Assembly (NCBI RefSeq): GCF_000060345.1
Contig: NC_008571.1
Location: 248,001-312,000 of the forward strand
Direction: 5' to 3'
Source: Christiangramia forsetii KT0803
GTDB taxonomy: Bacteria; Bacteroidota; Bacteroidia; Flavobacteriales; Flavobacteriaceae
Length of the DNA stretch: 64,000 nt
How positions within the stretch are numbered: the stretch's first letter is position 1; the number at the start of each line of letters is the position of its first letter. Positions 1 to 64,000 of the stretch are shown in pieces. A program made the translations under genes and the position numbers. The notes beneath the pieces are model-generated. The model made no database searches and was not told the origin of the DNA. It worked only from the letters and a program-made list of their open reading frames with translations.

Positions 1-948
1 ACTTATGTGACTTTTATGGTCGCAATGGGAACTTCTCTGGCAGATAGAGCCTGGGATCGCGAAAGTGCAGTTTATAGAGTAGCCGGTGTGCTAAATGTTG
101 TTGGCGGCTGGTTTGTTACTGCAATTGTCGCTTTTACGGCAGCTGCTGTTTTTGGAGCGATTATCTATTTTGGAGGGCCTATAGCTTTAGCTGTATTAAT
201 CATTTTAGCAATAGTGCTTGTGGTTAGAAGTGGAATATTACATTCCAGAAAAGCTCGTGAAGAAAAGACTAAGAAAAAATTTAAGAAAAGTGATATTATT
301 ACGATCAACGAAATCACTTCTGAAACTTCAGAAAATATATCAAATGTTATAGGTGGAATAAATAAAATGTATTCCAAGACCGTCGATCAATTAGGGTATT
401 ACGATCTAAGTAAGTTAAAGAAAAACTATAAGAAGATTGAAAAACTGGAATCTGAAGTAGATGAACTAAAAGATAATATCTTTTATTTTATTAAGTCACT
501 GGATGAAGATTCGGTAGAAGCCAGTAAGTTTTATATTCTAACGCTAGACTATCTTCAGGATATGGTGCAGTCTATAGGTTTTATCACCAGGAACAGCTAC
601 AATCATGTTCATAATAATCATAAGAACCTAAAATTCAATCAAATTCGTGATCTTAAAAAAGTAGATGATAAAATGCAGATTCTATTTGATGAGATTACAG
701 AAACTTTTGATAATCATGAATTCGGAAATATTAATAATCTTCTTAGCGAGAAACAGGAATTGATGGATTACGTGAGTGACCTTATTCAAAAACAAATTGA
801 AAGAATTCGTACTTCTGAATCGAGTCCGAAGAATACAAAATTATATTTCGGAATTTTATTAGAAACTAAAGACCTTATTGGCTCTACGATGAACCTGCTT
901 CAGCTATTTCAGGAATTCTATAATGAAGCAAGAAGCACCAATTATTAA
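1..948 (+). CDS. PiT-family inorganic phosphate transporter with PhoU-like tail, 3' part
   Basis: The reading frame is open to the window edge, so this is the C-terminal part of a larger protein; the GTG at base 7 is not a credible start. The first 75 residues hold the end of the second PiT repeat (motif GTSLADRAWDRE, then VLNVVGGWFVTA) and two or three membrane segments. Residues from about 95 to 310 are soluble, helical and charged, and resemble the PhoU-like (DUF47-type) cytoplasmic domain that Bacteroidota PiT proteins carry fused at the C terminus. The family moves phosphate with H+ or Na+ across the inner membrane; the PhoU-like part is probably regulatory (inference). A strong hairpin terminator follows at 1003-1030. 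Confidence 0.82.
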   Translation, partial: TYVTFMVAMGTSLADRAWDRESAVYRVAGVLNVVGGWFVTAIVAFTAAAVFGAIIYFGGPIALAVLIILAIVLVVRSGILHSRKAREEKTKKKFKKSDIITINEITSETSENISNVIGGINKMYSKTVDQLGYYDLSKLKKNYKKIEKLESEVDELKDNIFYFIKSLDEDSVEASKFYILTLDYLQDMVQSIGFITRNSYNHVHNNHKNLKFNQIRDLKKVDDKMQILFDEITETFDNHEFGNINNLLSEKQELMDYVSDLIQKQIERIRTSESSPKNTKLYFGILLETKDLIGSTMNLLQLFQEFYNEARSTNY

Positions 949-1002
949 TGAACTCGTTTAAATTTTTTCAATACAATCCAAAAAAATTAGATGAGTTCAA
1001 AT

Positions 1003-1030
1003 AAAAAATCCCTCGAAAAAGGGATTTTTT
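1003..1030 (+). terminator. Rho-independent terminator after the phosphate transporter
   Basis: A 10-bp perfect stem, aaaaaatccc paired with gggatttttt, with an 8-base loop and flanking A and T runs. It can act on both strands, but lies 55 bases after the PiT stop codon. Confidence 0.85.
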
Positions 1031-1096
1031 GATTCATTTTATACTTTTCATTGTTAGCTATTAGATCCAGCAATCACAATAAATAACAGGCATATT

Positions 1097-2015
1097 TTAT
1101 CCATTTACAGCTTCAACATATTCTACTTTATCACGTAACATATCTCTAAGCATGGTTTCGATACCACTTTTAAGCGTCATAGTAGAAGATGGGCAGCCGC
1201 TACAAGCACCCTGAAGAATAACCTTCACTGTTTTATTTTCTTCATTGTAGCTGTCTGTCAAAAAGAATATTTCCCCCATCACTTGCTACTGCAGGTTTAA
1301 TATATTCATCAAGAATAGCGATGATTTGCTGCGAAGTGTCATCAAGGTTTTCAAATTCAGGAGTCTTTGTTCCCTTTTCTGAAGAAGAATCAGCTGCGAC
1401 TTGAACACTTTCAACATTTAAGACTTCATTCCCTTCTTCAATATAATTTCTTATAAATTCTCGTAACTCCATAGTGATCTCTTCCCAACCGGCCATGTCG
1501 TATTTTTGAATGGAAACATAATTCTCATCAATAAATATTTCTTTTACAAATGGAAAATGGAAAAGTTTTTGAACTAATGGCGCATTTTTAGCATCATCTA
1601 TATTCTTGAATTCTACAGCTTTTAAAACAAGTTTTTTATTGGCTACAAACTTCATTACTGCCGGGTTAGGCGTACTTTCGGCATAAACTGTTACCGGTAC
1701 TTTCCCTGTTGAAGCTTTTACTTCTTTAATAACTTCACCCCCCTTATTAAGATAGGTTTCTATTTGCTCAGCTACTTCCTTTTCTACATCCTCCCATTCC
1801 ACGATATCATATTTCTCTATCGCGATGAAATTTTGCGCGATATAAACCGTTTTTACAAAAGGTAAATAAAATAACTGTTGTGCAATTGGAGATCTGGAAG
1901 CCTCATCTATATTTTTAAACTCAAAACTCTCGTGGCGCGTAAGAAACTTGTCTGCTTCAAATTTTGCAATCGAAGGAGTTGTAGTTCTAACTATATTGAT
2001 ATTGAAATCTTTCAT
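1097..2015 (-). pseudogene. Nfu/NifU-like iron-sulfur carrier, frameshifted by a 4-bp tandem duplication
   Basis: Two reading frames together make one Nfu protein. The upstream frame (2015 down to 1242, 257 aa) has two tandem Nfu N-terminal domains (around residues 10-95 and 110-200; both contain a LPFVK or FPFVK motif) and the start of the NifU C-terminal domain (IKPAVASDGGNILFD), then goes out of frame and stops. The missing remainder, including the Fe-S cluster motif GACSGCPSS, continues in another frame to 1097. At the junction the plus strand reads ctgtctgtc (1251-1259). Removing one copy of the duplicated CTGT restores the continuous reading GGNILFDSYNEENKT. The truncated product would lack both cluster cysteines. 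It could be a true mutation, a rare slippage event or an assembly error. The start at 2015 has a good -7 element (2030-2037) upstream. Confidence 0.85.
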
Positions 2016-2029
2016 CTCAAAATTTTTGT

Positions 2030-2037
2030 CAAAAATA
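2030..2037 (-). promoter_or_regulatory. Bacteroidota -7 element before nfu
   Basis: Read on the minus strand this is TATTTTTG, a full match to TAnnTTTG, 15 bases before the nfu ATG. No clear -33 TTG lies at the expected distance, so the call rests on one element. Confidence 0.4.
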
Positions 2038-2076
2038 CTAAAGAAAAACTAGGTAATACATATATTTACAGCCTTT

Positions 2077-3126
2077 ATGGGGAGAAGTGCTAATATAGTT
2101 CGATGCCATTTACGGCAATTTCCAGTTCTTAAATATTCCTGGTTTTTAGTGTTGATTCTATTTTTAAATACTTCGGCAATAAAGGCTCAGGAGATCATTC
2201 CTACTTACTCAGATTACCTTACCGATAACCTTTATCTTATTCATCCGTCGATGGCAGGGGCGTCTAATTATGATAAAATAAGATTGACTGCCAGACAGCA
2301 GTGGTTTGACGTTGAAGATGCACCGAACTTACAAACCCTTTCCTATAATTCAAGGGTAAATGATAAAATTGGAGTAGGAGGAATTCTTTTTCGTGATGAA
2401 AATGGAAATTTTTCAAAATTAGGGGCTTATGCTACTTTTGCCTACCATCTTATGTTTTCCCGTAGCACAGTAGATCTAAACCAATTATCTTTTGGTCTTA
2501 GTGCGGGAGTAATTCAGCATAGACTGGATACAAGCGGATTTACAAATTTTGACCCGTTAATTGGAGAAAATAATAGTGATATTTTTGCAAATATGGATTT
2601 TGGGATCTCTTATTATGTGAGAAACCTGTATTTTCATTTTGCGGCGAAGAACATTCTTTCGGTAAGTCGCGAACTTTTTTATTCTGATGCGGTTCCAAGT
2701 AATATGAGAAGATACCTGTTTTCGGCAGGCTACGTTTTCAGCTTAAATCAGAATGATCCCTGGAGTTTCGAACCTTCAATTCTTTTGCAGGCCAGAGAAG
2801 CAACAAATGAGATGGCTCTGGATGTGAATGCCAAGGCTTATTACCAATTAGAGAATGGAAAACTATGGGGGGGATTGTCTTACCGTAATAGTTTTGAAAG
2901 TGCCGAGTATACGCTTAACGGTGAGCAGGTGCAAAATGAGCAATTGAGATATATCACTCCTTTTGTAGGTTTAAATTATAATAAATTCGTTTTTGGTTAT
3001 ACGTACAGTTATCAACTAAATTCAATCGTGTTGAGTAATGGTGGGTTTCATCAAATCACACTTGGCTATAATTTTGGAAAAAGCAGGGAGCGTTATCATT
3101 GTAAATGTCCAGCGATTAATAATTAG
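2077..3126 (+). CDS. PorP/SprF family type IX secretion membrane protein
   Basis: 349 aa. An N-terminal signal segment (about residues 18-38, ending at KAQEI) is followed by the family's opening block, in which YSDYLTDNLYLIHPSMAGAS and ARQQW are typical. The rest alternates short beta strands as in an outer-membrane barrel. PorP/SprF proteins anchor in the outer membrane and work with the type IX secretion and gliding machinery, often as partners of large secreted adhesins; no such adhesin gene lies next to this copy, so it may be a stand-alone paralogue. The ATG at 2077 gives a long n-region before the hydrophobic core, so a later start is possible. It is divergent from nfu. Confidence 0.85.
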   Translation: MGRSANIVRCHLRQFPVLKYSWFLVLILFLNTSAIKAQEIIPTYSDYLTDNLYLIHPSMAGASNYDKIRLTARQQWFDVEDAPNLQTLSYNSRVNDKIGVGGILFRDENGNFSKLGAYATFAYHLMFSRSTVDLNQLSFGLSAGVIQHRLDTSGFTNFDPLIGENNSDIFANMDFGISYYVRNLYFHFAAKNILSVSRELFYSDAVPSNMRRYLFSAGYVFSLNQNDPWSFEPSILLQAREATNEMALDVNAKAYYQLENGKLWGGLSYRNSFESAEYTLNGEQVQNEQLRYITPFVGLNYNKFVFGYTYSYQLNSIVLSNGGFHQITLGYNFGKSRERYHCKCPAINN

Positions 3127-3148
3127 AAATCTTTGTTCGGTTTCTTTT

Positions 3149-3176
3149 GTCAGCCTGAGCGCAGTTGGAGGATGTT
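3149..3176. repeat. Copy of a dispersed REP-like repeat (gtcagcctgagc type)
   Basis: The string gtcagcctgagcgcagttgg is matched, in inverse orientation, by ccgctcaggctgac at 19734-19747. Both lie just after genes. Members of such palindromic families are scattered in intergenic DNA of flavobacterial genomes. Confidence 0.5.
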
Positions 3177-3252
3177 TGGTGAAAGATATCTTTACTGTAC
3201 ACAATGTTATATATAATTGCCATTCAAATCACCATTTCGGGTAATCAAGTCA

Positions 3253-4047
3253 TTAAAAATCCATTTCAGCTACCTTATAATTATATGTTTCTGCCTGGAT
3301 AATATCTGAAAGTACCTGGGGATCACTATTGGTATAAAACTCAGGAGTTCTTGTATTCTCTTTTGAAATATTTAAAAGGCCATTATTTTCCAGAATATTT
3401 TTGGTCTGTCTCGCAACAGCTTCCCCGGAATCAATGATCTTAACTTCTGGTGGTAGAATCTCTTCTAACAATGGAATGAGGTAGGGGTAGTGGCTGCATC
3501 CCAGTACCAGGTAATCTATTTTGGCCTTGAGCATAGGATCTAATAATCCCAGAAGCAACTTTTTAGTTTCGTCAGCGTCTTTTTTTCCATTTTCTATAAG
3601 TTCTACAAGACCATTCCCCTCCACTTCAATAACATTGATGTCTCTGGTGTATAATTCAGAAGTCTGTGCAAAAAGTTCGCTGGTAAGCGTTCCACGAGTA
3701 GCTAAAATACCAATGGCTTTATTAGCACTTTTTAGTGCTGCCGGTTTAATTGCCGGTTCAATGCCAATAATAGCCGTTTTGTAAGCTGAACGTAAAATTC
3801 TTATGGCATTCGTGGTAGCAGTATTGCAAGCGACTACAATGAGCTTACAATCCAATTTCAGTAACTTTTCAGTGTTTTTAATAGAAAGTTGAATGATCTT
3901 TTCCTGAGTTTTTATTCCATAAGGTGCATTTCTACTATCAGATAAATAAATAGTATTTTCAAGAGGTAAAAGTCGGTGGATCTCCTTCCAAATAGAAGTG
4001 CCGCCTACTCCTGAATCGAAAATGCCTATTGGTCTGGGATCATTCAT
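3253..4047 (-). CDS. murI: Glutamate racemase
   Basis: 264 aa, normal length for the family. It interconverts L- and D-glutamate in the cytoplasm to supply D-Glu for peptidoglycan. The two catalytic cysteines are visible in their motifs: Cys74 in VACNTAT and Cys184 in LGCSHYP. The N-terminal substrate loop IGIFDSGVGG (7-16) and the DSRNAPYG block (37-44) are also conserved. It follows the bamA-skp operon on the same strand but is separated from it by a hairpin terminator (4062-4093), so it may be transcribed separately or by read-through; a TATTTTTG element lies directly upstream of the ATG. Confidence 0.95.
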   Translation of the reverse strand: MNDPRPIGIFDSGVGGTSIWKEIHRLLPLENTIYLSDSRNAPYGIKTQEKIIQLSIKNTEKLLKLDCKLIVVACNTATTNAIRILRSAYKTAIIGIEPAIKPAALKSANKAIGILATRGTLTSELFAQTSELYTRDINVIEVEGNGLVELIENGKKDADETKKLLLGLLDPMLKAKIDYLVLGCSHYPYLIPLLEEILPPEVKIIDSGEAVARQTKNILENNGLLNISKENTRTPEFYTNSDPQVLSDIIQAETYNYKVAEMDF

Positions 4048-4061
4048 ATTATTACAAAAAT

Positions 4062-4093
4062 AAAAACTGCGTACAAGTCTGTACGCAGTTTTT
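4062..4093 (-). terminator. Terminator after the skp genes, before murI
   Basis: A 13-bp perfect stem, aaaaactgcgtac paired with gtacgcagttttt, with a 6-base loop. It lies between the second skp stop (4120) and the murI start (4047), all on the minus strand. It could work in both directions. Confidence 0.8.
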
Positions 4094-4119
4094 TAAATTT
4101 TATTATATATAGGCTGAAA

Positions 4120-4629
4120 TTACAGTCCTAATTCCTTTTTTACGTCTGGCATTAGATCATAACCATCAGCAAGAAGTACTCCTGTTCCGGTAGTAGAATC
4201 TAATACGTAATCATATCCTTTTGCTCTGGCAACTTTTTGAATAGCGGTACGTACTTTCTCAAGAACCGGTCTTAGTAGATCAGTCTCTTTTTTCTGAAGA
4301 TCCTGTCTTGCTTTAGAGCTATGCTCCTGAATTCTTCTTTGAGCAGCTTGTAGTTCTGTAGCTCTTTTTTGATTCTCTTCTTCAGATTTTGTATTTGCTT
4401 CTGCCTCGTAACGTTGCATAGTGCTTTGAGCTTCAGACAACATATCTTTAATCTCGGCGTCGTAAGTCTTTTCAAGTTTTTGAAGCTGATCCATCGCGCC
4501 TTTATACTCAGGTAATGATTGTACTAAATCTTGAGTAGCGACGTGTGCAACCTTAGACTGTGCATTTGTAAAAGCAGTAGCGCCAATTATTAATGCTAAA
4601 GCTATAAAAAGTGTTCTGAATTGTTTCAT
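4120..4629 (-). CDS. OmpH/Skp family periplasmic chaperone (short copy)
   Basis: 169 aa. A signal peptide (residues 1-23, ending FTNAQS) is followed by a beta strand (KVAHVATQDLVQSLPEY), a long helical hairpin rich in Q, E and K (about 40-120), and the closing domain (RTAIQKVARAKGYDYVLD). This is the Skp/OmpH fold, a trimeric chaperone that holds unfolded outer-membrane proteins in the periplasm. It is the last gene of the bamA-skp-skp block and 37 bases after the longer paralogue, a tandem pair that is standard next to bamA in Bacteroidota. Confidence 0.88.
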   Translation of the reverse strand: MKQFRTLFIALALIIGATAFTNAQSKVAHVATQDLVQSLPEYKGAMDQLQKLEKTYDAEIKDMLSEAQSTMQRYEAEANTKSEEENQKRATELQAAQRRIQEHSSKARQDLQKKETDLLRPVLEKVRTAIQKVARAKGYDYVLDSTTGTGVLLADGYDLMPDVKKELGL

Positions 4630-4666
4630 TGTAATCTTCGTTAAGTTTAATTTAAGGTTTAAAAAT

Positions 4667-5476
4667 TTAATTTATTGTATCGTTCTTTTTCTCTCTTGAC
4701 CTAAGAATAGAATCTTTTTTTCTCTCTCTTTCAGCAAGGATCTTTGCGCGTCTTTCTTCAAATTCATTCTGTCGCACAGCTTTTAAAGAATCACGTTCGT
4801 TTCTTCGCTGCTCGATCAAAGCTTCACGTTCAGATTTTTTCTCTTCTGCCTGTTCTTCTCGCTCAGTTATTTCTCTATCCTGTTCAACAGTTCTGTTTTC
4901 TTCCTGCTCAAACTCTTTGATTTCACTTCGGTTTTCAAGTTGTTCGCGGTTAGCAGTCCTTTTAATAGTTCTAAGAACCGTTTCACTTACATCGTATTGT
5001 TGATCTGCATATATCATTCCAATATCTGCGGTTCGATCAAAAACAAAGTCTAAATTTCTATTTTCAGCGATTTGCTGAACGGCTGTGAAAACCTGATCCT
5101 GAATTGGTCTTACCAATTGCTTTTTTTGAATCATATAATCACCATTGGGACCAAATCTATTTTGCTGATATTCTATAGCCTGTTGCTCCATGTAAGAAAT
5201 TTCACCTTCACGCTCTTCGATAAGCTCTTTAGTAAGAAGTGCTCTTTCATTATCCAGCCTGGTTTTCATATCGTCTACCTTGCGCATTTTAACTTCTGCT
5301 TCGGCTTTCCATTCCTGAACACGATTATCAAGCTGTTTGCTTGCTTCCTGGTATTCCGGAACGTTTTCAAGAATATATTCCATATCTATATAGCCAAGTC
5401 TAATAGTCTTTTGAGCCATTACCGATGAAAGGCTAAAGACTGTAATTGCTAGTATGGAGAATATTCTTTTTTTCAT
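4667..5476 (-). CDS. OmpH/Skp family chaperone with a long charged tail
   Basis: 269 aa. Residues 1-21 form a signal peptide (ends VMAQK). Residues 22-175 are the Skp-type core: IRLGYIDMEYILENVPEY, a coiled-coil hairpin, then QIAENRNLDFVFDRTADIG. Unlike the downstream paralogue, it continues with about 95 residues made mostly of E, R, K, Q and D (about 175-269), predicted as a long highly charged helix. This roughly doubles the reach of the tentacles if it packs as a coiled coil (inference). It lies between bamA (31 bases upstream) and the short skp, so it is probably co-translated with the barrel-assembly protein it serves. Confidence 0.87.
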   Translation of the reverse strand: MKKRIFSILAITVFSLSSVMAQKTIRLGYIDMEYILENVPEYQEASKQLDNRVQEWKAEAEVKMRKVDDMKTRLDNERALLTKELIEEREGEISYMEQQAIEYQQNRFGPNGDYMIQKKQLVRPIQDQVFTAVQQIAENRNLDFVFDRTADIGMIYADQQYDVSETVLRTIKRTANREQLENRSEIKEFEQEENRTVEQDREITEREEQAEEKKSEREALIEQRRNERDSLKAVRQNEFEERRAKILAERERKKDSILRSREKKNDTIN

Positions 5477-5507
5477 TTAAATCGAATATAGAAAATATCG
5501 TGCCAAA

Positions 5508-8129
5508 TTAAAACTGTTGACCAATGATAAAGTGTGTTTCCCATCCATTTGGACCTGGCTGACCAACAATCTCGTCAAATCCATATCCAAAGTCAATACC
5601 TAATAAACCAAATGTTGGCATAAAGATTCTAAGGCCAACCCCGGCAGATCTGTTTAACTGAAACGGATTATAATCTCTAAAATTGTCATAAGTGGCTCCT
5701 GCCTCCAGAAAGGAAAGTGCATAAATCGAAGCCGCCGGTTTCAAAGTAATAGGAAAACGTAATTCCAGAGAATACTTGTTATATATAACCGCTCCATCAT
5801 CTCTTTCATTCACCGGTCTGTCAATTGGAACTACAGATTGGTTTGGATAACCTCTTAATTGAATAGTTTCTCTACCATCTAAACTGTAAGACCCAAGACC
5901 ATCACCTCCAAGATAAAAACGTTCGAATGGTGGAACTCCTCTTTCATTATTATAAGCACCCAGGAAACCAAATTCAGCATGAGTTCTTAAAACTAAATTA
6001 CTACTAGGACCGAAACTTGCTAAAGTTTCATACCAGCTACCATCTAATTTAATTTTGTAAAATTCCAACCAGTTATATTTCTTCTGATCAACTTTTTCCT
6101 GATCAGCAACAGAATTCTCAGCGGTTACACGAGCTCCCTGCTCGTTAATAAAGTTACCATTTTCATCTCTTAACTGGTATTCATCTTGATTTTCTAGGTC
6201 GCCATAATCAACACCATTCCAAAGAGAGTATGGAGGAGTTAGTTTTGCGGTAAATGCAAACTTAGAACCGCCGGTAGGGAAAATTGGATTTACCCTGGTG
6301 TTATCTCTAGTGATCCCTAATTGGTAATAAAGGTTATTAGAATGTCCGTTACCAAATGTAAACAAACCAGTATTGTAATTATTTAGATCATATCTCTGGA
6401 AACCAACAAGATTAGAGATGGTAGCGTATTGATCTGGTGACTGCAACCTCTTTGCCAGACCTACACTAACTCCAAGAATATCGAAACTTCTTGTTTTGTC
6501 TGCTTCACGTTCTATATAATCATATAAAAACTGTCTTGTATAGCTAAAAGAAGTAGAAAGGCTAACAGGTCTTTTTCCACCTAACCAGGGTTCTCTAAAT
6601 GAAAGGCTATAAGTTTGATAAAAGGTACTTGCCTGAGCCCTTAAAGATAAGGTTTGTCCATCTCCCATCGGGATAGGCTTATAAGCATCTTTGTCAAAAA
6701 GGCCCTGGATAGAGAAGTTGTTAAAAGATAGTCCTAAGGTTCCAATGAATCCACCACCACCGTAACCACCTTGTAGTTCAATCTGGCTGGCTCCGGACTC
6801 TACTACCTGATACTCCAGGCTTAAAGTTCCTTCTCTAGGATCTGGATCTACAAATTCAGGATTTAGTTGTTCGGCATCAAAGAATCCAAGCGCACCTAAT
6901 TCACGTACAGTAGCTACTACAGCTTCCTGACTGTATTTTTGGCCTGGTTTAGTTCTCATCTCACGATAGATAATGTGATCTTTCGTTTTGTCATTACCCG
7001 TTACTCTTATTTCATCAAAATAAGCTTCTTTACCTTCCACGATTCTTACTTCAAAATCTATAGTGTCATTGTAAACGTTGGTTTCAACAAGATCTATATT
7101 TGAAAACAGGTAACCGTTGTTCTGGTATAAGTTAGCAACAGATGTTTTGTTTGGTTCTCTTCCCTGTATTCTTTCATCAATAAGAACACCGTTGTAAATA
7201 TCTCCTTTTTTAAGCCCGAGTACCCTGCCCAGCTGATCGTCAGTATAAGCAACATTTCCTAAAAAGCCGATATCTCCAATATAATATTGACTTCCTTCTT
7301 CAAGGTCTAATTCTAAAGCGATATTCTTGTCATCTAATTTTATAAGAGTATCTGAAATGATCCTTGCATCCCGGTAACCTTCTTCTTTATATTTATCAAT
7401 TATTGCAATCTTGTCTTGCTGATAATCAGCTCGAACGAATTTAGAACGCTTCCAGAATCTGAAAAAATTCTTTTGCTTCGTATTTTTCATGTTGCGTTTT
7501 AACTTCGCATCAGAAAGTTTTTCGTTGCCAGTAAATTCAAGATCCGAAATCTTTACACGATCACCCTGGGCAATATCCACGACCATATTCACTTTGTTGG
7601 AGTTGGTGGTGTCAACTACTTCAGATGTTCTAATGTCTACTTTTGTGTTGAAGTATCCCTCTTTTTTATATTTATTCTGAATATAGTTCTGAGTAGTGGT
7701 AATAAGGTTTTCGGTTACTTTCACTCCGGGTTTCAGATCGCTCTCGTCGATAAGATCTTCTCTTTCGCTTTTTTTCTTAATCCCGCTAAACCTAACCTGG
7801 TTTAATACTGGGACTTCTTTAATTTCAAGTTCCAGATCGGCAACATTCCCATCTACATTGGTGATATAGAAATTGATGTCACTAAAAAGATCAAGTTTCC
7901 AGAGCTTATTAATTACGTCCCGTAATTTTTCACCTGGGATAAATAGTTCTTCTCCTTCTTTTAAACCTGTGTATGCTATTACTGTTTTTTCATTGTATGT
8001 AGTAGTACCGGTAACCTTTATATCGCCAATGGTATATTTTTTAGAATCTCCAAGGGGTAGGTCCTGTGCTTTAGCAGTTATACTGAATATGAAAAAAAAT
8101 GCAATAAGTGTAAATATCTTTTTCGTCAT
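5508..8129 (-). CDS. bamA: Outer-membrane protein assembly factor BamA
   Basis: I place the start at the ATG at 8129, giving 873 aa that begin MTKKIFTLIAFFFIFSITAKAQ, a clean signal peptide; the longer frame up to 8267 would overlap uppS by 131 bases. Five POTRA-like repeats fill about residues 30-420 (recurring blocks such as VRFSGI, LEFTGN, IGFLGN and IRVTGN), followed by the Omp85 barrel, with GGYGGGGFIGTLGLS at its beginning and a terminal Phe (IIGQQF) as expected of an outer-membrane barrel signal. BamA inserts barrel proteins into the outer membrane. It starts 8 bases after the uppS stop, inside the DUF6089-uppS-bamA-skp-skp operon. Confidence 0.95.
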   Translation of the reverse strand: MTKKIFTLIAFFFIFSITAKAQDLPLGDSKKYTIGDIKVTGTTTYNEKTVIAYTGLKEGEELFIPGEKLRDVINKLWKLDLFSDINFYITNVDGNVADLELEIKEVPVLNQVRFSGIKKKSEREDLIDESDLKPGVKVTENLITTTQNYIQNKYKKEGYFNTKVDIRTSEVVDTTNSNKVNMVVDIAQGDRVKISDLEFTGNEKLSDAKLKRNMKNTKQKNFFRFWKRSKFVRADYQQDKIAIIDKYKEEGYRDARIISDTLIKLDDKNIALELDLEEGSQYYIGDIGFLGNVAYTDDQLGRVLGLKKGDIYNGVLIDERIQGREPNKTSVANLYQNNGYLFSNIDLVETNVYNDTIDFEVRIVEGKEAYFDEIRVTGNDKTKDHIIYREMRTKPGQKYSQEAVVATVRELGALGFFDAEQLNPEFVDPDPREGTLSLEYQVVESGASQIELQGGYGGGGFIGTLGLSFNNFSIQGLFDKDAYKPIPMGDGQTLSLRAQASTFYQTYSLSFREPWLGGKRPVSLSTSFSYTRQFLYDYIEREADKTRSFDILGVSVGLAKRLQSPDQYATISNLVGFQRYDLNNYNTGLFTFGNGHSNNLYYQLGITRDNTRVNPIFPTGGSKFAFTAKLTPPYSLWNGVDYGDLENQDEYQLRDENGNFINEQGARVTAENSVADQEKVDQKKYNWLEFYKIKLDGSWYETLASFGPSSNLVLRTHAEFGFLGAYNNERGVPPFERFYLGGDGLGSYSLDGRETIQLRGYPNQSVVPIDRPVNERDDGAVIYNKYSLELRFPITLKPAASIYALSFLEAGATYDNFRDYNPFQLNRSAGVGLRIFMPTFGLLGIDFGYGFDEIVGQPGPNGWETHFIIGQQF

Positions 8130-8136
8130 GAATGCA

Positions 8137-8877
8137 CTAACTGAGTTGCTCACTTGTTTTTCCAAATCTTCGTTCTCTATTTTGATAATTGTATATGGCT
8201 TCAAAAAGATTTTCCCTTCTGTAATCTGGCCATAAGATTTTCGTAAAATATAATTCGGCATAAGCAATCTGCCATAAAAGGAAGTTGCTTATACGTTGTT
8301 CACCACTGGTGCGAATCAAAAGATCCACATCTGGTAAATTTCGGGTGTAAAGATGCTCATTTATAACCGATTCATCAATAGCATCCTCAGATAATTCTTC
8401 ACTTTTAACCTTCGTTGCAATTTGCTTGATGCAGTTTGTGATTTCTTCACGACTACCATAGCTTAACGCGAGGGTTAAAGTCATTTGAGTATTGGTAGAT
8501 GTTTTCTCAATTACATCTAATAATTCCTGCCTGGCTTTCTTCGGAAGGCTTGAAATATTACCAATACAATTCAGCTTTATGTTGTTGTCTTTTAAGGTTT
8601 TGATCTCTTTCTTCAGAGAGGAAACCAGAAGTTTCATTAAAGTATCAACCTCAAGCTTAGGCCTGTTCCAATTTTCAGTAGAAAAAGCGTAAAGCGTAAG
8701 GTTTTTAACGCCAATTTCTGCGCATCCTTCAACAACATCCCTTACAGCTTTTGTGCCTTCTTTGTGGCCAGAAGCCCTAAGGAAACCTTTTTGTTTAGCC
8801 CAACGTCCATTTCCATCCATAATAATGGCGATGTGTTTGGGTAATTTATCAAGGTTTAAATTGTCTTTATAGTTCAT
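8137..8877 (-). CDS. uppS: Isoprenyl transferase (undecaprenyl diphosphate synthase)
   Basis: 246 aa. It condenses isopentenyl diphosphate onto farnesyl diphosphate in cis to make the C55 lipid carrier for cell-wall and glycan synthesis. The signature IIMDGNGRWA (residues 18-27, catalytic Asp21) is complete, as are LTLYAFSTENW (60-70) and the C-terminal block DLLIRTSGEQRISNFLLWQ. The start ATG immediately follows the TAA of the upstream DUF6089 gene (TAAATG), which implies translational coupling. Confidence 0.96.
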   Translation of the reverse strand: MNYKDNLNLDKLPKHIAIIMDGNGRWAKQKGFLRASGHKEGTKAVRDVVEGCAEIGVKNLTLYAFSTENWNRPKLEVDTLMKLLVSSLKKEIKTLKDNNIKLNCIGNISSLPKKARQELLDVIEKTSTNTQMTLTLALSYGSREEITNCIKQIATKVKSEELSEDAIDESVINEHLYTRNLPDVDLLIRTSGEQRISNFLLWQIAYAELYFTKILWPDYRRENLFEAIYNYQNRERRFGKTSEQLS

Positions 8878-9576
8878 TTAAAAGCAATAACATGGCTTAC
8901 GCCCAAATGTAAAAGTGAATGTTATACCAGAAAATACATACCAGTCATTTGTATTTCTATTTCCAAATTCAATCGTTGGTGCTCGTCTTCCAAGATATTC
9001 TTCCGGCCAACTGCCATCTAAATTATCTGAAAAAGTATATCTGGCACCTATTTCAAAAGCACCTATAATTCGTTCTGTAATAGCTTCTTTATACCCCATG
9101 ACCATTGGAATTGCAAACTCCCAATTTGTACCTTCGTTTACTAAGTTTCCGGCCCTGCCATTTTTTAACCATACGTGATCTGTTCTAAAATAAGTGATCC
9201 CTGTGTACAAATACGGGGTACTTTGCGGTAACGGATTGGTGAGATCGAAATCAAAGAAATTGAATTCTAACCCTAACGAAGCTTCGGCAATAGTATTGTT
9301 AAAAGAATAACCACGCTGTTGTCTTCTGGTGTCTTTAGAATCTTCATCATCAGCAGAAATTTCCGCATATAATAATGTTAATCTCAAAGCATGTCTGGGA
9401 CTTCTATTCCATTTGGCTATAAACCCTCCAACCGGTGTATTTGGCAGGATATAATTGGTTTTACCAACATCTCCAATAAAATTTGCACCGCCGGCGAAAG
9501 CTCCAACCTCAAACTGTTGTGAGTATGAATTAATTGAAAAAAACGCCATTAATACAAATGCAATAAGGTACCTCAT
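8878..9576 (-). CDS. DUF6089 family outer-membrane beta-barrel protein
   Basis: 232 aa. The signal peptide is residues 1-19 (ends SYSQQ). The mature part starts EVGAFAGGANFIGDVG and shows alternating strands ending with a Phe-rich segment (FTFTFGRKPCYCF), which suggests a small outer-membrane barrel. The family is Bacteroidota-specific and is found just before uppS-bamA; its role is unknown, but the context points to envelope assembly. It is the first gene of the operon, with a very good promoter (9594-9622) only a few bases upstream. Confidence 0.8.
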   Translation of the reverse strand: MRYLIAFVLMAFFSINSYSQQFEVGAFAGGANFIGDVGKTNYILPNTPVGGFIAKWNRSPRHALRLTLLYAEISADDEDSKDTRRQQRGYSFNNTIAEASLGLEFNFFDFDLTNPLPQSTPYLYTGITYFRTDHVWLKNGRAGNLVNEGTNWEFAIPMVMGYKEAITERIIGAFEIGARYTFSDNLDGSWPEEYLGRRAPTIEFGNRNTNDWYVFSGITFTFTFGRKPCYCF

Positions 9577-9593
9577 AGGTTTTCAAAAGTTTG

Positions 9594-9622
9594 CAAATAT
9601 AACAATTCTGTTTGCTCTGCAA
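9594..9622 (-). promoter_or_regulatory. Promoter of the DUF6089-uppS-bamA-skp-skp operon
   Basis: On the minus strand, TTG (9620-9622) is followed after 18 bases by TATATTTG (9594-9601), an exact fit to the Bacteroidota sigma-A consensus TTTG-N17-20-TAnnTTTG. The -7 element ends 17 bases before the ATG, so the leader is short. Confidence 0.7.
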
Positions 9623-9676
9623 TAATTTGAGCAGATTTGTACATACGTATAAACAGTTTTTAGAAAGTTTTATTGC

Positions 9677-10561
9677 TTAATTACGCTTGTCTTCCCCCCA
9701 TAGAAGTTTTTTTCGGAGGGTATTTAAAAAACTATCTCCCTGTAATTCTACGAAATTTATAGTGTAGGGTGCTTTTTTGATGATAATCTCAGTGTCATTT
9801 TGTAGGGTAGCGATTCTGGAATCCATAGAAACTAAATGTTCTTTTCCTCTACCTGAAACTTTTAGTTTTATCGTAGTATGATCTTTTATTACCAGCGGCC
9901 GGGCATTTAAATTGTGTGGTGCAATAGGGGTGATAACCAGGGAATCGGCATCTGGAGTAATAACAGGACCGCCGCAGCTCAGAGAATAACCTGTTGAACC
10001 CGTGGGTGTTGAAATTATTAATCCATCTGCCCAATAAGAGGTAAGATACTGGTCATCTAACCAGGTATCTACGGTGATCATGGAAGTTGTGTTTTTTCTG
10101 CTTACAGCAATCTCATTTAATGCTATATGTGAAAAAACCGGATCATAACTCCTGGGATTGGTTTGCATGGTTAAAACAGACCTTGGTGAAAGACTGAATT
10201 TTTTTTCAAGTAATTCTTCCAGGGTGCTTTCTATCTGTTCTTTTTGAATGGTTGCAAGAAAACCAAGTCTCCCGGTATTAATTCCGACAATAGGAATATC
10301 AAGGTTTCTTATATAGTTAATAGATTTTAAGATGGTACCATCTCCACCTATACAGAAGAACAGGTCAAATGAATTATCCAGTTCTTCAAAAGCACTAAAA
10401 TGCTTATAATCTTTTTCTATTTTATTGTTACTGTGAATAAGTTTAAGAAAGTCTTCTTCGATGAGGACCTCAATATTTCTCTGGTCTAACAATTCAAGAA
10501 GCTGACCTATATATTGAGCTGCATTGGCGTGATAAAACTGACCGTAAATGCCTATTTTCAT
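9677..10561 (-). CDS. nadK: NAD kinase
   Basis: 294 aa. It phosphorylates NAD to NADP in the cytoplasm. The catalytic loop GGDGT is at residues 72-76 and the adjoining INTGRLGFLA at about 94-103; the ADGLIISTPTGSTGYSLSCGG block, which binds the nucleotide, is present in the middle of the protein. The gene starts 3 bases after the stop of the CBS-domain gene, so the two form one unit, an arrangement common in Bacteroidota. Confidence 0.95.
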   Translation of the reverse strand: MKIGIYGQFYHANAAQYIGQLLELLDQRNIEVLIEEDFLKLIHSNNKIEKDYKHFSAFEELDNSFDLFFCIGGDGTILKSINYIRNLDIPIVGINTGRLGFLATIQKEQIESTLEELLEKKFSLSPRSVLTMQTNPRSYDPVFSHIALNEIAVSRKNTTSMITVDTWLDDQYLTSYWADGLIISTPTGSTGYSLSCGGPVITPDADSLVITPIAPHNLNARPLVIKDHTTIKLKVSGRGKEHLVSMDSRIATLQNDTEIIIKKAPYTINFVELQGDSFLNTLRKKLLWGEDKRN

Positions 10562-10564
10562 AAA

Positions 10565-11221
10565 TTATATATTCAGGTATTTATCCAGATATTTTGAGCG
10601 ATCTTTCAGGTTTTTGTTGAAAGTGTCTTCCTGGTGTTCAGAAATAATAATGTATCCATATCTTCTAAATGCCTGGATAATTTCATTCATTCCGGATGGA
10701 GTAATTTTTAGGGTGATCTCTGCCATTTCATTGTCCATTTTAGAAACGAAGGCACCTAAAAGATGAGCATTGTTTGATTCTACTATTTGACTAATTTCTC
10801 CGAAAGTATAATCCTGAAATGCTTTTTCAAGAACCAGGATATTTCCAGGTTCGTGAAGAAAAGGTGTTTCCTTAAATAGGGAGATCATCTCATTTAATTC
10901 AACATATCCCATGTATAAATTATCGTCATCAAGCACCGGGAGAATATTTGAGTTATTCTGAGCAAAAGCTTCCAGGCTGTCCAGCCAGTAATTGCCTTCT
11001 CTTACGTAAAAACCTTCAATAGAATACCGATAGTCTTCTAAAGTTTTGTCATTCTCGAAGCATCTTACATCATTTTCTGAAATGCACCCAATATAAACAC
11101 CTTCGCTCTCTACAGGAAGATGAGTATAGGTTAATTGGTTGAAGAGTTTCTGAACCTCCCCGATCTTTTCAGAAAGATTAATTATCTCTACATCATTTAA
11201 TATGTATTCCTTCAGGCTCAT
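10565..11221 (-). CDS. CBS-domain protein
   Basis: 218 aa with no signal peptide. The N-terminal 120 residues form a pair of CBS motifs (for example FNQLTYTHLPVESEGVYIGCISENDV and ILPVLDDDNLYMGYVELNEM, seen in parts). The C-terminal third resembles an ACT-like regulatory domain (VSKMDNEMAEITLKI). CBS pairs bind adenosine nucleotides; linkage to nadK with a 3-base gap suggests a role in sensing energy or nucleotide state (inference). It is divergent from pdxJ. Confidence 0.8.
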   Translation of the reverse strand: MSLKEYILNDVEIINLSEKIGEVQKLFNQLTYTHLPVESEGVYIGCISENDVRCFENDKTLEDYRYSIEGFYVREGNYWLDSLEAFAQNNSNILPVLDDDNLYMGYVELNEMISLFKETPFLHEPGNILVLEKAFQDYTFGEISQIVESNNAHLLGAFVSKMDNEMAEITLKITPSGMNEIIQAFRRYGYIIISEHQEDTFNKNLKDRSKYLDKYLNI

Positions 11222-11264
11222 TTTATCTATATGCTTTTATGCAAATTAATCAAAATAAAATTCA

Positions 11265-11292
11265 TTGAAGCAGACTGCACTTTGTATTTTTG
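11265..11292 (+). promoter_or_regulatory. Promoter of pdxJ
   Basis: TTG (11265-11267), 17 bases, then TATTTTTG (11285-11292); the ATG of pdxJ is 19 bases after the -7 element. Confidence 0.6.
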
Positions 11293-11311
11293 TTAATAAA
11301 AGGAAGTAATA

Positions 11312-12025
11312 ATGACTAAATTAAGTGTAAATATAAATAAGATCGCCACTTTAAGAAATGCACGTGGTGGTGACGTACCAAATGTTCTTGAAGCTGCAAA
11401 AAATATAGAGTCGTTTGGTGCTGAAGGGATTACCGTTCATCCAAGGCCGGATGAAAGACATATTCGGTATGCAGATGCTCGTGAGCTCAAACCGGTACTT
11501 AATACTGAATTTAATATAGAGGGGAAACCAATTCAACAATTTATAGATCTTGTCTTAGAAGTGAAACCTGCTCAGGTAACTTTGGTACCCGATGCTGAAA
11601 ATGCAATCACGTCAGACTCTGGATGGGATACTGTTAAGCACAGGGATTATCTAAAAGAGGTTATTGCTGAGTTTAAGGCTAACGGCATAAGAACTTCAAT
11701 ATTTGTAGATCCGGTTAAAAAGATGATTGAGGGAGCTGCTGAAACAGGGTCTGATAGAATAGAATTATATACAGAATCCTTTGCAGTAGATTTTGAAAAA
11801 GGAAATTCCAATGCCGTAAAACCATATGCTGAATGTGCTAAAATAGCTCATGAGCTTGGTTTAGGAATAAATGCGGGCCATGACCTTTCTCTAAAGAATA
11901 TAAATTATTTTAAAGAAAATGTACCGTATCTGGATGAGGTTTCCATTGGGCATGCTCTAATTTCTGAAGCGCTGTATCTTGGTCTTGAAAAAACAATTCA
12001 GCAATATTTAAAATTATTGAAATAG
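11312..12025 (+). CDS. pdxJ: Pyridoxine 5'-phosphate synthase
   Basis: 237 aa, normal length. It condenses 1-deoxyxylulose 5-phosphate with 3-amino-2-oxopropyl phosphate in the DXP-dependent vitamin B6 route. The TIM-barrel landmarks are present: [17 protein letters not shown] at the N terminus, [14 protein letters not shown] (catalytic His region), the QVTLVPDA strand, and GHDLSLKN near the C terminus. An AAGGAAG-like site lies before the ATG. The next gene begins directly after its TAG, so the two are probably co-transcribed. Confidence 0.96.
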
Positions 12026-12787
12026 ATGAAATTGCATTCATTAATACTTGGTGAAGGAGAGCCTTTGCTAATCCTTCATGGATTTTTGGGGATGAGCGAT
12101 AACTGGAAAACTTTAGGGAAGAAATTCGCTGATGACGGTTTTCAGGTACATTTAATAGATCAGAGAAATCATGGAAAAAGTCCGCATAGTGATGAGTTTT
12201 CTTATGAATTAATGGCGAATGATGTGGTAGAGTATTGCCAGAGTCATGATTTGAAAAATATCATTTTGATGGGGCATTCTATGGGAGGTAAAACTGCCAT
12301 GTTATTGGCTTGTGAGAATGAAAATTTGGTAAAAAAACTGGTTGTGGTAGATATTGCTCCTAAATATTACGCTCCGCATCATCAACAAATATTAAAAGGG
12401 CTTACGGCGCTTCATGAGGCAAGTCTTAATTCCAGGGGAGATGCTGAAGAATTTCTTGAAGATTATATTCCTGAAACTGGGGTAAGGTTATTTCTTTTAA
12501 AAAATCTTTACTGGAAAACAAAAGAAAAGCTTTCGTTAAGGATAAATCTTGATTCTTTAAAAGCAAATATAGAACAGGTTGGTAGGGCACTCCCGCAAGA
12601 AGCTGTTTATAATGGCCCTGTCTTATTTATTAATGGAGAACGTTCAGATTATATTACGAAAGAGGAAGAACCATTGATCAAAAAACATTTTCCGGAAGCA
12701 AAAATTGAAACCATCGCAAAATCGGGACATTGGGTGCATGCTGAAAATATGAAGGATTTTTATAAGGCGGTTATCCGATTTGTTTAA
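12026..12787 (+). CDS. Alpha/beta-fold hydrolase (YbfF-like esterase)
   Basis: 253 aa. The oxyanion-hole strand LLILHGFLGMSDNW (about 14-27), the nucleophile elbow GHSMGG (Ser85), an acidic residue in GERSDYI and the catalytic His in KSGHWVHAE complete the triad order of an alpha/beta hydrolase. The length and the DQRNHGKSPHS segment fit the acyl-CoA or short-chain esterase subfamily like YbfF; the true substrate is unknown. Its ATG abuts the stop of pdxJ. Confidence 0.88.
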   Translation: MKLHSLILGEGEPLLILHGFLGMSDNWKTLGKKFADDGFQVHLIDQRNHGKSPHSDEFSYELMANDVVEYCQSHDLKNIILMGHSMGGKTAMLLACENENLVKKLVVVDIAPKYYAPHHQQILKGLTALHEASLNSRGDAEEFLEDYIPETGVRLFLLKNLYWKTKEKLSLRINLDSLKANIEQVGRALPQEAVYNGPVLFINGERSDYITKEEEPLIKKHFPEAKIETIAKSGHWVHAENMKDFYKAVIRFV

Positions 12788-12800
12788 AATCTTTCTAAAT

Positions 12801-12820
12801 TTATTATGTATGCATAATAA
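12801..12820. promoter_or_regulatory. Palindrome upstream of the FadL-type porin gene
   Basis: TTATTATG and CATAATAA form 8-base arms around TATG; a further half-site-like tgcataat recurs at 12836-12843, overlapping the -33 region of the promoter. The position upstream and inside a promoter suits an operator, but the regulator is unknown. Confidence 0.4.
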
Positions 12821-12834
12821 ATTCGGGTAATATG

Positions 12835-12864
12835 TTGCATAATATCTATTTTATGCTATTTTTG
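12835..12864 (+). promoter_or_regulatory. Promoter of the FadL-type porin gene
   Basis: TTG (12835-12837), 19 bases, then TATTTTTG (12857-12864): an exact Bacteroidota-type promoter 45 bases before the ATG. Confidence 0.72.
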
Positions 12865-12908
12865 ACACTATATTTTTAAGACATGTTAAATAAAATCATA
12901 CTCAAATT

Positions 12909-14171
12909 ATGAAAAAATTATTTTTACTTGGCCTGTTTCTTTTGGCTGGCGCAACAACGTATGCCGGTGGTTACAGGGTGAGTTTACAAGGTCAACGAGG
13001 ACTGGCGATGGGACACACAGGTGTTGCTGTAGTGAACAATGCAGAATTGGCCTTTTTTAACCCGGCCGGATTGGTGTTTCTTGAAAACAAAATTAATGCT
13101 GCTGTTGGTGTAAGTGCTGTATTCTCTGATGTAGTATACCAGAACGAAGAATTTGGGCAGATGGCAAGAACAGACAGCCCGGTAGGAACTCCTTTCTATG
13201 CTTACTTTTCTTATAAATTAAGTGATAAGTTTAGTGTTGGTCTTGCGGCCTATACTCCTTATGGTAGTTCTGTTGAATGGGAAAAGGATTGGGCTGGTTC
13301 TCACCTTATTAATGATATTTCACTTTCTGCTATTTATGTGCAGGCGTTAGGTTCTTATAAAATAACAGATAACCTTTCTGTAGGAGGTGGGCCTATCTAT
13401 GTGAGCGGTTCAGTTAATTTCAACAGAAACCTTACTAGAACACTTTCTAATCTAGAGGGAGACCGTTCTAATGTCACTATAGATGCTTCCGGTGTTAGTG
13501 CCTGGGGATGGTCTGCCGGTGCAATGTGGAGCCCGATTGATAGTTTGAATATTGGTGTAAATTACCGTTCAGAGATCCTTGTAGAAGCTGAATCTGGTGA
13601 GGCAGATTTTGAGAATATTCCAAATTCGCCATTATCACCTTTTAGTGATACTCAGTTTGATGCAACTTTACCTCTTCCAGCTGAATTGACAGTTGGTGCA
13701 TCTTACCAGTTAAATGATAAGTGGTTATTCGCTTTTGATTACAACCGTACTTTTTGGGGCGTATATGAATCTCTGGATGTAGATTTTGCAAATCCTAATA
13801 TTCCAGATTCTGTAAATCCAAGAGAATACGAAGATGCTTCGATTTATAGATTTGGAGCACAATATACAGCTAACGATATGTTTACATTAAGAGCTGGTTA
13901 TTACTTTGATGAGTCTCCTGTTCAATCAGGATATTTTGCTCCTGAAACTCCAAGGAACGATTCCAATAATTTCACAGGAGGACTGTCAGTTAATATAACC
14001 AATAGTGTAGCGATTGATGCCTCTTTCCTTTATAGTCGTTTTAAAGAGATTGATGAATCTTACGATTTCTATACAGAAGGTACACCACCAAACCAGGTTG
14101 CAGTGCCATTTGAAGGAACGTATAAGTCCAGTGCTTTTGTACCAGGTTTAGGTGTAACTATAAAAATATAA
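12909..14171 (+). CDS. OmpP1/FadL/TodX family outer-membrane transporter
   Basis: 420 aa. The signal peptide (residues 1-19) ends TTYAGG. The mature start GYRVSLQGQRGLAMGHTGVAV and NAELAFFNPAGLVF is the FadL family plug motif (NPA). A 14-strand type barrel fills the rest, with typical segments such as VGLAAYTPYGSSVEWEKDW and FRFGAQYTANDMFTLRAGYYFD-like strands. FadL proteins carry hydrophobic compounds such as long-chain fatty acids across the outer membrane. The SGNH lipoprotein gene follows after 7 bases, so an esterase and its porin are probably made together. Confidence 0.9.
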   Translation: MKKLFLLGLFLLAGATTYAGGYRVSLQGQRGLAMGHTGVAVVNNAELAFFNPAGLVFLENKINAAVGVSAVFSDVVYQNEEFGQMARTDSPVGTPFYAYFSYKLSDKFSVGLAAYTPYGSSVEWEKDWAGSHLINDISLSAIYVQALGSYKITDNLSVGGGPIYVSGSVNFNRNLTRTLSNLEGDRSNVTIDASGVSAWGWSAGAMWSPIDSLNIGVNYRSEILVEAESGEADFENIPNSPLSPFSDTQFDATLPLPAELTVGASYQLNDKWLFAFDYNRTFWGVYESLDVDFANPNIPDSVNPREYEDASIYRFGAQYTANDMFTLRAGYYFDESPVQSGYFAPETPRNDSNNFTGGLSVNITNSVAIDASFLYSRFKEIDESYDFYTEGTPPNQVAVPFEGTYKSSAFVPGLGVTIKI

Positions 14172-14178
14172 TTTTACG

Positions 14179-15738
14179 ATGAAAAACTATTTTAAATATA
14201 TGGCTATTCTGGCTTTAGGAATTGTTTCCTGTGAGCCGGAATTAGAGAATGCTATTGAAGATGGAGAAGTTTATTCTAATGGGGAAGCAGATTTTTCTAA
14301 TTACGTAGCTGTTGGTAATTCGCTAACTGCAGGGTATGCAGATGGAGCGCTTTATATTACAGGTCAAAAAAATTCATTTCCTAATATCTTAGCTGAAAAG
14401 TTTGCAGCTACTCAGTCAACAAATGGTTTTACTCAGCCGCTGGTAGATGATAATACAGGAGGGCTTTTGCTTGGTGGAAATCAGATAGCTGAAAATAGAT
14501 TTGTACTTGCTGTAGGGGCCAATGGTCCGTCTCCAGCCAGATATACTGGTGCTGCACCAACTACAGATATTACAAATAAACTTTCAGGTTCTTTTAATAA
14601 TATGGGTGTACCGGGAGCTAAATCTTTTCATCTTTTAGCACCGGGTTACGGAAATGTGGCAGGTGTTCCAAGTGGTTTGGCAAATCCTTACTTTGCACGA
14701 TTCGCCAGCGAAGCTAATGCCACTATTTTAAATGATGCGTTAGCGCAGAATCCATCATTTTTTACTTTATGGATTGGTAATAATGACGTGCTTAGTTACG
14801 CCTCTTCTGGAGGTACAGGTGAATTTCAATTAGGAAATGCAGATTTCACTTCTTATGGACCAAATGATATTACAGATCCTGCAGCATTTTCAATGGTATA
14901 TGGGCAGATAGCTGGAGCTTTAGCTCAAAATGCAGATGGGGTGCTTTTAACTATTCCAGATGTAACTTTAGCACCGTTTTTTACGACCGTACCTAATAAT
15001 GCCCTAGCGCTTGATGCCGCAACAGCTGCTCAGTTAACAAGTTATTTTCAGGCTGTAGCTGGAGTTTTTGCTGGCGGATTAATGGCACAGGGAGTGCCTG
15101 CAGAACAGGCTCAGGCTTTAGCTTCTCAATACGCTATTCAGTTTAATGAAGGTGCAAACAGATTTCTAATCGATGTTCCTGAATCTCAAACAAACCCATT
15201 AGGTTTCCGCCAAATGACTCAAGAAGAATTATTGATTCTTACCATAGACCAGGGAGCTCTAGCTAGTGGATATGGTTCAGTTCAATTAACTCCGGCAGTA
15301 GGGGAAATTCTTGCAATCTTACAGGCAGGGGGAGCGCCTACTCCGGCACAAGCTCAAACCTTGTTTGACGCTGTTAGCGGAATTGATGATAAAGATGCTT
15401 TAGATTCTGAAGAACTACAATACATTGGCCAGGCAACTAATTTGTTCAATGATGCTATTGAAGCAAATGCTCAATCTTTAGGATTAGGATTAGTAGATAT
15501 AAACAGTGTACTAAGTCAATTAGATGGTCAGGGTATTTCTTTTGATGGTGGGGTGATCACTTCAGACTTTGTTACTGGTGGTGCATTTTCTCTAGATGGG
15601 GTTCATCTTACACCTCGAGGATATGCTGTAGTGGCTAATGAGATTATCGCAGAAATCAACGAAACTTATGGAGCGAATGTTCCTAAAGCTAATGTTGGCT
15701 CTTATGGAACTGTAACATTAAGTCAAGACGTACAGTAA
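14179..15738 (+). CDS. SGNH/GDSL-type hydrolase lipoprotein
   Basis: 519 aa. The lipobox is IVSC (Cys at about residue 18). The SGNH blocks are VAVGNSLTAGYADG (block I, Ser in GNSL), a Gly in block II, WIGNNDVL (block III, GNND) and DGVHLTPRGYAV (block V, Asp-His). A long insertion rich in A and Q separates blocks III and V, making it twice the usual length. It is probably a surface or periplasmic esterase or lipase. The partner FadL-type gene is immediately upstream and a terminator follows, so this is a two-gene operon. Confidence 0.85.
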   Translation: MKNYFKYMAILALGIVSCEPELENAIEDGEVYSNGEADFSNYVAVGNSLTAGYADGALYITGQKNSFPNILAEKFAATQSTNGFTQPLVDDNTGGLLLGGNQIAENRFVLAVGANGPSPARYTGAAPTTDITNKLSGSFNNMGVPGAKSFHLLAPGYGNVAGVPSGLANPYFARFASEANATILNDALAQNPSFFTLWIGNNDVLSYASSGGTGEFQLGNADFTSYGPNDITDPAAFSMVYGQIAGALAQNADGVLLTIPDVTLAPFFTTVPNNALALDAATAAQLTSYFQAVAGVFAGGLMAQGVPAEQAQALASQYAIQFNEGANRFLIDVPESQTNPLGFRQMTQEELLILTIDQGALASGYGSVQLTPAVGEILAILQAGGAPTPAQAQTLFDAVSGIDDKDALDSEELQYIGQATNLFNDAIEANAQSLGLGLVDINSVLSQLDGQGISFDGGVITSDFVTGGAFSLDGVHLTPRGYAVVANEIIAEINETYGANVPKANVGSYGTVTLSQDVQ

Positions 15739-15760
15739 TATTAAAATTGATATAAAATTT

Positions 15761-15792
15761 AAAAAGGTCGGGAATTTCCCGACCTTTTTTTT
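15761..15792 (+). terminator. Terminator after the porin-lipase operon
   Basis: The stem aaaaaggtcggga paired with tcccgaccttttt, a very short loop, then a T run; ends just before the next gene. Confidence 0.88.
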
Positions 15793-15824
15793 GCATTTTT
15801 ACTTACTAATCAATATTTGAAACT

Positions 15825-16166
15825 ATGAATTTTATACTTAGACTGTTGTTAACAGCAGTTGCTGTGGTAATCTTAGCCAAACTCCTGCCGGGAGTAAGCG
15901 TAGATGGTTATTTAACCGCTGTTATAGTGGCAATTGTCCTGGCTCTTTTAAATTTTATTGTAAAGCCAATTCTGGTTTTGTTTACATTACCTGTGACAAT
16001 TCTAACTTTAGGATTATTTCTGCTTATAATTAATGCTATCATCATTTTTCTAGCCGATGGTTTTGTAGATGGATTTGCTGTTGATGGCTGGTTTATCGCT
16101 ATAATTTTTAGTTTGTTGCTGTCTTTGGTACAATCTTTACTTTTCTCAATTCTAAAATCAGATTAG
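15825..16166 (+). CDS. YvlD-like four-TM membrane protein (phage holin superfamily IV family)
   Basis: 113 aa and almost wholly hydrophobic. Four membrane segments at about 3-22, 30-47, 52-75 and 86-108 and the family motif LLNFIVKPILVLFTLPVTI with a central KP. Annotated in many genomes as a phage holin family protein, but conserved in chromosomes with no phage nearby; real function unknown. It stands alone between two terminator or promoter signals. Confidence 0.82.
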   Translation: MNFILRLLLTAVAVVILAKLLPGVSVDGYLTAVIVAIVLALLNFIVKPILVLFTLPVTILTLGLFLLIINAIIIFLADGFVDGFAVDGWFIAIIFSLLLSLVQSLLFSILKSD

Positions 16167-16194
16167 ATTTAACTGAATTTCAACATTTTGAAAC

Positions 16195-16225
16195 TTTGTA
16201 AACTTTAAGAAAAAACGTAATTTTG
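16195..16225 (+). promoter_or_regulatory. Promoter of tig
   Basis: TTTG (16195-16198), 19 bases, then TAATTTTG (16218-16225); both match the Bacteroidota consensus. The ATG of tig lies 26 bases downstream. Confidence 0.75.
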
Positions 16226-16251
16226 CACTCCAATTTTTATAACAGATCAAA

Positions 16252-17574
16252 ATGAATATTACCAGAGAGAATATTGATGAGTTAAATGCGGTAGTTAAAG
16301 TTGATATCGCTAAAGAAGATTATGCCGGTAAAGTAGAGAAGATTTTAAAGGATTACCGTAAGAATGCCAATATTCCCGGTTTTAGAAAAGGTCATGTACC
16401 TATGGGGATGGTTAAGAAACAATACGGGCAGGCTGTATTGGTAGATGAAGTGAATAAATTGCTTCAGGAAAGTCTTAATAAATACCTTACTGAAGAAAAA
16501 CTTGACGTTCTGGGAAATCCACTTCCTAAGGAGCAGGAAAGTTTTGATTGGGAGAAAGATGATTATAGTTTTGAGTTTGAATTAGGAATTGCTCCGGAAT
16601 TTGATGTAAACCTGGATCTTAAGAAGCCGGTTACTAAATATAATATCGTTGCCGATGAGAAAATGGTAAACGATCAAATTGAAAGTATTCAAAAACAATA
16701 CGGAAAGCTTAAGACCAAAGATGAGGTTGCAGAAGGCGATACCGTAGCGGGAACTTTCAAAAATGAGGAAGAAGGTATAGAGAATGATACTACCATTGAA
16801 CTGGAGAATATCAAGGGAAAACGCAACCTTAATAAGTTTGTAGGTGCTAAAGTAGGTGATGTTATTACTTTAAAAACGAAGAGTTTGTTTGAAGATGATC
16901 ACGCTCTTGTGAATCACTTAAGCATTGAGCATGATAAATCTCATGATCTTGATATTGAAGTAGATTTTACTATTTCTGAAATCAATGAAAGAGAACTTGC
17001 AGATCTGGATCAGGAATTATTCGATAAACTTTTTGGAGAAGGTAAAGTAACCTCGGTAACCGAATTGAAAGAAAAGATCAAGGAAGATGCAGCGAAGCAA
17101 TTCGAGCAACAAAGTGATCAGCAGTTAATGAATGACATTACTGAAGCGCTTATTGAAGCTATAGATTTTGAATTGCCTAAAGACTTTCTTCAGAAATGGA
17201 TTCAGACTGTAGGTGAAAAACCATTGACAGAAGAAGAGGCTAAAGAAGAATACGAAAAGAGCGAAAAAGGATTACGTTATCAGTTAATCGAAGGAAAGGT
17301 TGTAAATGATAATAACCTGAATGTAGACTTTAATGATCTCAAAGCTTTTGCTTCAGAAAAGATCAAGCAGCAAATGGCTCAATTTGGCCAGATGGATCCT
17401 TCTCAAAAAGAATTAGATGATATCGCTGCAAGAATCCTTTCAAATCAGGACGAGGTGAAAAGACTTTCTGAGCAATTAATGAATGAAAAGCTTCTTGGGT
17501 TTTACAAGGAGAATATGAAATTTGATGAAAAGGAGCTCACTTATGAAGAATTTGTGAAAGCTATTTATAAGTAA
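16252..17574 (+). CDS. tig: Trigger factor
   Basis: 440 aa. A ribosome-associated chaperone that meets nascent chains. The ribosome-binding signature is visible at about 38-48 (NIPGFRKGHVP, with the GFRKG loop). The middle FKBP-like domain (about 160-240) is weakly conserved, as usual in Bacteroidota, and is probably not an active prolyl isomerase (inference). The long helical arms follow (FDKLFGEGKVTSVTELKEKI onward). It is encoded upstream of clpP and clpX, the classic gene order, although a terminator separates it from clpP. Confidence 0.93.
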   Translation: MNITRENIDELNAVVKVDIAKEDYAGKVEKILKDYRKNANIPGFRKGHVPMGMVKKQYGQAVLVDEVNKLLQESLNKYLTEEKLDVLGNPLPKEQESFDWEKDDYSFEFELGIAPEFDVNLDLKKPVTKYNIVADEKMVNDQIESIQKQYGKLKTKDEVAEGDTVAGTFKNEEEGIENDTTIELENIKGKRNLNKFVGAKVGDVITLKTKSLFEDDHALVNHLSIEHDKSHDLDIEVDFTISEINERELADLDQELFDKLFGEGKVTSVTELKEKIKEDAAKQFEQQSDQQLMNDITEALIEAIDFELPKDFLQKWIQTVGEKPLTEEEAKEEYEKSEKGLRYQLIEGKVVNDNNLNVDFNDLKAFASEKIKQQMAQFGQMDPSQKELDDIAARILSNQDEVKRLSEQLMNEKLLGFYKENMKFDEKELTYEEFVKAIYK

Positions 17575-17602
17575 GCCTTTTTACGATATATTAATTATCT
17601 TT

Positions 17603-17636
17603 AAGGCGTTAACTCAACCGGGGTAACGCCTTTTTT
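17603..17636 (+). terminator. Terminator between tig and clpP
   Basis: The stem aaggcgtta (17603-17611) pairs with taacgcctt (17624-17632) and is followed by T residues. It may allow some read-through into clpP. Confidence 0.8.
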
Positions 17637-17682
17637 GGTTTTATCCGGTAAATTGTTTAAGATTAGAAAAACAAAAAAATTG

Positions 17683-18360
17683 ATGGACTACGGAAAGGAA
17701 TTTCAAAAATATGCTGTCTCAGATCATAATATAAACAGCAATTATTACGATAAAGTAGTGAGTAGTATGTTGCCACAGGGCATGACTCCAAATATTATTG
17801 AAGAACGCCAGATGAATGCCGTGGCTATGGACGTTTTTTCAAGGTTGATGATGGACAGGATTATTTTTCTTGGTACCGGCATCAATGAGCAGGTAGCTAA
17901 TATTGTACAGGCACAGTTGTTATTTTTAGAAAGTACAGATGCCTCTAAAGATATTCAGATTTATATTAATTCTCCGGGAGGGAGTGTATATGCTGGTTTA
18001 GGTATTTATGATACCATGCAGTTCATAAAGCCGGATGTAGCTACTATTTGTACAGGTATGGCAGCTTCCATGGGGGCAGTACTACTTTGTGCGGGAGAAG
18101 ATGGTAAGCGAAGCGGACTTCCGCATTCTCGTGTTATGATACACCAGCCAATGGGCGGAGCTCAGGGACAGGCTAGTGATATTGAGATTACTGCAAGAGA
18201 AATTGTTACTCTAAAAGAGGAGTTGTATAAAATCATTGCCAAACATTCAGGGCAGACTTATGAAAAAGTTCATGAGGATAGTGATCGTGATTACTGGATG
18301 AAAGCTGAAAAGGCTAAGGAATATGGTATGATAGACGAAATTTTAAAAAGAGAAGGATAA
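17683..18360 (+). CDS. clpP: ATP-dependent Clp protease proteolytic subunit
   Basis: 225 aa from the ATG at 17683 (MDYGKEFQKYAV); the open frame reaches back to 17635 but that part lies in the terminator hairpin and is unlikely to be translated. The serine protease catalytic residues are in place: Ser129 in GMAASMGAVLL, His154 in MIHQPMGG and an Asp near 203 (in the segment SDRDYW). The ring-forming N-terminal strand and INSPGGSVYAGLGIYD block (96-110) are present. It forms the 14-mer protease chamber that works with ClpX, encoded 45 bases downstream. Confidence 0.96.
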   Translation: MDYGKEFQKYAVSDHNINSNYYDKVVSSMLPQGMTPNIIEERQMNAVAMDVFSRLMMDRIIFLGTGINEQVANIVQAQLLFLESTDASKDIQIYINSPGGSVYAGLGIYDTMQFIKPDVATICTGMAASMGAVLLCAGEDGKRSGLPHSRVMIHQPMGGAQGQASDIEITAREIVTLKEELYKIIAKHSGQTYEKVHEDSDRDYWMKAEKAKEYGMIDEILKREG

Positions 18361-18405
18361 ATTGTACATTACTAAAAACGAAGTAATTACTAGAAAATTT
18401 AAATA

Positions 18406-19638
18406 ATGGCGAAAGAAGATCTAGAATGTTCCTTTTGTGGTAGAAAAAAGCCAGAAACCAATCTGCTTATTGCTGGTTTAGATGCTCATATTTGTGATCG
18501 ATGTATAGAACAGGCTCATGGAATTGTAGTGGAAGAATCCAAGCAGGGTGATGCTAAGGAGCTTTCTTCAGACCTTATGTTGAGCAAGCCAAAAACTATT
18601 AAGTCGTTTTTGGATGAGTACATAATTGGTCAGGAGCAAACCAAGAAAGTAATGTCGGTTGCTGTTTATAATCACTATAAAAGATTATTACAGCCGGAAA
18701 ATGAGGATGATGTAGAAATTCAGAAAAGTAATATTGTAATGGTAGGGGAGACCGGAACCGGTAAAACCTTAATGGCTCGCACAATTGCAAAAATGCTGAA
18801 TGTGCCATTAGCAATAGTAGATGCTACTGTTTTAACTGAAGCTGGTTATGTAGGAGAAGATGTGGAAGGAATTTTAACCAGACTTCTTCAGGCTGCAGAT
18901 TATAATACTGAAAAGGCAGAACGTGGAATTGTATTTATTGATGAGATAGATAAGATTGCCCGTAAGAGTGATAATCCATCTATTACCCGAGATGTTTCTG
19001 GGGAAGGTGTACAACAGGCTTTACTGAAATTACTTGAAGGAACGAGTGTAAATGTTCCACCCAAAGGAGGGCGTAAGCATCCAGATCAGAAGTTTATTGA
19101 GGTAAATACTGAAAATATTCTCTTTATTGCTGGTGGAGCTTTTGACGGAATTGAAAGAATTATCAGTAAGCGATTAAATATGCAAGCAGTAGGATTCAGC
19201 GCTTCTAAAAGCGAAGATTCTATAGAACGCACCAATCTTTTAAAATATATCATTCCGAAAGATCTTAAAGAATTTGGATTGATTCCTGAAATTATTGGGC
19301 GTTTACCTGCACTTACGCATATGAATCCGTTGGATAAGGAAACACTTCGTGCGATCTTAACCGAGCCTAAAAATGCTATTATCAAGCAGTATAAAAAGCT
19401 GTTTGAGATGGATGATATCAAATTTGATATTACCGATGATGCTTTGGATTATATTGTAAATAAAGCAGTAGAATATAAACTTGGAGCTCGTGGACTTCGT
19501 TCTCTATGTGAAGCGATTTTGACAGATGCCATGTTTGAGCTTCCTGAAAGTAACGAGGATAGCTTTACAGTTACCAGGGAATATGCAGATGATAAGCTTA
19601 ATAAATCTACCATGAGCAAACTAAAAGCTGTTTCTTAA
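18406..19638 (+). CDS. clpX: Clp protease ATP-binding subunit ClpX
   Basis: 410 aa. The N-terminal zinc-binding domain has four cysteines (8, 11, 30 and 33; CSFCGRKK and ICDRC). The AAA+ core follows, with Walker A GETGTGKT (114-121), Walker [12 protein letters not shown], the pore loop GYVGED, and the sensor region ELGLRSL-like block ([17 protein letters not shown]). It unfolds substrates and feeds them to ClpP. A strong terminator follows the gene, ending the tig-clpP-clpX block. Confidence 0.97.
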
Positions 19639-19672
19639 AAGCTTTAAGCAATAATTCTAAATAGTAAATTAT

Positions 19673-19706
19673 AAAAAATGTCCTCAAAAATTTGAGGACA
19701 TTTTTT
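19673..19706 (+). terminator. Terminator after clpX
   Basis: The stem aaaaaatgtcctcaaa pairs perfectly with tttgaggacatttttt around a two-base loop, one of the strongest hairpins in the window. Confidence 0.9.
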
Positions 19707-19725
19707 ATATAGTATAAGGTAGCCT

Positions 19726-19751
19726 TCGACTCCGCTCAGGCTGACATCGTT
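19726..19751. repeat. REP-like repeat copy after clpX
   Basis: Contains ccttcgactccgctcaggctgac, the inverse of the copy at 3149-3176. The phrases cttcgac-tccgctcaggc also echo parts of the repeat fields at 39.1-39.8 kb. Confidence 0.5.
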
Positions 19752-19810
19752 CAAAAGTAAATTAAGAAATAATTCAAATTTAATTCGGAAACCAGGATTT
19801 TATTTCAATT

Positions 19811-19859
19811 TTGCTCATTGCTCATTGCTCATTGCTCATTGCTCACTGCTCATTGCTCA
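19811..19859. repeat. Heptamer tandem repeat, seven copies of TTGCTCA
   Basis: Seven head-to-tail copies of TTGCTCA (one reads CTGCTCA twice with T to C), ending 7 bases before the stop codon of the TPM gene on the other strand. It lies outside any coding frame I trust. Such short arrays change length by slippage. Confidence 0.9.
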
Positions 19860-19865
19860 CTGAAT

Positions 19866-20687
19866 TTACCAGCTTCCTCCAGCGCCACCACCGCCAAAGC
19901 CACCGCCGCCGAAACCGCCGCCAAAGCCTCCACCGCCACCGAATCCACCTCCGGAACTTCCGCCTCCAAAGCTTCCACGCCCTAGAGAACTAAGAATAAT
20001 CGCGTCCCATAAAACACTTCTTCCGGTTCTTCTGCCTCCATTCTTGCCGCCACCTCGTTTATTAAAAAAGGAAACAAGAATTGCAAACAGGATGAAAAAT
20101 ATAACGATGGTTTTTAAAGAAATACCACCACCAGTGCCCTGGTTGGAACGAGCACCTTGAAAAGTTCCATTTAGGACCTGAAAAATTGCCGTAGTTCCAT
20201 TGTTCAATCCGGCATATATATCACCGCTCTTGAATTCAGGTAGGATGATAAGCTCGATAATTTCCTTGGTTTTAGCATCGGTAAGGTATGCTTCAAGTCC
20301 GTATCCTGTGGTTATCCATATCTTTCGTTCATCTTCTGCTACAAGAATAAGTAGTCCGTTATCCTTTTCGCTTTGACCAATACCCCATTCATGAGCCCAA
20401 TGAGCCGCATAGGTTCCTTCATATTCCCCCTGGAGGGATTGTATGGTGACTACCACAATCTGGGTTGAGGTAGTGTCAGCATAATTGATTAATTTTTGCT
20501 CCAGTCTGCTTTCGTCTGAAGAAGAAAGCATATCTGCTTCATCATAGACACTGGTTTGTTCAGTAGGTTTCGGCGGAATGTCGCGCTGTGCTAAAACAGT
20601 GAATCCCGCTAGAAATATGAATAAAAATAAAAATCGTTTGATAAGCCTATCCTTTTGAAATTTGATCAGATAATTCGTTGGTATCAT
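19866..20687 (-). CDS. TPM-domain membrane protein with glycine-rich tail (YgcG-like)
   Basis: 273 aa. A signal or anchor segment (about 17-33), then a TPM_phosphatase-type domain (about 45-165; VYDEADMLSSSDESRLEQKL, STQIVVVTIQSLQG, NGLLILVAEDERKIWITTGYGLE), one membrane segment (190-207, LKTIVIFFILFAILVSFF) and a tail of about 35 residues almost all Gly, Phe and Ser. No start codon other than the ATG at 20687 is in frame, so the gene overlaps the end of the next upstream gene by 41 bases. TPM proteins with glycine-rich tails usually occur with LemA, as here; function is unclear, possibly envelope stress or photosystem-type repair by analogy only. Confidence 0.85.
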   Translation of the reverse strand: MIPTNYLIKFQKDRLIKRFLFLFIFLAGFTVLAQRDIPPKPTEQTSVYDEADMLSSSDESRLEQKLINYADTTSTQIVVVTIQSLQGEYEGTYAAHWAHEWGIGQSEKDNGLLILVAEDERKIWITTGYGLEAYLTDAKTKEIIELIILPEFKSGDIYAGLNNGTTAIFQVLNGTFQGARSNQGTGGGISLKTIVIFFILFAILVSFFNKRGGGKNGGRRTGRSVLWDAIILSSLGRGSFGGGSSGGGFGGGGGFGGGFGGGGFGGGGAGGSW

Positions 20688-21090
20688 CTTCGTCCCACGG
20701 GAAATGTTTCTGCAATTGTTCTCCCGCCTTAAGAACTCCTTCTACCAGACCATCTTTAAAATGATCTTTTTTAAAATGAGAAACTATAAGTTCTTTAGTG
20801 CTTTCCCAGAAATCATTTGCCACTACATCGTTGATTCCCTTATCTCCATAGATCACAAAATTTCGATCTTCTACGGCTACGTAAATCAAGACTCCGTTAG
20901 CTTCTTTGGTGTTGTCCATTTTCAAGGCATGAAAAACTTCCATTGCCCGTTCAAAAATATCCAGTTTACCTGTGCTTGGTTCTAAATGCACACGAATTTC
21001 ACCACTGGTAGTTCTCTCTGCCTGTCTTATTGTGTCAACGATCTCTTCTTCCTCCCGTTTGCTTAGGAAGGCTTCGCTTGCTTTACTCAT
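20647..21090 (-). CDS. TPM-domain protein, cytoplasmic form
   Basis: 147 aa, no signal peptide. It holds one TPM domain (TIRQAERTTSGEIRVHLEP, NGVLIYVAVEDRNFVIYGDKGIND, then a helix VEGVLKAGEQLQKHFP) and an acidic C terminus. It sits between lemA (5 bases before) and the glycine-rich TPM gene (which it overlaps). The pairing of one secreted and one soluble TPM protein with LemA is widespread in Bacteroidota and probably marks a functional module. Confidence 0.85.
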   Translation of the reverse strand: MSKASEAFLSKREEEEIVDTIRQAERTTSGEIRVHLEPSTGKLDIFERAMEVFHALKMDNTKEANGVLIYVAVEDRNFVIYGDKGINDVVANDFWESTKELIVSHFKKDHFKDGLVEGVLKAGEQLQKHFPWDEDDTNELSDQISKG

Positions 21091-21095
21091 AATTT

Positions 21096-21680
21096 TTAAA
21101 AATCGAATTCTACATCTGGTGCATCTTCAGCTCCTGCATCGGCTTCAAATCCTTCCATATCATCAAAGCCAAATAATGCAGCAGTGATGTTGCTTGGGAA
21201 TTTTCTTCTTGTTTTCTCGTAGTTTGCAACAGCTTCGTTGTACCGGTCCCTGGTTACATTAATACGGTTTTCAGTACCTTCCAGCTGAGATTGTAATTGC
21301 AGGAAGTTTTGATTCGCTTTTAATTCCGGATATCTTTCTACCGTTACCAATAATCTGGATAATGCCGAGGTTACACCTTGTTGCGCTTCTTGATATTGTT
21401 GAATTTGTGCTGCGTTGAGGTTGCTGGCATCTACATTTACCGAAGTTGCCTTAGCACGAGCTTCTATAACGTCGGTTAAAGTTCCTCTTTCAAAATCTGC
21501 GGCTCCTTCAACAGTTTTTACAAGGTTGCCTATAAGGTCATTTCTTCTTTGATAAGAGTTCTCTACATTATTCCAGGCCTTTTCTGCATCCTCTTGCTTG
21601 TCAACTAAAGAATTGTAGGGAGATGCAATTAGAATTACTAAAACAACAATAATTCCTATGGGGATTAACCATTTTTTCAT
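21096..21680 (-). CDS. LemA family protein
   Basis: 194 aa. One N-terminal membrane anchor (about 4-22, LIPIGIIVVLVILIASPY) with the rest outside, made of long helices. The family signature is present: YNSLVDKQEDAEKAWNNVENSYQRRNDLI near the start and YPELKANQNFLQLQSQLEGTE in the middle. LemA is a coiled-coil protein of unknown function. It starts one base after the merR stop and is followed by two TPM genes. Confidence 0.93.
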   Translation of the reverse strand: MKKWLIPIGIIVVLVILIASPYNSLVDKQEDAEKAWNNVENSYQRRNDLIGNLVKTVEGAADFERGTLTDVIEARAKATSVNVDASNLNAAQIQQYQEAQQGVTSALSRLLVTVERYPELKANQNFLQLQSQLEGTENRINVTRDRYNEAVANYEKTRRKFPSNITAALFGFDDMEGFEADAGAEDAPDVEFDF

Positions 21681-21681
21681 T

Positions 21682-22011
21682 TTATAATTGATTTTTAAGG
21701 TTGATTAATTCTGCTTTTACGCTTTCTAACTTTCTAATGATTTCAAAGTTACTCAGCGTTTTATGTTTTTCTTCTTTTAAATGGGTTTTAGCACCTTCAA
21801 GGGTAAAGCCCCGCTCTTTTACTAAATGATAAATGAGTTCAAGATTCTTAATATCTTCTGGTGTAAACTTTCTGTTTCCCTTGGCATTCTTCTTTGGTTT
21901 GATAACATCAAATTCCTTTTCCCAAAACCTAATCAGGGAGGTGTTTACTTTAAATGCTTCGGCTACTTCGCCAATGCCATAATAACGCTTTTCAGGAAGA
22001 TCTATGTGCAT
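21682..22011 (-). CDS. MerR family transcriptional regulator, short form
   Basis: 109 aa. The winged-helix DNA-binding domain is complete (YYGIGEVAEAFKVNTSLIRFWEKEFDVIKPKK, read in parts, and RKFTPEDIKNLELIYHLVKERGFTLEGAK); only a short helix follows, so there is no effector domain. Its ATG overlaps the TAA of the M23 peptidase gene (TAATG), and LemA follows after one base, so it is a middle gene of the operon and may regulate it (inference). Confidence 0.9.
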   Translation of the reverse strand: MHIDLPEKRYYGIGEVAEAFKVNTSLIRFWEKEFDVIKPKKNAKGNRKFTPEDIKNLELIYHLVKERGFTLEGAKTHLKEEKHKTLSNFEIIRKLESVKAELINLKNQL

Positions 22012-22988
22012 TAATCAAGTGATTGATTTTCACGTTGGGCTCTCTCAAGTACTTCACCAAACTCTTCAGGAGAAAGATTTCCATAATAGAAATTTATTGG
22101 ATTGATTCTGTCGTCATCTTTAAAGATTTCGTAATGAAGGTGAGGAGCTTCAGAACGCCCCGTACTTCCTACAAACCCAATAACGTCACCCCTTTTTACT
22201 TTTTGCCCTCTGCGAACGTTGTATTTATATAAATGTCCGTATAGGCTTGTATAACCATAACCATGATCTATTCTTATGTGATTACCATAACCTGTAGACC
22301 TGCTGTCGGCTCGTACAATTTTCCCGTTTCCGGTGGCATATACCGGCGTTCCTCTTGGTGCGGTGAAATCCATTCCGTAATGGAATTTTCTAACTTTCGT
22401 AAAAGGATCAGTTCGCCATCCATAACCCGAAGCAATTCTGCTCAGGTCTTCATTATTTACCGGCTGAATTGCGGGAATGGCTTCCAGTAACTCTCCTTTT
22501 TCTTTGGCAAGGCCTGCGATTTCATCCAGGGACTTTGATTGAACCACCAGTCTTTTAGTAAGAACATCCATTCTTTTGGTAGTTTCTTCAATAAGCTTGC
22601 TATTATCAAAACCTTCAAGGTTCTTATATCTGTTTACACCTCCAAAACCCGCTCTTCTTTGTTCTTCAGGAATTGGATTCGCTTCAAAATACAGGCGGTA
22701 GATATTATTGTCTCTGTCTTCAATATTGGCCATGACGTCCTGGATTTGATCCATTTTTTTATTAAGAAGACCATATTGTAGTTGCATGTTATGCAGTTCT
22801 CGTTTTAAAGCTTTTTCTTTTGGAGTTTCTATCTGCGGGATGTTCAAATAGATAATTAATAGTATAAAACCGGCTAAAAATGAACCGGTAATACTAAGCA
22901 GGACAATACCTAGACGTTTGCCCTTCTTTTGCTCGATCTTTTGGTAAGAAAGGGTCTCGCTATCGTAATAATATTTAACCTTCGACAT
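22011..22988 (-). CDS. M23 family zinc metallopeptidase
   Basis: 325 aa. An N-terminal cytoplasmic stub, one membrane segment (about 27-49, LGIVLLSITGSFLAGFILLIIYL in part), a coiled coil (55-180), and the LytM-type domain. The zinc ligands are visible: HYGMD (His and Asp) and the final HLHYE. The protein most likely cleaves or binds peptidoglycan cross-links in the periplasm. It is the first gene of the operon with merR, lemA and both TPM genes and is divergent from alaS. Confidence 0.92.
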   Translation of the reverse strand: MSKVKYYYDSETLSYQKIEQKKGKRLGIVLLSITGSFLAGFILLIIYLNIPQIETPKEKALKRELHNMQLQYGLLNKKMDQIQDVMANIEDRDNNIYRLYFEANPIPEEQRRAGFGGVNRYKNLEGFDNSKLIEETTKRMDVLTKRLVVQSKSLDEIAGLAKEKGELLEAIPAIQPVNNEDLSRIASGYGWRTDPFTKVRKFHYGMDFTAPRGTPVYATGNGKIVRADSRSTGYGNHIRIDHGYGYTSLYGHLYKYNVRRGQKVKRGDVIGFVGSTGRSEAPHLHYEIFKDDDRINPINFYYGNLSPEEFGEVLERAQRENQSLD

Positions 22989-23119
22989 GAGTTAAATTTA
23001 TGCTATTTTTGCGTCCAGAAACGGCTCAAATACCGTGCTATTTAATACGGTTAACGAACAAATATATGAATTGTTTTGCCGTCTTCATAATTTAATGAAT
23101 TTTGCAAGAAAATAACTGA

Positions 23120-25735
23120 ATGAAGTCACAGGATATCCGAAAACAGTTTCTCGAGTTTTTTAAATCGAAATCACACACAATAGTGCCATCAGCGCCTATG
23201 GTCTTAAAAGACGATCCAACGCTAATGTTTACCAATGCCGGGATGGTGCAGTTTAAGGAGTTTTTCCTGGGCAACTCTGTTGCAAAAAGTAATAGAGTGA
23301 CCGATACTCAGAAATGTCTTCGTGTGAGCGGAAAACATAATGATCTTGAAGAAGTAGGGCATGATACTTATCACCATACGATGTTCGAGATGCTCGGCAA
23401 CTGGAGTTTTGGCGATTATTTCAAAGAGGAAGCAATTAGCTGGGCATGGGAGCTATTGACCGAAGTTTATAAAATCTCGCCTGAAAACCTCTATGTTTCA
23501 GTTTTTGAAGGAAGTGATGATAGAGATGATCTTGGATTAGATACCGAAGCGCTTGAACTATGGAAAAAGATCGTTCCAGAAGAGCGTATTATCTACGGAA
23601 ATAAAAAGGATAACTTCTGGGAGATGGGAGATCAGGGTCCTTGTGGCCCGTGTTCTGAAATTCATATAGACATTAGGTCAGAAGAAGAAAAAGCGAAAAC
23701 TCCAGGTAGAGATCTCGTAAATATGGATCATCCGCAAGTTGTGGAGATCTGGAACCTGGTATTTATGCAATATAATCGTAAAGCCAACGGAGATCTTGAA
23801 GAATTACCTGCAAAGCATATTGATACAGGGATGGGTTTTGAGCGTCTGTGTATGGTGCTTCAAAATACCCAGTCTAATTATGACACCGATGTTTTTACTC
23901 CGCTTGTTGGCGAAATTGAGGAAATAACGGGTGTCACATATGGCAAGTCTGAGGAGAATAATATCGCGATGAGGGTGATCGCAGATCACGTTCGAGCCGT
24001 GGCATTTTCAATCGCAGACGGGCAGTTACCGAGTAATACCGGTGCCGGATATGTAATTAGAAGAATTCTAAGACGGGCTATTAGATATGGCTTTACCTTT
24101 CTTAACACCAAAGAACCTTTTATATATAAGTTAGTTCCTGTGTTGAGCGGTCAAATGGGGGCTACCTTTCAGGAATTAAAGTCTCAGCAAAATCTAATCG
24201 AAAATGTGATTAGGGAAGAAGAAGCTTCTTTTCTCAGAACACTGGATCAGGGATTGATACTGCTTGAAAATTTAATGAAAGAATCTAAGGATAAAACCAT
24301 TTCCGGAGAAAAAGCATTTGAACTTTACGATACTTTCGGGTTTCCTATAGATCTTACCGCTTTAATCTTAAAAGAAAATGGCTATGATCTTGATGAAAAA
24401 GGTTTTGAAGCTGAACTTAAAAAGCAAAAAGATCGTTCCAGGGAAGCTACTGCGGTAAGTGCAGGTGATTGGATAGAATTGAACCCGGTTGATGAGGAAT
24501 CTTTTGTTGGTTATGATAAACTTGAAGCAGATGCAAAAATCGCCAGGTATCGTAAAGTAGAGTCCAAGAAGAAAGGGGAAATGTTTCAGGTTGTTCTAAA
24601 TAAAACACCTTTCTATCCGGAAGGTGGTGGCCAGGTTGGAGATAAAGGAATTCTGATGTCTTCAGATGGAGAAGTAGTTGATGTGGTTGACACTAAGAAG
24701 GAAAACAACCAGATCATACATTTTACAAAAAATTTACCAAAAAATACGGAAGCCGAATTTAAAGCGATCGTAAATAAGACAGAGCGTTACAATACAGCTT
24801 CTAACCATACTGCTACTCATTTATTACATCAGGCGCTTAGAAGTATTCTAGGGACTCATGTGGAGCAAAAAGGCTCTATGGTACAAAGCGGCTATCTGAG
24901 ATTCGATTTTTCACATTTCAGTAAAGTTACTGGAGAAGAGCTAGAGAAGGTGGAAAACTTTGTAAATGCCCGAATTCGTGAGCAACTAAGTTTGGATGAG
25001 CAGAGAAATATCTCTTACCAGGAAGCAATAGACCAGGGAGCGATTGCTTTATTCGGGGAGAAATATGGTGATTCTGTGAGAGCGATTCGTTTTGGAGATT
25101 CTATGGAATTGTGTGGGGGTATTCACGTGAAGAATACTTCAGATATCTGGCATTTTAAAATTTCAGGAGAATCTGCAGTTGCTTCGGGAATTAGAAGGAT
25201 TGAGGCAATTACCGGTGAAGCAGCCATGAAATACTTTGAAGAGCAGACAAACATTCTTGAAGAGATCAAAAGCGGACTGAAAAATTCCAATGATCCGGTA
25301 AAGGCTATAAATAATCTTCAGGAGGAAAATATAAACTTAAAGAGACAAATTGAGAGTCTGCTGAAGGATAAGGCTAAAAACCTTAAATCTAAACTTAAAC
25401 ACGAGGTAAAGTCGATAAACGGGGTTAATTTCCTTTCAAAAAAAGTAGATCTGGATGCAGCCGGTATTAAGGATCTTGCTTTTCAGTTAGGTGAAGAAAT
25501 TGATGATTTATTTATATTATTTGGTGCAGAACAACATGGGAAAGCGCTACTTTCCTGCTATATATCTAAAGAACTTGTAAAAGGGAAAGACCTTAATGCA
25601 GGACAGATTGTTCGTGAACTGGGTAAGTATATCCAGGGTGGCGGTGGTGGCCAGCCATTTTTTGCTACCGCAGGGGGTAAAAATCCGGACGGACTGAATG
25701 AAGCATTACAGAAAGCAGAAAGCTTTATAAAATAA
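23120..25735 (+). CDS. alaS: Alanine-tRNA ligase
   Basis: 871 aa, normal length. The class II catalytic core has [15 protein letters not shown] and motif 2 ([17 protein letters not shown]); motif 3 lies near [17 protein letters not shown]. The editing domain zinc motif is complete (HTATH, then CGGIH). The C-terminal C-Ala part ends [20 protein letters not shown]. It charges tRNA-Ala and edits Ser or Gly mischarging. It is single-gene, with its own terminator 4 bases downstream. Confidence 0.97.
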
Positions 25736-25738
25736 CAT

Positions 25739-25769
25739 AAAAAATCCCGATAATTCATCGGGATTTTTT
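25739..25769 (+). terminator. Terminator after alaS
   Basis: The stem aaaaaatcccgat pairs with atcgggatttttt around a 5-base loop, followed by the start of the next gene at 25781. Confidence 0.9.
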
Positions 25770-25780
25770 AATTTAAGAAT

Positions 25781-26731
25781 ATGGATTTTAGAACTAAAGT
25801 TCCAATTAAAGAGGGTCGCCCGAAAATTGAGCATTCATCGGGTGTTTTTCTTATAGGTTCCTGTTTTGTTGAAAATATTGGAGCTAAACTGGAATGGTTC
25901 AAATTCAGAAATCTTCAAAATCCAACCGGGATTGTTTTTCATCCTTCTCCTATTCGAAGGTTTTTTCAAAGAATGTCTAATCATGAAGAATATCAAAAAA
26001 AGCATATTCTTGAATTCAATGACAGGTGGCAATCTCTGGAAGCACACTCAGATATGCGTCGCGATACTGAAGGGGAATGCCTCCAGAATTTAAATTCTGC
26101 CTTAAAGAAGAGTAGAGAATTTATTGAGAATGCGACTCATGTGATTATTAGCCTTGGTACTGCCTGGGGCTATGTTTATGAAGGTCAGGAAGAAATAGCG
26201 GCGAACTGCCATAAAATTCCGCAGAAAAAATTTAAGAAGGAGCTTTCTTCTATCAACGAGATAGTAAATGATCTTGAGGTAATTGACCATTCTGTTTCGC
26301 AAATAAATAATAACGCAAAGATTATCTATACTATTTCTCCTATAAGGCATTTAAAGGATGGTTTTCAGGAAAATCAACAGAGCAAAGCCCATTTAATTGC
26401 AGCAGTGCATCAATTCTTAAATTCTAATGCCCAGTCAAACTATTTTCCATCTTATGAAATCCTGATGGATGAGCTTAGAGATTATCGGTTTTATTCTGAA
26501 GATATGCTTCACCTAAATCAAGTGGCTATAGATTATATATGGAATTCATTTTCTGAAAAATGGATGTCACAGAACTCATTAAATCTGAACCTGAAAATCG
26601 ATAAGATTCAGAAAAGTCTTTCTCACCGGCCCCTGGCAGAAAACTCACTGTCTCATAGGAAATTTCTTACGAAATTACAAGTAAAAATCGAGGAAATTCA
26701 AAAAAAGCACCCTGAAATTATGTTTTCTTAG
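25781..26731 (+). CDS. GSCFA domain protein
   Basis: 316 aa. The name-giving motif GSCFVENIG is at residues 27-35, preceded by SSGVFLI; the motif NPTGIVFHPSPI follows. Further on are ATHVIISLGTAW and YTISPIRHLKDGF, and the block DELRDYRFYSEDMLHLNQVAIDYIW with a probable catalytic His. The family is related to SGNH/GDSL hydrolases, with Ser (28) as the probable nucleophile. Substrate unknown. No signal peptide. Confidence 0.88.
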   Translation: MDFRTKVPIKEGRPKIEHSSGVFLIGSCFVENIGAKLEWFKFRNLQNPTGIVFHPSPIRRFFQRMSNHEEYQKKHILEFNDRWQSLEAHSDMRRDTEGECLQNLNSALKKSREFIENATHVIISLGTAWGYVYEGQEEIAANCHKIPQKKFKKELSSINEIVNDLEVIDHSVSQINNNAKIIYTISPIRHLKDGFQENQQSKAHLIAAVHQFLNSNAQSNYFPSYEILMDELRDYRFYSEDMLHLNQVAIDYIWNSFSEKWMSQNSLNLNLKIDKIQKSLSHRPLAENSLSHRKFLTKLQVKIEEIQKKHPEIMFS

Positions 26732-27043
26732 CCCTTGCTACTATTAGGATTGTTAAAATTTTATTAATTTGAAAACATAAATTTCACGCTCTATGTTAAA
26801 TTATTTGTATTTTTACCAGGCAGATCCAATTAATTTACGTCTGTTATTACTATTGTTAACCAGTAATAATGAGATAATTATAAAAGATTTGCTTTCTAAA
26901 ATTTGTTGGGGTAGATTTTAGAATATACTAAAGGACGGGTGGGGCCGTCCTTTAGTTTTTATAAGATTTCTTTAACTCACTTTGGGTTTTCATTTAACCG
27001 TCTCTTCTCTTTTTTTTCTAATTTCCCAGCTTAAACAGATCTT
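26732..27043 (+). ncRNA. Candidate small RNA or tiny gene with its own strong terminator
   Basis: This 312-base gap contains a hairpin terminator at 26928-26960 that belongs to no annotated gene. Upstream there is a near-consensus -7 (TATTTTTA, 26808-26815) and another, TATGTTAA (26792-26799), 20 bases after TTTG at 26768. A transcript from about 26,805 or 26,820 to 26,955 would be roughly 140-150 bases. A 42-codon frame (26793-26921, MLNYLYFYQADP...) also exists; its ATG lies in one of the two possible promoters, so it is only one of the readings. Confidence 0.35.
26928..26960 (+). terminator. Isolated intrinsic terminator
   Basis: The stem ctaaaggacgg pairs perfectly with ccgtcctttag, loop gtgggg, followed by a T run. 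It is 197 bases after the end of GSCFA, so it ends either a long 3' tail or a separate short transcript. Confidence 0.85.
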
Positions 27044-27658
27044 ATGAAGAATATTCTAGTGGCCATTTTAATGCTTGCGGTTATTATTTTAGGGTTTATG
27101 TATTGGGACCAGAAAAATAATGAGAAAGAAAGTCTGGCAGAAAATTCGGCTCTTATTCAGAAGCAAATTAGAAATGTTGGGAAACTTGTAGTAACAGAAG
27201 GAACTTTTTCCCAGGTATTCACCTACAAGAATTCTAAAAGCTTCTATTTTGATGTGCTTTCAGCCCGTAAGAAGGCACTTATTGTTGTGAATGCTGAGGT
27301 AAGTATCGCGTATGATTTGAGCAAGTTGGAAATAGAGATAGATGAAGAAGCTAAAAAGGTGGTGATTAAAAGTATCCCTAAAGAGGAAATTAATATTAAT
27401 CCAAATATTAAATATTACGATGTTACCCAGGATTATCTTAACCAGTTTGAAGCTGAAGATTATAATAAGATCAAATCACGTATTGAAAAAGGGCTTAATG
27501 AAAAGATTGAGAAATCTAGCTTAAAAAAGAATGCGAAGAATAGACTGGTTAGTGAACTTCAAAAAATTTATATTTTAACCAGTAGTATGGGCTGGACTCT
27601 GGAATATGAGAACCAACCCATTACTAATCCTGAAAATCTTGAAAATATTAAAATTTAA
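27044..27658 (+). CDS. DUF4230 family membrane-anchored protein
   Basis: 204 aa. One N-terminal membrane segment (residues 3-20, NILVAILMLAVIILGFMYW) with the rest outside. The family features are VGKLVVTEGTFSQVFTYK, then SARKKALIVVNAEVSIAYDLSKLEIEID (in parts) and YNKIKSRIEKGL. Function unknown. It converges with phhA: the stop codons overlap by 4 bases (TTAA). Confidence 0.82.
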   Translation: MKNILVAILMLAVIILGFMYWDQKNNEKESLAENSALIQKQIRNVGKLVVTEGTFSQVFTYKNSKSFYFDVLSARKKALIVVNAEVSIAYDLSKLEIEIDEEAKKVVIKSIPKEEININPNIKYYDVTQDYLNQFEAEDYNKIKSRIEKGLNEKIEKSSLKKNAKNRLVSELQKIYILTSSMGWTLEYENQPITNPENLENIKI

Positions 27659-29412
27659 GGAGTAACCATTTTTGTTTCGGTCATTTCTAGACCATCCTCA
27701 ATTAAATGGGCGACTTCCGGTCTGATTTTTTTTAGTTTCTGAAGATGATCTTTAATTTGCTCCGCTAACTTTGGATCATCCTCTATTGCTAGCTCATAGA
27801 TCTCCACCGAGAGTAACCAATCTTTAGGATGATGTTTTTTTATGATATCAAATGCAGCGCTAAGGGAAAATTTGGTGTTTTCACCTTTTCTAATATTTCT
27901 TACCGATTCATAGAGAGATTCCAGTTCTTCTCTCTCTGCGTTTTTTTTACTTTTTATAGTTGTGGAAGATGGGTCGTGGGTTATAAGATCAAAAGATTCG
28001 TGATCTGCAGGTCCTGCAAATGCAGAAATGACCTCTTTCCCTACGGCCATATCATATTTTCCCCATTCTGGCTTAAATAATACCTTTTCATTATAAGTGA
28101 CCGTGCAATTTTTAAAACTGATCAAAATAATTTTACCCTGGAGGTTTCTGGTTCCGGTAATAATTTCACCTTCAACTTTTACTCCGCCCTCGAATTCAAA
28201 ACTCACCTTTTCACCTTCATAAATATCATAGGCTCTAAGATCTCTGGGACTCATATCTTCTATAGCCAGATTTATTCCCTTTAATTTGCCAATAGGAGAA
28301 CCAAATCCTTCCGGATGCGTAGAGACACCATGTCCTACCAGTTCTTTTTCCCTTGTAGAAAGTGCAGTTTTTCCATTAGTTTGAATATAAATCGCTTTTC
28401 CCTCATGTTCGATGACATTCGAAAAACTTCCGGAAACTTGAATTCCCGTACTAAACTCAATGGTACCAAGATTTTTGGAGTCAATTAATTTCTGAATTCC
28501 TTCCAGTCCGCCTTTTCTTAAAGCCATTTTGTTAGCGAATTCTTCAAGCACAAGGCTTAAATGAGCAAAGTCCGGGGTGACAAAAAGCTGAGGTTGTGGT
28601 TTAGTGATATCAAATTCTTTTTTCGCTGCTTCAATGGAGTAAGGGAATTTTTCAACAGCATCTGTCATACAGGATTTGCTTTCGCCAATAGATGATAGTA
28701 GTCCTGCACCATAAATTTTCGGGTTTTCCGGAGTTCCTATAAGTCCGTACTCTACAGTCCACCAATGCAAATTTCTAATTTGAGACATTTCACTGGATAC
28801 TACATCTGCATTTTGAAGATCGTCTACTCTCTTTTCAACTTCTTCGATTTTTTCTTTCGGAGTATCTTCCGCTTCCTTTAAAATAGAAAGCTCACGAATG
28901 GCTTCATAAACTTCATAATCATGTGAGCTGGAAATAGCCTTACAGCCAATTTCCCCAAAACGCCTTAGATATTCGGCGTATTCCGGATTGGCGATAATAG
29001 GGGCGTGGCCGGCACCTTCATGGATAATATCGGGAGCGGGAGTATATTTTATATGTTCAAGTTGACGTATATCACTGGCGATTACAAGAACATTGTACGC
29101 CTGAAACTCCATAAAAGCCGCTGGTGGAATAAATCCATCTACAGCAACCGCAGCCCAGCCAATTTCTTCAAGAATACGATTCATTCCATACATATTAGGA
29201 ATGCTATCAATTGATATTCCTGTTTTCTTAAGACCTTCCAGATAAGAATCATGAGCGACCTTGCTTAAATAGTCAACATTCTTTCGCATTACATATCGCC
29301 AGACTGCCTGATTGATGGAGCTGTAATCATCATAATTTTGAGGCTTTATAAATTGCTGAAGATGGGCCGGTAGCCTATCGAGAATTTCGTTGGATTGAAT
29401 ATTATCTAACAT
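27655..29412 (-). CDS. Aromatic amino acid (phenylalanine) 4-hydroxylase with C-terminal extension
   Basis: 585 aa, about twice the usual bacterial enzyme. The catalytic domain fills about residues 1-290: iron ligands His131 and His136 in DIIHEGAGHAP and a Glu in WWTVEYGLIG, plus FVTPDFAHLS. It oxidises phenylalanine to tyrosine with a pterin cofactor and O2. The C-terminal 290 residues are beta-rich (VSFEFEGGVKVEGEIITGTR) then helical and belong to no family I know; this long form is typical of Bacteroidota. Transcribed towards DUF4230. Confidence 0.88.
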   Translation of the reverse strand: MLDNIQSNEILDRLPAHLQQFIKPQNYDDYSSINQAVWRYVMRKNVDYLSKVAHDSYLEGLKKTGISIDSIPNMYGMNRILEEIGWAAVAVDGFIPPAAFMEFQAYNVLVIASDIRQLEHIKYTPAPDIIHEGAGHAPIIANPEYAEYLRRFGEIGCKAISSSHDYEVYEAIRELSILKEAEDTPKEKIEEVEKRVDDLQNADVVSSEMSQIRNLHWWTVEYGLIGTPENPKIYGAGLLSSIGESKSCMTDAVEKFPYSIEAAKKEFDITKPQPQLFVTPDFAHLSLVLEEFANKMALRKGGLEGIQKLIDSKNLGTIEFSTGIQVSGSFSNVIEHEGKAIYIQTNGKTALSTREKELVGHGVSTHPEGFGSPIGKLKGINLAIEDMSPRDLRAYDIYEGEKVSFEFEGGVKVEGEIITGTRNLQGKIILISFKNCTVTYNEKVLFKPEWGKYDMAVGKEVISAFAGPADHESFDLITHDPSSTTIKSKKNAEREELESLYESVRNIRKGENTKFSLSAAFDIIKKHHPKDWLLSVEIYELAIEDDPKLAEQIKDHLQKLKKIRPEVAHLIEDGLEMTETKMVTP

Positions 29413-29494
29413 GATTTAATTTAACTAAAACGTTTGCGTTAAAAGTACAAAATTTGAAACAGAATGGGAAGGATAATCATTGGCGACTGCGCAT

Positions 29495-29520
29495 AAAAAA
29501 GCCCCAATCAAGGGGCTTAA
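29495..29520 (-). terminator. Terminator after the DUF4136 lipoprotein gene
   Basis: aagcccc (29499-29505) pairs with ggggctt (29512-29518); on the minus strand the hairpin is followed by a T run, 12 bases after the DUF4136 stop. Confidence 0.75.
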
Positions 29521-29531
29521 AAGTTTATTTG

Positions 29532-30074
29532 TTATTTCTCCATTCCGGGAGGATATTTCTCCATGATCTTCCCAACGATTTCGTTGATTCGTTCCTGTTT
29601 TTTATTTACTTCACTGGCAAGAGCAGCTGTACCCATTCCCTGCCAAACCAGTTCTTTTCCTTCAGAATCTATAAGGTCTATATAAAGGGTTCCTTCACTG
29701 GTTCTATTCACGGTATTAAAACCGCTTCCCCAGTACCAAGGGTTCCATCCCCAGCCATAGCCGTAATATGGGTAATTGTTCTGATAGATATTAATATTCT
29801 CATTCGTCTTTGTAAATATACTTACAAGAAGATCAGGATTTTCAGATTTTGTAAATCCATTTTTCTGCATTTCCGTTTCAATAGCTCTTAAAATTCTTTT
29901 TTTGTCAAGATCAGAAATTTCAGCTTTATCTATGCCTGGCTTGAAAAAAGCATAAGTTCCATATTTATTAAAGTCGGCCTCACGATCATAGTCTGAAGCA
30001 ACTTTTACACTGCTACATGAAGTTAAAACTACCGCAAACAACAGTAGAACTGGAGTAATTCTTAGAAATTTCAT
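29532..30074 (-). CDS. DUF4136 family lipoprotein
   Basis: 180 aa. The lipobox is VLTSCSS (Cys20). The mature protein starts VKVASDYDREADFNKYGTYAFF, the family's opening block, and has ALRAIETEMQKNGFTKSENPDLLVSI in parts and a Tyr/Trp/Gly-rich loop (NYPYYGYGWGWNPWYWGSG, about 100-118). Probably faces the periplasm or the outer-membrane surface. Function unknown. It is 28 bases from hutU on the same strand. Confidence 0.85.
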   Translation of the reverse strand: MKFLRITPVLLLFAVVLTSCSSVKVASDYDREADFNKYGTYAFFKPGIDKAEISDLDKKRILRAIETEMQKNGFTKSENPDLLVSIFTKTNENINIYQNNYPYYGYGWGWNPWYWGSGFNTVNRTSEGTLYIDLIDSEGKELVWQGMGTAALASEVNKKQERINEIVGKIMEKYPPGMEK

Positions 30075-30101
30075 AGGTTAGAATTTAAATTTATATAAAT
30101 T

Positions 30102-32090
30102 TTAATCCAAAAGATCCTGATCTACTAGGTTGGGAATAGTAACTTTTAATTGCGGATTCATGTTCATTGCGCGTTTGGCTGCGAATATGGCTTCCTCATT
30201 CCTTGCCCAGGATCTGCGGGCAATTCCGTTATTTACATCCCAGAATAACATAGATTTTAAACGATCTTCTGATGATTTATCACCTTCAAGAATCATGCCG
30301 AATCCTCCATTAACAACCTCTCCCCAGCCAACTCCACCGCCATTGTGAATGCTCACCCAGGTCGCTCCTCTGAAACTATCTCCTATAACGTTTTGTATTG
30401 CCATATCTGCCGTAAAGCTCGATCCATCATAAATATTTGAGGTCTCACGGTATGGTGAATCGGTTCCGGAAACATCATGATGATCACGCCCAAGTACTAT
30501 CTGGCCTATCTCTCCACGGGATATAGCGTCGTTAAAAGCCTTAGCAATCGCTATTCTTCCTTCGGCATCCGCATAAAGAATTCTCGCTTTTGAGCCTACT
30601 ACTAATTTATTCTCGCGAGCCCCTTTGATCCATTGAATGTTGTCCTGCATTTGCTGCTGAATTTCGGCAGGTGAATTTTCTTTTAATTTGTTTAAAACCT
30701 CAGTTGCTATTTTATCAGTCTTCTGAAGATCTTCCTCTTTGCCTGAAGCACAAACCCATCTAAAAGGTCCGAATCCATAATCAAAACACATAGGTCCCAT
30801 AATATCCTGAACATAACTCGGGTATCTAAAATCTTTCCCATCTTCGCTCATAATATCGGCCTCGGCTCTGGATGCTTCCAGTAAAAAAGCATTTCCGTAG
30901 TCAAAGAAATAGGTGCCTCTTTTTGTATGCTTATTAATTGCGGTGGTTTGTCTTCTCAAACTTTCCTGAACTTTCTCTTTGAATTTTTCAGGATTTGAAG
31001 CCATCAATTCATTTGCTTCCTCAAAGCCAAGATCAACCGGATAATAACCACCAGCCCATGGATTGTGCAGCGATGTTTGATCGCTTCCCAGGTCTATGTA
31101 AATGTCATTTTCAGCAAAATATTCCCAGATTTCTACCACGTTGCCCTGGTATGCTATGGATATCACTTCTTTTCCAGCTTTTGCTTTTTTGACTCTTTCC
31201 GCAAGTTCTTCTACATTATCAATAACTTCATCTACCCAGCCTTGTTTATGCCTGGTTTGGGTAGCTTTAGGATTTACTTCAGCACAAATGGTAATACAAC
31301 CTGCAATATTCCCGGCTTTTGGTTGAGCGCCGCTCATTCCGCCAAGACCCGAAGTCACAAATAATTTCCCAGCTAAGCCTTCACCAGATTTAGATATCTT
31401 TCTTCCTGCATTTAAAACAGTAATAGTTGTCCCGTGTACGATTCCCTGCGGACCTATATACATAAAACTTCCGGCAGTCATTTGCCCATATTGAGTTACT
31501 CCCAATGCATTGAATTTCTCCCAGTCATCTGGTTTGGAATAATTAGGGATCATCATTCCGTTAGTTACAACAACTCTTGGAGCATTAGCATGGGAAGGGA
31601 AGAGACCCATTGGATGACCAGAATACATTGCCAGAGTCTGTTCGTTATCCATCATCGCCAGATATTGCATGGTTAGAAGGTATTGTGCCCAGTTTTGGAA
31701 TACAGCACCGTTACCACCATAAGTGATCAATTCTTCTGGATGTTGAGCAACTTCAGGATCCAAATTATTCTGAATCATGAGCATGATTCCTTTTGCCTGA
31801 ACACTTTCCCCAGGGTATTCGTCTATTGGTCTGGCGTAAAAATCATAATCGGGTTTGAACCTATACATATAGATACGACCATATTTTTCCAGTTCTTCCC
31901 TGAATTCAGGAAGTAAAGTCTCATGATGTTTTTTGTCAAAATATCTTAATGCATTTTCTAACGCGAGTTTCTTTTCATCGGCATCTAAGATATCCTTGCG
32001 TTTGGGAGCATGATTTAAAGATTGGTCATATATTCTTGCTGCCGGTAATTCGTCGGGTATACCTTCAAGTATAAGATCCTTAAAGTTCAT
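30102..32090 (-). CDS. hutU: Urocanate hydratase
   Basis: 662 aa, longer than the Proteobacterial enzyme (about 556). It converts urocanate to imidazolonepropionate in histidine breakdown, using tightly bound NAD+. The blocks AMYSGHPMGLFPS, VVTNGMMIPNYS, LFVTSGLGGMSGAQPKAGNIAG in parts (GXGGMSGAQ), LGSDQTSLHNPWAGGYYP and MCFDYGFGPFRWV are conserved, and the Cys in this last segment region is present (CASGKEED). The other hut genes are not here, so the pathway is not clustered. It is near phhA, another amino-acid catabolic enzyme. Confidence 0.95.
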   Translation of the reverse strand: MNFKDLILEGIPDELPAARIYDQSLNHAPKRKDILDADEKKLALENALRYFDKKHHETLLPEFREELEKYGRIYMYRFKPDYDFYARPIDEYPGESVQAKGIMLMIQNNLDPEVAQHPEELITYGGNGAVFQNWAQYLLTMQYLAMMDNEQTLAMYSGHPMGLFPSHANAPRVVVTNGMMIPNYSKPDDWEKFNALGVTQYGQMTAGSFMYIGPQGIVHGTTITVLNAGRKISKSGEGLAGKLFVTSGLGGMSGAQPKAGNIAGCITICAEVNPKATQTRHKQGWVDEVIDNVEELAERVKKAKAGKEVISIAYQGNVVEIWEYFAENDIYIDLGSDQTSLHNPWAGGYYPVDLGFEEANELMASNPEKFKEKVQESLRRQTTAINKHTKRGTYFFDYGNAFLLEASRAEADIMSEDGKDFRYPSYVQDIMGPMCFDYGFGPFRWVCASGKEEDLQKTDKIATEVLNKLKENSPAEIQQQMQDNIQWIKGARENKLVVGSKARILYADAEGRIAIAKAFNDAISRGEIGQIVLGRDHHDVSGTDSPYRETSNIYDGSSFTADMAIQNVIGDSFRGATWVSIHNGGGVGWGEVVNGGFGMILEGDKSSEDRLKSMLFWDVNNGIARRSWARNEEAIFAAKRAMNMNPQLKVTIPNLVDQDLLD

Positions 32091-32096
32091 TGTATA

Positions 32097-32267
32097 TTAT
32101 TCTTGAGAGTTGGTTTTCTTGTTATATCCGTATGGGCAATGTCGGCATCCGCTTTCACAGCAATAGCCTCTTTTTAGATGGTATTGTTCAGTAAAACAGC
32201 GATAGCCTTCAGGAGTGAGATAATAGTCTCCATCTTCTAACGGGATTCTTTTTTTCTGAAAATTCAT
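32097..32267 (-). CDS. DUF5522 small Cys-rich protein
   Basis: 56 aa, too short for most ORF callers: MNFQKKRIPLEDGDYYLTPE then GYRCFTEQYHLKRGYCCES, followed by GCRHCPYGY near the C terminus. Five cysteines (C24, C36, C37, C41, C44) fit a compact zinc-binding fold. The family is small and often sits as a tiny gene beside others. The stop (TAA) is 6 bases before the hutU start, so it is probably the first gene of a hutU transcript. Role unknown. Confidence 0.85.
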   Translation of the reverse strand: MNFQKKRIPLEDGDYYLTPEGYRCFTEQYHLKRGYCCESGCRHCPYGYNKKTNSQE

Positions 32268-32299
32268 ACCGCTAAATTACAATTTCTTATCTTGAAAGC

Positions 32300-32626
32300 A
32301 TGATTTTGATCGTCAACAAAAGGCTGCTTTCGGGCAGGTTTAAGGGGATAAGTTTGTGGCCCTTTGTGATACTCCAGAATAAGCAGCTGAAGAAAGACGA
32401 ATATTTTCTGAACCATGAAAAGATACATCTCAGGCAACAACTGGAGCTTCTCGTTTTGTTTTTTTACGTCTGGTATGCCATAGAATTCTTTGTGCGTTAT
32501 CTGGATTGCCGCGACGGAATGCTTGCTTACAGAAATATCAGTTTTGAAAGAGAGGCTTATCGCAGGGAAAATGACCTTAAGTATCTCAAAAAAAGATCTT
32601 TTTGGGCTTTTCGGAAATTTCTTTGA
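32300..32626 (+). CDS. Small HExxH-like protein (possible minimal metallopeptidase)
   Basis: 108 aa. The sequence has NHEKIHLRQQ (about residues 38-47), which contains His-Glu-x-x-His as in zinc peptidases, one membrane-like helix (LELLVLFFYVWYAIEFFV, about 48-65) and a later Glu in FEREAYRREND, which could be a third ligand. This resembles the family of small Bacteroidota proteins related to BlaR1/M56 peptidase cores. Peptidase activity is inference; no partner gene is obvious. Divergent from the DUF5522 gene. Confidence 0.6.
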   Translation: MILIVNKRLLSGRFKGISLWPFVILQNKQLKKDEYFLNHEKIHLRQQLELLVLFFYVWYAIEFFVRYLDCRDGMLAYRNISFEREAYRRENDLKYLKKRSFWAFRKFL

Positions 32627-32689
32627 TGGAATATTTGGTTACATGCAGAGATATGAGAAGAAAAGTTAGATCAAGAATTTAATTCACTG

Positions 32690-32790
32690 CGAATGAGTGA
32701 AACGACTGAAGCAGTCTCATTATTAAAATTTCAAGCTTGAGTTTGCGGCGCTACGATGCTCTCCGCTCGCAAAGACAGCGATGAAGCAAT
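32690..32790. repeat. Intergenic REP-like palindromic region
   Basis: Contains gaatgagtgaaacgactgaagcagtctcatt (short inverted pieces gaatgag/ctcatt) and gctacgatgctctccgctcgc. It resembles the mixture of conserved pieces in the repeat fields at 39 and 53 kb but is shorter and more degraded. Confidence 0.35.
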
Positions 32791-32857
32791 TAGGTTATTC
32801 AAAAATTGATGTGTGTAATTTTGGCTTTTATAAACCACTTAAACTAGTTTTGCAATC

Positions 32858-33787
32858 ATGCAGGACTTTTTTGAAAAAGTAACTTCTGAATCGATTCCAA
32901 ATGAATTTATCACCGAATTCCCCGGTGGTATTAAGCTTTGGATCAAAAGGGAAGATTTGCTGCATCCTGAAGTTTCTGGAAATAAATTTCGAAAATTGAA
33001 GTATAATCTGCTTCAGGCCAAAAAAGAAAATCACGCTAGGATTCTTACCTTCGGTGGGGCTCACTCCAATCATATTTCAGCAACTGCTACGGCAGGTCAA
33101 TTATTAGGTTTCAAAACCATCGGAATAATCCGGGGTGAAGAATTGGTGAATTCTCAAGAAAAATGGAGTCCGACACTAAAATATGCTGCTTCCTGCGGAA
33201 TGAAATTTGAATTTATAAGTCGGGAAAAATACCGAAACAAGGATTCCGAAGGATTTCTACAGAAATTAAAACTAAAATTCGATAAATTTTATCAGGTTCC
33301 TGAAGGTGGAACTAATGAACTTGCTATAAAAGGTTGCGAAGAAATACTTTCAGAAAAAGATAAAGATTTCAACTATATCTGCGCCTCGGTGGGAACCGGA
33401 GGAACTATTGCCGGACTGATCAATTCTTCAGAAGAAGACCAAAAAGTGCTTGGCTTTTCAGCTTTAAATTCAGATTATTTAAAAAATGAAGTTTCAACTT
33501 TGGTAAATAAGGGGAATTGGGAGATCATACTAAATTATCATTTTGGTGGTTATGCAAAAGTGAATGCTGAACTGATCGATTTTATGAACGATTTCAGTAA
33601 AAAATATAAAATCATTCTGGATCCTCTCTATACAGGAAAGTTAGTTTTTGGTATTTTTGACCTCGTAAAATGCGGATATTTCCCCGAAAATTCTAAAATA
33701 CTGGCTATTCATACCGGTGGCTTGCAGGGAATTGAAGGAATGAACCGGTTTTTGAAGAGAAAAGATCTGCCTCAAATTATATATTAG
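32858..33787 (+). CDS. ACC deaminase / D-cysteine desulfhydrase family PLP enzyme
   Basis: 309 aa. The PLP lysine region is ELSGNKFRKLKYNLLQAK-like: EVSGNKFRKLKYN (about residues 39-51; Lys45 or Lys48 is the candidate). TFGGAHSNHISATATAG binds substrate and SVGTGGTIAGLI the cofactor phosphate. The family breaks down 1-aminocyclopropane-1-carboxylate or D-cysteine; the substrate cannot be told from the sequence. A TAATTTTG element (32816-32823) is 35 bases before the ATG. It runs straight into the glucosaminidase gene (one base between). Confidence 0.88.
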   Translation: MQDFFEKVTSESIPNEFITEFPGGIKLWIKREDLLHPEVSGNKFRKLKYNLLQAKKENHARILTFGGAHSNHISATATAGQLLGFKTIGIIRGEELVNSQEKWSPTLKYAASCGMKFEFISREKYRNKDSEGFLQKLKLKFDKFYQVPEGGTNELAIKGCEEILSEKDKDFNYICASVGTGGTIAGLINSSEEDQKVLGFSALNSDYLKNEVSTLVNKGNWEIILNYHFGGYAKVNAELIDFMNDFSKKYKIILDPLYTGKLVFGIFDLVKCGYFPENSKILAIHTGGLQGIEGMNRFLKRKDLPQIIY

Positions 33788-33788
33788 T

Positions 33789-34595
33789 ATGAAAATTAGA
33801 CACCTTTTAGTTCTTTTGTTGATCGTTGTTTTTGCTGCTTCGTGTGGTAGTAAAAAGAAAGTGGTGACCAGAAAGGATAATGTTGAAATGGATAATAGAG
33901 GAGAAGAGAATCGTGAAACTCCTGCTGAGGTGGTAGATGATGTGAAAGAGAAGATGCCCCGTAATTCTTATCATTATCGAATTGAAGATTATATCAGGGA
34001 TTACGCATCTATTGCCCAAGAAGAAATGAAATTATATAAAATTCCTGCAAGTATTACGTTGGCGCAGGGAATTCTGGAATCGGGGGCCGGAAATGGAGAA
34101 TTAACCAGAAGAGCGAATAATCACTTCGGAATTAAATGTCACGACTGGAAAGGTGAAAAAGTTTACCATGATGATGATCGGCGTGGGGAATGTTTTAGAA
34201 AGTATAAACACGCAAAATACTCCTATCGCGATCACTCTTTATTTCTATCTGGACGGGGGCGCTATTCTGAATTATTCGAACTTGATGCAGATGATTATAA
34301 AGGCTGGGCCAAAGGTTTGAGAAAAGCCGGTTATGCTACAGATCGCAGGTATCCGGACAAACTTATAGATCTTATCGAAAGATATGAGCTGTACCAGTAT
34401 GATTCAGGAAAACAGGCGACGAAATATGCGGTAAAACCTCAGGAAACAAAGAATTCTGAAACTCATGTGGTAAGAAAAGGGGATACCTTGTATTCAATTT
34501 CAAAAAAATATAATACTTCCGTAGAAGATATTAGAAGAATGAATGGGCTTAATGGAAATACAATTTCTATTGGCCAGGTTTTAAGTATAAAATAA
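33789..34595 (+). CDS. Glucosaminidase-domain lipoprotein with LysM
   Basis: 268 aa. The lipobox VFAASC gives Cys20. A glucosaminidase domain fills about 60-200 (YASIAQEEMKLYKIPASITLAQGILESGAG in parts, NNHFGIKCHDWKG, FRKYKHAKYSYRDHS), the same type as FlgJ and related peptidoglycan hydrolases, with a probable catalytic Glu in ILESGAGNGEL. A LysM carbohydrate-binding motif lies at 222-267 (THVVRKGDTLYSISKKY). It starts one base after the PLP-enzyme stop. Confidence 0.9.
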   Translation: MKIRHLLVLLLIVVFAASCGSKKKVVTRKDNVEMDNRGEENRETPAEVVDDVKEKMPRNSYHYRIEDYIRDYASIAQEEMKLYKIPASITLAQGILESGAGNGELTRRANNHFGIKCHDWKGEKVYHDDDRRGECFRKYKHAKYSYRDHSLFLSGRGRYSELFELDADDYKGWAKGLRKAGYATDRRYPDKLIDLIERYELYQYDSGKQATKYAVKPQETKNSETHVVRKGDTLYSISKKYNTSVEDIRRMNGLNGNTISIGQVLSIK

Positions 34596-34596
34596 T

Positions 34597-34658
34597 CGTC
34601 ATTCTGAATTTATTTCAGAATCTTGATTTAAAAACCCTGAAATAAGATCTGGGGGACG
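34597..34658. repeat. REP-like hairpin repeat
   Basis: cgtcattctgaatttatttcagaatct with TTCTGAA...TTCAGAA arms, then an accctgaaataagatctgggg. It is the same family as the gtca-c-tgaa-cttgtttcagg elements in the repeat fields at 39 and 53 kb. Confidence 0.6.
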
Positions 34659-34678
34659 TATAAAATAAAAGATCATTT

Positions 34679-35968
34679 ATGATTTATAAGAGAAGTAGTC
34701 AGTTATTCGCAGATGCACAAAAAGTGATTCCCGGCGGGGTGAACTCTCCTGTAAGGGCTTTTAAGGCGGTAGGAGGTGAACCAATTTTTATTGAAAAGGC
34801 CGAAGGGGCTTATATATATGATGAAGATGGGAATAAATTAATAGACTATATCAATTCCTGGGGGCCACTTATTTTGGGGCACGCTCATAAACCTGTTATT
34901 GATGCGGTTATTGAAAAAGCAAAAAAAGGTACTTCCTTTGGAACACCTACAGAAATTGAAACGAAAATAGCGGAACTGGCAGTAAAAATGGTTCCGAATA
35001 TTGATAAAATAAGAATGGTGAATTCAGGTACAGAAGCCTGTATGAGCGCCGTTCGTCTTGCCCGCGGATTTACGGGAAAAGAGAAGATCATCAAGTTCGC
35101 CGGCTGTTATCACGGTCATAGTGACTCTTTCCTTATTCAAGCCGGAAGTGGTGCGGTCACTTTTGGAACGCCAAACAGTCCCGGGGTTACCCAGGGGACT
35201 GCAAAGAATACGTTATTAGCAGACTATAATGATCTGGACAATGTAAGGAAGGTGATTGAAGCCAATAAAGAAGAAATTGCCTGTATCATTCTGGAGCCGG
35301 TTGCCGGGAATATGGGTTGTATCCCACCTGCGGAAGGATTTTTGGAAGGACTTAGAAAATTATGTGATGAAACGGGAATTCTCCTGATTTTTGATGAGGT
35401 AATGACGGGATTTAGACTTGCCGCCGGAGGAGTGCAGGAAAGGGCAGGAGTAAAGGCCGATATTGTGTGCTTCGGAAAAGTAATCGGTGGAGGCTTACCT
35501 GTAGGTGCCTTTGCCGCCCGAAATGAAATTATGGATTACCTGGCTCCGGTTGGTCCTGTTTATCAGGCGGGAACACTTAGCGGAAATCCACTAGCGATGG
35601 CTGCCGGTTTAGCAATGCTTACAGAATTGGATAGTAAAAGAGGGATTTTTGAAAGCCTTGAGAAAAAGACCAAATATCTGCATGAAGGGATGGAAAAAGT
35701 CCTGACTGAAAATAAAGTAGATTTCACGATAAATAGAATTGGATCAATGATTTCAGTTCATTTTGGAACAGAGCCGGTAACCGATTTTGCTTCCGCAGCT
35801 AAATCTGCAAATCTTGGTGTTTTCAATAAATTTTTCCACGGAATGCTGGAAAACGGAATTTATATCGCACCAAGTGCTTATGAAACATGGTTTATTAGTG
35901 ATGCACTTTCTTATGAAGATCTGGATACCACAATTGCAGCGGTAGATAAAGTAGCTAAGACTCTGTAA
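34679..35968 (+). CDS. hemL: Glutamate-1-semialdehyde 2,1-aminomutase
   Basis: 429 aa. Converts glutamate-1-semialdehyde to 5-aminolevulinate in the C5 route of heme synthesis. The PLP lysine is Lys267 in [15 protein letters not shown]. The substrate-gate motif [13 protein letters not shown] (21-33), [18 protein letters not shown] and the DEVMTGFR segment are present. A clean terminator follows. Confidence 0.96.
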
Positions 35969-35996
35969 TAGATTCATCTTAGAAAATATTTAATCG

Positions 35997-36031
35997 AACC
36001 TCACAGGTTTCAAAACATGTGAGGTTTTTTT
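35997..36031 (+). terminator. Terminator after hemL
   Basis: The stem aacctcaca pairs with tgtgaggtt, then seven T. Confidence 0.85.
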
Positions 36032-36045
36032 GGTTGAAGTTTTTC

Positions 36046-36642
36046 TTAGAACTTTCGTTTCTTAAAATAAAAATTCTGATCCTCTTTAGTGATCTCACGT
36101 ATTACTTTACAGGGATTTCCCGCTGCAATTACATTAGCTGGAATGTCTTTGGTTATAACACTCCCAGATCCAACTACCGTATTGTCACCTATATTCACCC
36201 CAGGATTGATCACCGTATTTCCGCCTATCCACACATTATTGCCAATAGTTATTGGAATAGCATATTCTAAACCCTGATTTCTCTTTTCGGCATCTATAGG
36301 ATGTCCCGCAGTAAATAGGCTAACGTTGGGTGCTAACATTACGTTGTCGCCAATTTTTACTTCAGCACAATCTAAAATGGTGCAATTATAATTAGAGTAG
36401 AAGTTTTTACCCAAGGTAATATTATATCCATAATCACAGTGAAATGGCGGTTCTATATAAAAATTCTCTTTCGTTGAACCCAGTAATTTTTTAAGATGGT
36501 TATTACGTTCTTCCACAAATTCGGGAGAAATAGAATTTATTTTAAAACAGGTTTTTTGAGCATAGATACGTTCTTTCGAGAGCTCGGGATCTGAAGCTAT
36601 GTAAGGCTTTTGTGAAAGCATTTTATCTTTTTCGGAAGACAT
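36046..36642 (-). CDS. Maltose/galactoside O-acetyltransferase-like LbH protein
   Basis: 198 aa. A left-handed beta-helix of hexapeptide repeats follows a short helical N-terminal domain (MLSQKPYIASDPEL). The catalytic His lies in SLFTAGHPIDAE. Blocks IGNNVWIGGNTVINPGVNIGDN (in parts) and the C-terminal PANVIAAGNPCKVIREI are typical of maa/lacA enzymes, which transfer acetyl from acetyl-CoA to the 6-OH of sugars. The natural sugar cannot be inferred. 20 bases upstream on the same strand is the GH3 gene. Confidence 0.9.
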   Translation of the reverse strand: MSSEKDKMLSQKPYIASDPELSKERIYAQKTCFKINSISPEFVEERNNHLKKLLGSTKENFYIEPPFHCDYGYNITLGKNFYSNYNCTILDCAEVKIGDNVMLAPNVSLFTAGHPIDAEKRNQGLEYAIPITIGNNVWIGGNTVINPGVNIGDNTVVGSGSVITKDIPANVIAAGNPCKVIREITKEDQNFYFKKRKF

Positions 36643-36661
36643 ACTTTTAAGGTTCTAAATT

Positions 36662-38173
36662 TTAAGACATCCCTAATAATTCCTCTACATAAGTCCGGGA
36701 ATTAGAAAGTCGCGGAATTTTATGCTGCCCCCCGAGTTTATTATGCTTTTTCAACCAGTCGTAAAAAAGGTCTTTTCTAGCCTGATGAATTTTTGGCAAA
36801 TTTAGCGTCATATTATTATAGCGCTTTGCTTCATAATCGCTATTTACTTCCTGTAGGGCAAGATCCAGATGCCGGGTAAATTTATCGAAATCGCGGGGAG
36901 GCGTTTTGAATTCCACAATCCATTCATGTGCCCCTTTTTCCTTTCCTTCCATAAAAATAGGAGCCACCGTATAATCTATAATTTCGCAATTCGTGACCAG
37001 GCAAACTTTTTTAAGCGCAGATTCTGCATTCTCAATTATTAACTCTTCTCCAAAAACATTAATATGATGTTTCGTTCTTCCGGAAACCTTGATTCTATAA
37101 GGATTTAAATTTGTGAATCTTACGGTATCTCCAATTTTATATCTCCAAAGTCCGGCGTTGGTAGTTATAACGACTGCATAATTTTTATCAATTTCCACTT
37201 CGCTCAAAGGAATCGCTATCTCTTCATCGCTGCCATATTTATCCATAGGGATAAATTCATAAAAGATCCCATAATCCAACATTAATAGCAGGTCTTTGGT
37301 ATCGTTATGATCCTGGCATGCGAAGAAGCCTTCCGATGCATTGTAGATCTCATAAAACCTAAAATCTTCCTTAGGAAGTATTTTCTGATACTGCGAAGCA
37401 TAAGGTTCAAAACTCACGCCACCATGGAAATAAACCTCCAGGTGAGGCCATACTTCAAACAAACTTTCTTTTCCGGTAGTTTCAAGAACATTATTCAGTA
37501 AAACCAACATCCAACTGGGAACGCCGGCAAGACTGGTAACTTTCTCTTTAATAGTTTCATTAACAATTGCCTGCATTTTATACTCCCAATCGTGCATTAA
37601 CGATACTTCATTGCTTGGCGTACTACTGAATTCTGCCCAAAAAGGCATATTATCGATAAGAATTGCGGAAAGATCTCCGTAAGAAGTCCCATTTTCCTGG
37701 TACAGTTCCTTGCTTCCGCCAAGTCTCAGGCTTTTTCCGGTAAAGAATTGTGATTGCGGATTATTATTCAGATAAATACATAAAAGATCTTTACCCGCCG
37801 CAAAATGGCAATCTTCCAGAGAATCCTGACTTACGGGAATAAATTTACTTTTGGCGCTGGTGGTACCACTGGATTTAGCAAACCACCTAATGGGGGTTGG
37901 CCAGAGAATATTATTTTCACCTTTTCGGCTACGTTCTATATCGGGCTGATAATCTTCGTACTTCTGAATTGGCACTCGCTCCCTGAATTTTTCATAAGAA
38001 TTGATCTCATTAAAATAATAGCGCTTACCAAATTCTGTGTTTTTTGCTTTGGAAATAAGATCTTTAAGCAATTCATTTTGAACCTCATGGGGGTACTTCA
38101 TAAACAATTCCATCTGGTGAATCCTCTTTTTGAGAAACCATGAAGCTATGGAGTTGACTAATGGAATTGGCAT
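36662..38173 (-). CDS. GH3 auxin-responsive promoter family enzyme
   Basis: 503 aa. The bacterial GH3 family is an acyl-adenylate/thioester-forming (ANL-like) amino-acid conjugating type. The ATP loop WFAKSSGTTSAKSKFIPVS is at about 100-118. The next motifs are YFHGGVSFEPYASQY, YEIYNASEGFFACQ and VVITTNAGLWRYKIGDTVRF; all are intact. Plant homologues conjugate amino acids to hormones; the bacterial role is unknown. It is upstream of the acetyltransferase on the minus strand. Confidence 0.88.
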   Translation of the reverse strand: MPIPLVNSIASWFLKKRIHQMELFMKYPHEVQNELLKDLISKAKNTEFGKRYYFNEINSYEKFRERVPIQKYEDYQPDIERSRKGENNILWPTPIRWFAKSSGTTSAKSKFIPVSQDSLEDCHFAAGKDLLCIYLNNNPQSQFFTGKSLRLGGSKELYQENGTSYGDLSAILIDNMPFWAEFSSTPSNEVSLMHDWEYKMQAIVNETIKEKVTSLAGVPSWMLVLLNNVLETTGKESLFEVWPHLEVYFHGGVSFEPYASQYQKILPKEDFRFYEIYNASEGFFACQDHNDTKDLLLMLDYGIFYEFIPMDKYGSDEEIAIPLSEVEIDKNYAVVITTNAGLWRYKIGDTVRFTNLNPYRIKVSGRTKHHINVFGEELIIENAESALKKVCLVTNCEIIDYTVAPIFMEGKEKGAHEWIVEFKTPPRDFDKFTRHLDLALQEVNSDYEAKRYNNMTLNLPKIHQARKDLFYDWLKKHNKLGGQHKIPRLSNSRTYVEELLGMS

Positions 38174-38282
38174 TATTCTTCTTATCTTTAACCCTAATAT
38201 TTAAGGGATGTTTGGTTATTTGGTTAAAAATAATCGAAACTTTGAAGCCTGCAAAAAATTCATTCAGTCTTAAAATAAATAA

Positions 38283-39083
38283 TTGATGAAATACGAAGGA
38301 GTTTTAACAAAAATGAGAACCGAAATTAAGGATGTGGTTCAATATTATTTGATTTGGGAAAATGATTTTATCAATATGAATCAGCTGATCAATAAAAAAA
38401 TAAGTTTAAATTTTCTTAGATATCAGTGTCTTAATTGTGGGTTGGAAAAGAAAATTTACAGACAGGGTTTTTGTTACGACTGTTTTAGCTCTATTCCCCA
38501 GGCCGGTGACTGGGTTATAAATCCTGAGTTGAGCAAGGCGCATTTAGACCAGGAAGATCGTGATCTGGAATTTGAAAAGAGGGCGCAACTTACACCACAC
38601 GTTGTTTACCTGGCAAATTCAAGTGATGTAAAAGTTGGGGTTACCAGAAGGAATCAAATCCCAACCAGGTGGATAGACCAGGGAGCACATGAGGCCATTG
38701 AAATTGTGGAAGTCCCCAATCGTTATCTCGCAGGTATTACTGAAGTTGCCTTAAAGGATCATGTTTCAGATAAGACCAACTGGAGAAAAATGCTTACCAA
38801 TGATATTTTAGATCTTAATCTTGAAGAAGAACGGGAAAAACTTAAAGAATTTATTCCTGAAGAAGCTAAAGAATATTATCTCGCCAATAACAAGGAAACT
38901 GAAATCAAATTTCCGGTACTGGAATTTCCGGAAAAGGTAAAATCCTTAAACCTGGTAAAAAATCCTTTTTATGAAGGAGTTCTAAAAGGAATCAAAGGCC
39001 AATATCTTATATTTAACGACGGCACTGTTTTTAATATAAGAGGTAATGAAGGTTTGGTTGTGGAGCTGAATGTTCTTGTGTAA
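38283..39083 (+). CDS. DUF2797 family protein
   Basis: 266 aa. A zinc-knuckle region (about 50-75: YQCLNCGLEKKIYRQGFCYDCF, C-x2-C and C-x2-C, in parts) is followed by a GIY-YIG/URI-like stretch (VVYLANSSDVKVGVTRRNQIPTRWIDQGA, in parts) where family members carry a nuclease-like fold. There is no signal peptide. Function is unknown. It is followed by a large repeat field. Confidence 0.85.
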   Translation: MMKYEGVLTKMRTEIKDVVQYYLIWENDFINMNQLINKKISLNFLRYQCLNCGLEKKIYRQGFCYDCFSSIPQAGDWVINPELSKAHLDQEDRDLEFEKRAQLTPHVVYLANSSDVKVGVTRRNQIPTRWIDQGAHEAIEIVEVPNRYLAGITEVALKDHVSDKTNWRKMLTNDILDLNLEEEREKLKEFIPEEAKEYYLANNKETEIKFPVLEFPEKVKSLNLVKNPFYEGVLKGIKGQYLIFNDGTVFNIRGNEGLVVELNVLV

Positions 39084-39091
39084 CTGTCATT

Positions 39092-39845
39092 TCGACGGAG
39101 CAAAGCGAAGGAGAAATCTCTTGAGATGATCTAAAATCTAATGAGATCTCTTCCTTTGGTCGAGATGACAACTCAAGAAAATATATAGTTTTATTATCAC
39201 ACTGAACGTATTTCAGCATCTACCTAGAGACCCTGAAACAAGTTCAGGGTGACGAACTGAGCCTATCGAAGTGCAATCTATAAGCTAGTAAATATGATTT
39301 CGATACGCAGCACAGCGGAGTGAGAAATCTGTTATATAATGTGAATTTAAAAGAGATCTCTCCCTATGGTCGAGATGACAAATCCAGAAAATCGACAATT
39401 TCAACCAGTGTTATTCCAAACAAAGTAAAGCAGCCTCACGTAGAGATTCCTTCACTGCGTTCGAAGTGACTTTGATAAACTTATTTTCGTCATGCTGAAC
39501 TCGTTTCAGCATCTACTAAAAGACCCTGAAACAAGTTCAGGGTGACGCACTGAGCCTGTCGAAGTGCAATTTTTGAGTTAGGTGATGTCATTTCGATACG
39601 CAGCACAGCGGAGTGAGAAAACTGTTATATAATGTGAATTTAAAAGAGATCTCTTCCTTTGGTCGAGATGACAAATCAAGAAAACCGACAATTTCAACTA
39701 GTGTTATTCCAAACAAAGTAAAGCAGCCTCACGTAGAGATTTTTTCATTTCGTTCGCAGTACTTTTTAATGAATTTATTTTCGTCATGCTGAACTCGTTT
39801 CAGCATCTACTTAGAGACCCTGAAACAAGTTCAGGGTGACGTGCA
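39092..39845. repeat. Tandem array with a 293-bp unit made of REP-like hairpins
   Basis: The 769-base gap between DUF2797 and AsmA is almost all repeat. A unit of 293-294 bases is present twice in full (about 39205-39497 and 39498-39791) and partially before and after. Anchor phrases and positions: cagcatctac at 39214, 39507 and 39801; ggtcgagatgacaa near 39158, 39370 and 39660; tttcgatacgcagcacagcgg at 39299 and 39592. Each unit holds inverted repeats (for example ccctgaaacaagttcaggg) that fold as hairpins, and no protein frame. Confidence 0.9.
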
Positions 39846-39852
39846 TCTTGAT

Positions 39853-42561
39853 TTAATTTTGCTTCGTTGTATCAGTTTTCTTTTTATTGCCTTTCAAAAG
39901 CCCACCAAGAATATTCTTAGCAGCTTCCTGCACCTGTTTCTGTTGAGATTGATTTAAAGAATCTTTATTCATTGGAATCGGGGCTCCGGTAGAATCAGTT
40001 TTCTGTGAATTAACTGCTGTGGAGTCATTTTTATTAAACGGCTTCTTAGGGTCTCTTTTTCCTTGTAAAATATCGTTGATAGCATCTACAGCTTTGCCTT
40101 CAAGATTCTTCTTTTGCTGGGCCACAACTTTTTGGGTAAGATTATTAACCGCCTGTTGCATGTTTAATTTTATTTGCGGACTCTGGAAATTTCCTGTAAT
40201 TCCAATTGGAAGTTCCACCGTTGTATTTGCTAAACTTTCTCCGCTTAATTTGCCTAAAGTATTACCAATATCAGATCCCAGGTATTTTGCCGGTACATCC
40301 AGCTTCAGGTCATAATTCATATTCATATCAAAACCGTGACTCCCCGCAACCTGAAAGTCGATTCCTTTAATATTGAAGTTCATCGGTGCTATTTGTACCA
40401 TTCCATCTGTAAACGTCAATTTCGTCTTTAGTTTGCTTAGATCAATATCCTTGAAATTTATAAAATTCAGCTGGTCATCTAATTTTGACAATAAATCAGC
40501 TTTTTCAGGGTTAATTTCCGCAGTTAATAATTCTGCCAGTGCATTTCCAACAAGACTGGACATTTGCAGCGTAAGATCTTCATTTAAATTACCTTTCAGG
40601 CTTAATGTAGACTGAAGCTTACCCTCAATAGCACTTGCTAATGGTGCCAGATTTTGCATCAATTCTAAACTATTGAAAGAAGAGGCAATATCCAGGGAAT
40701 TCAGATTGAGGTCCATCTCAAAAACCGGAGTAGTATTTTTAGTAGAGACCAACCCGTTTAGCCCGATACTTCCGTTAAAGATGTTGGTTGAAATATCCTG
40801 AAGCCTTGCAGTTTCATCCCTAATTATAAGAAGTCCTTTCGCATTCTTAAGCTCAAGATTATCATACAAAACCGTATTGGCGTTAAACCTTAATTCCATA
40901 TCCAGGAAAGACGGGACTTTCACCGCTTCTTTACCTGTGGTTTTTGCTACGGTTTTATTATTCCCACTTTCATCTGTCGAAGTGATTTCTTCAGTTTCAG
41001 CCACCATAAAGTCGTTTACAGAAAAAGTATTGGACTGCACCTGGAAATTTCCTTTTAACTGCTCGTCTGTAAGTAAGAATCCAATAAGATTTTGAAGTGA
41101 TCCTGAAGCAGTAATATCGGTCTTTCCGGTCGTCATTTTCAGGTTTGGAACACTAACATTTCCTTGGTTAAAACTCAAATCAGCATTAGCGATTTGCACT
41201 TCGTTAGGAATTTCAGGAGAAGAATATCTGAAATTTTTAAGGGAAGCAGTGCCGCTACTTTTTACATTCTGATATTGTTCCTTTTCAATAGAATTCATAT
41301 CAAAACTAGTCTTAATATCTGCAGTAAGCATCCCGTTGAGATCTTGTTCCATTTCTAAAGGATAGGCCTTACTGATATTTGCAAGATTTACTGTTCCTTT
41401 AAGAGCAAGGTCTATAAGCATATTTTCGGTAATATTACTAATATTTCCATTTGCTGTAAAACGGTCCTGATCTATTCTAAAAGTCGCATTGTTAATATTT
41501 ATATATGTTTCTTCTGCCAATCCTGTATCATTCAATATTTCCATATCGAGGTTAATATCCTGAACACTTTTTGGAAGATCTGGATATTTGAAAGAAGCAT
41601 TGCTTGAAGTAATTTTAATATCCATTTTCGGAATAAAAGTATCATCAGTTTTTCCAAAAATTCTTCCGTTCAACACAAAATCCCCGTTGGTATCTACGTT
41701 TTCGATATTCTTTGCATAAATTTCAGGAATAACGGCCAGGAAATTCTTAAAGTCTGAAGACGGAGTTTTAAAACTTACGTCCATTTCGGTATCATTTTCA
41801 TTTACCTGGACATATCCATCAAAGGTCAAGGGAAGCTGATTCACTTTGGCTTCATTCTCCAAAAAGGTATATTTCATATTCTCCAGATCCATTTGGATCA
41901 CTGCATCCAGGATTAATGAGTTTTGATTCAGGTAGTTTACACCATCATAATTAAGAGAAACTAAAGCTTCAGAATATGTATCCAATTCAGACTGATCCAA
42001 TGAAAAATCACCGGTTCCCTCATGATTCAAATTCTCTATATCCAGGGATGTTTTCGAAGATTTATCATCATATTTAACCCGCGAATTATTGATCTCGTAA
42101 TGTTTAAGATCAAGGCTAAAAGGGGTACTTTCTGAATTTGATGAAACAGTAGTCGTATCTTCTACAGCAATATCGTAATTGGCATTGCCCAGAGAATCCA
42201 CTTTTATATTGACATAGGCTTTATTTAAGGTTAACCGATCAATTTTTTTAGGTTCCTCACTGCTTTTAAAAAGTTCTTTTATAGACATCTCCAGGGTGAC
42301 TTCTTCGCCCAAAGCCAGCGTGTCCCCCTTAAAAGGTTCATTGTTAATGATGCTAAGATCTTCTATAACCAGTGTGGCCTCAGGAAAACTGCGGAACATG
42401 CTGAGATCAATATCTTTAAAATCAACCTGAGCGTTAAGATTGTCGTTCATTGTCTTTTTTACCAGATCTTTCAGCTGTGATTCAAAAATAAATGGTGCCA
42501 CGATCAATAGTATGATGATGGTGAGTATTACGAATCCTAAAATTTTTAAAGCCTTTTTCAT
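39853..42561 (-). CDS. AsmA-family membrane protein
   Basis: 902 aa. One N-terminal membrane segment (about 5-27), then AsmA-type beta-rich repeats through the whole periplasmic part (SIKELFKSSEEPKKIDRLTLN onward), with family motifs such as ASFKYPDLPKS and LDLNSLDIASSFNSLELMQNLAP, read in parts. A Lys/Gln/Asn-rich tail ends the protein. AsmA proteins form long grooves for phospholipid or other lipid movement between the membranes. It ends within the repeat array's edge and is transcribed after the queuosine-precursor transporter. Confidence 0.88.
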   Translation of the reverse strand: MKKALKILGFVILTIIILLIVAPFIFESQLKDLVKKTMNDNLNAQVDFKDIDLSMFRSFPEATLVIEDLSIINNEPFKGDTLALGEEVTLEMSIKELFKSSEEPKKIDRLTLNKAYVNIKVDSLGNANYDIAVEDTTTVSSNSESTPFSLDLKHYEINNSRVKYDDKSSKTSLDIENLNHEGTGDFSLDQSELDTYSEALVSLNYDGVNYLNQNSLILDAVIQMDLENMKYTFLENEAKVNQLPLTFDGYVQVNENDTEMDVSFKTPSSDFKNFLAVIPEIYAKNIENVDTNGDFVLNGRIFGKTDDTFIPKMDIKITSSNASFKYPDLPKSVQDINLDMEILNDTGLAEETYININNATFRIDQDRFTANGNISNITENMLIDLALKGTVNLANISKAYPLEMEQDLNGMLTADIKTSFDMNSIEKEQYQNVKSSGTASLKNFRYSSPEIPNEVQIANADLSFNQGNVSVPNLKMTTGKTDITASGSLQNLIGFLLTDEQLKGNFQVQSNTFSVNDFMVAETEEITSTDESGNNKTVAKTTGKEAVKVPSFLDMELRFNANTVLYDNLELKNAKGLLIIRDETARLQDISTNIFNGSIGLNGLVSTKNTTPVFEMDLNLNSLDIASSFNSLELMQNLAPLASAIEGKLQSTLSLKGNLNEDLTLQMSSLVGNALAELLTAEINPEKADLLSKLDDQLNFINFKDIDLSKLKTKLTFTDGMVQIAPMNFNIKGIDFQVAGSHGFDMNMNYDLKLDVPAKYLGSDIGNTLGKLSGESLANTTVELPIGITGNFQSPQIKLNMQQAVNNLTQKVVAQQKKNLEGKAVDAINDILQGKRDPKKPFNKNDSTAVNSQKTDSTGAPIPMNKDSLNQSQQKQVQEAAKNILGGLLKGNKKKTDTTKQN

Positions 42562-42582
42562 AAGGTTTGTTTTTTATTGATT

Positions 42583-43287
42583 TTATACTGCATCTAAGTT
42601 AAGTTCTTCAGCAGGTTTTAAATTGAATAATTTTCTCAATCCATAAACTGCAGCGTATAGAAATGGAGTATCCAGTGCTGCTATTAATACTTTGAATAAA
42701 AATCCGCTAAGTAGCAGTCCGCCAAATAATTCCCAGTCTATCTTTCCAAAGCTACAAAGCAAAAATAAGACCGAAAAGGTATCTGCGAACTGAGATAGAA
42801 AAGTTGAGAAATTATTTCGTAACCATAAGTGTTTTCCTTTGGTAATTTTTTTCCAGAAGTGGAATAGCTGGATATCTATATACTGAGCTAAAAGATAAGC
42901 AACCATTGATGCGAAAACTGCTATGGTCGTGGCTCCAAAAACTTTTTCAAATAATGAATCGTTTATAGGAGACCAACTGGTAGCGGGGACGGCATCTGCC
43001 AGATAAATTATTAATAGCGAGAAAAATGAGGCGAATATTCCTGTGGTAACTACTAAGTTAGCCTTCTTTTTCCCATAGATTTCACTAATAATATCAGTAA
43101 TTAAAAATGTTACCGGATATGGTAAAATCCCAACGGAAATTTCAAAAGTATATAATCCGAAAAAGTCCCAGTAAAAAAACTTTTGAAAGATGAGGTTAGA
43201 TACTACCAGGGAAGCAATAAATAAAGCGCTAAGGATCATATAAATTTGCTGGGCCTTAAGCGTATCTTTCAGAGTGAGTCTCGTCAA
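42583..43287 (-). CDS. Queuosine precursor transporter (YhhQ/VUT1 family)
   Basis: 234 aa from a TTG start at 43287. Six membrane segments (about 16-35, 40-62, 79-97, 118-137, 160-180 and 190-212) with the family motif ISVGILPYPVTFLITDIISEIYG in parts (TDIISEIYG). The family takes up preQ0 or preQ1 for queuosine synthesis. A TAATTTTG element lies upstream (43310-43317). It is divergent from folK and co-directional with asmA 22 bases later. Confidence 0.85.
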   Translation of the reverse strand: MTRLTLKDTLKAQQIYMILSALFIASLVVSNLIFQKFFYWDFFGLYTFEISVGILPYPVTFLITDIISEIYGKKKANLVVTTGIFASFFSLLIIYLADAVPATSWSPINDSLFEKVFGATTIAVFASMVAYLLAQYIDIQLFHFWKKITKGKHLWLRNNFSTFLSQFADTFSVLFLLCSFGKIDWELFGGLLLSGFLFKVLIAALDTPFLYAAVYGLRKLFNLKPAEELNLDAV

Positions 43288-43393
43288 ATTTTGTTATTAA
43301 GTCTTCCCGCAAAATTAAGAGTATGTGATTTTGTTTTGCTTAATTTGCTGTGAAATTATTTGGCGCTACCTCTTAAAATTTTCTTAATTCGCT

Positions 43394-44530
43394 TTGAAAT
43401 CCCCTAAAACAGTAATACTAGCACTGGGAAGTAATCTTGGTAACCGTATTGGTTACATGCAAAATGCCCTTGAAAAGATGCACCATAACATTGGTTGGGT
43501 GCTTGAAGTTTCTAAAATATATGAAACTCCTGCCTGGGGTTTCGAAGGAAATTCATTTTTGAACGCATGTGTTTCGGTTTCTACCAGGTTAGAAGCCTCC
43601 GAAGTGCTTACTGAGCTTTTACAAATTGAAAATGAACTGGGAAGAGAGCGATCTGATTCAGGAAATTACCAGAACAGGACCATAGATCTTGATATTTTGC
43701 TTTTTGGAGAAGAAATTATTGAGACTGAAATTCTTAGGATTCCGCATCCCGGAATTCCTAATAGAAGTTTTGTTTTAAAGCCACTAAACGATATTGCAGC
43801 TTCAGAAAAGCACCCTGCCTTAGGAAAAAAGATCAGTCAATTATTGAAAGAGACGAAAGATACTTCTGAGATCACTATTTCTTCCGAAGAAATTAAAAAA
43901 CCTACGCTGAATTATCATTTTCCCGGATACAATTATATTGCAGTTGAAGGAAATATAGGTGCGGGAAAGACCAGTTTTTCTACCATGGTTTCAGAAGATT
44001 TTAATGCTAAACTGATTCTGGAACGTTTTAAAGACAATCCTTTTCTTCCAAAATTCTATGAGAACAAGGAGCGTTATGCTTTTCCCCTGGAAATGTCTTT
44101 TTTAGCAGATCGCTATCAACAGCTTTCAGACGATTTAGCGCAATATGATCTTTTTAAGGATTTTGTGATCTCAGATTATGACGTTTTTAAATCGCTGATC
44201 TTTGCCAAGATCACCCTGCACGAAGATGAATATTCGTTGTATCATAAACTTTTCCATTTGATTTATAAAGAATTGGTAAAGCCGGAGCTTTATATTTATT
44301 TATATCAGAATACCGAGCGTTTACTGGAAAATATTAAAAAACGCGGTAGGGATTATGAACAAAATATTCAGCCGGAATATTTAATGGATATCAACAATAG
44401 CTACCTGAACTTTATCAAATCCCAAAGTAACATGAAAGTGCAGATCATTGATATATCAGGACTTGATTTCGTTTCCAGTAGGAAGGATTATTTATGGCTG
44501 CTATCTGAAATAGATAAAGCTTTGGTTTAA
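43394..44530 (+). CDS. folK: Fusion of folate HPPK (FolK) with deoxynucleoside kinase
   Basis: 378 aa from a TTG start (43394). Residues 1-155 are 6-hydroxymethyl-7,8-dihydropterin pyrophosphokinase: LALGSNLGNR (9-18), YETPAWGF (43-50), NRTIDLDILLFG (94-105, metal-binding DLD) and IPHPGIPNRSFVLKPL (116-131). Residues 178-378 are a deoxynucleoside kinase: P-loop EGNIGAGKTSFS (185-196) and the ERF and YQLY-type blocks (ILERFKDNPFLPKFY). The first step of folate synthesis and the salvage of deoxynucleosides are thus in one protein. The fusion is known in Bacteroidota. Confidence 0.92.
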   Translation: MKSPKTVILALGSNLGNRIGYMQNALEKMHHNIGWVLEVSKIYETPAWGFEGNSFLNACVSVSTRLEASEVLTELLQIENELGRERSDSGNYQNRTIDLDILLFGEEIIETEILRIPHPGIPNRSFVLKPLNDIAASEKHPALGKKISQLLKETKDTSEITISSEEIKKPTLNYHFPGYNYIAVEGNIGAGKTSFSTMVSEDFNAKLILERFKDNPFLPKFYENKERYAFPLEMSFLADRYQQLSDDLAQYDLFKDFVISDYDVFKSLIFAKITLHEDEYSLYHKLFHLIYKELVKPELYIYLYQNTERLLENIKKRGRDYEQNIQPEYLMDINNSYLNFIKSQSNMKVQIIDISGLDFVSSRKDYLWLLSEIDKALV

Positions 44531-44616
44531 TTTTGTTGTCCCGCTACTGAACCATTCATCAGATTCTTTTCATAAATTAGTGACTTACAGTTACTAAGCA
44601 GGTAAATACTAGAATT

Positions 44617-45177
44617 ATGGAAAGGCCACTTAAAGGAAGACCAGATCATATAAAAGCAGCTCATACCGAAGATTTTGTAGATCACTACTGGGGCAGTATA
44701 AATTATGTTTTTAGTCTTATAAAAGCGTCAGAACTAAAGGCCGGGCTTATATTATCATTCTATGGTATTTTGCTGAATTTCATCTTTCAGCATATCAATG
44801 ATGTGCTGGCTGAGACACTGGGAAACCTCCTATTTAATATCTTTTCAGCTTTATGGTTTCTTTGTACCGTAATTTCTATTTACTTCAGCATTCGCTGTTT
44901 TATGCCCAAAATTGAAGATAAATATGAAAAAAACATTTTTTTCTTTGGCGATGTGGTATCAAAATTTGGAAATATCAAGGAGTTTTCCCGCACCTTTTAT
45001 GAGACCAGTTTGAATGAAGAGGAGCTATTCGATCAGCTGGGACAGCAAATATTTATCATCTCTAAAATATCTGCCTATAAATTCAGAAACGTAAATAGAT
45101 CGCTTAGATTTTTAGGATTGGGATTGATCATGCTAATGGCCGGGCTATTAAGTTATATGTATCTCGCCCTAAACTAA
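44617..45177 (+). CDS. Pycsar-effector-like (PycTM/DUF5706) membrane protein, orphan
   Basis: 186 aa. Three hydrophobic segments at about 40-58, 72-92 and 165-183; between them FFFGD (108-112) and LGQQIFIISKISAYKF (141-156) are the family's usual spots, and KASELKAGLILSF (36-48) is the first. In Pycsar anti-phage systems such a protein binds cCMP or cUMP made by a nearby uridylate or cytidylate cyclase and damages the membrane. No cyclase or other defense gene lies beside this copy, so it is an orphan. Immediately upstream is folK-dNK and downstream (convergent) trmH. Confidence 0.7.
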   Translation: MERPLKGRPDHIKAAHTEDFVDHYWGSINYVFSLIKASELKAGLILSFYGILLNFIFQHINDVLAETLGNLLFNIFSALWFLCTVISIYFSIRCFMPKIEDKYEKNIFFFGDVVSKFGNIKEFSRTFYETSLNEEELFDQLGQQIFIISKISAYKFRNVNRSLRFLGLGLIMLMAGLLSYMYLALN

Positions 45178-45182
45178 GCACA

Positions 45183-45719
45183 TTAAAGCTTTAGTTTAGA
45201 AAAAAGATCCCATAACACGACTCCTGTGCTCACCGAAATATTAAGCGAATGTTTGCTCCCCAGTTGGGGTATTTCAATCACGGCGTCACTGGCAGAAACG
45301 ACTTCCTGCTGCACCCCTTTCACTTCATTTCCAAAAACAACCGCTGTGGTTTGGTGTTTTTCAGGAACAAAATCATTTAGCATCGTAGCTCCTTCAGCCT
45401 GCTCGATGGCATAAACTTTAATGCCTTCAGCTTTAAGTTTTTTAACAAGGCTTACCGTATTTTCTACATATTCCCAGGTGACGGTATCGGTTGCGCCTAA
45501 TGCGGTTTTCTGAATGTCTTTGTGAGGGGGTTGGGCAGTAATTCCGCAGAGATAAATTTTCTGAATAAGAAAAGCATCGGCCGAGCGAAAAACCGAACCT
45601 ATATTGTTGAGGCTTCTCACATTATCAAGAATTACAATAATCGGCGTTTTTTCAGCTTTTTTAAACTGATCTACACTTTTTCTATCCAGTTCGCTGTTCA
45701 GTAATTTTCTCTTTTCCAT
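45183..45719 (-). CDS. TrmH/SpoU family RNA 2'-O-methyltransferase
   Basis: 178 aa, short form without an N-terminal RNA-binding extension. The trefoil-knot SPOUT motifs are clear: NIGSVFRSADAF (Asn/Arg), VVFGNEVKGV and IPQLGSKHSLNISVSTGVVLW (in parts). It methylates tRNA or rRNA with S-adenosylmethionine; the exact target cannot be told. Converges with the Pycsar-like gene with a 5-base gap. Confidence 0.9.
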   Translation of the reverse strand: MEKRKLLNSELDRKSVDQFKKAEKTPIIVILDNVRSLNNIGSVFRSADAFLIQKIYLCGITAQPPHKDIQKTALGATDTVTWEYVENTVSLVKKLKAEGIKVYAIEQAEGATMLNDFVPEKHQTTAVVFGNEVKGVQQEVVSASDAVIEIPQLGSKHSLNISVSTGVVLWDLFSKLKL

Positions 45720-45948
45720 AGTGCAAAAATAGAAAATTGAAGGATTTTCTGAACTTTAATACCAGTATGTAGTTCTACTATCCATAAGATATTGATAAAT
45801 TGAACTTTGCATGGAGAGCAAAAATGATATTGTTTTATTAAAAAAATGATCAGTGGTTTAGCTGAAATAGATTCAGTATTTCATTTTTCCGACAGAAAAA
45901 TCAGAAGATTTACTTCAAAATATTGAAAATGTAAACTAAGACAGTGCT

Positions 45949-46800
45949 TTAATAATAAGTAAACTCATACGTATAGGTTTGAAACATAAAATCATCGGCT
46001 GTACTCCATCTTTTCTCTAATTTTATAGGATAATTGTCCTCGTTAAATTCATAATTATATTCTATGTAACCCACTTTTTCATTGGAATCCTTATTAAATT
46101 CTTCTCCTGCTATCACATTGTTTGCCGAAGAATAATTAAAAATATTTCTAAAGGCAACTGGTTTAAGATTTCTGTATGGGTGAAATGTATCATCATGGTC
46201 AAAAGTACTGTACCCTGTATGTAAGATATTCCCGCTATCTTCCATACGAATCAAATTTCCTCTGGTATCATATTCCATTAGGATAATACTTTCAATATAT
46301 TCAAGATCTTCACAAGTTGCGGTCTCCTGCGAATCAAAATCATAAGTGGTCACCTTGCTCACCAGTCCGCTGCCGTTGTATTCAAATTCTTTTTTATTTA
46401 CCGTTGGATTTATAGAAAAATTATCATTTTCAACAATAGCAGAAACATTGATACAACTCCGCACAATTTTATCACCTTCATAAATTAATAAAGCATGTTC
46501 TTCTCTCAAATCACCAAACGGGCTTAACAGATTTAGTGTCCAGGACTCCATCCTCCCATTATCATCATAGAAATATTCAAAACTTCCGGTTCCCTCATAA
46601 ACTGAATTTATATCAATTTTGGATATTGTTTCATCGGCATTGTAAAAGAATGTGGTTTCCTTTTCAAGAATCCCAAAAGCATATTCCTTTTCAGATTTTA
46701 AAAGACTCCCTTCAGAGGGATTTGGTTCAATTTCATTTGGACTATCGGAAGAACAGGAGAAAAATACAATCAGGAATACTAATAGAAAAAACTTACGCAT
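45949..46800 (-). CDS. Lipoprotein of unknown function
   Basis: 283 aa from the ATG at 46800 (MRKFFLLVFLIVFFSCSSDSP); an earlier ATG at 46824 would put the lipobox too far inside. The lipobox ends at Cys16. Tyr-Asp repeat-like pieces (ETTFFYNADETISKI, YFYDDNGRMESW, MEYDTRGNLIRME, YIEYNYEFNED) suggest a beta-rich RHS-like fold. I do not recognise a family. Flanked by gene-poor, A+T-rich DNA. Confidence 0.65.
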   Translation of the reverse strand: MRKFFLLVFLIVFFSCSSDSPNEIEPNPSEGSLLKSEKEYAFGILEKETTFFYNADETISKIDINSVYEGTGSFEYFYDDNGRMESWTLNLLSPFGDLREEHALLIYEGDKIVRSCINVSAIVENDNFSINPTVNKKEFEYNGSGLVSKVTTYDFDSQETATCEDLEYIESIILMEYDTRGNLIRMEDSGNILHTGYSTFDHDDTFHPYRNLKPVAFRNIFNYSSANNVIAGEEFNKDSNEKVGYIEYNYEFNEDNYPIKLEKRWSTADDFMFQTYTYEFTYY

Positions 46801-46824
46801 GATGTGGTTAATTAAATGAAACAA

Positions 46825-47201
46825 TTGGAATTAGTTGTATTAATAAAGTTAAAGCATTAATTACTAACCAACTAGGATTTTTATGAATTTAATAACGGTT
46901 ATGGTTAAAACTTTTATTTTATTGATTTTTTCAGTAGGTCATTATATCTAACCTGGATTGATTTTAAAGAAGAATTCATTTTTCTGAAGTATTCTGAAAT
47001 AAAAACCATTAGCTCCAATAGGCCGAAATTATCTTCTCAATTTACGTTTGCTAAAAGTTAGATTTAATATGTAAGTGTTTGTTTGCTAATAATTTACTAG
47101 ATTAGAAGTGATCTTTTAGCATACTGTAGAAAACTTATATGATCACGAAATAATAGTCAGTTCAGTCAAAAGATAGTTTTAACCACCAAAAGATAAATAT
47201 T
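46825..47201. other. Gene-free A+T-rich stretch
   Basis: 377 bases with no frame over 40 codons that I trust and no hairpin or repeat of note. It separates the minus-strand lipoprotein from the plus-strand TerB-like gene and may hold promoters for both; no TAnnTTTG with a -33 was found. Confidence 0.6.
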
Positions 47202-47537
47202 ATGAAAAGCGAACAAGCAAACTGGACCAAATCTGAACTTCAAACCTATATTCTACTGCTTTGTGCAAATGCAGATTCTATTGAAACCGAAGAGGAGATC
47301 GGTTTGATTAAAACCAAAACAAATAAGGAAATATTTGATAAAATGTACCAGGAATTTTCGGCTGATACAGAAGAAGAAAGCTTGGAGAAAATCCAGGATA
47401 ACCTGGTAGAACTTGAATATTCCCACAAAGAACTCACAGAACTCAGAAGGGAAATGTTCGAGGTTTTCTTTTCAGATAAGAAATTTAGTATGATGGAAAA
47501 TACCTTAGATAAAATTTTAGATAATATACTGTATTAA
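47202..47537 (+). CDS. Small helical protein of unknown function (TerB-like fold possible)
   Basis: 111 aa, acidic, all helical, no signal. YILLLCANADSIETEEEIGLIK near the N terminus resembles the acidic first helix pair of TerB-like proteins, which bind metal with Asp and Glu. FFSDKKFSMMENTLDKILDNIL ends it. I cannot name the family with confidence. It stands alone. Confidence 0.55.
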   Translation: MKSEQANWTKSELQTYILLLCANADSIETEEEIGLIKTKTNKEIFDKMYQEFSADTEEESLEKIQDNLVELEYSHKELTELRREMFEVFFSDKKFSMMENTLDKILDNILY

Positions 47538-47977
47538 TGAGCGGTATTCTAATGGCAGAAAATGTGCCTTTTTTATACATAGTTTATTCGCGTAGCACTA
47601 TTTTTCCTTTTGCATAAAAAATTATTGTCATCCGAAGGTTTTTCAAAAACTGAAGAAAAGTAAGGTAAAGTCTGAATTGCTGTCGACTTAAATGAACACA
47701 AGAAAATTAGTTATTATTTACCAGAGTGAAATTTCTCTTCGGAGATTATTTTCTTATCCTTCATTTTATTTTGATAAATATTCCTCGCCCCCGAATGCTA
47801 GGGGTGTAGGCAATAATAAAAGATACAAACCTAAGGAATCAAAAAAAATATAAATTTTAGACTATTTCCTGATATCACTGAAACAGGGTTAATGGAGGGA
47901 TTCTCCTGTGTTTATTATGTATCCAGACAGTAAGCCATGAAAATTATTTCCATACTTTTGGTTATCAACTTATTCTT
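47538..47977. other. Gene-free stretch before a hypothetical gene
   Basis: 440 bases with only tiny frames. A TACTTTTG (about 47953-47961) matching the -7 consensus lies just before the TTG start of the next gene. No repeats or hairpins of note. Confidence 0.55.
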
Positions 47978-48850
47978 TTGAAAGAAAAACCGCTGGAATA
48001 CTATTTTATATTTGAGAGTTGGAGTTTAGATTCCCACCAATGGTCCATGATAGTAGATGGTTCTGCCCTTATCCTTACAGTTCTTGGATTTGTTATCGCT
48101 TTTTTGCTTTATGACAAACAGCGAAAAGATAAAGCGAAAGATGCTTTTGAATTTTTCCAGGCCTCATTACCAGAATTGAAGCATTCGTTAGGCAATACCA
48201 TTGATGATCTAGAGGAATTTATCCGTTCGCTGGATCTAGATAATACGGTAAACCCGGTGTTATCTGCTTCCCTGAACGACAAATTCCTGAATAAAATCAA
48301 TATTGTAAACCTTAATAGATTCTACAAGAAGAACAGGAGAGATAAGCTGGAAGCGTTTAAAGAATTTCTTGTAGATTCTAATTTTTTCGGGGATTATCAG
48401 TCCTATTTCTCCAATGAGATACATTATTTCCGGAATGCCTATCAGAAAAGGCAGGAAGTTTTTTCAGAATGGCAACAACTCCGTTCCAAAAAGTTTTTTA
48501 TAGAATCCAGTGATAAAGATGAAAATATGGATTTTAAAAAAATATATGACAATTGGGTAATAGAATTGAACAAGGATAAAGCGGTTTTTGATTTTAATGC
48601 CCAGGGAATGCCGGTTAAAATTAAAGATAGGAAAGAACTTGTTGAAAATAAGATTGATAGCCTGGCCCAGGACATAATTCCTTTTATAGAATCTAGTGAA
48701 AAAGCAAACGAAGTAAGTATGATCGCCAACAGGGTCATAGCTGCTTATGATGAAATTTCTGAAATGAGATTAAAAATAAGGAGAGTGATCGGGGATGATA
48801 TTGCAAAATTCGAGAATGTTCTAAAAAATATGAATGATTTGCTAGAATAG
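47978..48850 (+). CDS. Membrane-anchored hypothetical protein
   Basis: 290 aa from a TTG start (KEKPLEYYFIF after the initiator). One membrane segment (about 24-44, IVDGSALILTVLGFVIAFLLY) followed by a soluble helical part with several coiled-coil stretches (FEFFQASLPELKHSLGNTIDDLEEF in parts). I recognise no family. The next gene on the same strand, an ABC exporter, is 138 bases away, and is probably unrelated. Confidence 0.5.
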   Translation: MKEKPLEYYFIFESWSLDSHQWSMIVDGSALILTVLGFVIAFLLYDKQRKDKAKDAFEFFQASLPELKHSLGNTIDDLEEFIRSLDLDNTVNPVLSASLNDKFLNKINIVNLNRFYKKNRRDKLEAFKEFLVDSNFFGDYQSYFSNEIHYFRNAYQKRQEVFSEWQQLRSKKFFIESSDKDENMDFKKIYDNWVIELNKDKAVFDFNAQGMPVKIKDRKELVENKIDSLAQDIIPFIESSEKANEVSMIANRVIAAYDEISEMRLKIRRVIGDDIAKFENVLKNMNDLLE

Positions 48851-48988
48851 GGAAAACCTTTAGACCAATGGCTATGCCGCAGAATGTCTTTTCGTTATAC
48901 CAATTAATTAATAGTGGCAAAAAATCTGTTTCTTCCCCTGAAATGATTAGTATGCTCATACGACCTACATTAGTATAAAAAATAAAGC

Positions 48989-50821
48989 TTGCCCAGACCA
49001 AAGAAATCATTCGAGACCAATAACGTCAATTTTCGAGAGAGTTTCGCTTCTCTCAAATTTGTTCCCCGATTTTTTAAAGAAATTAGAAGAGTAAATCCTC
49101 CTTTGTTTTATTCAAATGTAGTGGGCCGTATTTTGAACGCGGTACTTCCAGTTATTATGTTGTTGCTGGGCAAATTGATCATCGATGAGGTGGTGCTCCA
49201 GATAGAAGCAGATATAAAAGATCTGGATAGATTATGGCTGTTAGTTGCGGCCGAATTTGGTCTTGCAATCATCTCTGATCTTTTGAGCAGGGGAATTAGT
49301 CTTAGCGACGCACTTCTGGGTGACCAGTATTCCATAGATACTTCGGTGAAGATCATTAAAAAGACTTCAGAATTGAATCTTGATCAGTTAGAAGATTCAG
49401 AATTCTATGATAAACTGGAAAGAGCCAGGCAGCAAACTACGGGAAGAGTGGGATTAATGTCCAATATTTTAACCCAGGGGGAAGATATGATTGTGATTAT
49501 TTCTCTTCTTGTGGGAGTGGTTGCTTTTGAACCCTGGTTAATCATTCTTCTGGTCGTTTCTATTATTCCGACAATTATAAATGAAATTAAATTCAGCGGT
49601 ACCAGTTATTCGCTGGCTAGAAGCTGGACCCAGGAACGCCGGGAGCTTGATTATTTGAGATATGCAGGAGCTAGCGATGTAACCGCCAAGGAGGTTAAAT
49701 TATTTGGATTGTCTAATTATTTGGCAGACCGTTTTAAAGGCCTTTCAGATAAATATTATTTACAGAGTAAGAGACTCGCGAAGCAACGTGCAGGATGGGG
49801 TTCGTTTTTTAATGTAATCGGGACCTCTGCCTATTACGTCGCTTATATATTTATAATTTTTAGAACCGTTGCCGGAATTTTCAGTCTGGGAGATCTTACT
49901 TTTCTCTCCGGATCTTTTAATAAATTAAGATCTAAACTTCAGGGCTTTTTTACCCGTTTTACTCAAATTACAGAAAGCGCTCTTTATCTTCAGGACTATT
50001 TTGAGTTTCTTGACCTTACGTATGCTGAAAGAGATAATGAAGATAAACTTCCGTTGCCTCAGGAGATTAAGATCGGATTTGAATTTAAAAATATAGGCTT
50101 TAAATATCCAAAATCTGAAAGTTGGGTAGTAAGAAATATCAATTTTCAGCTAAGAGCGGGGGAAAAACTTGCTTTTGTAGGAGAGAATGGTGCCGGAAAA
50201 ACCACCTTGATTAAACTTCTACTTCAATTTTATGAACCAACAGAAGGAAAAATTTTATTGGATGGAATCCCGATAAAAAAGTATGATCAGGCAGCATATC
50301 AGCAGTATTTTGGAGTGATCTTCCAGGATTTTGTGAAATTTGAACTTACCCTCAGAGAGAATATTGCCATGGGCGAAATTGGGGAGATTTCAAATCAGAC
50401 CCGAATTGATGGGGCTGCAGAAAAAAGTCTTGCCCGGGAAGTGGTAAAAGACCTACCTTTAGGATATGAGCAACCACTTGGTAAGAGATTTAAACACGGG
50501 AAAGATCTTTCCGGAGGACAATGGCAAAAAATCGCTATAGCGAGAGCCTATATGAAAGATTCTGAAGTTCTAATTCTTGATGAACCAACTTCAGCTTTAG
50601 ACGCAAGGGCAGAAACGGAAGCTTTTCAAAGGTTTATTAAGCTCACTCTGGGAAAAACCGCTGTGATCATCTCCCATAGATTTAGTACGGTAAGGATTGC
50701 CGATAGAATTATGGTTTTAAAGGATGGCGCTGTGCTGGAAATTGGTACCCATAAAGAACTGATGCAGAACGATAAACTCTATGCTGAACTTTTCAATCTT
50801 CAGGCGGCGGGGTATCAGTAA
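48989..50821 (+). CDS. ABC exporter, fused permease and ATPase
   Basis: 610 aa from a TTG start. Residues about 30-340 are the six-TM domain (LPVIMLLLGKLIIDEVVL; EFGLAIISDLLSRG). The ATPase domain carries Walker A GENGAGKTT (about 398-406), signature LSGGQWQKIAIARA, Walker B VLILDEPTSALD and the H-loop ISHRF. Type IV exporter of the MsbA or lipid/peptide type; no substrate protein is nearby. The gene is a complete half-transporter that would work as a dimer. Confidence 0.9.
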   Translation: MPRPKKSFETNNVNFRESFASLKFVPRFFKEIRRVNPPLFYSNVVGRILNAVLPVIMLLLGKLIIDEVVLQIEADIKDLDRLWLLVAAEFGLAIISDLLSRGISLSDALLGDQYSIDTSVKIIKKTSELNLDQLEDSEFYDKLERARQQTTGRVGLMSNILTQGEDMIVIISLLVGVVAFEPWLIILLVVSIIPTIINEIKFSGTSYSLARSWTQERRELDYLRYAGASDVTAKEVKLFGLSNYLADRFKGLSDKYYLQSKRLAKQRAGWGSFFNVIGTSAYYVAYIFIIFRTVAGIFSLGDLTFLSGSFNKLRSKLQGFFTRFTQITESALYLQDYFEFLDLTYAERDNEDKLPLPQEIKIGFEFKNIGFKYPKSESWVVRNINFQLRAGEKLAFVGENGAGKTTLIKLLLQFYEPTEGKILLDGIPIKKYDQAAYQQYFGVIFQDFVKFELTLRENIAMGEIGEISNQTRIDGAAEKSLAREVVKDLPLGYEQPLGKRFKHGKDLSGGQWQKIAIARAYMKDSEVLILDEPTSALDARAETEAFQRFIKLTLGKTAVIISHRFSTVRIADRIMVLKDGAVLEIGTHKELMQNDKLYAELFNLQAAGYQ

Positions 50822-50925
50822 GATTTAGAGGTAATTCTTTATAACTTGTGGGAAAATTGCAATTTTCTAATTTCAGAAGAACGCGATAGATTACTTACTT
50901 TAGCGATTCATAAAAACTACTGAAA

Positions 50926-53541
50926 TTGGCAGCTAAGAAATCCCAGAAGGTTACCCCGTTAATGCAGCAATATAATAGCATCAAGCTAAAGTATCCTGAT
51001 GCGATGTTGCTGTTTCGAGTAGGGGATTTCTATGAGACTTTTGGAGAAGATGCCGTAAAAGCTGCCCGAATTCTTAATATCGTTCTTACCAATCGTAATA
51101 ATGGCGGAGAGCGTACAGAACTTGCCGGATTTCCGCATCATTCCTTAAACACCTATTTGCCAAAACTGGTAAAAGCAGGGCAGCGGGTTGCTATTTGCGA
51201 TCAGCTGGAGGATCCTAAAATGACCAAAACTATCGTAAAGCGTGGAGTGACCGAGCTGGTGACTCCGGGTGTGGCGATGAATGATGATATTCTTAACAGT
51301 AAATCGAATAATTTTCTCTGTGCGGTTCACTTCGGAAAAAAGAACCTTGGAGTTTCGTTTTTAGATGTTTCCACCGGCGAATTTTTATGTGCCCAGGGAA
51401 ACACGGAATATATAGATAAGTTGTTACAGAATTTCGGGCCTAGTGAGATCCTGGTTCAGAAGAAATTTAAAAAAGAATTTAACGAAAGCTTCGGCAAAGA
51501 CAAGCATTGTTTTTACCTGGACGATTGGATTTTTAAAATAGATTATTCCGAAGAAACCTTAAACGCACATTTTCAAACCAAGTCTCTTAAAGGTTTTGGG
51601 ATAGATCACCTGGAAGAAGGGATCATTGCCTCGGGCGCGGTACTTTATTACCTGGCAGAAACCAGGCATCATAGGCTTCAGCATATTAATTCGATAAACC
51701 GTATTGCGGAAGAGCAATATGTCTGGATGGATAGGTTTACCATTAGAAACCTGGAACTTTATCATTCCACCGCCGCAAATGCCGTTACGCTTTTAGATGT
51801 AATCGACAAGACGATTTCACCCATGGGCGGCCGACTATTAAAACGCTGGCTGGCTTTGCCTCTCAAAGATGCTGAAATGATCGAAAAGAGACTTCAGGTG
51901 GTTGATTTTCTGATTAAAAACCCGGAAATATTAGCAAATATTCAGGATCAGATTCGAGAGATAAGCGATCTGGAAAGACTTATCTCCAAAGTGGCTACGC
52001 AAAAAATAAGTCCGAGGGAAGTAAATCAGCTAAAGAATTCATTAAATGCGATTATTCCGGTAAAGGAGCTGGCATTAAAATGTAATAACGAAGCGTTGAA
52101 GATCATTGGTGATAATCTGCATTCCTGTGATTTGCTTCGTGAGAAGATTTCAGAAAGCATAAGCGAGGATGCTCCGGTGTTAATTCAAAGAGGCGGCGTG
52201 ATCGCTTCTGGTTTTTCTTCGGAATTGGATGAACTTCGTGGCCTGGCTTTTTCCGGAAAGGATTATCTGGATAAAATGATTCAGCGAGAAACCGAGAAAA
52301 CAGGTATTTCTTCCCTGAAAATTGGAAGTAATAATGTTTATGGGTACTATATAGAAGTCCGTAACACGCATAAAGATAAGGTGCCAGAAGAATGGACGCG
52401 CAAGCAAACCCTGGTGAATGCGGAAAGATATATTACGGAAGAGCTAAAGGAATACGAATCTAAGATCCTTGGAGCAGAAGAGAAGATCCTGCATTTAGAA
52501 CAGGAGCTTTTCGGAAAGCTTATTGCGTGGATGGCGGAATATATAGATCCCGTACAGCAGAATGCCAGGTTGATCGCGAGATTGGATTGTTTATGTTCTT
52601 TTGCTCAACAGGCACAGGCAGAAAATTATTCAAAACCTGAGATCACAGATTCTTATGGGATGGATATTGAGGAAGGGCGGCATCCCGTTATTGAAAAACA
52701 ATTGCCCCCGGGCGAGGTTTATGTGACCAATAATCTTCATTTGGATAGAGAGGAACAACAGATCATAATGATCACCGGACCAAATATGAGTGGTAAGTCG
52801 GCGATTTTAAGGCAGACGGCCCTTATCGTTTTAATGGCGCAAATGGGAAGTTTTGTGCCGGCGAGATCTGCTGAAATTGGCCTTGTAGATAAAATCTTTA
52901 CCAGGGTAGGAGCCAGCGATAATATTTCCATGGGAGAATCTACTTTTATGGTGGAGATGAATGAGACGGCAAGCATCCTAAATAATATTTCAGACAGGAG
53001 CCTTGTTCTTTTAGATGAAATTGGTCGAGGAACAAGTACTTATGACGGAATTTCCATTGCCTGGGCAATCAGTGAATATTTGCATGAGCACCCCGCGAAA
53101 CCAAAAACATTATTTGCTACACACTATCATGAGTTAAATGAAATGTGTGAAACTTTTGAACGGATCAAAAATTTCAATGTTTCGGTAAAAGAACTAAAAG
53201 ATAATGTGCTTTTTCTTCGGAAATTAGTGCCGGGTGGTAGCGAACATAGCTTTGGAATTCATGTAGCTAAAATGGCCGGAATGCCCCAAATGGTGTTGCA
53301 CAGGGCTAATAAGATCCTGGCAAAACTGGAGGCGTCGCACTCTATGGAAGATTCCGGCGCCGTATTGAAAAAATCTGCGGAAGATGAAATGCAGCTCAGT
53401 TTCTTTAACCTGGACGATCCTTTACTGGAAGACCTAAAACAGGAATTACTGGGGATAGACATTGATACCTTAACCCCTGTGGAAGCTTTAATGAAACTGA
53501 ATGAGATCAAGCGGATGCTTGGCAACAATAAACAACAATAA
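50926..53541 (+). CDS. mutS: DNA mismatch repair protein MutS
   Basis: 871 aa from a TTG start ([16 protein letters not shown] follows). The mismatch-binding Phe-x-Glu lies in [12 protein letters not shown] (the FYE of the MutS1 type). Walker A is GPNMSGKS (618-625), Walker [17 protein letters not shown], with the H-loop ATHYHEL. It recognises mismatches and passes the signal to MutL. The end of the gene is followed by a repeat field; no terminator is evident. Confidence 0.96.
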
Positions 53542-54115
53542 CCAATTATCAGTGAACAGTCTAATTTGATGTTTGTAGTTCGTGGTTCGGCGTTGTATTT
53601 TACTCTCTACTCATTGCAAGAGAAATATGGTCAACCGTCATCCTGAACTTGTTTCAGGATCTTCAGTCAGGTAGTTCGTAGTTTTTAGTTAGGAAACTTC
53701 TGCTAGGCTTTCTTTATTTGTCATCTCAAGCCTAGCGGAAGATTCTCATGTTAGTTTGGAGTTCGTGGTTTATTGTTAAAAAGCCTCTGGATTTGGTATG
53801 TCATTTCGACCGTAGGGAGAAATCTCATTTTTAGTTACTAGTTTGTGGTTTGAAATTGTCTCTTTCATTGCATGATACTAAATTAAAACATCATCTGAAC
53901 TTGTTTCAGGACCTTCAGTCAGGTAGTTCGTAGTTTTTAGTTAGGAGGCTTCTGTTAGGCTTTCTTTAAATTATCATTTTTATTAAAGGTCATTCCAAAC
54001 GAAGTGAGGCAGTCACTAGGAGGTAGAAGATTTGTAATATATCCATCGTCAAACTTCTCAAAAGCTTAAGGCTGAGTGCTTATAGTTTTTAGTGATTATT
54101 TTTCTGAAAAAATTC
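53542..54115. repeat. Second REP-like repeat field, with a 252-bp-spaced duplicate
   Basis: Two copies of an ~80-base block, ctgaacttgtttcaggatctt and then ttcgtagtttttagttagg, lie at about 53643-53722 and 53895-53974 (252 bases apart, near-identical). Gtcatttcgaccgtagggagaaatc at 53800 is another family member shared with the 39-kb array. No genes; the ORFs in this stretch are not credible. Confidence 0.85.
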
Positions 54116-54145
54116 TTTGCTGTTATAAGATTTGTCTTAAATTTG
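54116..54145 (+). promoter_or_regulatory. Promoter of the tRNA-Gly-tRNA-Leu unit
   Basis: TTTG (54116-54119), 18 bases, then TAAATTTG (54138-54145): a full consensus match, 47 bases before tRNA-Gly. Confidence 0.75.
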
Positions 54146-54191
54146 CCTCCGCAATAAAGGCATCGCCAATATTGCAATGTTCTTAAAAATC

Positions 54192-54264
54192 GCGAAAATA
54201 GCTCAGTTGGTAGAGCGCCACCTTGCCAAGGTGGAGGTCGCGGGTTCGAATCCCGTTTTTCGCT
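54192..54264 (+). tRNA. tRNA-Gly (anticodon GCC)
   Basis: 73 nt cloverleaf: acceptor GCGAAAA paired with TTTTCGC (with a T-rich junction), D-loop AGCTCAGTTGGTAGAGC, anticodon stem CCACC/GGTGG with loop TTGCCAA, and T-loop GGTTCGAATCC. No CCA is encoded. Confidence 0.97.
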
Positions 54265-54279
54265 CATTTATAATTTTAA

Positions 54280-54367
54280 GCTCGGGTGGTGGAATTGGTA
54301 GACACGTTGGACTTAAAATCCAATGGCCATTATGGCCGTACGGGTTCAAGTCCCGTCCCGAGTACCA
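54280..54367 (+). tRNA. tRNA-Leu (anticodon TAA), host gene for the integrated element
   Basis: Class II tRNA with a long variable arm. Acceptor GCTCGGG pairs with CCCGAGT, discriminator A, and CCA is encoded (54365-54367). The anticodon loop CTTAAAA gives TAA; T-loop GGTTCAAGTCC. The gene is complete because the integrated element restores the 3' end at its left junction; the fragment at 63,375 is the duplicate. Confidence 0.97.
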
Positions 54368-54382
54368 AAGACCCTCTTAATC
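54349..54382 (+). other. attL: 34-bp core of the integrative element, inside tRNA-Leu 3' end
   Basis: The 34 bases from agtcccgtcccgagtacca onward (tRNA T-stem, acceptor 3' strand, CCA, and the start of the terminator) are repeated exactly at 63375-63408. After a three-base difference, 18 further bases (tgattttgagggtttttt) also match. This is the signature of site-specific insertion at a tRNA gene. Confidence 0.93.
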
Positions 54383-54403
54383 TTCTGATTTTGAGGGTTT
54401 TTT
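54371..54403 (+). terminator. Terminator of the tRNA unit
   Basis: accctc (54371-54376) pairs with gagggt (54393-54398), then T residues. The same hairpin is duplicated at the other end of the element (63397-63430). Confidence 0.7.
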
Positions 54404-54422
54404 GTTTTTAAAGAGAGATGCT

Positions 54423-54441
54423 TAGTTAACATTTAGTCAAC
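54423..54441. promoter_or_regulatory. Probable integrase arm-type sites, left end
   Basis: TAGTTAAC (54423-54430) and TAGTCAAC (54434-54441), 11 bases apart and in the same orientation; the right end has the same pair with the same spacing. Confidence 0.55.
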
Positions 54442-55040
54442 TAAGCTCTGTTTATCTTAAGTTGATAGGTTAGAACTTTTGTTTTTAAGGCGTCGTAAGC
54501 AGAATTTATCTGTTTCATTCTGTTTGGAGAATAATAAGCTGTGCCTTGTTCAACTTTAATATCTGGGATGTAATCCTGAGTAAGTTCTCCTTTAGGAGCC
54601 TTATAGGAAGTCAGGAGGTCTTTCACTGACCGGACTTGCTGCAGTACCTCATCAAATTCTTTTTTGTGATGATTAATATTGGTTGCCTTTAGAAGTTCCT
54701 CAATGTTTTTTAGTTGTACGGTAATCCTTTTGGTGTTTGCTGCTGCCTTACTGTATTCTAGGCTGGAAGATGTAATTTGAAAAGACTGATCCTTAATAAG
54801 CTGGTAAACTTCTTCAATCCTACCCAGAACTAAGTCTTTTTCCCTAACTCTATCTTCTTTGTCTTTATCTATATATATGTAAAAGAGATATACGACAATA
54901 ACGGAAACGAGCGCCGAAAAGAGAGCCACTGGATCCAGCTCGTTATTGATTCTGAAATAAGGAATGGAAATATACTTAGAGGTTACAAAGCCAAGAAAAA
55001 AAATAGCTATTGCAACCCCGATCTTAAATAGTTGCTTCAT
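54441..55040 (-). CDS. Two-TM protein with a soluble coiled coil (third gene of the STAS-GHKL cluster)
   Basis: 199 aa from the ATG at 55040 (MKQLFKIGVAIAIFF); the ATGs at 55058 and 55085 are also in frame but overlap the upstream gene more. Two membrane segments at about 6-24 and 38-57, then a charged region, a coiled coil (about 63-150) and a Tyr-containing end. I recognise no family. It overlaps the end of the DUF4325 gene by 17 bases and so is coupled to it. Topology suggests both termini in the cytoplasm with a short outside loop. It may be the effector or membrane anchor of the module. Confidence 0.6.
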   Translation of the reverse strand: MKQLFKIGVAIAIFFLGFVTSKYISIPYFRINNELDPVALFSALVSVIVVYLFYIYIDKDKEDRVREKDLVLGRIEEVYQLIKDQSFQITSSSLEYSKAAANTKRITVQLKNIEELLKATNINHHKKEFDEVLQQVRSVKDLLTSYKAPKGELTQDYIPDIKVEQGTAYYSPNRMKQINSAYDALKTKVLTYQLKINRA

Positions 55041-55371
55041 CGGTATTTCGGGCTTCATTTGCGTCCTGTATAAATTCCAGTGCATCTTCCCTCAAATAAT
55101 CCTCTTCATTGGAAATTATCTCTAAACGATTAATAACTTCTGTATAGTCAAAATTGTTTTCTCTGATCAACCCCCCGAAGATTTCCTCTAGAAAGGAGGT
55201 TCCATAACCTGCAGTCCCGTCCAAATTGACAATTACTTTTTTATTTTCTTCCAGAGCTTTTTTAAAGGCAGGAGCCAGAAGATTATTGCGAAATTCTTCA
55301 CCAGAATGCTTTCCCTCGGACATATATCTTGAGCCCGGAAAAGGTGAAAAATCAGTTGCTACCTTAATCAT
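55024..55371 (-). CDS. STAS-like DUF4325 protein
   Basis: 115 aa from the ATG at 55371 (MIKVATDFSPFPGSRY). The open frame reaches to 55431, but the ATG at 55371 overlaps the TAA of the upstream ATPase gene as ATGATTAA, a coupled start. Family motifs: GKHSGEEFRNNLLAP (20-34), VIVNLDGTAGYGTSFLEEIFGGL (46-68; shown in parts as NLDG, GYGTSF, EEIFGGL). DUF4325 proteins are STAS-like and usually occur with a GHKL ATPase gene. Role: phospho-dependent partner switching is an inference from STAS/anti-sigma biology. Confidence 0.8.
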   Translation of the reverse strand: MIKVATDFSPFPGSRYMSEGKHSGEEFRNNLLAPAFKKALEENKKVIVNLDGTAGYGTSFLEEIFGGLIRENNFDYTEVINRLEIISNEEDYLREDALEFIQDANEARNTDEATI

Positions 55372-56446
55372 TATTGAATCCATCTGTATTAAAATTGTCG
55401 GAACTAAGTTCCCAGTAAACAAAAGTACCACTAAAAGTATTTTTTAATGATAAAAATTTGTTATTATCTATATCAGCGTACACATCATTTGAGATAATAT
55501 GGAGCTTGTTAAAGTGGTTTCGTTTATAGGCTTCATAAATTCCGGGTAAACCTTTACCTCTGTAAATTTTTCCTGTAACCGTCCTGTGCAAATCTCCATT
55601 GAGGATTAATTTAAGTAATTCTTTGTTATTACTAAATGTAAATAGCCTAGAAAGTGCACTTTCCCACTTATACCATTTACTGCTCTTACCTTTCTTATTT
55701 AAGCTTTCAAAAATTCCTACCCCAAAATCTAAAAAGGAAAAGCTTACTACGCCTTCGGATTTACGGTGTTGTACAGATAAAAACCAGTGTTTTTCACCTT
55801 CTTTATCAAAGGCAGCATGGTTGTTTGTATTATGCATTAGCTCAATTAGTGAACGCTGAACACCTTGACAACGTTTGCTCTTTTTCCAGATTGTCTTACT
55901 CGCATCGGTAATAACCTTACTAGTTAACTCAGAGTCTACTTTCTTATATGCGTGAGTTGCAATAGTCCCTCCCTTAATCAAGGAATACCTATCTTCTTCT
56001 TTTATGTTCCTATATAAGTACTCAAAGAAGCCAGAGTCGAGTAAAATTTTTCTCACTTCCTCATTGGCAGGAAAATTTCCGTTGAATGGTATTCCTTTTG
56101 ACTTAAATCTTATGAGAATAGACAACAGTAAGACGAGAGCATCATAACCGATATGGGTAACCTCCTCAAAATTAACGAAAACCTTTGTCTTTCGTTTATA
56201 GAGTTTTTTTATAGACCTGATAAATTTAATTGTTTTTTCAGGTTTTTCCACTAACGAGAAGTTTTGGGGAGCTTTAATTTTAGTGTAGCCCTTAAAGCGC
56301 CTATTAAAACGATGAAATTCTGCTCTCTGGCTTTTACTGAGTCCTTGGTTTTCTCTATTTCTTATTTTCTCCTTTCTCTTCGAAGCTTGTCCTCTACGGT
56401 ATCTTTTCTGAGCTCTGTTATGGCGAATCTGTTTTCTGTTTTTCAC
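55364..56446 (-). CDS. STAS-like domain fused to GHKL (HATPase) domain
   Basis: 360 aa. The first 60 residues are very basic (MKNRKQIRHNRAQKRYRRGQ onward), then a STAS-like beta-alpha unit (about 85-150; VFVNFEEVTHIGYDALVLLL in part), then a GHKL ATP-binding domain: N box ELMHNTNNHA (202-211; the usual Asn is at 206), G1 DFGVGI (240-245), G2 GKGLPGI (297-303) and G3 SGT (339-341). So ATP binding is likely. No phospho-accepting His box is obvious, so it is not a standard histidine kinase. The gene is followed by DUF4325 (8-base overlap). Confidence 0.75.
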   Translation of the reverse strand: MKNRKQIRHNRAQKRYRRGQASKRKEKIRNRENQGLSKSQRAEFHRFNRRFKGYTKIKAPQNFSLVEKPEKTIKFIRSIKKLYKRKTKVFVNFEEVTHIGYDALVLLLSILIRFKSKGIPFNGNFPANEEVRKILLDSGFFEYLYRNIKEEDRYSLIKGGTIATHAYKKVDSELTSKVITDASKTIWKKSKRCQGVQRSLIELMHNTNNHAAFDKEGEKHWFLSVQHRKSEGVVSFSFLDFGVGIFESLNKKGKSSKWYKWESALSRLFTFSNNKELLKLILNGDLHRTVTGKIYRGKGLPGIYEAYKRNHFNKLHIISNDVYADIDNNKFLSLKNTFSGTFVYWELSSDNFNTDGFNND

Positions 56447-56843
56447 TTAAGGCTGTTAAAATGTAGGGATTTAGGTTCTGGAATGTAATTGGAGAACCAA
56501 AGAAACATAAATTCCTTTACTTGGGAAAGGCAAAGTAATTAAACTAACTTCTAGGTGTGTAAAATCGAGGTTAGGACTACTATTTCAGTATAGTTTCTTC
56601 GCACCCAAACTTATTCAGACGTTCTTGATGTTCATAAGTTTCATAATCAATTACTTATAGCTGAAGTCTGTGTATTTTAAAAATAAAGTTTATTTGTTAT
56701 TTACCTTGAACAAGTAGTATACCTCATCATATAAAAAGTTGTTTATGATAGCAGAGAGGAGGCTATACCATATCTAGGCGAACTAGCAACTAAAATGTAA
56801 ACCCATTTTTAAGAGGTATGGGGTTAATAATTGATCAAGGGTT
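56447..56843. other. Gene-free gap inside the element
   Basis: 397 bases between the restriction enzyme stop and the STAS-GHKL start, with no credible frame and no hairpin found. It probably contains the promoter of the three-gene cluster, but no TAnnTTTG with a -33 was recognised. Confidence 0.5.
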
Positions 56844-59570
56844 TCAAACCTTTTTCGCTTTTTCTTGAGAGGCAAGCAGTTCCTCATAAAGCTCAAATAA
56901 GAACTCTATTCGTCTTCTTTCGTCAGGAAATGGTTGAGGTCTATAAGCTAAATCAACTGCCTTATCAACCCTCTGGTGTGCTTTAAGAAGCTTTCTAGGC
57001 ATCATTAATGGATCGTATAAATCTGCTAAACTGTTTCCCGGAAATTCTAACCTTACGTCCAGAATCTTCTGTGCTGCGTTCTCAATTTCTGTCTTGCTAT
57101 TTTGATTAACTTCTTGTGGAAAGGGAAAGTTATTATACACTAAAGTATTTGAATACCGAAAATCACTCTTAAGCCGTCCGCAGGTATAATTCATCCACAT
57201 CATGTGCATGAGTGAATTAAGAATTCCAAAAGTAAATAAATTAGCCTCTGGCAAAGCAATTGCACTATCACTAACTATTACTTCTTTTGGTAGGTATCCC
57301 ATCGGTACATATTTCCTTCTTTCAGAGGAAACTCTAGGGATCAAAACATAATTTGTCTCAGGTTGGCGATCTTCAATAAATAATGCGGGAGATTCAGACC
57401 ACTTTTGAGTTGATTTCTTTCTGCTTGCTTCTCTGAAATCTTTCACTCTCTTGATTCTGTCTAATATTTCCGGAAATTTTCTCAACTCAGATGGTTTGGA
57501 GTCTTTAAGCCAAAGACACCATCTAGGGTTCTGGTTTATATATTCCCTGCTACCAATATATTGCCTAATGAATTGACTTGCATCAGGGTAAAGCTTTAAA
57601 AGATTGTTTTTTTCTTCATCAGTTAAGACTAGATTTCCACCATCTGTAGGAGAACTCCCTTTTATCATTTCCTGAATTCCAGCTAGTGGTTTTGACCTTC
57701 TAAGGATGATTAAGTCATTACCATCAATCAGGTATGGATTTATGTTTTTTGCTGAGGTAGTGAGGATTTCATTTCCCTGCTTATCATGTTCAAAAAGAGT
57801 CTTTTTTGAAATATCATAATTGCCAAAGCCTATAATTACAACGTGTACGGCAGCATTTCCTCTTGCTTCATTCTTCCATTTAAAGGTTCTGTATGCAAAG
57901 TGAATTTTAATATTTAGTGTATCAAACATTTCTTTCCACAAGATTCCTGCTTGTTCTCCTTGTGAAATAGAATTAGTACTAACGAAGGCTACTTCAATTT
58001 TACTTCCCTGAATATATCTCGCAGCTTTAATATACCAACCTGCGACGTAATCTAGTACACCTGATCCCTTAACAGTCTCAAAGACTATGCTTAAGTCCTC
58101 TTTCTGTTCTTTAGTTTGATAAGAGTAACCGTAGAAAGGAGGATTGCCAAGAATAAAATCAAGTTCGCTCGGTTTAACTAGTTCTTTCCAGTCTAATCTC
58201 AAAGCGTTTTCATTTCTGATAGAAACAGACTTTTTTAATGGTAACCTAACAAAATACTGCCCAAACTCCTCCGAAAGTTTCATGTTCATTTGATGATCCA
58301 TGAGCCACATTGCTACCTCAGCAATCCTTGCAGGAAATTCATCGTACTCAATGCCGTAAAACTGGTCAATATCAACTTTGATAATATCTCCTACATTCAA
58401 GAAGCCTTGTCCGGTCTTATTCAATTCTCTTAGGATGTCTAGTTCCAACTCTCTTAACTCTCTGTAGGTTATGATAAGGAAGTTTCCACAACCACATGCA
58501 GGATCTAAAAATTTCAATTTAGAAATCCTATCATGAAAGGCCTTTAGCTTTTTAGAGCTGCTCTTGACTTTTTTAAACTCAGTCCTTAACTCATCTAAAA
58601 AGAGTGGTTTGATGACTTTTTGAATATTGGCTTCTGAGGTATAATGCGCTCCTAAGTCTCTTCTTTCGTCTGGATTCATGGCTGCTTGAAACATAGAACC
58701 GAAAATTGCAGGAGAGATTTTGCCCCAATCTAAAGCGCATGCGTCGAGTAACATTGTTCTCATTTCACTGTCAAAGGAAGGAAGTCTCAAAGATTCCGAG
58801 AAAAGTTGTCCATTAACGTAGGGAAACTGGTCAGCAGCTTCGTGGATGTTCTTTAGTCTTTTTTCTCTTGGTGTATCTAAAACCTGGAAAATATATCCTA
58901 ATTGCGCCGCTAAATCAGAGCCGTCCTCTTTTGTGTGAAGGTCTAGGTACTCCTGAAAGATTCCTCTCTCAAAAATGTTAGTGTCATCAGCGAACAAGCA
59001 AAATAAAATCCTAACAAGGTATATCTCTAATTCGTGGTCGGTATATCCAATCTCCTTAAGTCTGTCATGCAGTCTTCCCATGAGATAAGCTGCGTCAATG
59101 TTCACCGGATCTTCTTCCTTGAAAGTCTTTTTCTCATAACCTGCAAGGAAACCAAATAATGAAATGTTTGTTGTAAGCTCCCTTAGGGGGAATCCATGTT
59201 CGAGATTCTCTTCCAGATCGTAGACCTTGAACTCAGCAAAATCAGAGGTAATAATAAAGCGGGGTAACTCATGGTCTTTTAGACCGGGAAAATAGTCCAG
59301 AGCTTGCGAAAAGGCACTATCTAGGTCTTTACCTTTGGATTTATGTTCTACAAGTAAAGTGCCCGGCCAAAACAGATCTATATAGCCTTGATTATCATTA
59401 AGCTTCTTAACTGCTTTTTCAAACGTAGCAACTCTTCTTCTACTAATTCCGAAGATGTTTAAAAATTCGTTCCAGAATGTATCTTTTTCTGCTCGTTCTC
59501 TTGATTCTCCTTCCCATTCTTTAGAGAAGTTTATAGATCTGCTTTTGATCTCGTTCCAGCTTAAAGGCAT
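56844..59570 (-). CDS. MmeI-like (type IIL) single-chain restriction-modification enzyme
   Basis: 908 aa, the size of MmeI. N-terminal nuclease domain: Asp65, then Glu75 and Lys77 in DLFWPGTLLVEHK, the spacing D-x9-E-x-K of the MmeI family. Helical spacer (about 155-300); class I adenine methyltransferase: GAHYTSE (307-313), motif I LDPACGCGNF (355-364) and motif IV NPPF (476-479). Target-recognition region and C-terminal helices follow (LFIEDRQPETNYVLIPRVSSERR, YTCGRLKSDFRYSNTLVYNNFPFP, in parts). Cleaves a fixed distance from its site and methylates one strand (family knowledge). The specificity cannot be read by eye. No separate methylase or restriction gene lies alongside. Confidence 0.87.
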   Translation of the reverse strand: MPLSWNEIKSRSINFSKEWEGESRERAEKDTFWNEFLNIFGISRRRVATFEKAVKKLNDNQGYIDLFWPGTLLVEHKSKGKDLDSAFSQALDYFPGLKDHELPRFIITSDFAEFKVYDLEENLEHGFPLRELTTNISLFGFLAGYEKKTFKEEDPVNIDAAYLMGRLHDRLKEIGYTDHELEIYLVRILFCLFADDTNIFERGIFQEYLDLHTKEDGSDLAAQLGYIFQVLDTPREKRLKNIHEAADQFPYVNGQLFSESLRLPSFDSEMRTMLLDACALDWGKISPAIFGSMFQAAMNPDERRDLGAHYTSEANIQKVIKPLFLDELRTEFKKVKSSSKKLKAFHDRISKLKFLDPACGCGNFLIITYRELRELELDILRELNKTGQGFLNVGDIIKVDIDQFYGIEYDEFPARIAEVAMWLMDHQMNMKLSEEFGQYFVRLPLKKSVSIRNENALRLDWKELVKPSELDFILGNPPFYGYSYQTKEQKEDLSIVFETVKGSGVLDYVAGWYIKAARYIQGSKIEVAFVSTNSISQGEQAGILWKEMFDTLNIKIHFAYRTFKWKNEARGNAAVHVVIIGFGNYDISKKTLFEHDKQGNEILTTSAKNINPYLIDGNDLIILRRSKPLAGIQEMIKGSSPTDGGNLVLTDEEKNNLLKLYPDASQFIRQYIGSREYINQNPRWCLWLKDSKPSELRKFPEILDRIKRVKDFREASRKKSTQKWSESPALFIEDRQPETNYVLIPRVSSERRKYVPMGYLPKEVIVSDSAIALPEANLFTFGILNSLMHMMWMNYTCGRLKSDFRYSNTLVYNNFPFPQEVNQNSKTEIENAAQKILDVRLEFPGNSLADLYDPLMMPRKLLKAHQRVDKAVDLAYRPQPFPDERRRIEFLFELYEELLASQEKAKKV

Positions 59571-59720
59571 GTAATAGTAGTTCTGTTTGAAGTTTGCTAA
59601 AGATAGAAATGTTTTCTTGAAATGGTAACGGTTTAGTCCAAAACAGAATTAAAGTTCTAAACAGAAACCCAAACAGAATTGATTAAGTATAAAGTAACCT
59701 CAACCTATAATTATGCGCAA

Positions 59721-60644
59721 TCACTTTATAAGTATATGTGAATTTGCACAACAAAGGGAGGCAATCTTGTCTTTCATGATTTTTCTGGTTTCCCTCAAAA
59801 GATTATAACCGGTTTTATCTAGAAGTTTAGTGTAACGTTTTTTGTTGTTCTGAAAAGTATTACGATTTAGGTTTAAAAGTTTCTCCCAGTAAAGAGGGTT
59901 AGAAAGCTTTAGAAGTAGAGTCTTTTCATTTTCGTTTAATGAACTCAAATCAAGGTCTTGATCAAGTAAAAGAACAGTTTTATATTCTTTGTATAATTGA
60001 TCGCCCAGAGTAAGATAAGTTTGTTCTAGTAGAAGATCTTCTATTGAATAAATACCAAGTTTCTTTATATACCTGCTTTTTTTGCTTTTTACCTCAAACC
60101 GAAAAACGTCTCCTTCTGTATATTCGGGAAACTGAACACTTTTTGCATAAGCCTTGATGATCTTGTATTGATTGCGGTTTCCTTTTCTATAAGTGGAACT
60201 TTTTTTACTATGAGGATGATCTGAGTCCGTTCTGAATTCGTTTCTTCCATGATAGCTAATAAACCGAACAAAATTTTTCACGTCAATAGGAACGAAAGTG
60301 TTTAGACCGAATTCTATATTAACAATATGGAAAGAACTAAGATCCGGTAGATTTAATTCCAAGATTATCGAGTTTAGAACCTTTATGCATTCAGCAGAGC
60401 TAAAGTCGTTTGCATTATGCAAATTACCATTATGATAATAGTGAGGTCTGATAAGGATTTCTAGTTTTTTCTCAAAAAAACAGAATAGAATACCATTGTA
60501 AACTTTAGTCTCTTTTGAGTTTATAGTTTCTTGATCAAAGTGGGAGAGCTGCTCACTTGAACTCTTCCAGATTAAAAGCTCATTTTTGTGAATGTGATTG
60601 ATTATAGTTTTGTCTTTAACTAGAACCTTTAGGAAGTCTATCAT
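59721..60644 (-). CDS. Putative rolling-circle/phage-type replication initiator
   Basis: 307 aa. The central block FRFEVKSKKSRYIKKLGIYSIEDLL and the preceding YRKGNRNQYKIIKAYAKS resemble replication initiators of the Rep_trans/CRI phage group found in small Bacteroidota mobile elements; the N-terminal third also fits. I cannot point to a certain catalytic Tyr (candidate Tyr in KGNRNQYKIIKAY), so the name is tentative. Encoded 4 bases after the HTH gene and probably co-transcribed with it. Confidence 0.5.
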   Translation of the reverse strand: MIDFLKVLVKDKTIINHIHKNELLIWKSSSEQLSHFDQETINSKETKVYNGILFCFFEKKLEILIRPHYYHNGNLHNANDFSSAECIKVLNSIILELNLPDLSSFHIVNIEFGLNTFVPIDVKNFVRFISYHGRNEFRTDSDHPHSKKSSTYRKGNRNQYKIIKAYAKSVQFPEYTEGDVFRFEVKSKKSRYIKKLGIYSIEDLLLEQTYLTLGDQLYKEYKTVLLLDQDLDLSSLNENEKTLLLKLSNPLYWEKLLNLNRNTFQNNKKRYTKLLDKTGYNLLRETRKIMKDKIASLCCANSHILIK

Positions 60645-60648
60645 TACC

Positions 60649-60918
60649 CTAAACTTGAGTAAGGCTTGCTTCTATTTCACTTCTCTTGTAGTAGATTTTA
60701 TTCTCAATACAATATCGTTTGATCTTTCCCTTTTTAGACCATCTATTCAGTGTGGAAAGGTTGATTTTAAGAAGCTGCGCAGTCTCTTTTCTGGTTAGGA
60801 GTTCTTCCGGCTCCTTTGGTTTTAGGGTTTCTGTGAGTTGCTTTAAAGTTGGTTCTAGCTTTTCTAGTATCTCGTTGATGAAACTGTCTGTTTCTTGAAT
60901 TAGTTGTACCTGTGGCAT
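60649..60918 (-). CDS. Helix-turn-helix / excisionase-like protein
   Basis: 89 aa. The C-terminal half is an excisionase/MerR-type helix-turn-helix (LLTRKETAQLLKINLSTLNRWSKKGKIKRYCIENKIYYKRSEIEASL, in parts: KETAQLLKI, TLNRWSKKGKI, YYKRSEIE). The N-terminal half is acidic and helical. It is typical of the small DNA-binding proteins of Bacteroidota mobile elements, which drive excision or regulate the Rep gene. Confidence 0.82.
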   Translation of the reverse strand: MPQVQLIQETDSFINEILEKLEPTLKQLTETLKPKEPEELLTRKETAQLLKINLSTLNRWSKKGKIKRYCIENKIYYKRSEIEASLTQV

Positions 60919-61001
60919 GTTAAGTAGTTTTTAATAAGCCACAAATGACAGTCTTGTTACAGTTAGGGAGAAATTAATAAGCCTTCAAACTTCCCTAGAA
61001 A

Positions 61002-61826
61002 TTAATTTGGGTCAAATCCTATCTTTTCCAATTCTAATCTAATTTTTTCTAACCTTTTCTTAGTTAGAGGGTTGTTCTTTTGGTTAAGTGTGGAGTTATT
61101 CATCGGGTTTAGGTAAGACTGAACTGTGCTAGGTTTAATCCCTGTAAAGCTGCTTACAGCATGTGCTAAAGCATTTGTGGAAGTATTGAAGGGTTCTAAG
61201 CTTTTAAGAAAATCAATTACTCCAAGTTCTTCTAAGTAAACAATCTTCTCGCTCATATTGGAAGTGTTTAGCTCAATTTGTGGAATATCGTCTTCAAGTA
61301 GAATATGCATATCATTTTCAAAGAATTCTTTTTCAAGAAAGTCGATGATTCGATTTAAGTAATCTTCATAAAAAACATAGCTATCCCTTGATACCACTTT
61401 CCAGCAAATAGTATAAGAGCTTAAGCCTCTTTCTAAGAAATAAAAATCAAAATTACCGTAATTACAGATGACTTGTAGGTTTTGTTCTTGGAAAGCCTCT
61501 CTAAGCTGTTTTAGTCTCGTGATATAATGTTCAAACTCTGTTTTGATGAAGACTTTCTTGTTATCAGCGGGATAGGTCTTTTTCAGAATTTTGTAATGTT
61601 CTTCAATGCATAGTTTGAGATTCGATAAATCAAAATACTGTAAATAATAAACATGATTCATCAAAATGTGTTCTTGGAATGAATGCAAATTTCCTTGCTT
61701 AATATCATTCTCAGCTTTTTCATGATTCTTGTTTATTGCATCAATAACATCGGTGTGATATAGGCCTTTAGTTCTAGAAGGGTTTAGCTCAGAGAAGATA
61801 TTTAATTCGGCTGGTATGAAAGACAT
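61002..61826 (-). CDS. Unknown protein of the element, possibly DNA-binding
   Basis: 274 aa, no signal or membrane segment. The last 60 residues (ALAHAVSSFTGIKPSTVQSYLNPM and NPLTKKRLEKIRLELEKIG) form an HTH-like tail seen in proteins of Bacteroidota elements next to the integrase gene. The N-terminal 200 residues are of unknown fold. It lies 30 bases after the integrase stop and 83 bases before the HTH gene, on the same strand. Confidence 0.5.
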   Translation of the reverse strand: MSFIPAELNIFSELNPSRTKGLYHTDVIDAINKNHEKAENDIKQGNLHSFQEHILMNHVYYLQYFDLSNLKLCIEEHYKILKKTYPADNKKVFIKTEFEHYITRLKQLREAFQEQNLQVICNYGNFDFYFLERGLSSYTICWKVVSRDSYVFYEDYLNRIIDFLEKEFFENDMHILLEDDIPQIELNTSNMSEKIVYLEELGVIDFLKSLEPFNTSTNALAHAVSSFTGIKPSTVQSYLNPMNNSTLNQKNNPLTKKRLEKIRLELEKIGFDPN

Positions 61827-61856
61827 TGACTTTTTTCTTTCTGCAAGGATAAGAAA

Positions 61857-63209
61857 CTATTGATTGACAGCCTTGTTTCTTACCACTTTTAGATTAGCCT
61901 GTTTGTTAACTTGACTCTCTCTTTGTTTTTCGAATACACTTGCAATGGAATTAATGTAATCCGATGAGGTTTTACCTACATACTTAAGGTAGGTTTTCTC
62001 TGAACTATGGCCTGTTATACTCATCATAAAAGGTAGTGGCATTTGATCATGGTAATTCGTAGCAAAAGACCTTCTACAAACATGAGAGGCGATAGTTTCC
62101 CATTTTTCATAATGATCATAAACAAGTCTCTTTACTTTCTTTTTTGAGGTTTTAGATACCAAAACCATTTTAGGTACACCAGTGTAGATGATATCGTTAA
62201 ATTCTGCAATTCTGCATACTTCTTTTACATGTTCATTAAATTTCTGAGGAGTTATAGCTCTTGGGAAGCCTTCTTTTAATATTTCCTTGGCATCATAGTT
62301 CAGAGGAACTAAAACATGCTTTTCGCCTTTTGTCTGAATTAATTCGATTACCATTCTGCCTTGTACTGTGCGAACGTTTCCTTCAGTTAGCTGAAGAAGA
62401 TCTCCACCTCGTTGTCCTATGTTGCACCCCAGAATCAGCCACCTTCTAGCATTATCAAGTGCCTCAGAGTTCAGGTCAACTTTTTTCAGGACTTCTAATT
62501 CATCAAAACTGAGGTAGACTATTTCCTCTTTTTTAACCTTCCCTGCTTTAATCTTTTTTAATTGCGGGCTTATTTTAACACCGTTTGTTTCAGCATCATA
62601 ACAGATAGACTTAATGTTGTCAATCATTTTTAGGGTATATGATAAAGCATACTTTTGATCGTTATGCATCCATGTTTTAAATTTCTTGGCAAAGGCTAAA
62701 TTAACCTCGACTACTTTATACTTCTTTCTACCGCTAAATTCTTCAATTATTGTTTTACAGCGTTTAAGCCCCTGAATTCTACTTCTAGATAAACCTTTTC
62801 CTCCTTTATTATTGTCTCTAAGGTTTGCTCCATTCAAATATGAATCAATAGCATCTACCAAGTAGTCCGAATTTGATTCATTACTGACCACCCTTTTAAA
62901 ATGAAGGTCGATATTAAAGGAAAGCCAATCTCCGTTTATTTCAATTCCGCTGGAATTATCTTCGTTTAATTTGTTTAGTAGTTTAGATTCGAGGCTCTTC
63001 AAGTCAGATTTAAGTTCTCTGCCGTCAGAGGATTTTGTTTTAGGAAAACCAGTAGCCTTGCTCCAAAGACTTGGATTAATGTAGAGTCCAGTTTTTCTTT
63101 TATAGACTTTTCCTCTTCCCAAGGAGAGGCGAGCATAAACAGGTGCATTGGATGATTTACTTTGAAGTAGAAACTTAATTGAGGCCATTCTGTTCTGTTT
63201 TGCGGACAA
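61857..63209 (-). CDS. Tyrosine-type site-specific integrase
   Basis: 450 aa. An N-terminal arm-binding domain (IKFLLQSKSSNAPVYARLSL in part, about 10-60), a helical core-binding domain (about 110-210) and the catalytic domain with the full set of residues: Arg267 (GQRGGD), Lys294, His376 and Arg379 (SHVCRRSFAT), His401 (TGHSSEKTY) and the nucleophile Tyr410 (YLKYVG). The start at 63209 is followed by a second ATG in frame at 63188. It is the first gene read in from the right end and probably catalyses insertion at the tRNA-Leu. Confidence 0.95.
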   Translation of the reverse strand: MSAKQNRMASIKFLLQSKSSNAPVYARLSLGRGKVYKRKTGLYINPSLWSKATGFPKTKSSDGRELKSDLKSLESKLLNKLNEDNSSGIEINGDWLSFNIDLHFKRVVSNESNSDYLVDAIDSYLNGANLRDNNKGGKGLSRSRIQGLKRCKTIIEEFSGRKKYKVVEVNLAFAKKFKTWMHNDQKYALSYTLKMIDNIKSICYDAETNGVKISPQLKKIKAGKVKKEEIVYLSFDELEVLKKVDLNSEALDNARRWLILGCNIGQRGGDLLQLTEGNVRTVQGRMVIELIQTKGEKHVLVPLNYDAKEILKEGFPRAITPQKFNEHVKEVCRIAEFNDIIYTGVPKMVLVSKTSKKKVKRLVYDHYEKWETIASHVCRRSFATNYHDQMPLPFMMSITGHSSEKTYLKYVGKTSSDYINSIASVFEKQRESQVNKQANLKVVRNKAVNQ

Positions 63210-63219
63210 ATATACCTTT

Positions 63220-63259
63220 TAGTCAACACCTAGTCAACCAAATTGGCACTTTAGTCAAC
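63220..63259. promoter_or_regulatory. Probable integrase arm-type sites, right end
   Basis: TAGTCAAC occurs three times (63220-63227, 63231-63238, 63252-63259), the first two 11 bases apart as at the left end. They lie between the integrase start and attR. Confidence 0.55.
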
Positions 63260-63374
63260 CAAATAACATTAAATGCAATGCTTTTTATTTTATATAAACA
63301 GTAGTTATACCTTTAAATAAAGGGGTTCGTAAATTTTTAGAGAAGCAAGTGGTTCTTTTTAATATTGGGTTTCT

Positions 63375-63408
63375 AGTCCCGTCCCGAGTACCAAAGACCC
63401 TCTTAATC
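63375..63408 (+). other. attR: 34-bp core repeat
   Basis: Exact copy of 54349-54382. It carries the orphan 3' end of tRNA-Leu (T-stem strand, acceptor strand, CCA) and the start of the terminator duplicate. Confidence 0.93.
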
Positions 63409-63660
63409 AGTTGATTTTGAGGGTTTTTTTGTTATGTAGCTTTTCAGACCTAGATTTAAATATCAAGGTCACCCTATAATCTCTTTGCAAAAACCTTCGC
63501 CTTCCCCTTCTCAATTTTTCGACGTTTTAAGAAGTAAATTCTTCAAAAATCACTGTATTTTTCAATTATCTATAAGAATTAAATGAAATTCTGAGATTAC
63601 AGGCAACGAACAAGCATAGTTTTTATTAAATTCGGAAAACTTAATAAAATCATTATTTAT

Positions 63661-64000
63661 ATGACAAACTTCAGATTTGAGATGAAGGCTGTAGTGCTTT
63701 CATGCATGTTTATGGCTGTAGTATCCTGTAAAGTAAAGGATACTAAGCAGAATACTTCCACAGAGCCCGGTCAGGCAATGATGGAAAAAGATACGGTGAA
63801 AGCCGAAGAGAGTGCAGACCTAAGTCTTGATTTCAAGAAGTACGAACTGGAAAACGGCTTAAATGTTATACTGCATGAAGACAAGTCAGATCCTATTGTT
63901 TCCGTAGCGATTCAGTACGGAGTTGGGTCTAACCGTGAGAAAAAAGGAAGAACAGGTTTTGCCCATTTATTTGAGCATATGCTGTTTCAGGAATCTGAAA
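63661..64000 (+). CDS. M16 family zinc metallopeptidase lipoprotein, 5' part
   Basis: 113 codons in the window, running off the right edge. An N-terminal lipoprotein signal (lipobox VVSC, Cys23), a linker, then the M16A domain: KKYELENGLNVILHED, VSVAIQYGVGSNREK and the inverted zinc motif HLFEH within GFAHLFEHMLFQ. It belongs to the outer-membrane or periplasmic pitrilysin-like proteases. The gene is outside the element. Confidence 0.88.
   Translation, partial: MTNFRFEMKAVVLSCMFMAVVSCKVKDTKQNTSTEPGQAMMEKDTVKAEESADLSLDFKKYELENGLNVILHEDKSDPIVSVAIQYGVGSNREKKGRTGFAHLFEHMLFQESE

Follow-up and report, generated by a model that had tools for sequence, protein, structure and literature searches.

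Three overlapping genes on the minus strand of Christiangramia forsetii KT0803 encode a putative kinase (A), a STAS-like partner (B) and a small membrane protein (C), and we judge it somewhat more probable than a coin toss that they form a kinase-STAS-effector type of module in which phosphorylation gates a membrane effector. The trio lies within positions 54441-56446 of the window, the 64,000-nucleotide stretch analysed here, and probably acts as an abortive defence or addiction module. VapKSC, a system of this general kind, is known with one effector type (2026); the trio would place the same kind of switch on a membrane protein, in a separate branch. A search of the openly licensed literature other than preprints for DUF4325, VapKSC and related terms returned no description of this transmembrane (TM) variant, and the STAS passages of PMC7159879 have no bearing on it.

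A re-check of the open reading frames confirms that three minus-strand genes overlap their neighbours, as the sequence-only reading had it. Gene A (55364-56446, minus strand) encodes 360 residues, comprising a basic helical arm (residues 1-58), a STAS domain and a SpoIIAB-like GHKL kinase domain. It opens with a GTG at 56446, and its MKN beginning agrees with the family, in which Lys stands at position 2 in 89 of 135 aligned loci. Gene B (55024-55371, minus strand) encodes a DUF4325 STAS-like protein of 115 residues with a candidate phospho-acceptor, Ser59, adjacent to Thr58, and conserved tail positions 100 and 104. Gene C (54441-55040, minus strand) encodes 199 residues from ATG 55040, with two N-terminal TM helices and a helical bundle of no known family. 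A and B share the 8 bases ATGATTAA, which hold the TAA stop of A at the point where B begins. With ATG 55040 as the start of C, its gene overlaps B by 17 bases; two further in-frame ATGs, at 55058 and 55085, could equally open the gene, which leaves the first residues of C uncertain.

On its own, A matches no Pfam family at E<=0.1 and no family in PADLOC or NCBIfam, and scans with A only gave no confirmed relative in genome contigs or viral contigs, and no phage. Its profile found two weak matches among solved structures, at E=0.014 (a designed protein) and 0.95. Among 56 aligned relatives of A, Pfam lists HATPase_c for 10, HATPase_c_2 for 9, STAS for 5 and STAS_2 for 2. The six best PDB matches of the AlphaFold2 model (pLDDT 90.5) are all SpoIIAB, the best of them, at 4.6e-4, being the only one below 0.001, with STAS domains among the weaker rows. 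As modelled, the fold of A is predicted to be SpoIIAB-like, i.e. that of a serine kinase acting on a STAS partner. The earlier description of a GHKL core with intact N, G1 and G2 boxes behind a STAS unit agrees with this model and with the motif residues, namely the N box E202...N206...H210, whose E-x3-N-x3-H form resembles that of SpoIIAB/RsbW, the G1 box D240-x-G242-x-G244 and the G2 box R296-G-K-G299. The ATP site is not degenerate: N206, D240, G242, G299, G340 and T341 are invariant in 135 of 135 loci, with E202 conserved in 134 loci and H210 in 129, in an alignment whose loci were retained since A matched the kinase-family profile and whose ATP-site columns lie outside the search pattern. 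This 135-locus set consists of the window's own locus, 10 loci that we chose and 124 from the scans, the latter required to have a distinct B, a C of no fewer than 110 residues and a recognised A of no fewer than 300; L073, L088, L089, L091, L094 and L095 fall outside it. We hold the kinase fold of A and its pairing with B with considerable confidence.

Two further features mark this kinase family. The arm ahead of the STAS domain has a median of 60 residues, 32% of them Lys or Arg, and a median net charge of +15, reaching at least +5 in 133 of the 135 loci; that of the window protein is modelled by AlphaFold2 as two helices, 2-33 and 38-50. In addition, the GHKL domain bears an aromatic pair, W221 being Trp in 131 of 135 loci and the next position aromatic in 130. 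No HTH family is among the families listed for the 56 A members.

The HMM search that had been proposed for the three proteins placed B in PF14213 (DUF4325; E=3.5e-15, its sole family above cut-off), the assignment already suggested for the second gene, and gave no Pfam family for A or C alone. No DNA-binding domain and no winged HTH were found in the 115 residues of B. Its profile matched the solved Escherichia VapS (9z7o) weakly, at E=0.23, alongside a thioredoxin at 0.35. This weak alignment puts Thr58 of B on VapS S48, with Ser59 next to it, taking the offset between chain and published numbering as 18, which is our reading. The S48 column is Ser or Thr in 8 of 8 B proteins from PIN-type (VapK-like) loci, and in just 10 of the 14 aligned B proteins of the trio type (Thr58 in the window), where the following residue, Ser59, is Ser in 14 of 14; the acceptor may therefore be shifted by one residue, or the switch may not be phosphorylation. 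In VapS a C-terminal tail blocks the effector; in the tail of B, column 100 is Tyr in 114 of the 135 loci (Phe in the window) and column 104 is Ala in 115.

Ser59 is kept in 15 of the 17 loci gathered without a search pattern (the window, L006, L068 to L073 and L087 to L095; that is, the 14 aligned loci plus L073, L094 and L095). Conservation of Ser59 and its neighbours in L096 to L255 is not counted as evidence, because those loci were found by the patterns S[FY]L[ED]ExFG[GN](L); the plasmid matches H9, H11 and H13 were left out of the locus set. The two losses, in L073 and L094, both fall in loci without an intact kinase, the L073 kinase having stop codons within its profile match and a frame that ends without a GT motif, and L094 having no kinase found upstream of B. 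Since Ser59 persists in three loci without an intact kinase, namely L088, where an IS interrupts the kinase, L091, whose kinase is partial, and L089, where neither a kinase nor C was found, this correspondence amounts to a hint at most.

For C, the sequence-only reading had proposed a two-TM coiled-coil protein of no known family. The two TM segments and the lack of a family stand, while for the proposed coiled coil a helical bundle is the better description. The window protein has two N-terminal hydrophobic segments, predicted to span the membrane, and its model (pLDDT 91.8, for a chain with four extra front residues) is a hairpin whose second helix continues into the bundle. Two TM segments are found in 56 of 72 long C proteins and one in 43 of 63 short ones. 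The family is divergent, with a median identity of 14%; a Thr column is common (112 of 135), a 'TGG[DN]F' motif occurs in 14 of 135 against 0 of 628 control proteins, and other rows are LLTxTP-like. Fold searches gave no PDB or BFVD match at E<=0.001, no Pfam family matched more than 1 of 56 members and none gave a PIN match, and PADLOC and NCBIfam returned no useful family; across the 135-locus alignment, Pfam and the fold searches, C has no relative that is known, and none of its conserved residues looks catalytic. We considered and set aside SLATT, since only 1 of 56 C proteins matches SLATT_4 (E=0.0045, under cut-off), and the HP1 protein P51700, a weak fold match that does not lie in a comparable trio according to its record annotation.

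Single scans with a B alignment confirmed 407 places in the genome contigs and another 267 in the viral contigs. In the 160 loci made up of the best 80 of each, the viral rows of which include near-copies, an ORF of the right place and size lies upstream of B in 149 and matches the A profile in 142; some of the 18 loci without a recognised kinase are at contig ends. In its N-terminal 80 residues, the ORF that follows B attains a Kyte-Doolittle mean of 1.25 in 131 of those 142 loci and of 1.6 in 115; in a control set of 628 further ORFs of these loci, 130-235 aa long, 168 (27%) attain 1.25 and 111 attain 1.6. Two of the 11 misses have no ORF found, and several have a single weaker N-terminal hydrophobic stretch. 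The sequence of C was never used for choosing loci, and because A stands upstream in so many related loci and C, unused in the selection, follows, the trio lies far above chance. The A-B-C order is thus conserved, which answers the question of co-conservation that the sequence-only reading had raised. The three proteins also co-diverge, with Mantel r of 0.50 to 0.71 and 0 of 2000 shuffles as high, a comparison made without an unlinked-gene control.

Going by their titles, the 80 best genome contigs come from Bacteroidota, Pseudomonadota, Bacillota, Patescibacteria, Verrucomicrobia, Acidobacteria and others. Within its own phylum the A-family profile is sparse, matching 5 of 395 genomes below 1e-40 with the present one included. 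Kinase A occurs in 1 of 24 genus genomes, its own (E<=1e-20), and this patchiness is unlike an ordinary chromosomal regulator. Trios are also found on plasmids of Leptospira, Vibrio, Acinetobacter, Novosphingobium and Pasteurella; the kinase on an Acinetobacter wuhouensis plasmid is interrupted by an IS element. PHROG matches are 3364 for A, 5816 for B and 34946 for the C of one locus (L232, not the window C), all listed as unknown.

The mobile, restriction-bearing setting claimed for the trio could be mapped to its ends. An element of about 9.03 kb is set in a tRNA-Leu gene (anticodon TAA, 54280-54367, plus strand) and flanked by perfect 34-bp direct repeats at 54349-54382, overlapping the 3' end of the tRNA gene, and at 63375-63408 (both given on the plus strand). 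At either end the repeat is followed by three bases and then by 18 more common bases (54386-54403 and 63412-63429). The other recognisable cargo is an MmeI-type IIG restriction enzyme-methyltransferase (56844-59570, minus strand), whose profile match is nearly full-length. The element further carries a tyrosine integrase (61857-63209), a small HTH_17 DNA-binding protein (60649-60918) that would be excisionase-like by its position, a 307-aa protein (59721-60644) whose family was not found in Pfam, PADLOC or NCBIfam, and a 274-aa protein (61002-61826) with no family above cut-off, all on the minus strand.

Twenty genus genomes were searched for the attachment site, and 9 congener loci were kept besides the one in the window, with about 1.5 kb per side. 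The attachment sequence is present at the tRNA-Leu end in 9 of 9, and over these flanks the element itself is unmatched save for one 84-bp stretch in genome G679. This stretch, with 85.7% over 84 bp, is what remains there of the 3' part of C; it lies beside a second attachment repeat and adjoins an McrB-like gene and a DUF2357/PDDEXK_7 gene, so that the site has apparently carried other restriction genes.

The neighbours of related loci hint at defence as well. Bacteroidota trio loci have 173 ORFs in their flanks, and the 144 of these that were compared matched 344 PADLOC models at 1e-10; the controls, 124 ORFs of 20 hand-picked regions that themselves include DISARM and GajB-like matches, matched 47 models; these figures count overlapping models and not proteins, the test set includes the window's own restriction gene, and the comparison omits proteins above 1200 aa and, among the 32 trio loci, all of L069 to L072 and the right flank of L068. 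By this count the surroundings point to defence, which we treat as suggestive only.

In the reading that we favour, the direction of the phospho-switch, the toxicity of C, the trigger and the anti-phage role are the parts that we infer, whereas the make-up of the domains, the intact kinase residues, the conserved gene order, the relation to VapK/VapS, the predicted membrane character of C and the mobile element are what the analysis shows. In the resting cell, the STAS protein B would keep the membrane protein C silent. A trigger would reach A, probably through the basic arm and the groove between the STAS and GHKL domains, and A would then phosphorylate B at the helix-start serine Ser59, or at the neighbouring Thr58. 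Phosphorylated B would release C, and the freed C would work at the inner membrane, arresting or killing the cell, with the outcome that the population is shielded from phage or the mobile element is maintained. C would be the only output of the trio because B carries no DNA-binding domain, and it occupies the place of VapC in the gene order; we consider C a reasonably probable effector and give an anti-phage role of the trio slightly better than even chances.

The same gene order could be read the other way, with C as the input: a sensor in the membrane would detect the entry of a phage or damage to the envelope and pass the signal to A and B, whose target would lie elsewhere in the cell. C is indeed a small membrane protein with no toxin signature, and A lacks the ssDNA aromatic of VapK, so the signal may arrive by another route. 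Against this, B has no output domain, C stands in the position of VapC, and no shared fourth gene was noticed at the loci looked at, which fall short of all loci; we regard a sensor role as unlikely. A simpler purpose, that of a plain addiction (toxin-antitoxin) module that maintains its mobile element with no dedicated anti-phage role, would suit the several plasmid trios that adjoin MazEF, HigA/RelE-type, RelE/NadS or nucleotidyltransferase/HepT genes, as well as the 267 B relatives in viral contigs and the integrative element found here. A dedicated sensor kinase, however, exceeds the needs of addiction, a restriction gene shares the element, and the closest relative, VapKSC, protects against phage in the available text of its description (PMC13373217); pure addiction is in our view rather unlikely.

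Phage genomes offer one more possibility. A trio lies close to a Cro/CI gene in Marinobacter phage AS1, and in the available table for Francisella phage KIRK (PMC7924643, 2021) a 293-aa protein (AS1-like), a 112-aa DUF4325 protein and a 125-aa TM protein are consecutive near CI and integrase, as would befit a prophage or element regulator that tunes lysogeny, induction or superinfection exclusion of its carrier. Trios are also found on plasmids and in chromosomal contigs, though, B has no DNA-binding domain that we could find, and such a role would leave unexplained why the membrane gene is kept across plasmid, chromosomal and phage settings; we find it improbable. The phosphorylation-gated membrane effector remains our preferred reading. 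It would allow us to ask by what means a STAS protein might keep a membrane effector silent and which signal the kinase reads without the known ssDNA residue, and it offers a testable function for DUF4325 and the three PHROGs.

Several known systems share parts of this design. SpoIIAB/SpoIIAA and RsbW-type pairs have the same kinase fold and the same STAS substrate class, whereas the trio kinase adds a further STAS domain and the basic arm, and its third partner is a membrane protein; no sigma factor is among the genes of the element, and targets elsewhere in the cell are possible. SLATT (SMODS/SLOG-associated) proteins are small two-TM effectors paired with a sensor. The trio resembles them in that outline, with the weak profile match in 1 of 56 noted above. 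CapK/CapS, in the available text of PMC13373217, is a GHKL kinase with a STAS substrate tied to immune operons. The trio shares this pairing and differs in that no HTH was found on A and no winged HTH on B, so that it is not evidently a transcription switch.

The GHKL/STAS phospho-switch pair foreseen by the sequence-only reading has its closest published relative, by profile matches, in VapK/VapS of the VapKSC system (Chambers et al., EMBO J 2026; PMC13373217). In the available text of that paper, VapS blocks the nuclease VapC, a phospho-mimic releases it, and VapK is proposed to phosphorylate VapS and thereby free VapC. The operon gives E. coli about 2 logs of protection against phage Bas42, which is lost in VapC, VapS S48 and VapK F54 mutants, and that text, searched for membrane terms, makes no mention of a membrane effector. 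The A profile aligns with that of PIN-type kinases at 99.4% and E=1.7e-21, spanning STAS and GHKL domains, and the B profile with the STAS partners of these kinases at 95.6% and E=1.1e-8 (hhalign). Judged from sequence, at least one PIN-type reference locus is VapKSC, as B of L083, the sole such locus tested, matches 9z7o at 1.7e-37.

A survey of PF14213 in 296 phylum genomes, whose selection was independent of the B motif, classified 57 of the 58 places listed. Four kinases match the TM-type profile below 1e-50 (that of the window, L071, L072 and L073) and a TM protein is next in 4 of 4. The VapK-type profile is matched below 1e-50 by 14 kinases, and the next gene has a PIN-like D-x-N start in 14 of 14. 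These numbers are low, and the profiles used already contained 2 of the 4 TM rows and 8 of the 14 PIN rows. PF01850 PIN is listed for 9 of the 14 D-x-N genes, 6 of them over cut-off, with nothing listed by Pfam for L081, L082, L086 and L320 and traces only for L076. The other places hold pairs without a third gene, fusions, orphans and weak matches. In a tree of 55 kinases, unrooted, with long branches and hand-chosen rows, a branch with support 95/97 has 44 TM-type kinases on one of its sides, and another, with 99/97, has 8 PIN-type kinases on one of its own, so the two types are separated by a supported branch.

The trio resembles VapKSC in architecture, with a STAS and GHKL kinase encoded first, a STAS partner second and the effector gene third; restriction specificity genes adjoin some PIN-type loci, too (Methylase_S confirmed for L082 and L083). 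It is not, however, a member of that system. Its third gene encodes a protein of one or two TM segments with no PIN match instead of the PIN nuclease VapC, its kinase, unlike VapK, has the arm of about 60 residues and the conserved aromatic pair (W221 and the next position), and the acceptor serine of B is apparently one residue off VapS S48. The column of VapK F54, assigned by our reading of the alignment without the Escherichia VapK sequence, is aromatic in 9 of 135 trio kinases (His98 in the window) and Phe or Trp in 8 of 8 PIN-type kinases; with this aromatic mostly absent, the published ssDNA trigger does not transfer unchanged to the trio. Chances seem to us evenly balanced that the trio represents a widespread new branch of kinase-STAS immune switches, in which killing or arrest by a membrane protein replaces the RNase and the trigger, perhaps read through the basic arm and aromatic pair, is other than ssDNA contact. 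Because the kinases with TM partners branch apart from those of VapC, the effector would have been swapped along with its switch, an exchange that would parallel those of other modular immune systems.

The tRNA-Leu site equivalent to that of the window element is present in the congener G679 (locus L289, 8408-12914), where a second attachment repeat, an 84-bp remnant of the gene for C (the predicted two-TM protein) and a restriction pair comprising a McrB-like protein (MrcB_N, AAA) and a DUF2357/PDDEXK_7 protein were found. Two further proteins of the window element, of 307 aa (59721-60644) and 274 aa (61002-61826), are without recognisable family.

Relatives of the DUF4325/STAS protein B were also seen in other settings. 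At L089 (7986-8306), B retains the complete SSFLEE motif, and neither a kinase nor C was detected adjoining it. At L094 (5953-6675), the B-like protein has no kinase upstream, carries a glycine where Ser59, the candidate phospho-acceptor, would be, and is followed downstream by a different membrane protein in which the TM helices are central. Kinase and DUF4325 appear to be fused in a single chain at L294 (428 aa) and L315 (415 aa); the PHROG 5816 profile matched by B has 441 positions and ends in the B-like part. Numerous DUF4325 proteins of ~340-420 aa, mostly from genus g281 (L295, L297-L304, L306-L313), resemble the kinase profiles just weakly and may represent a further use of this domain.

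Kinase and STAS genes are paired at L074, L075, L080, L318 and L319, where no third gene was detected by the automated search, which overlooked an existing third gene at L305. At four loci of the VapKSC type (L081-L084), a restriction-specificity-like gene lies immediately upstream, Pfam confirming Methylase_S at L082 and L083, and the genes at L081 and L084 being judged by eye.
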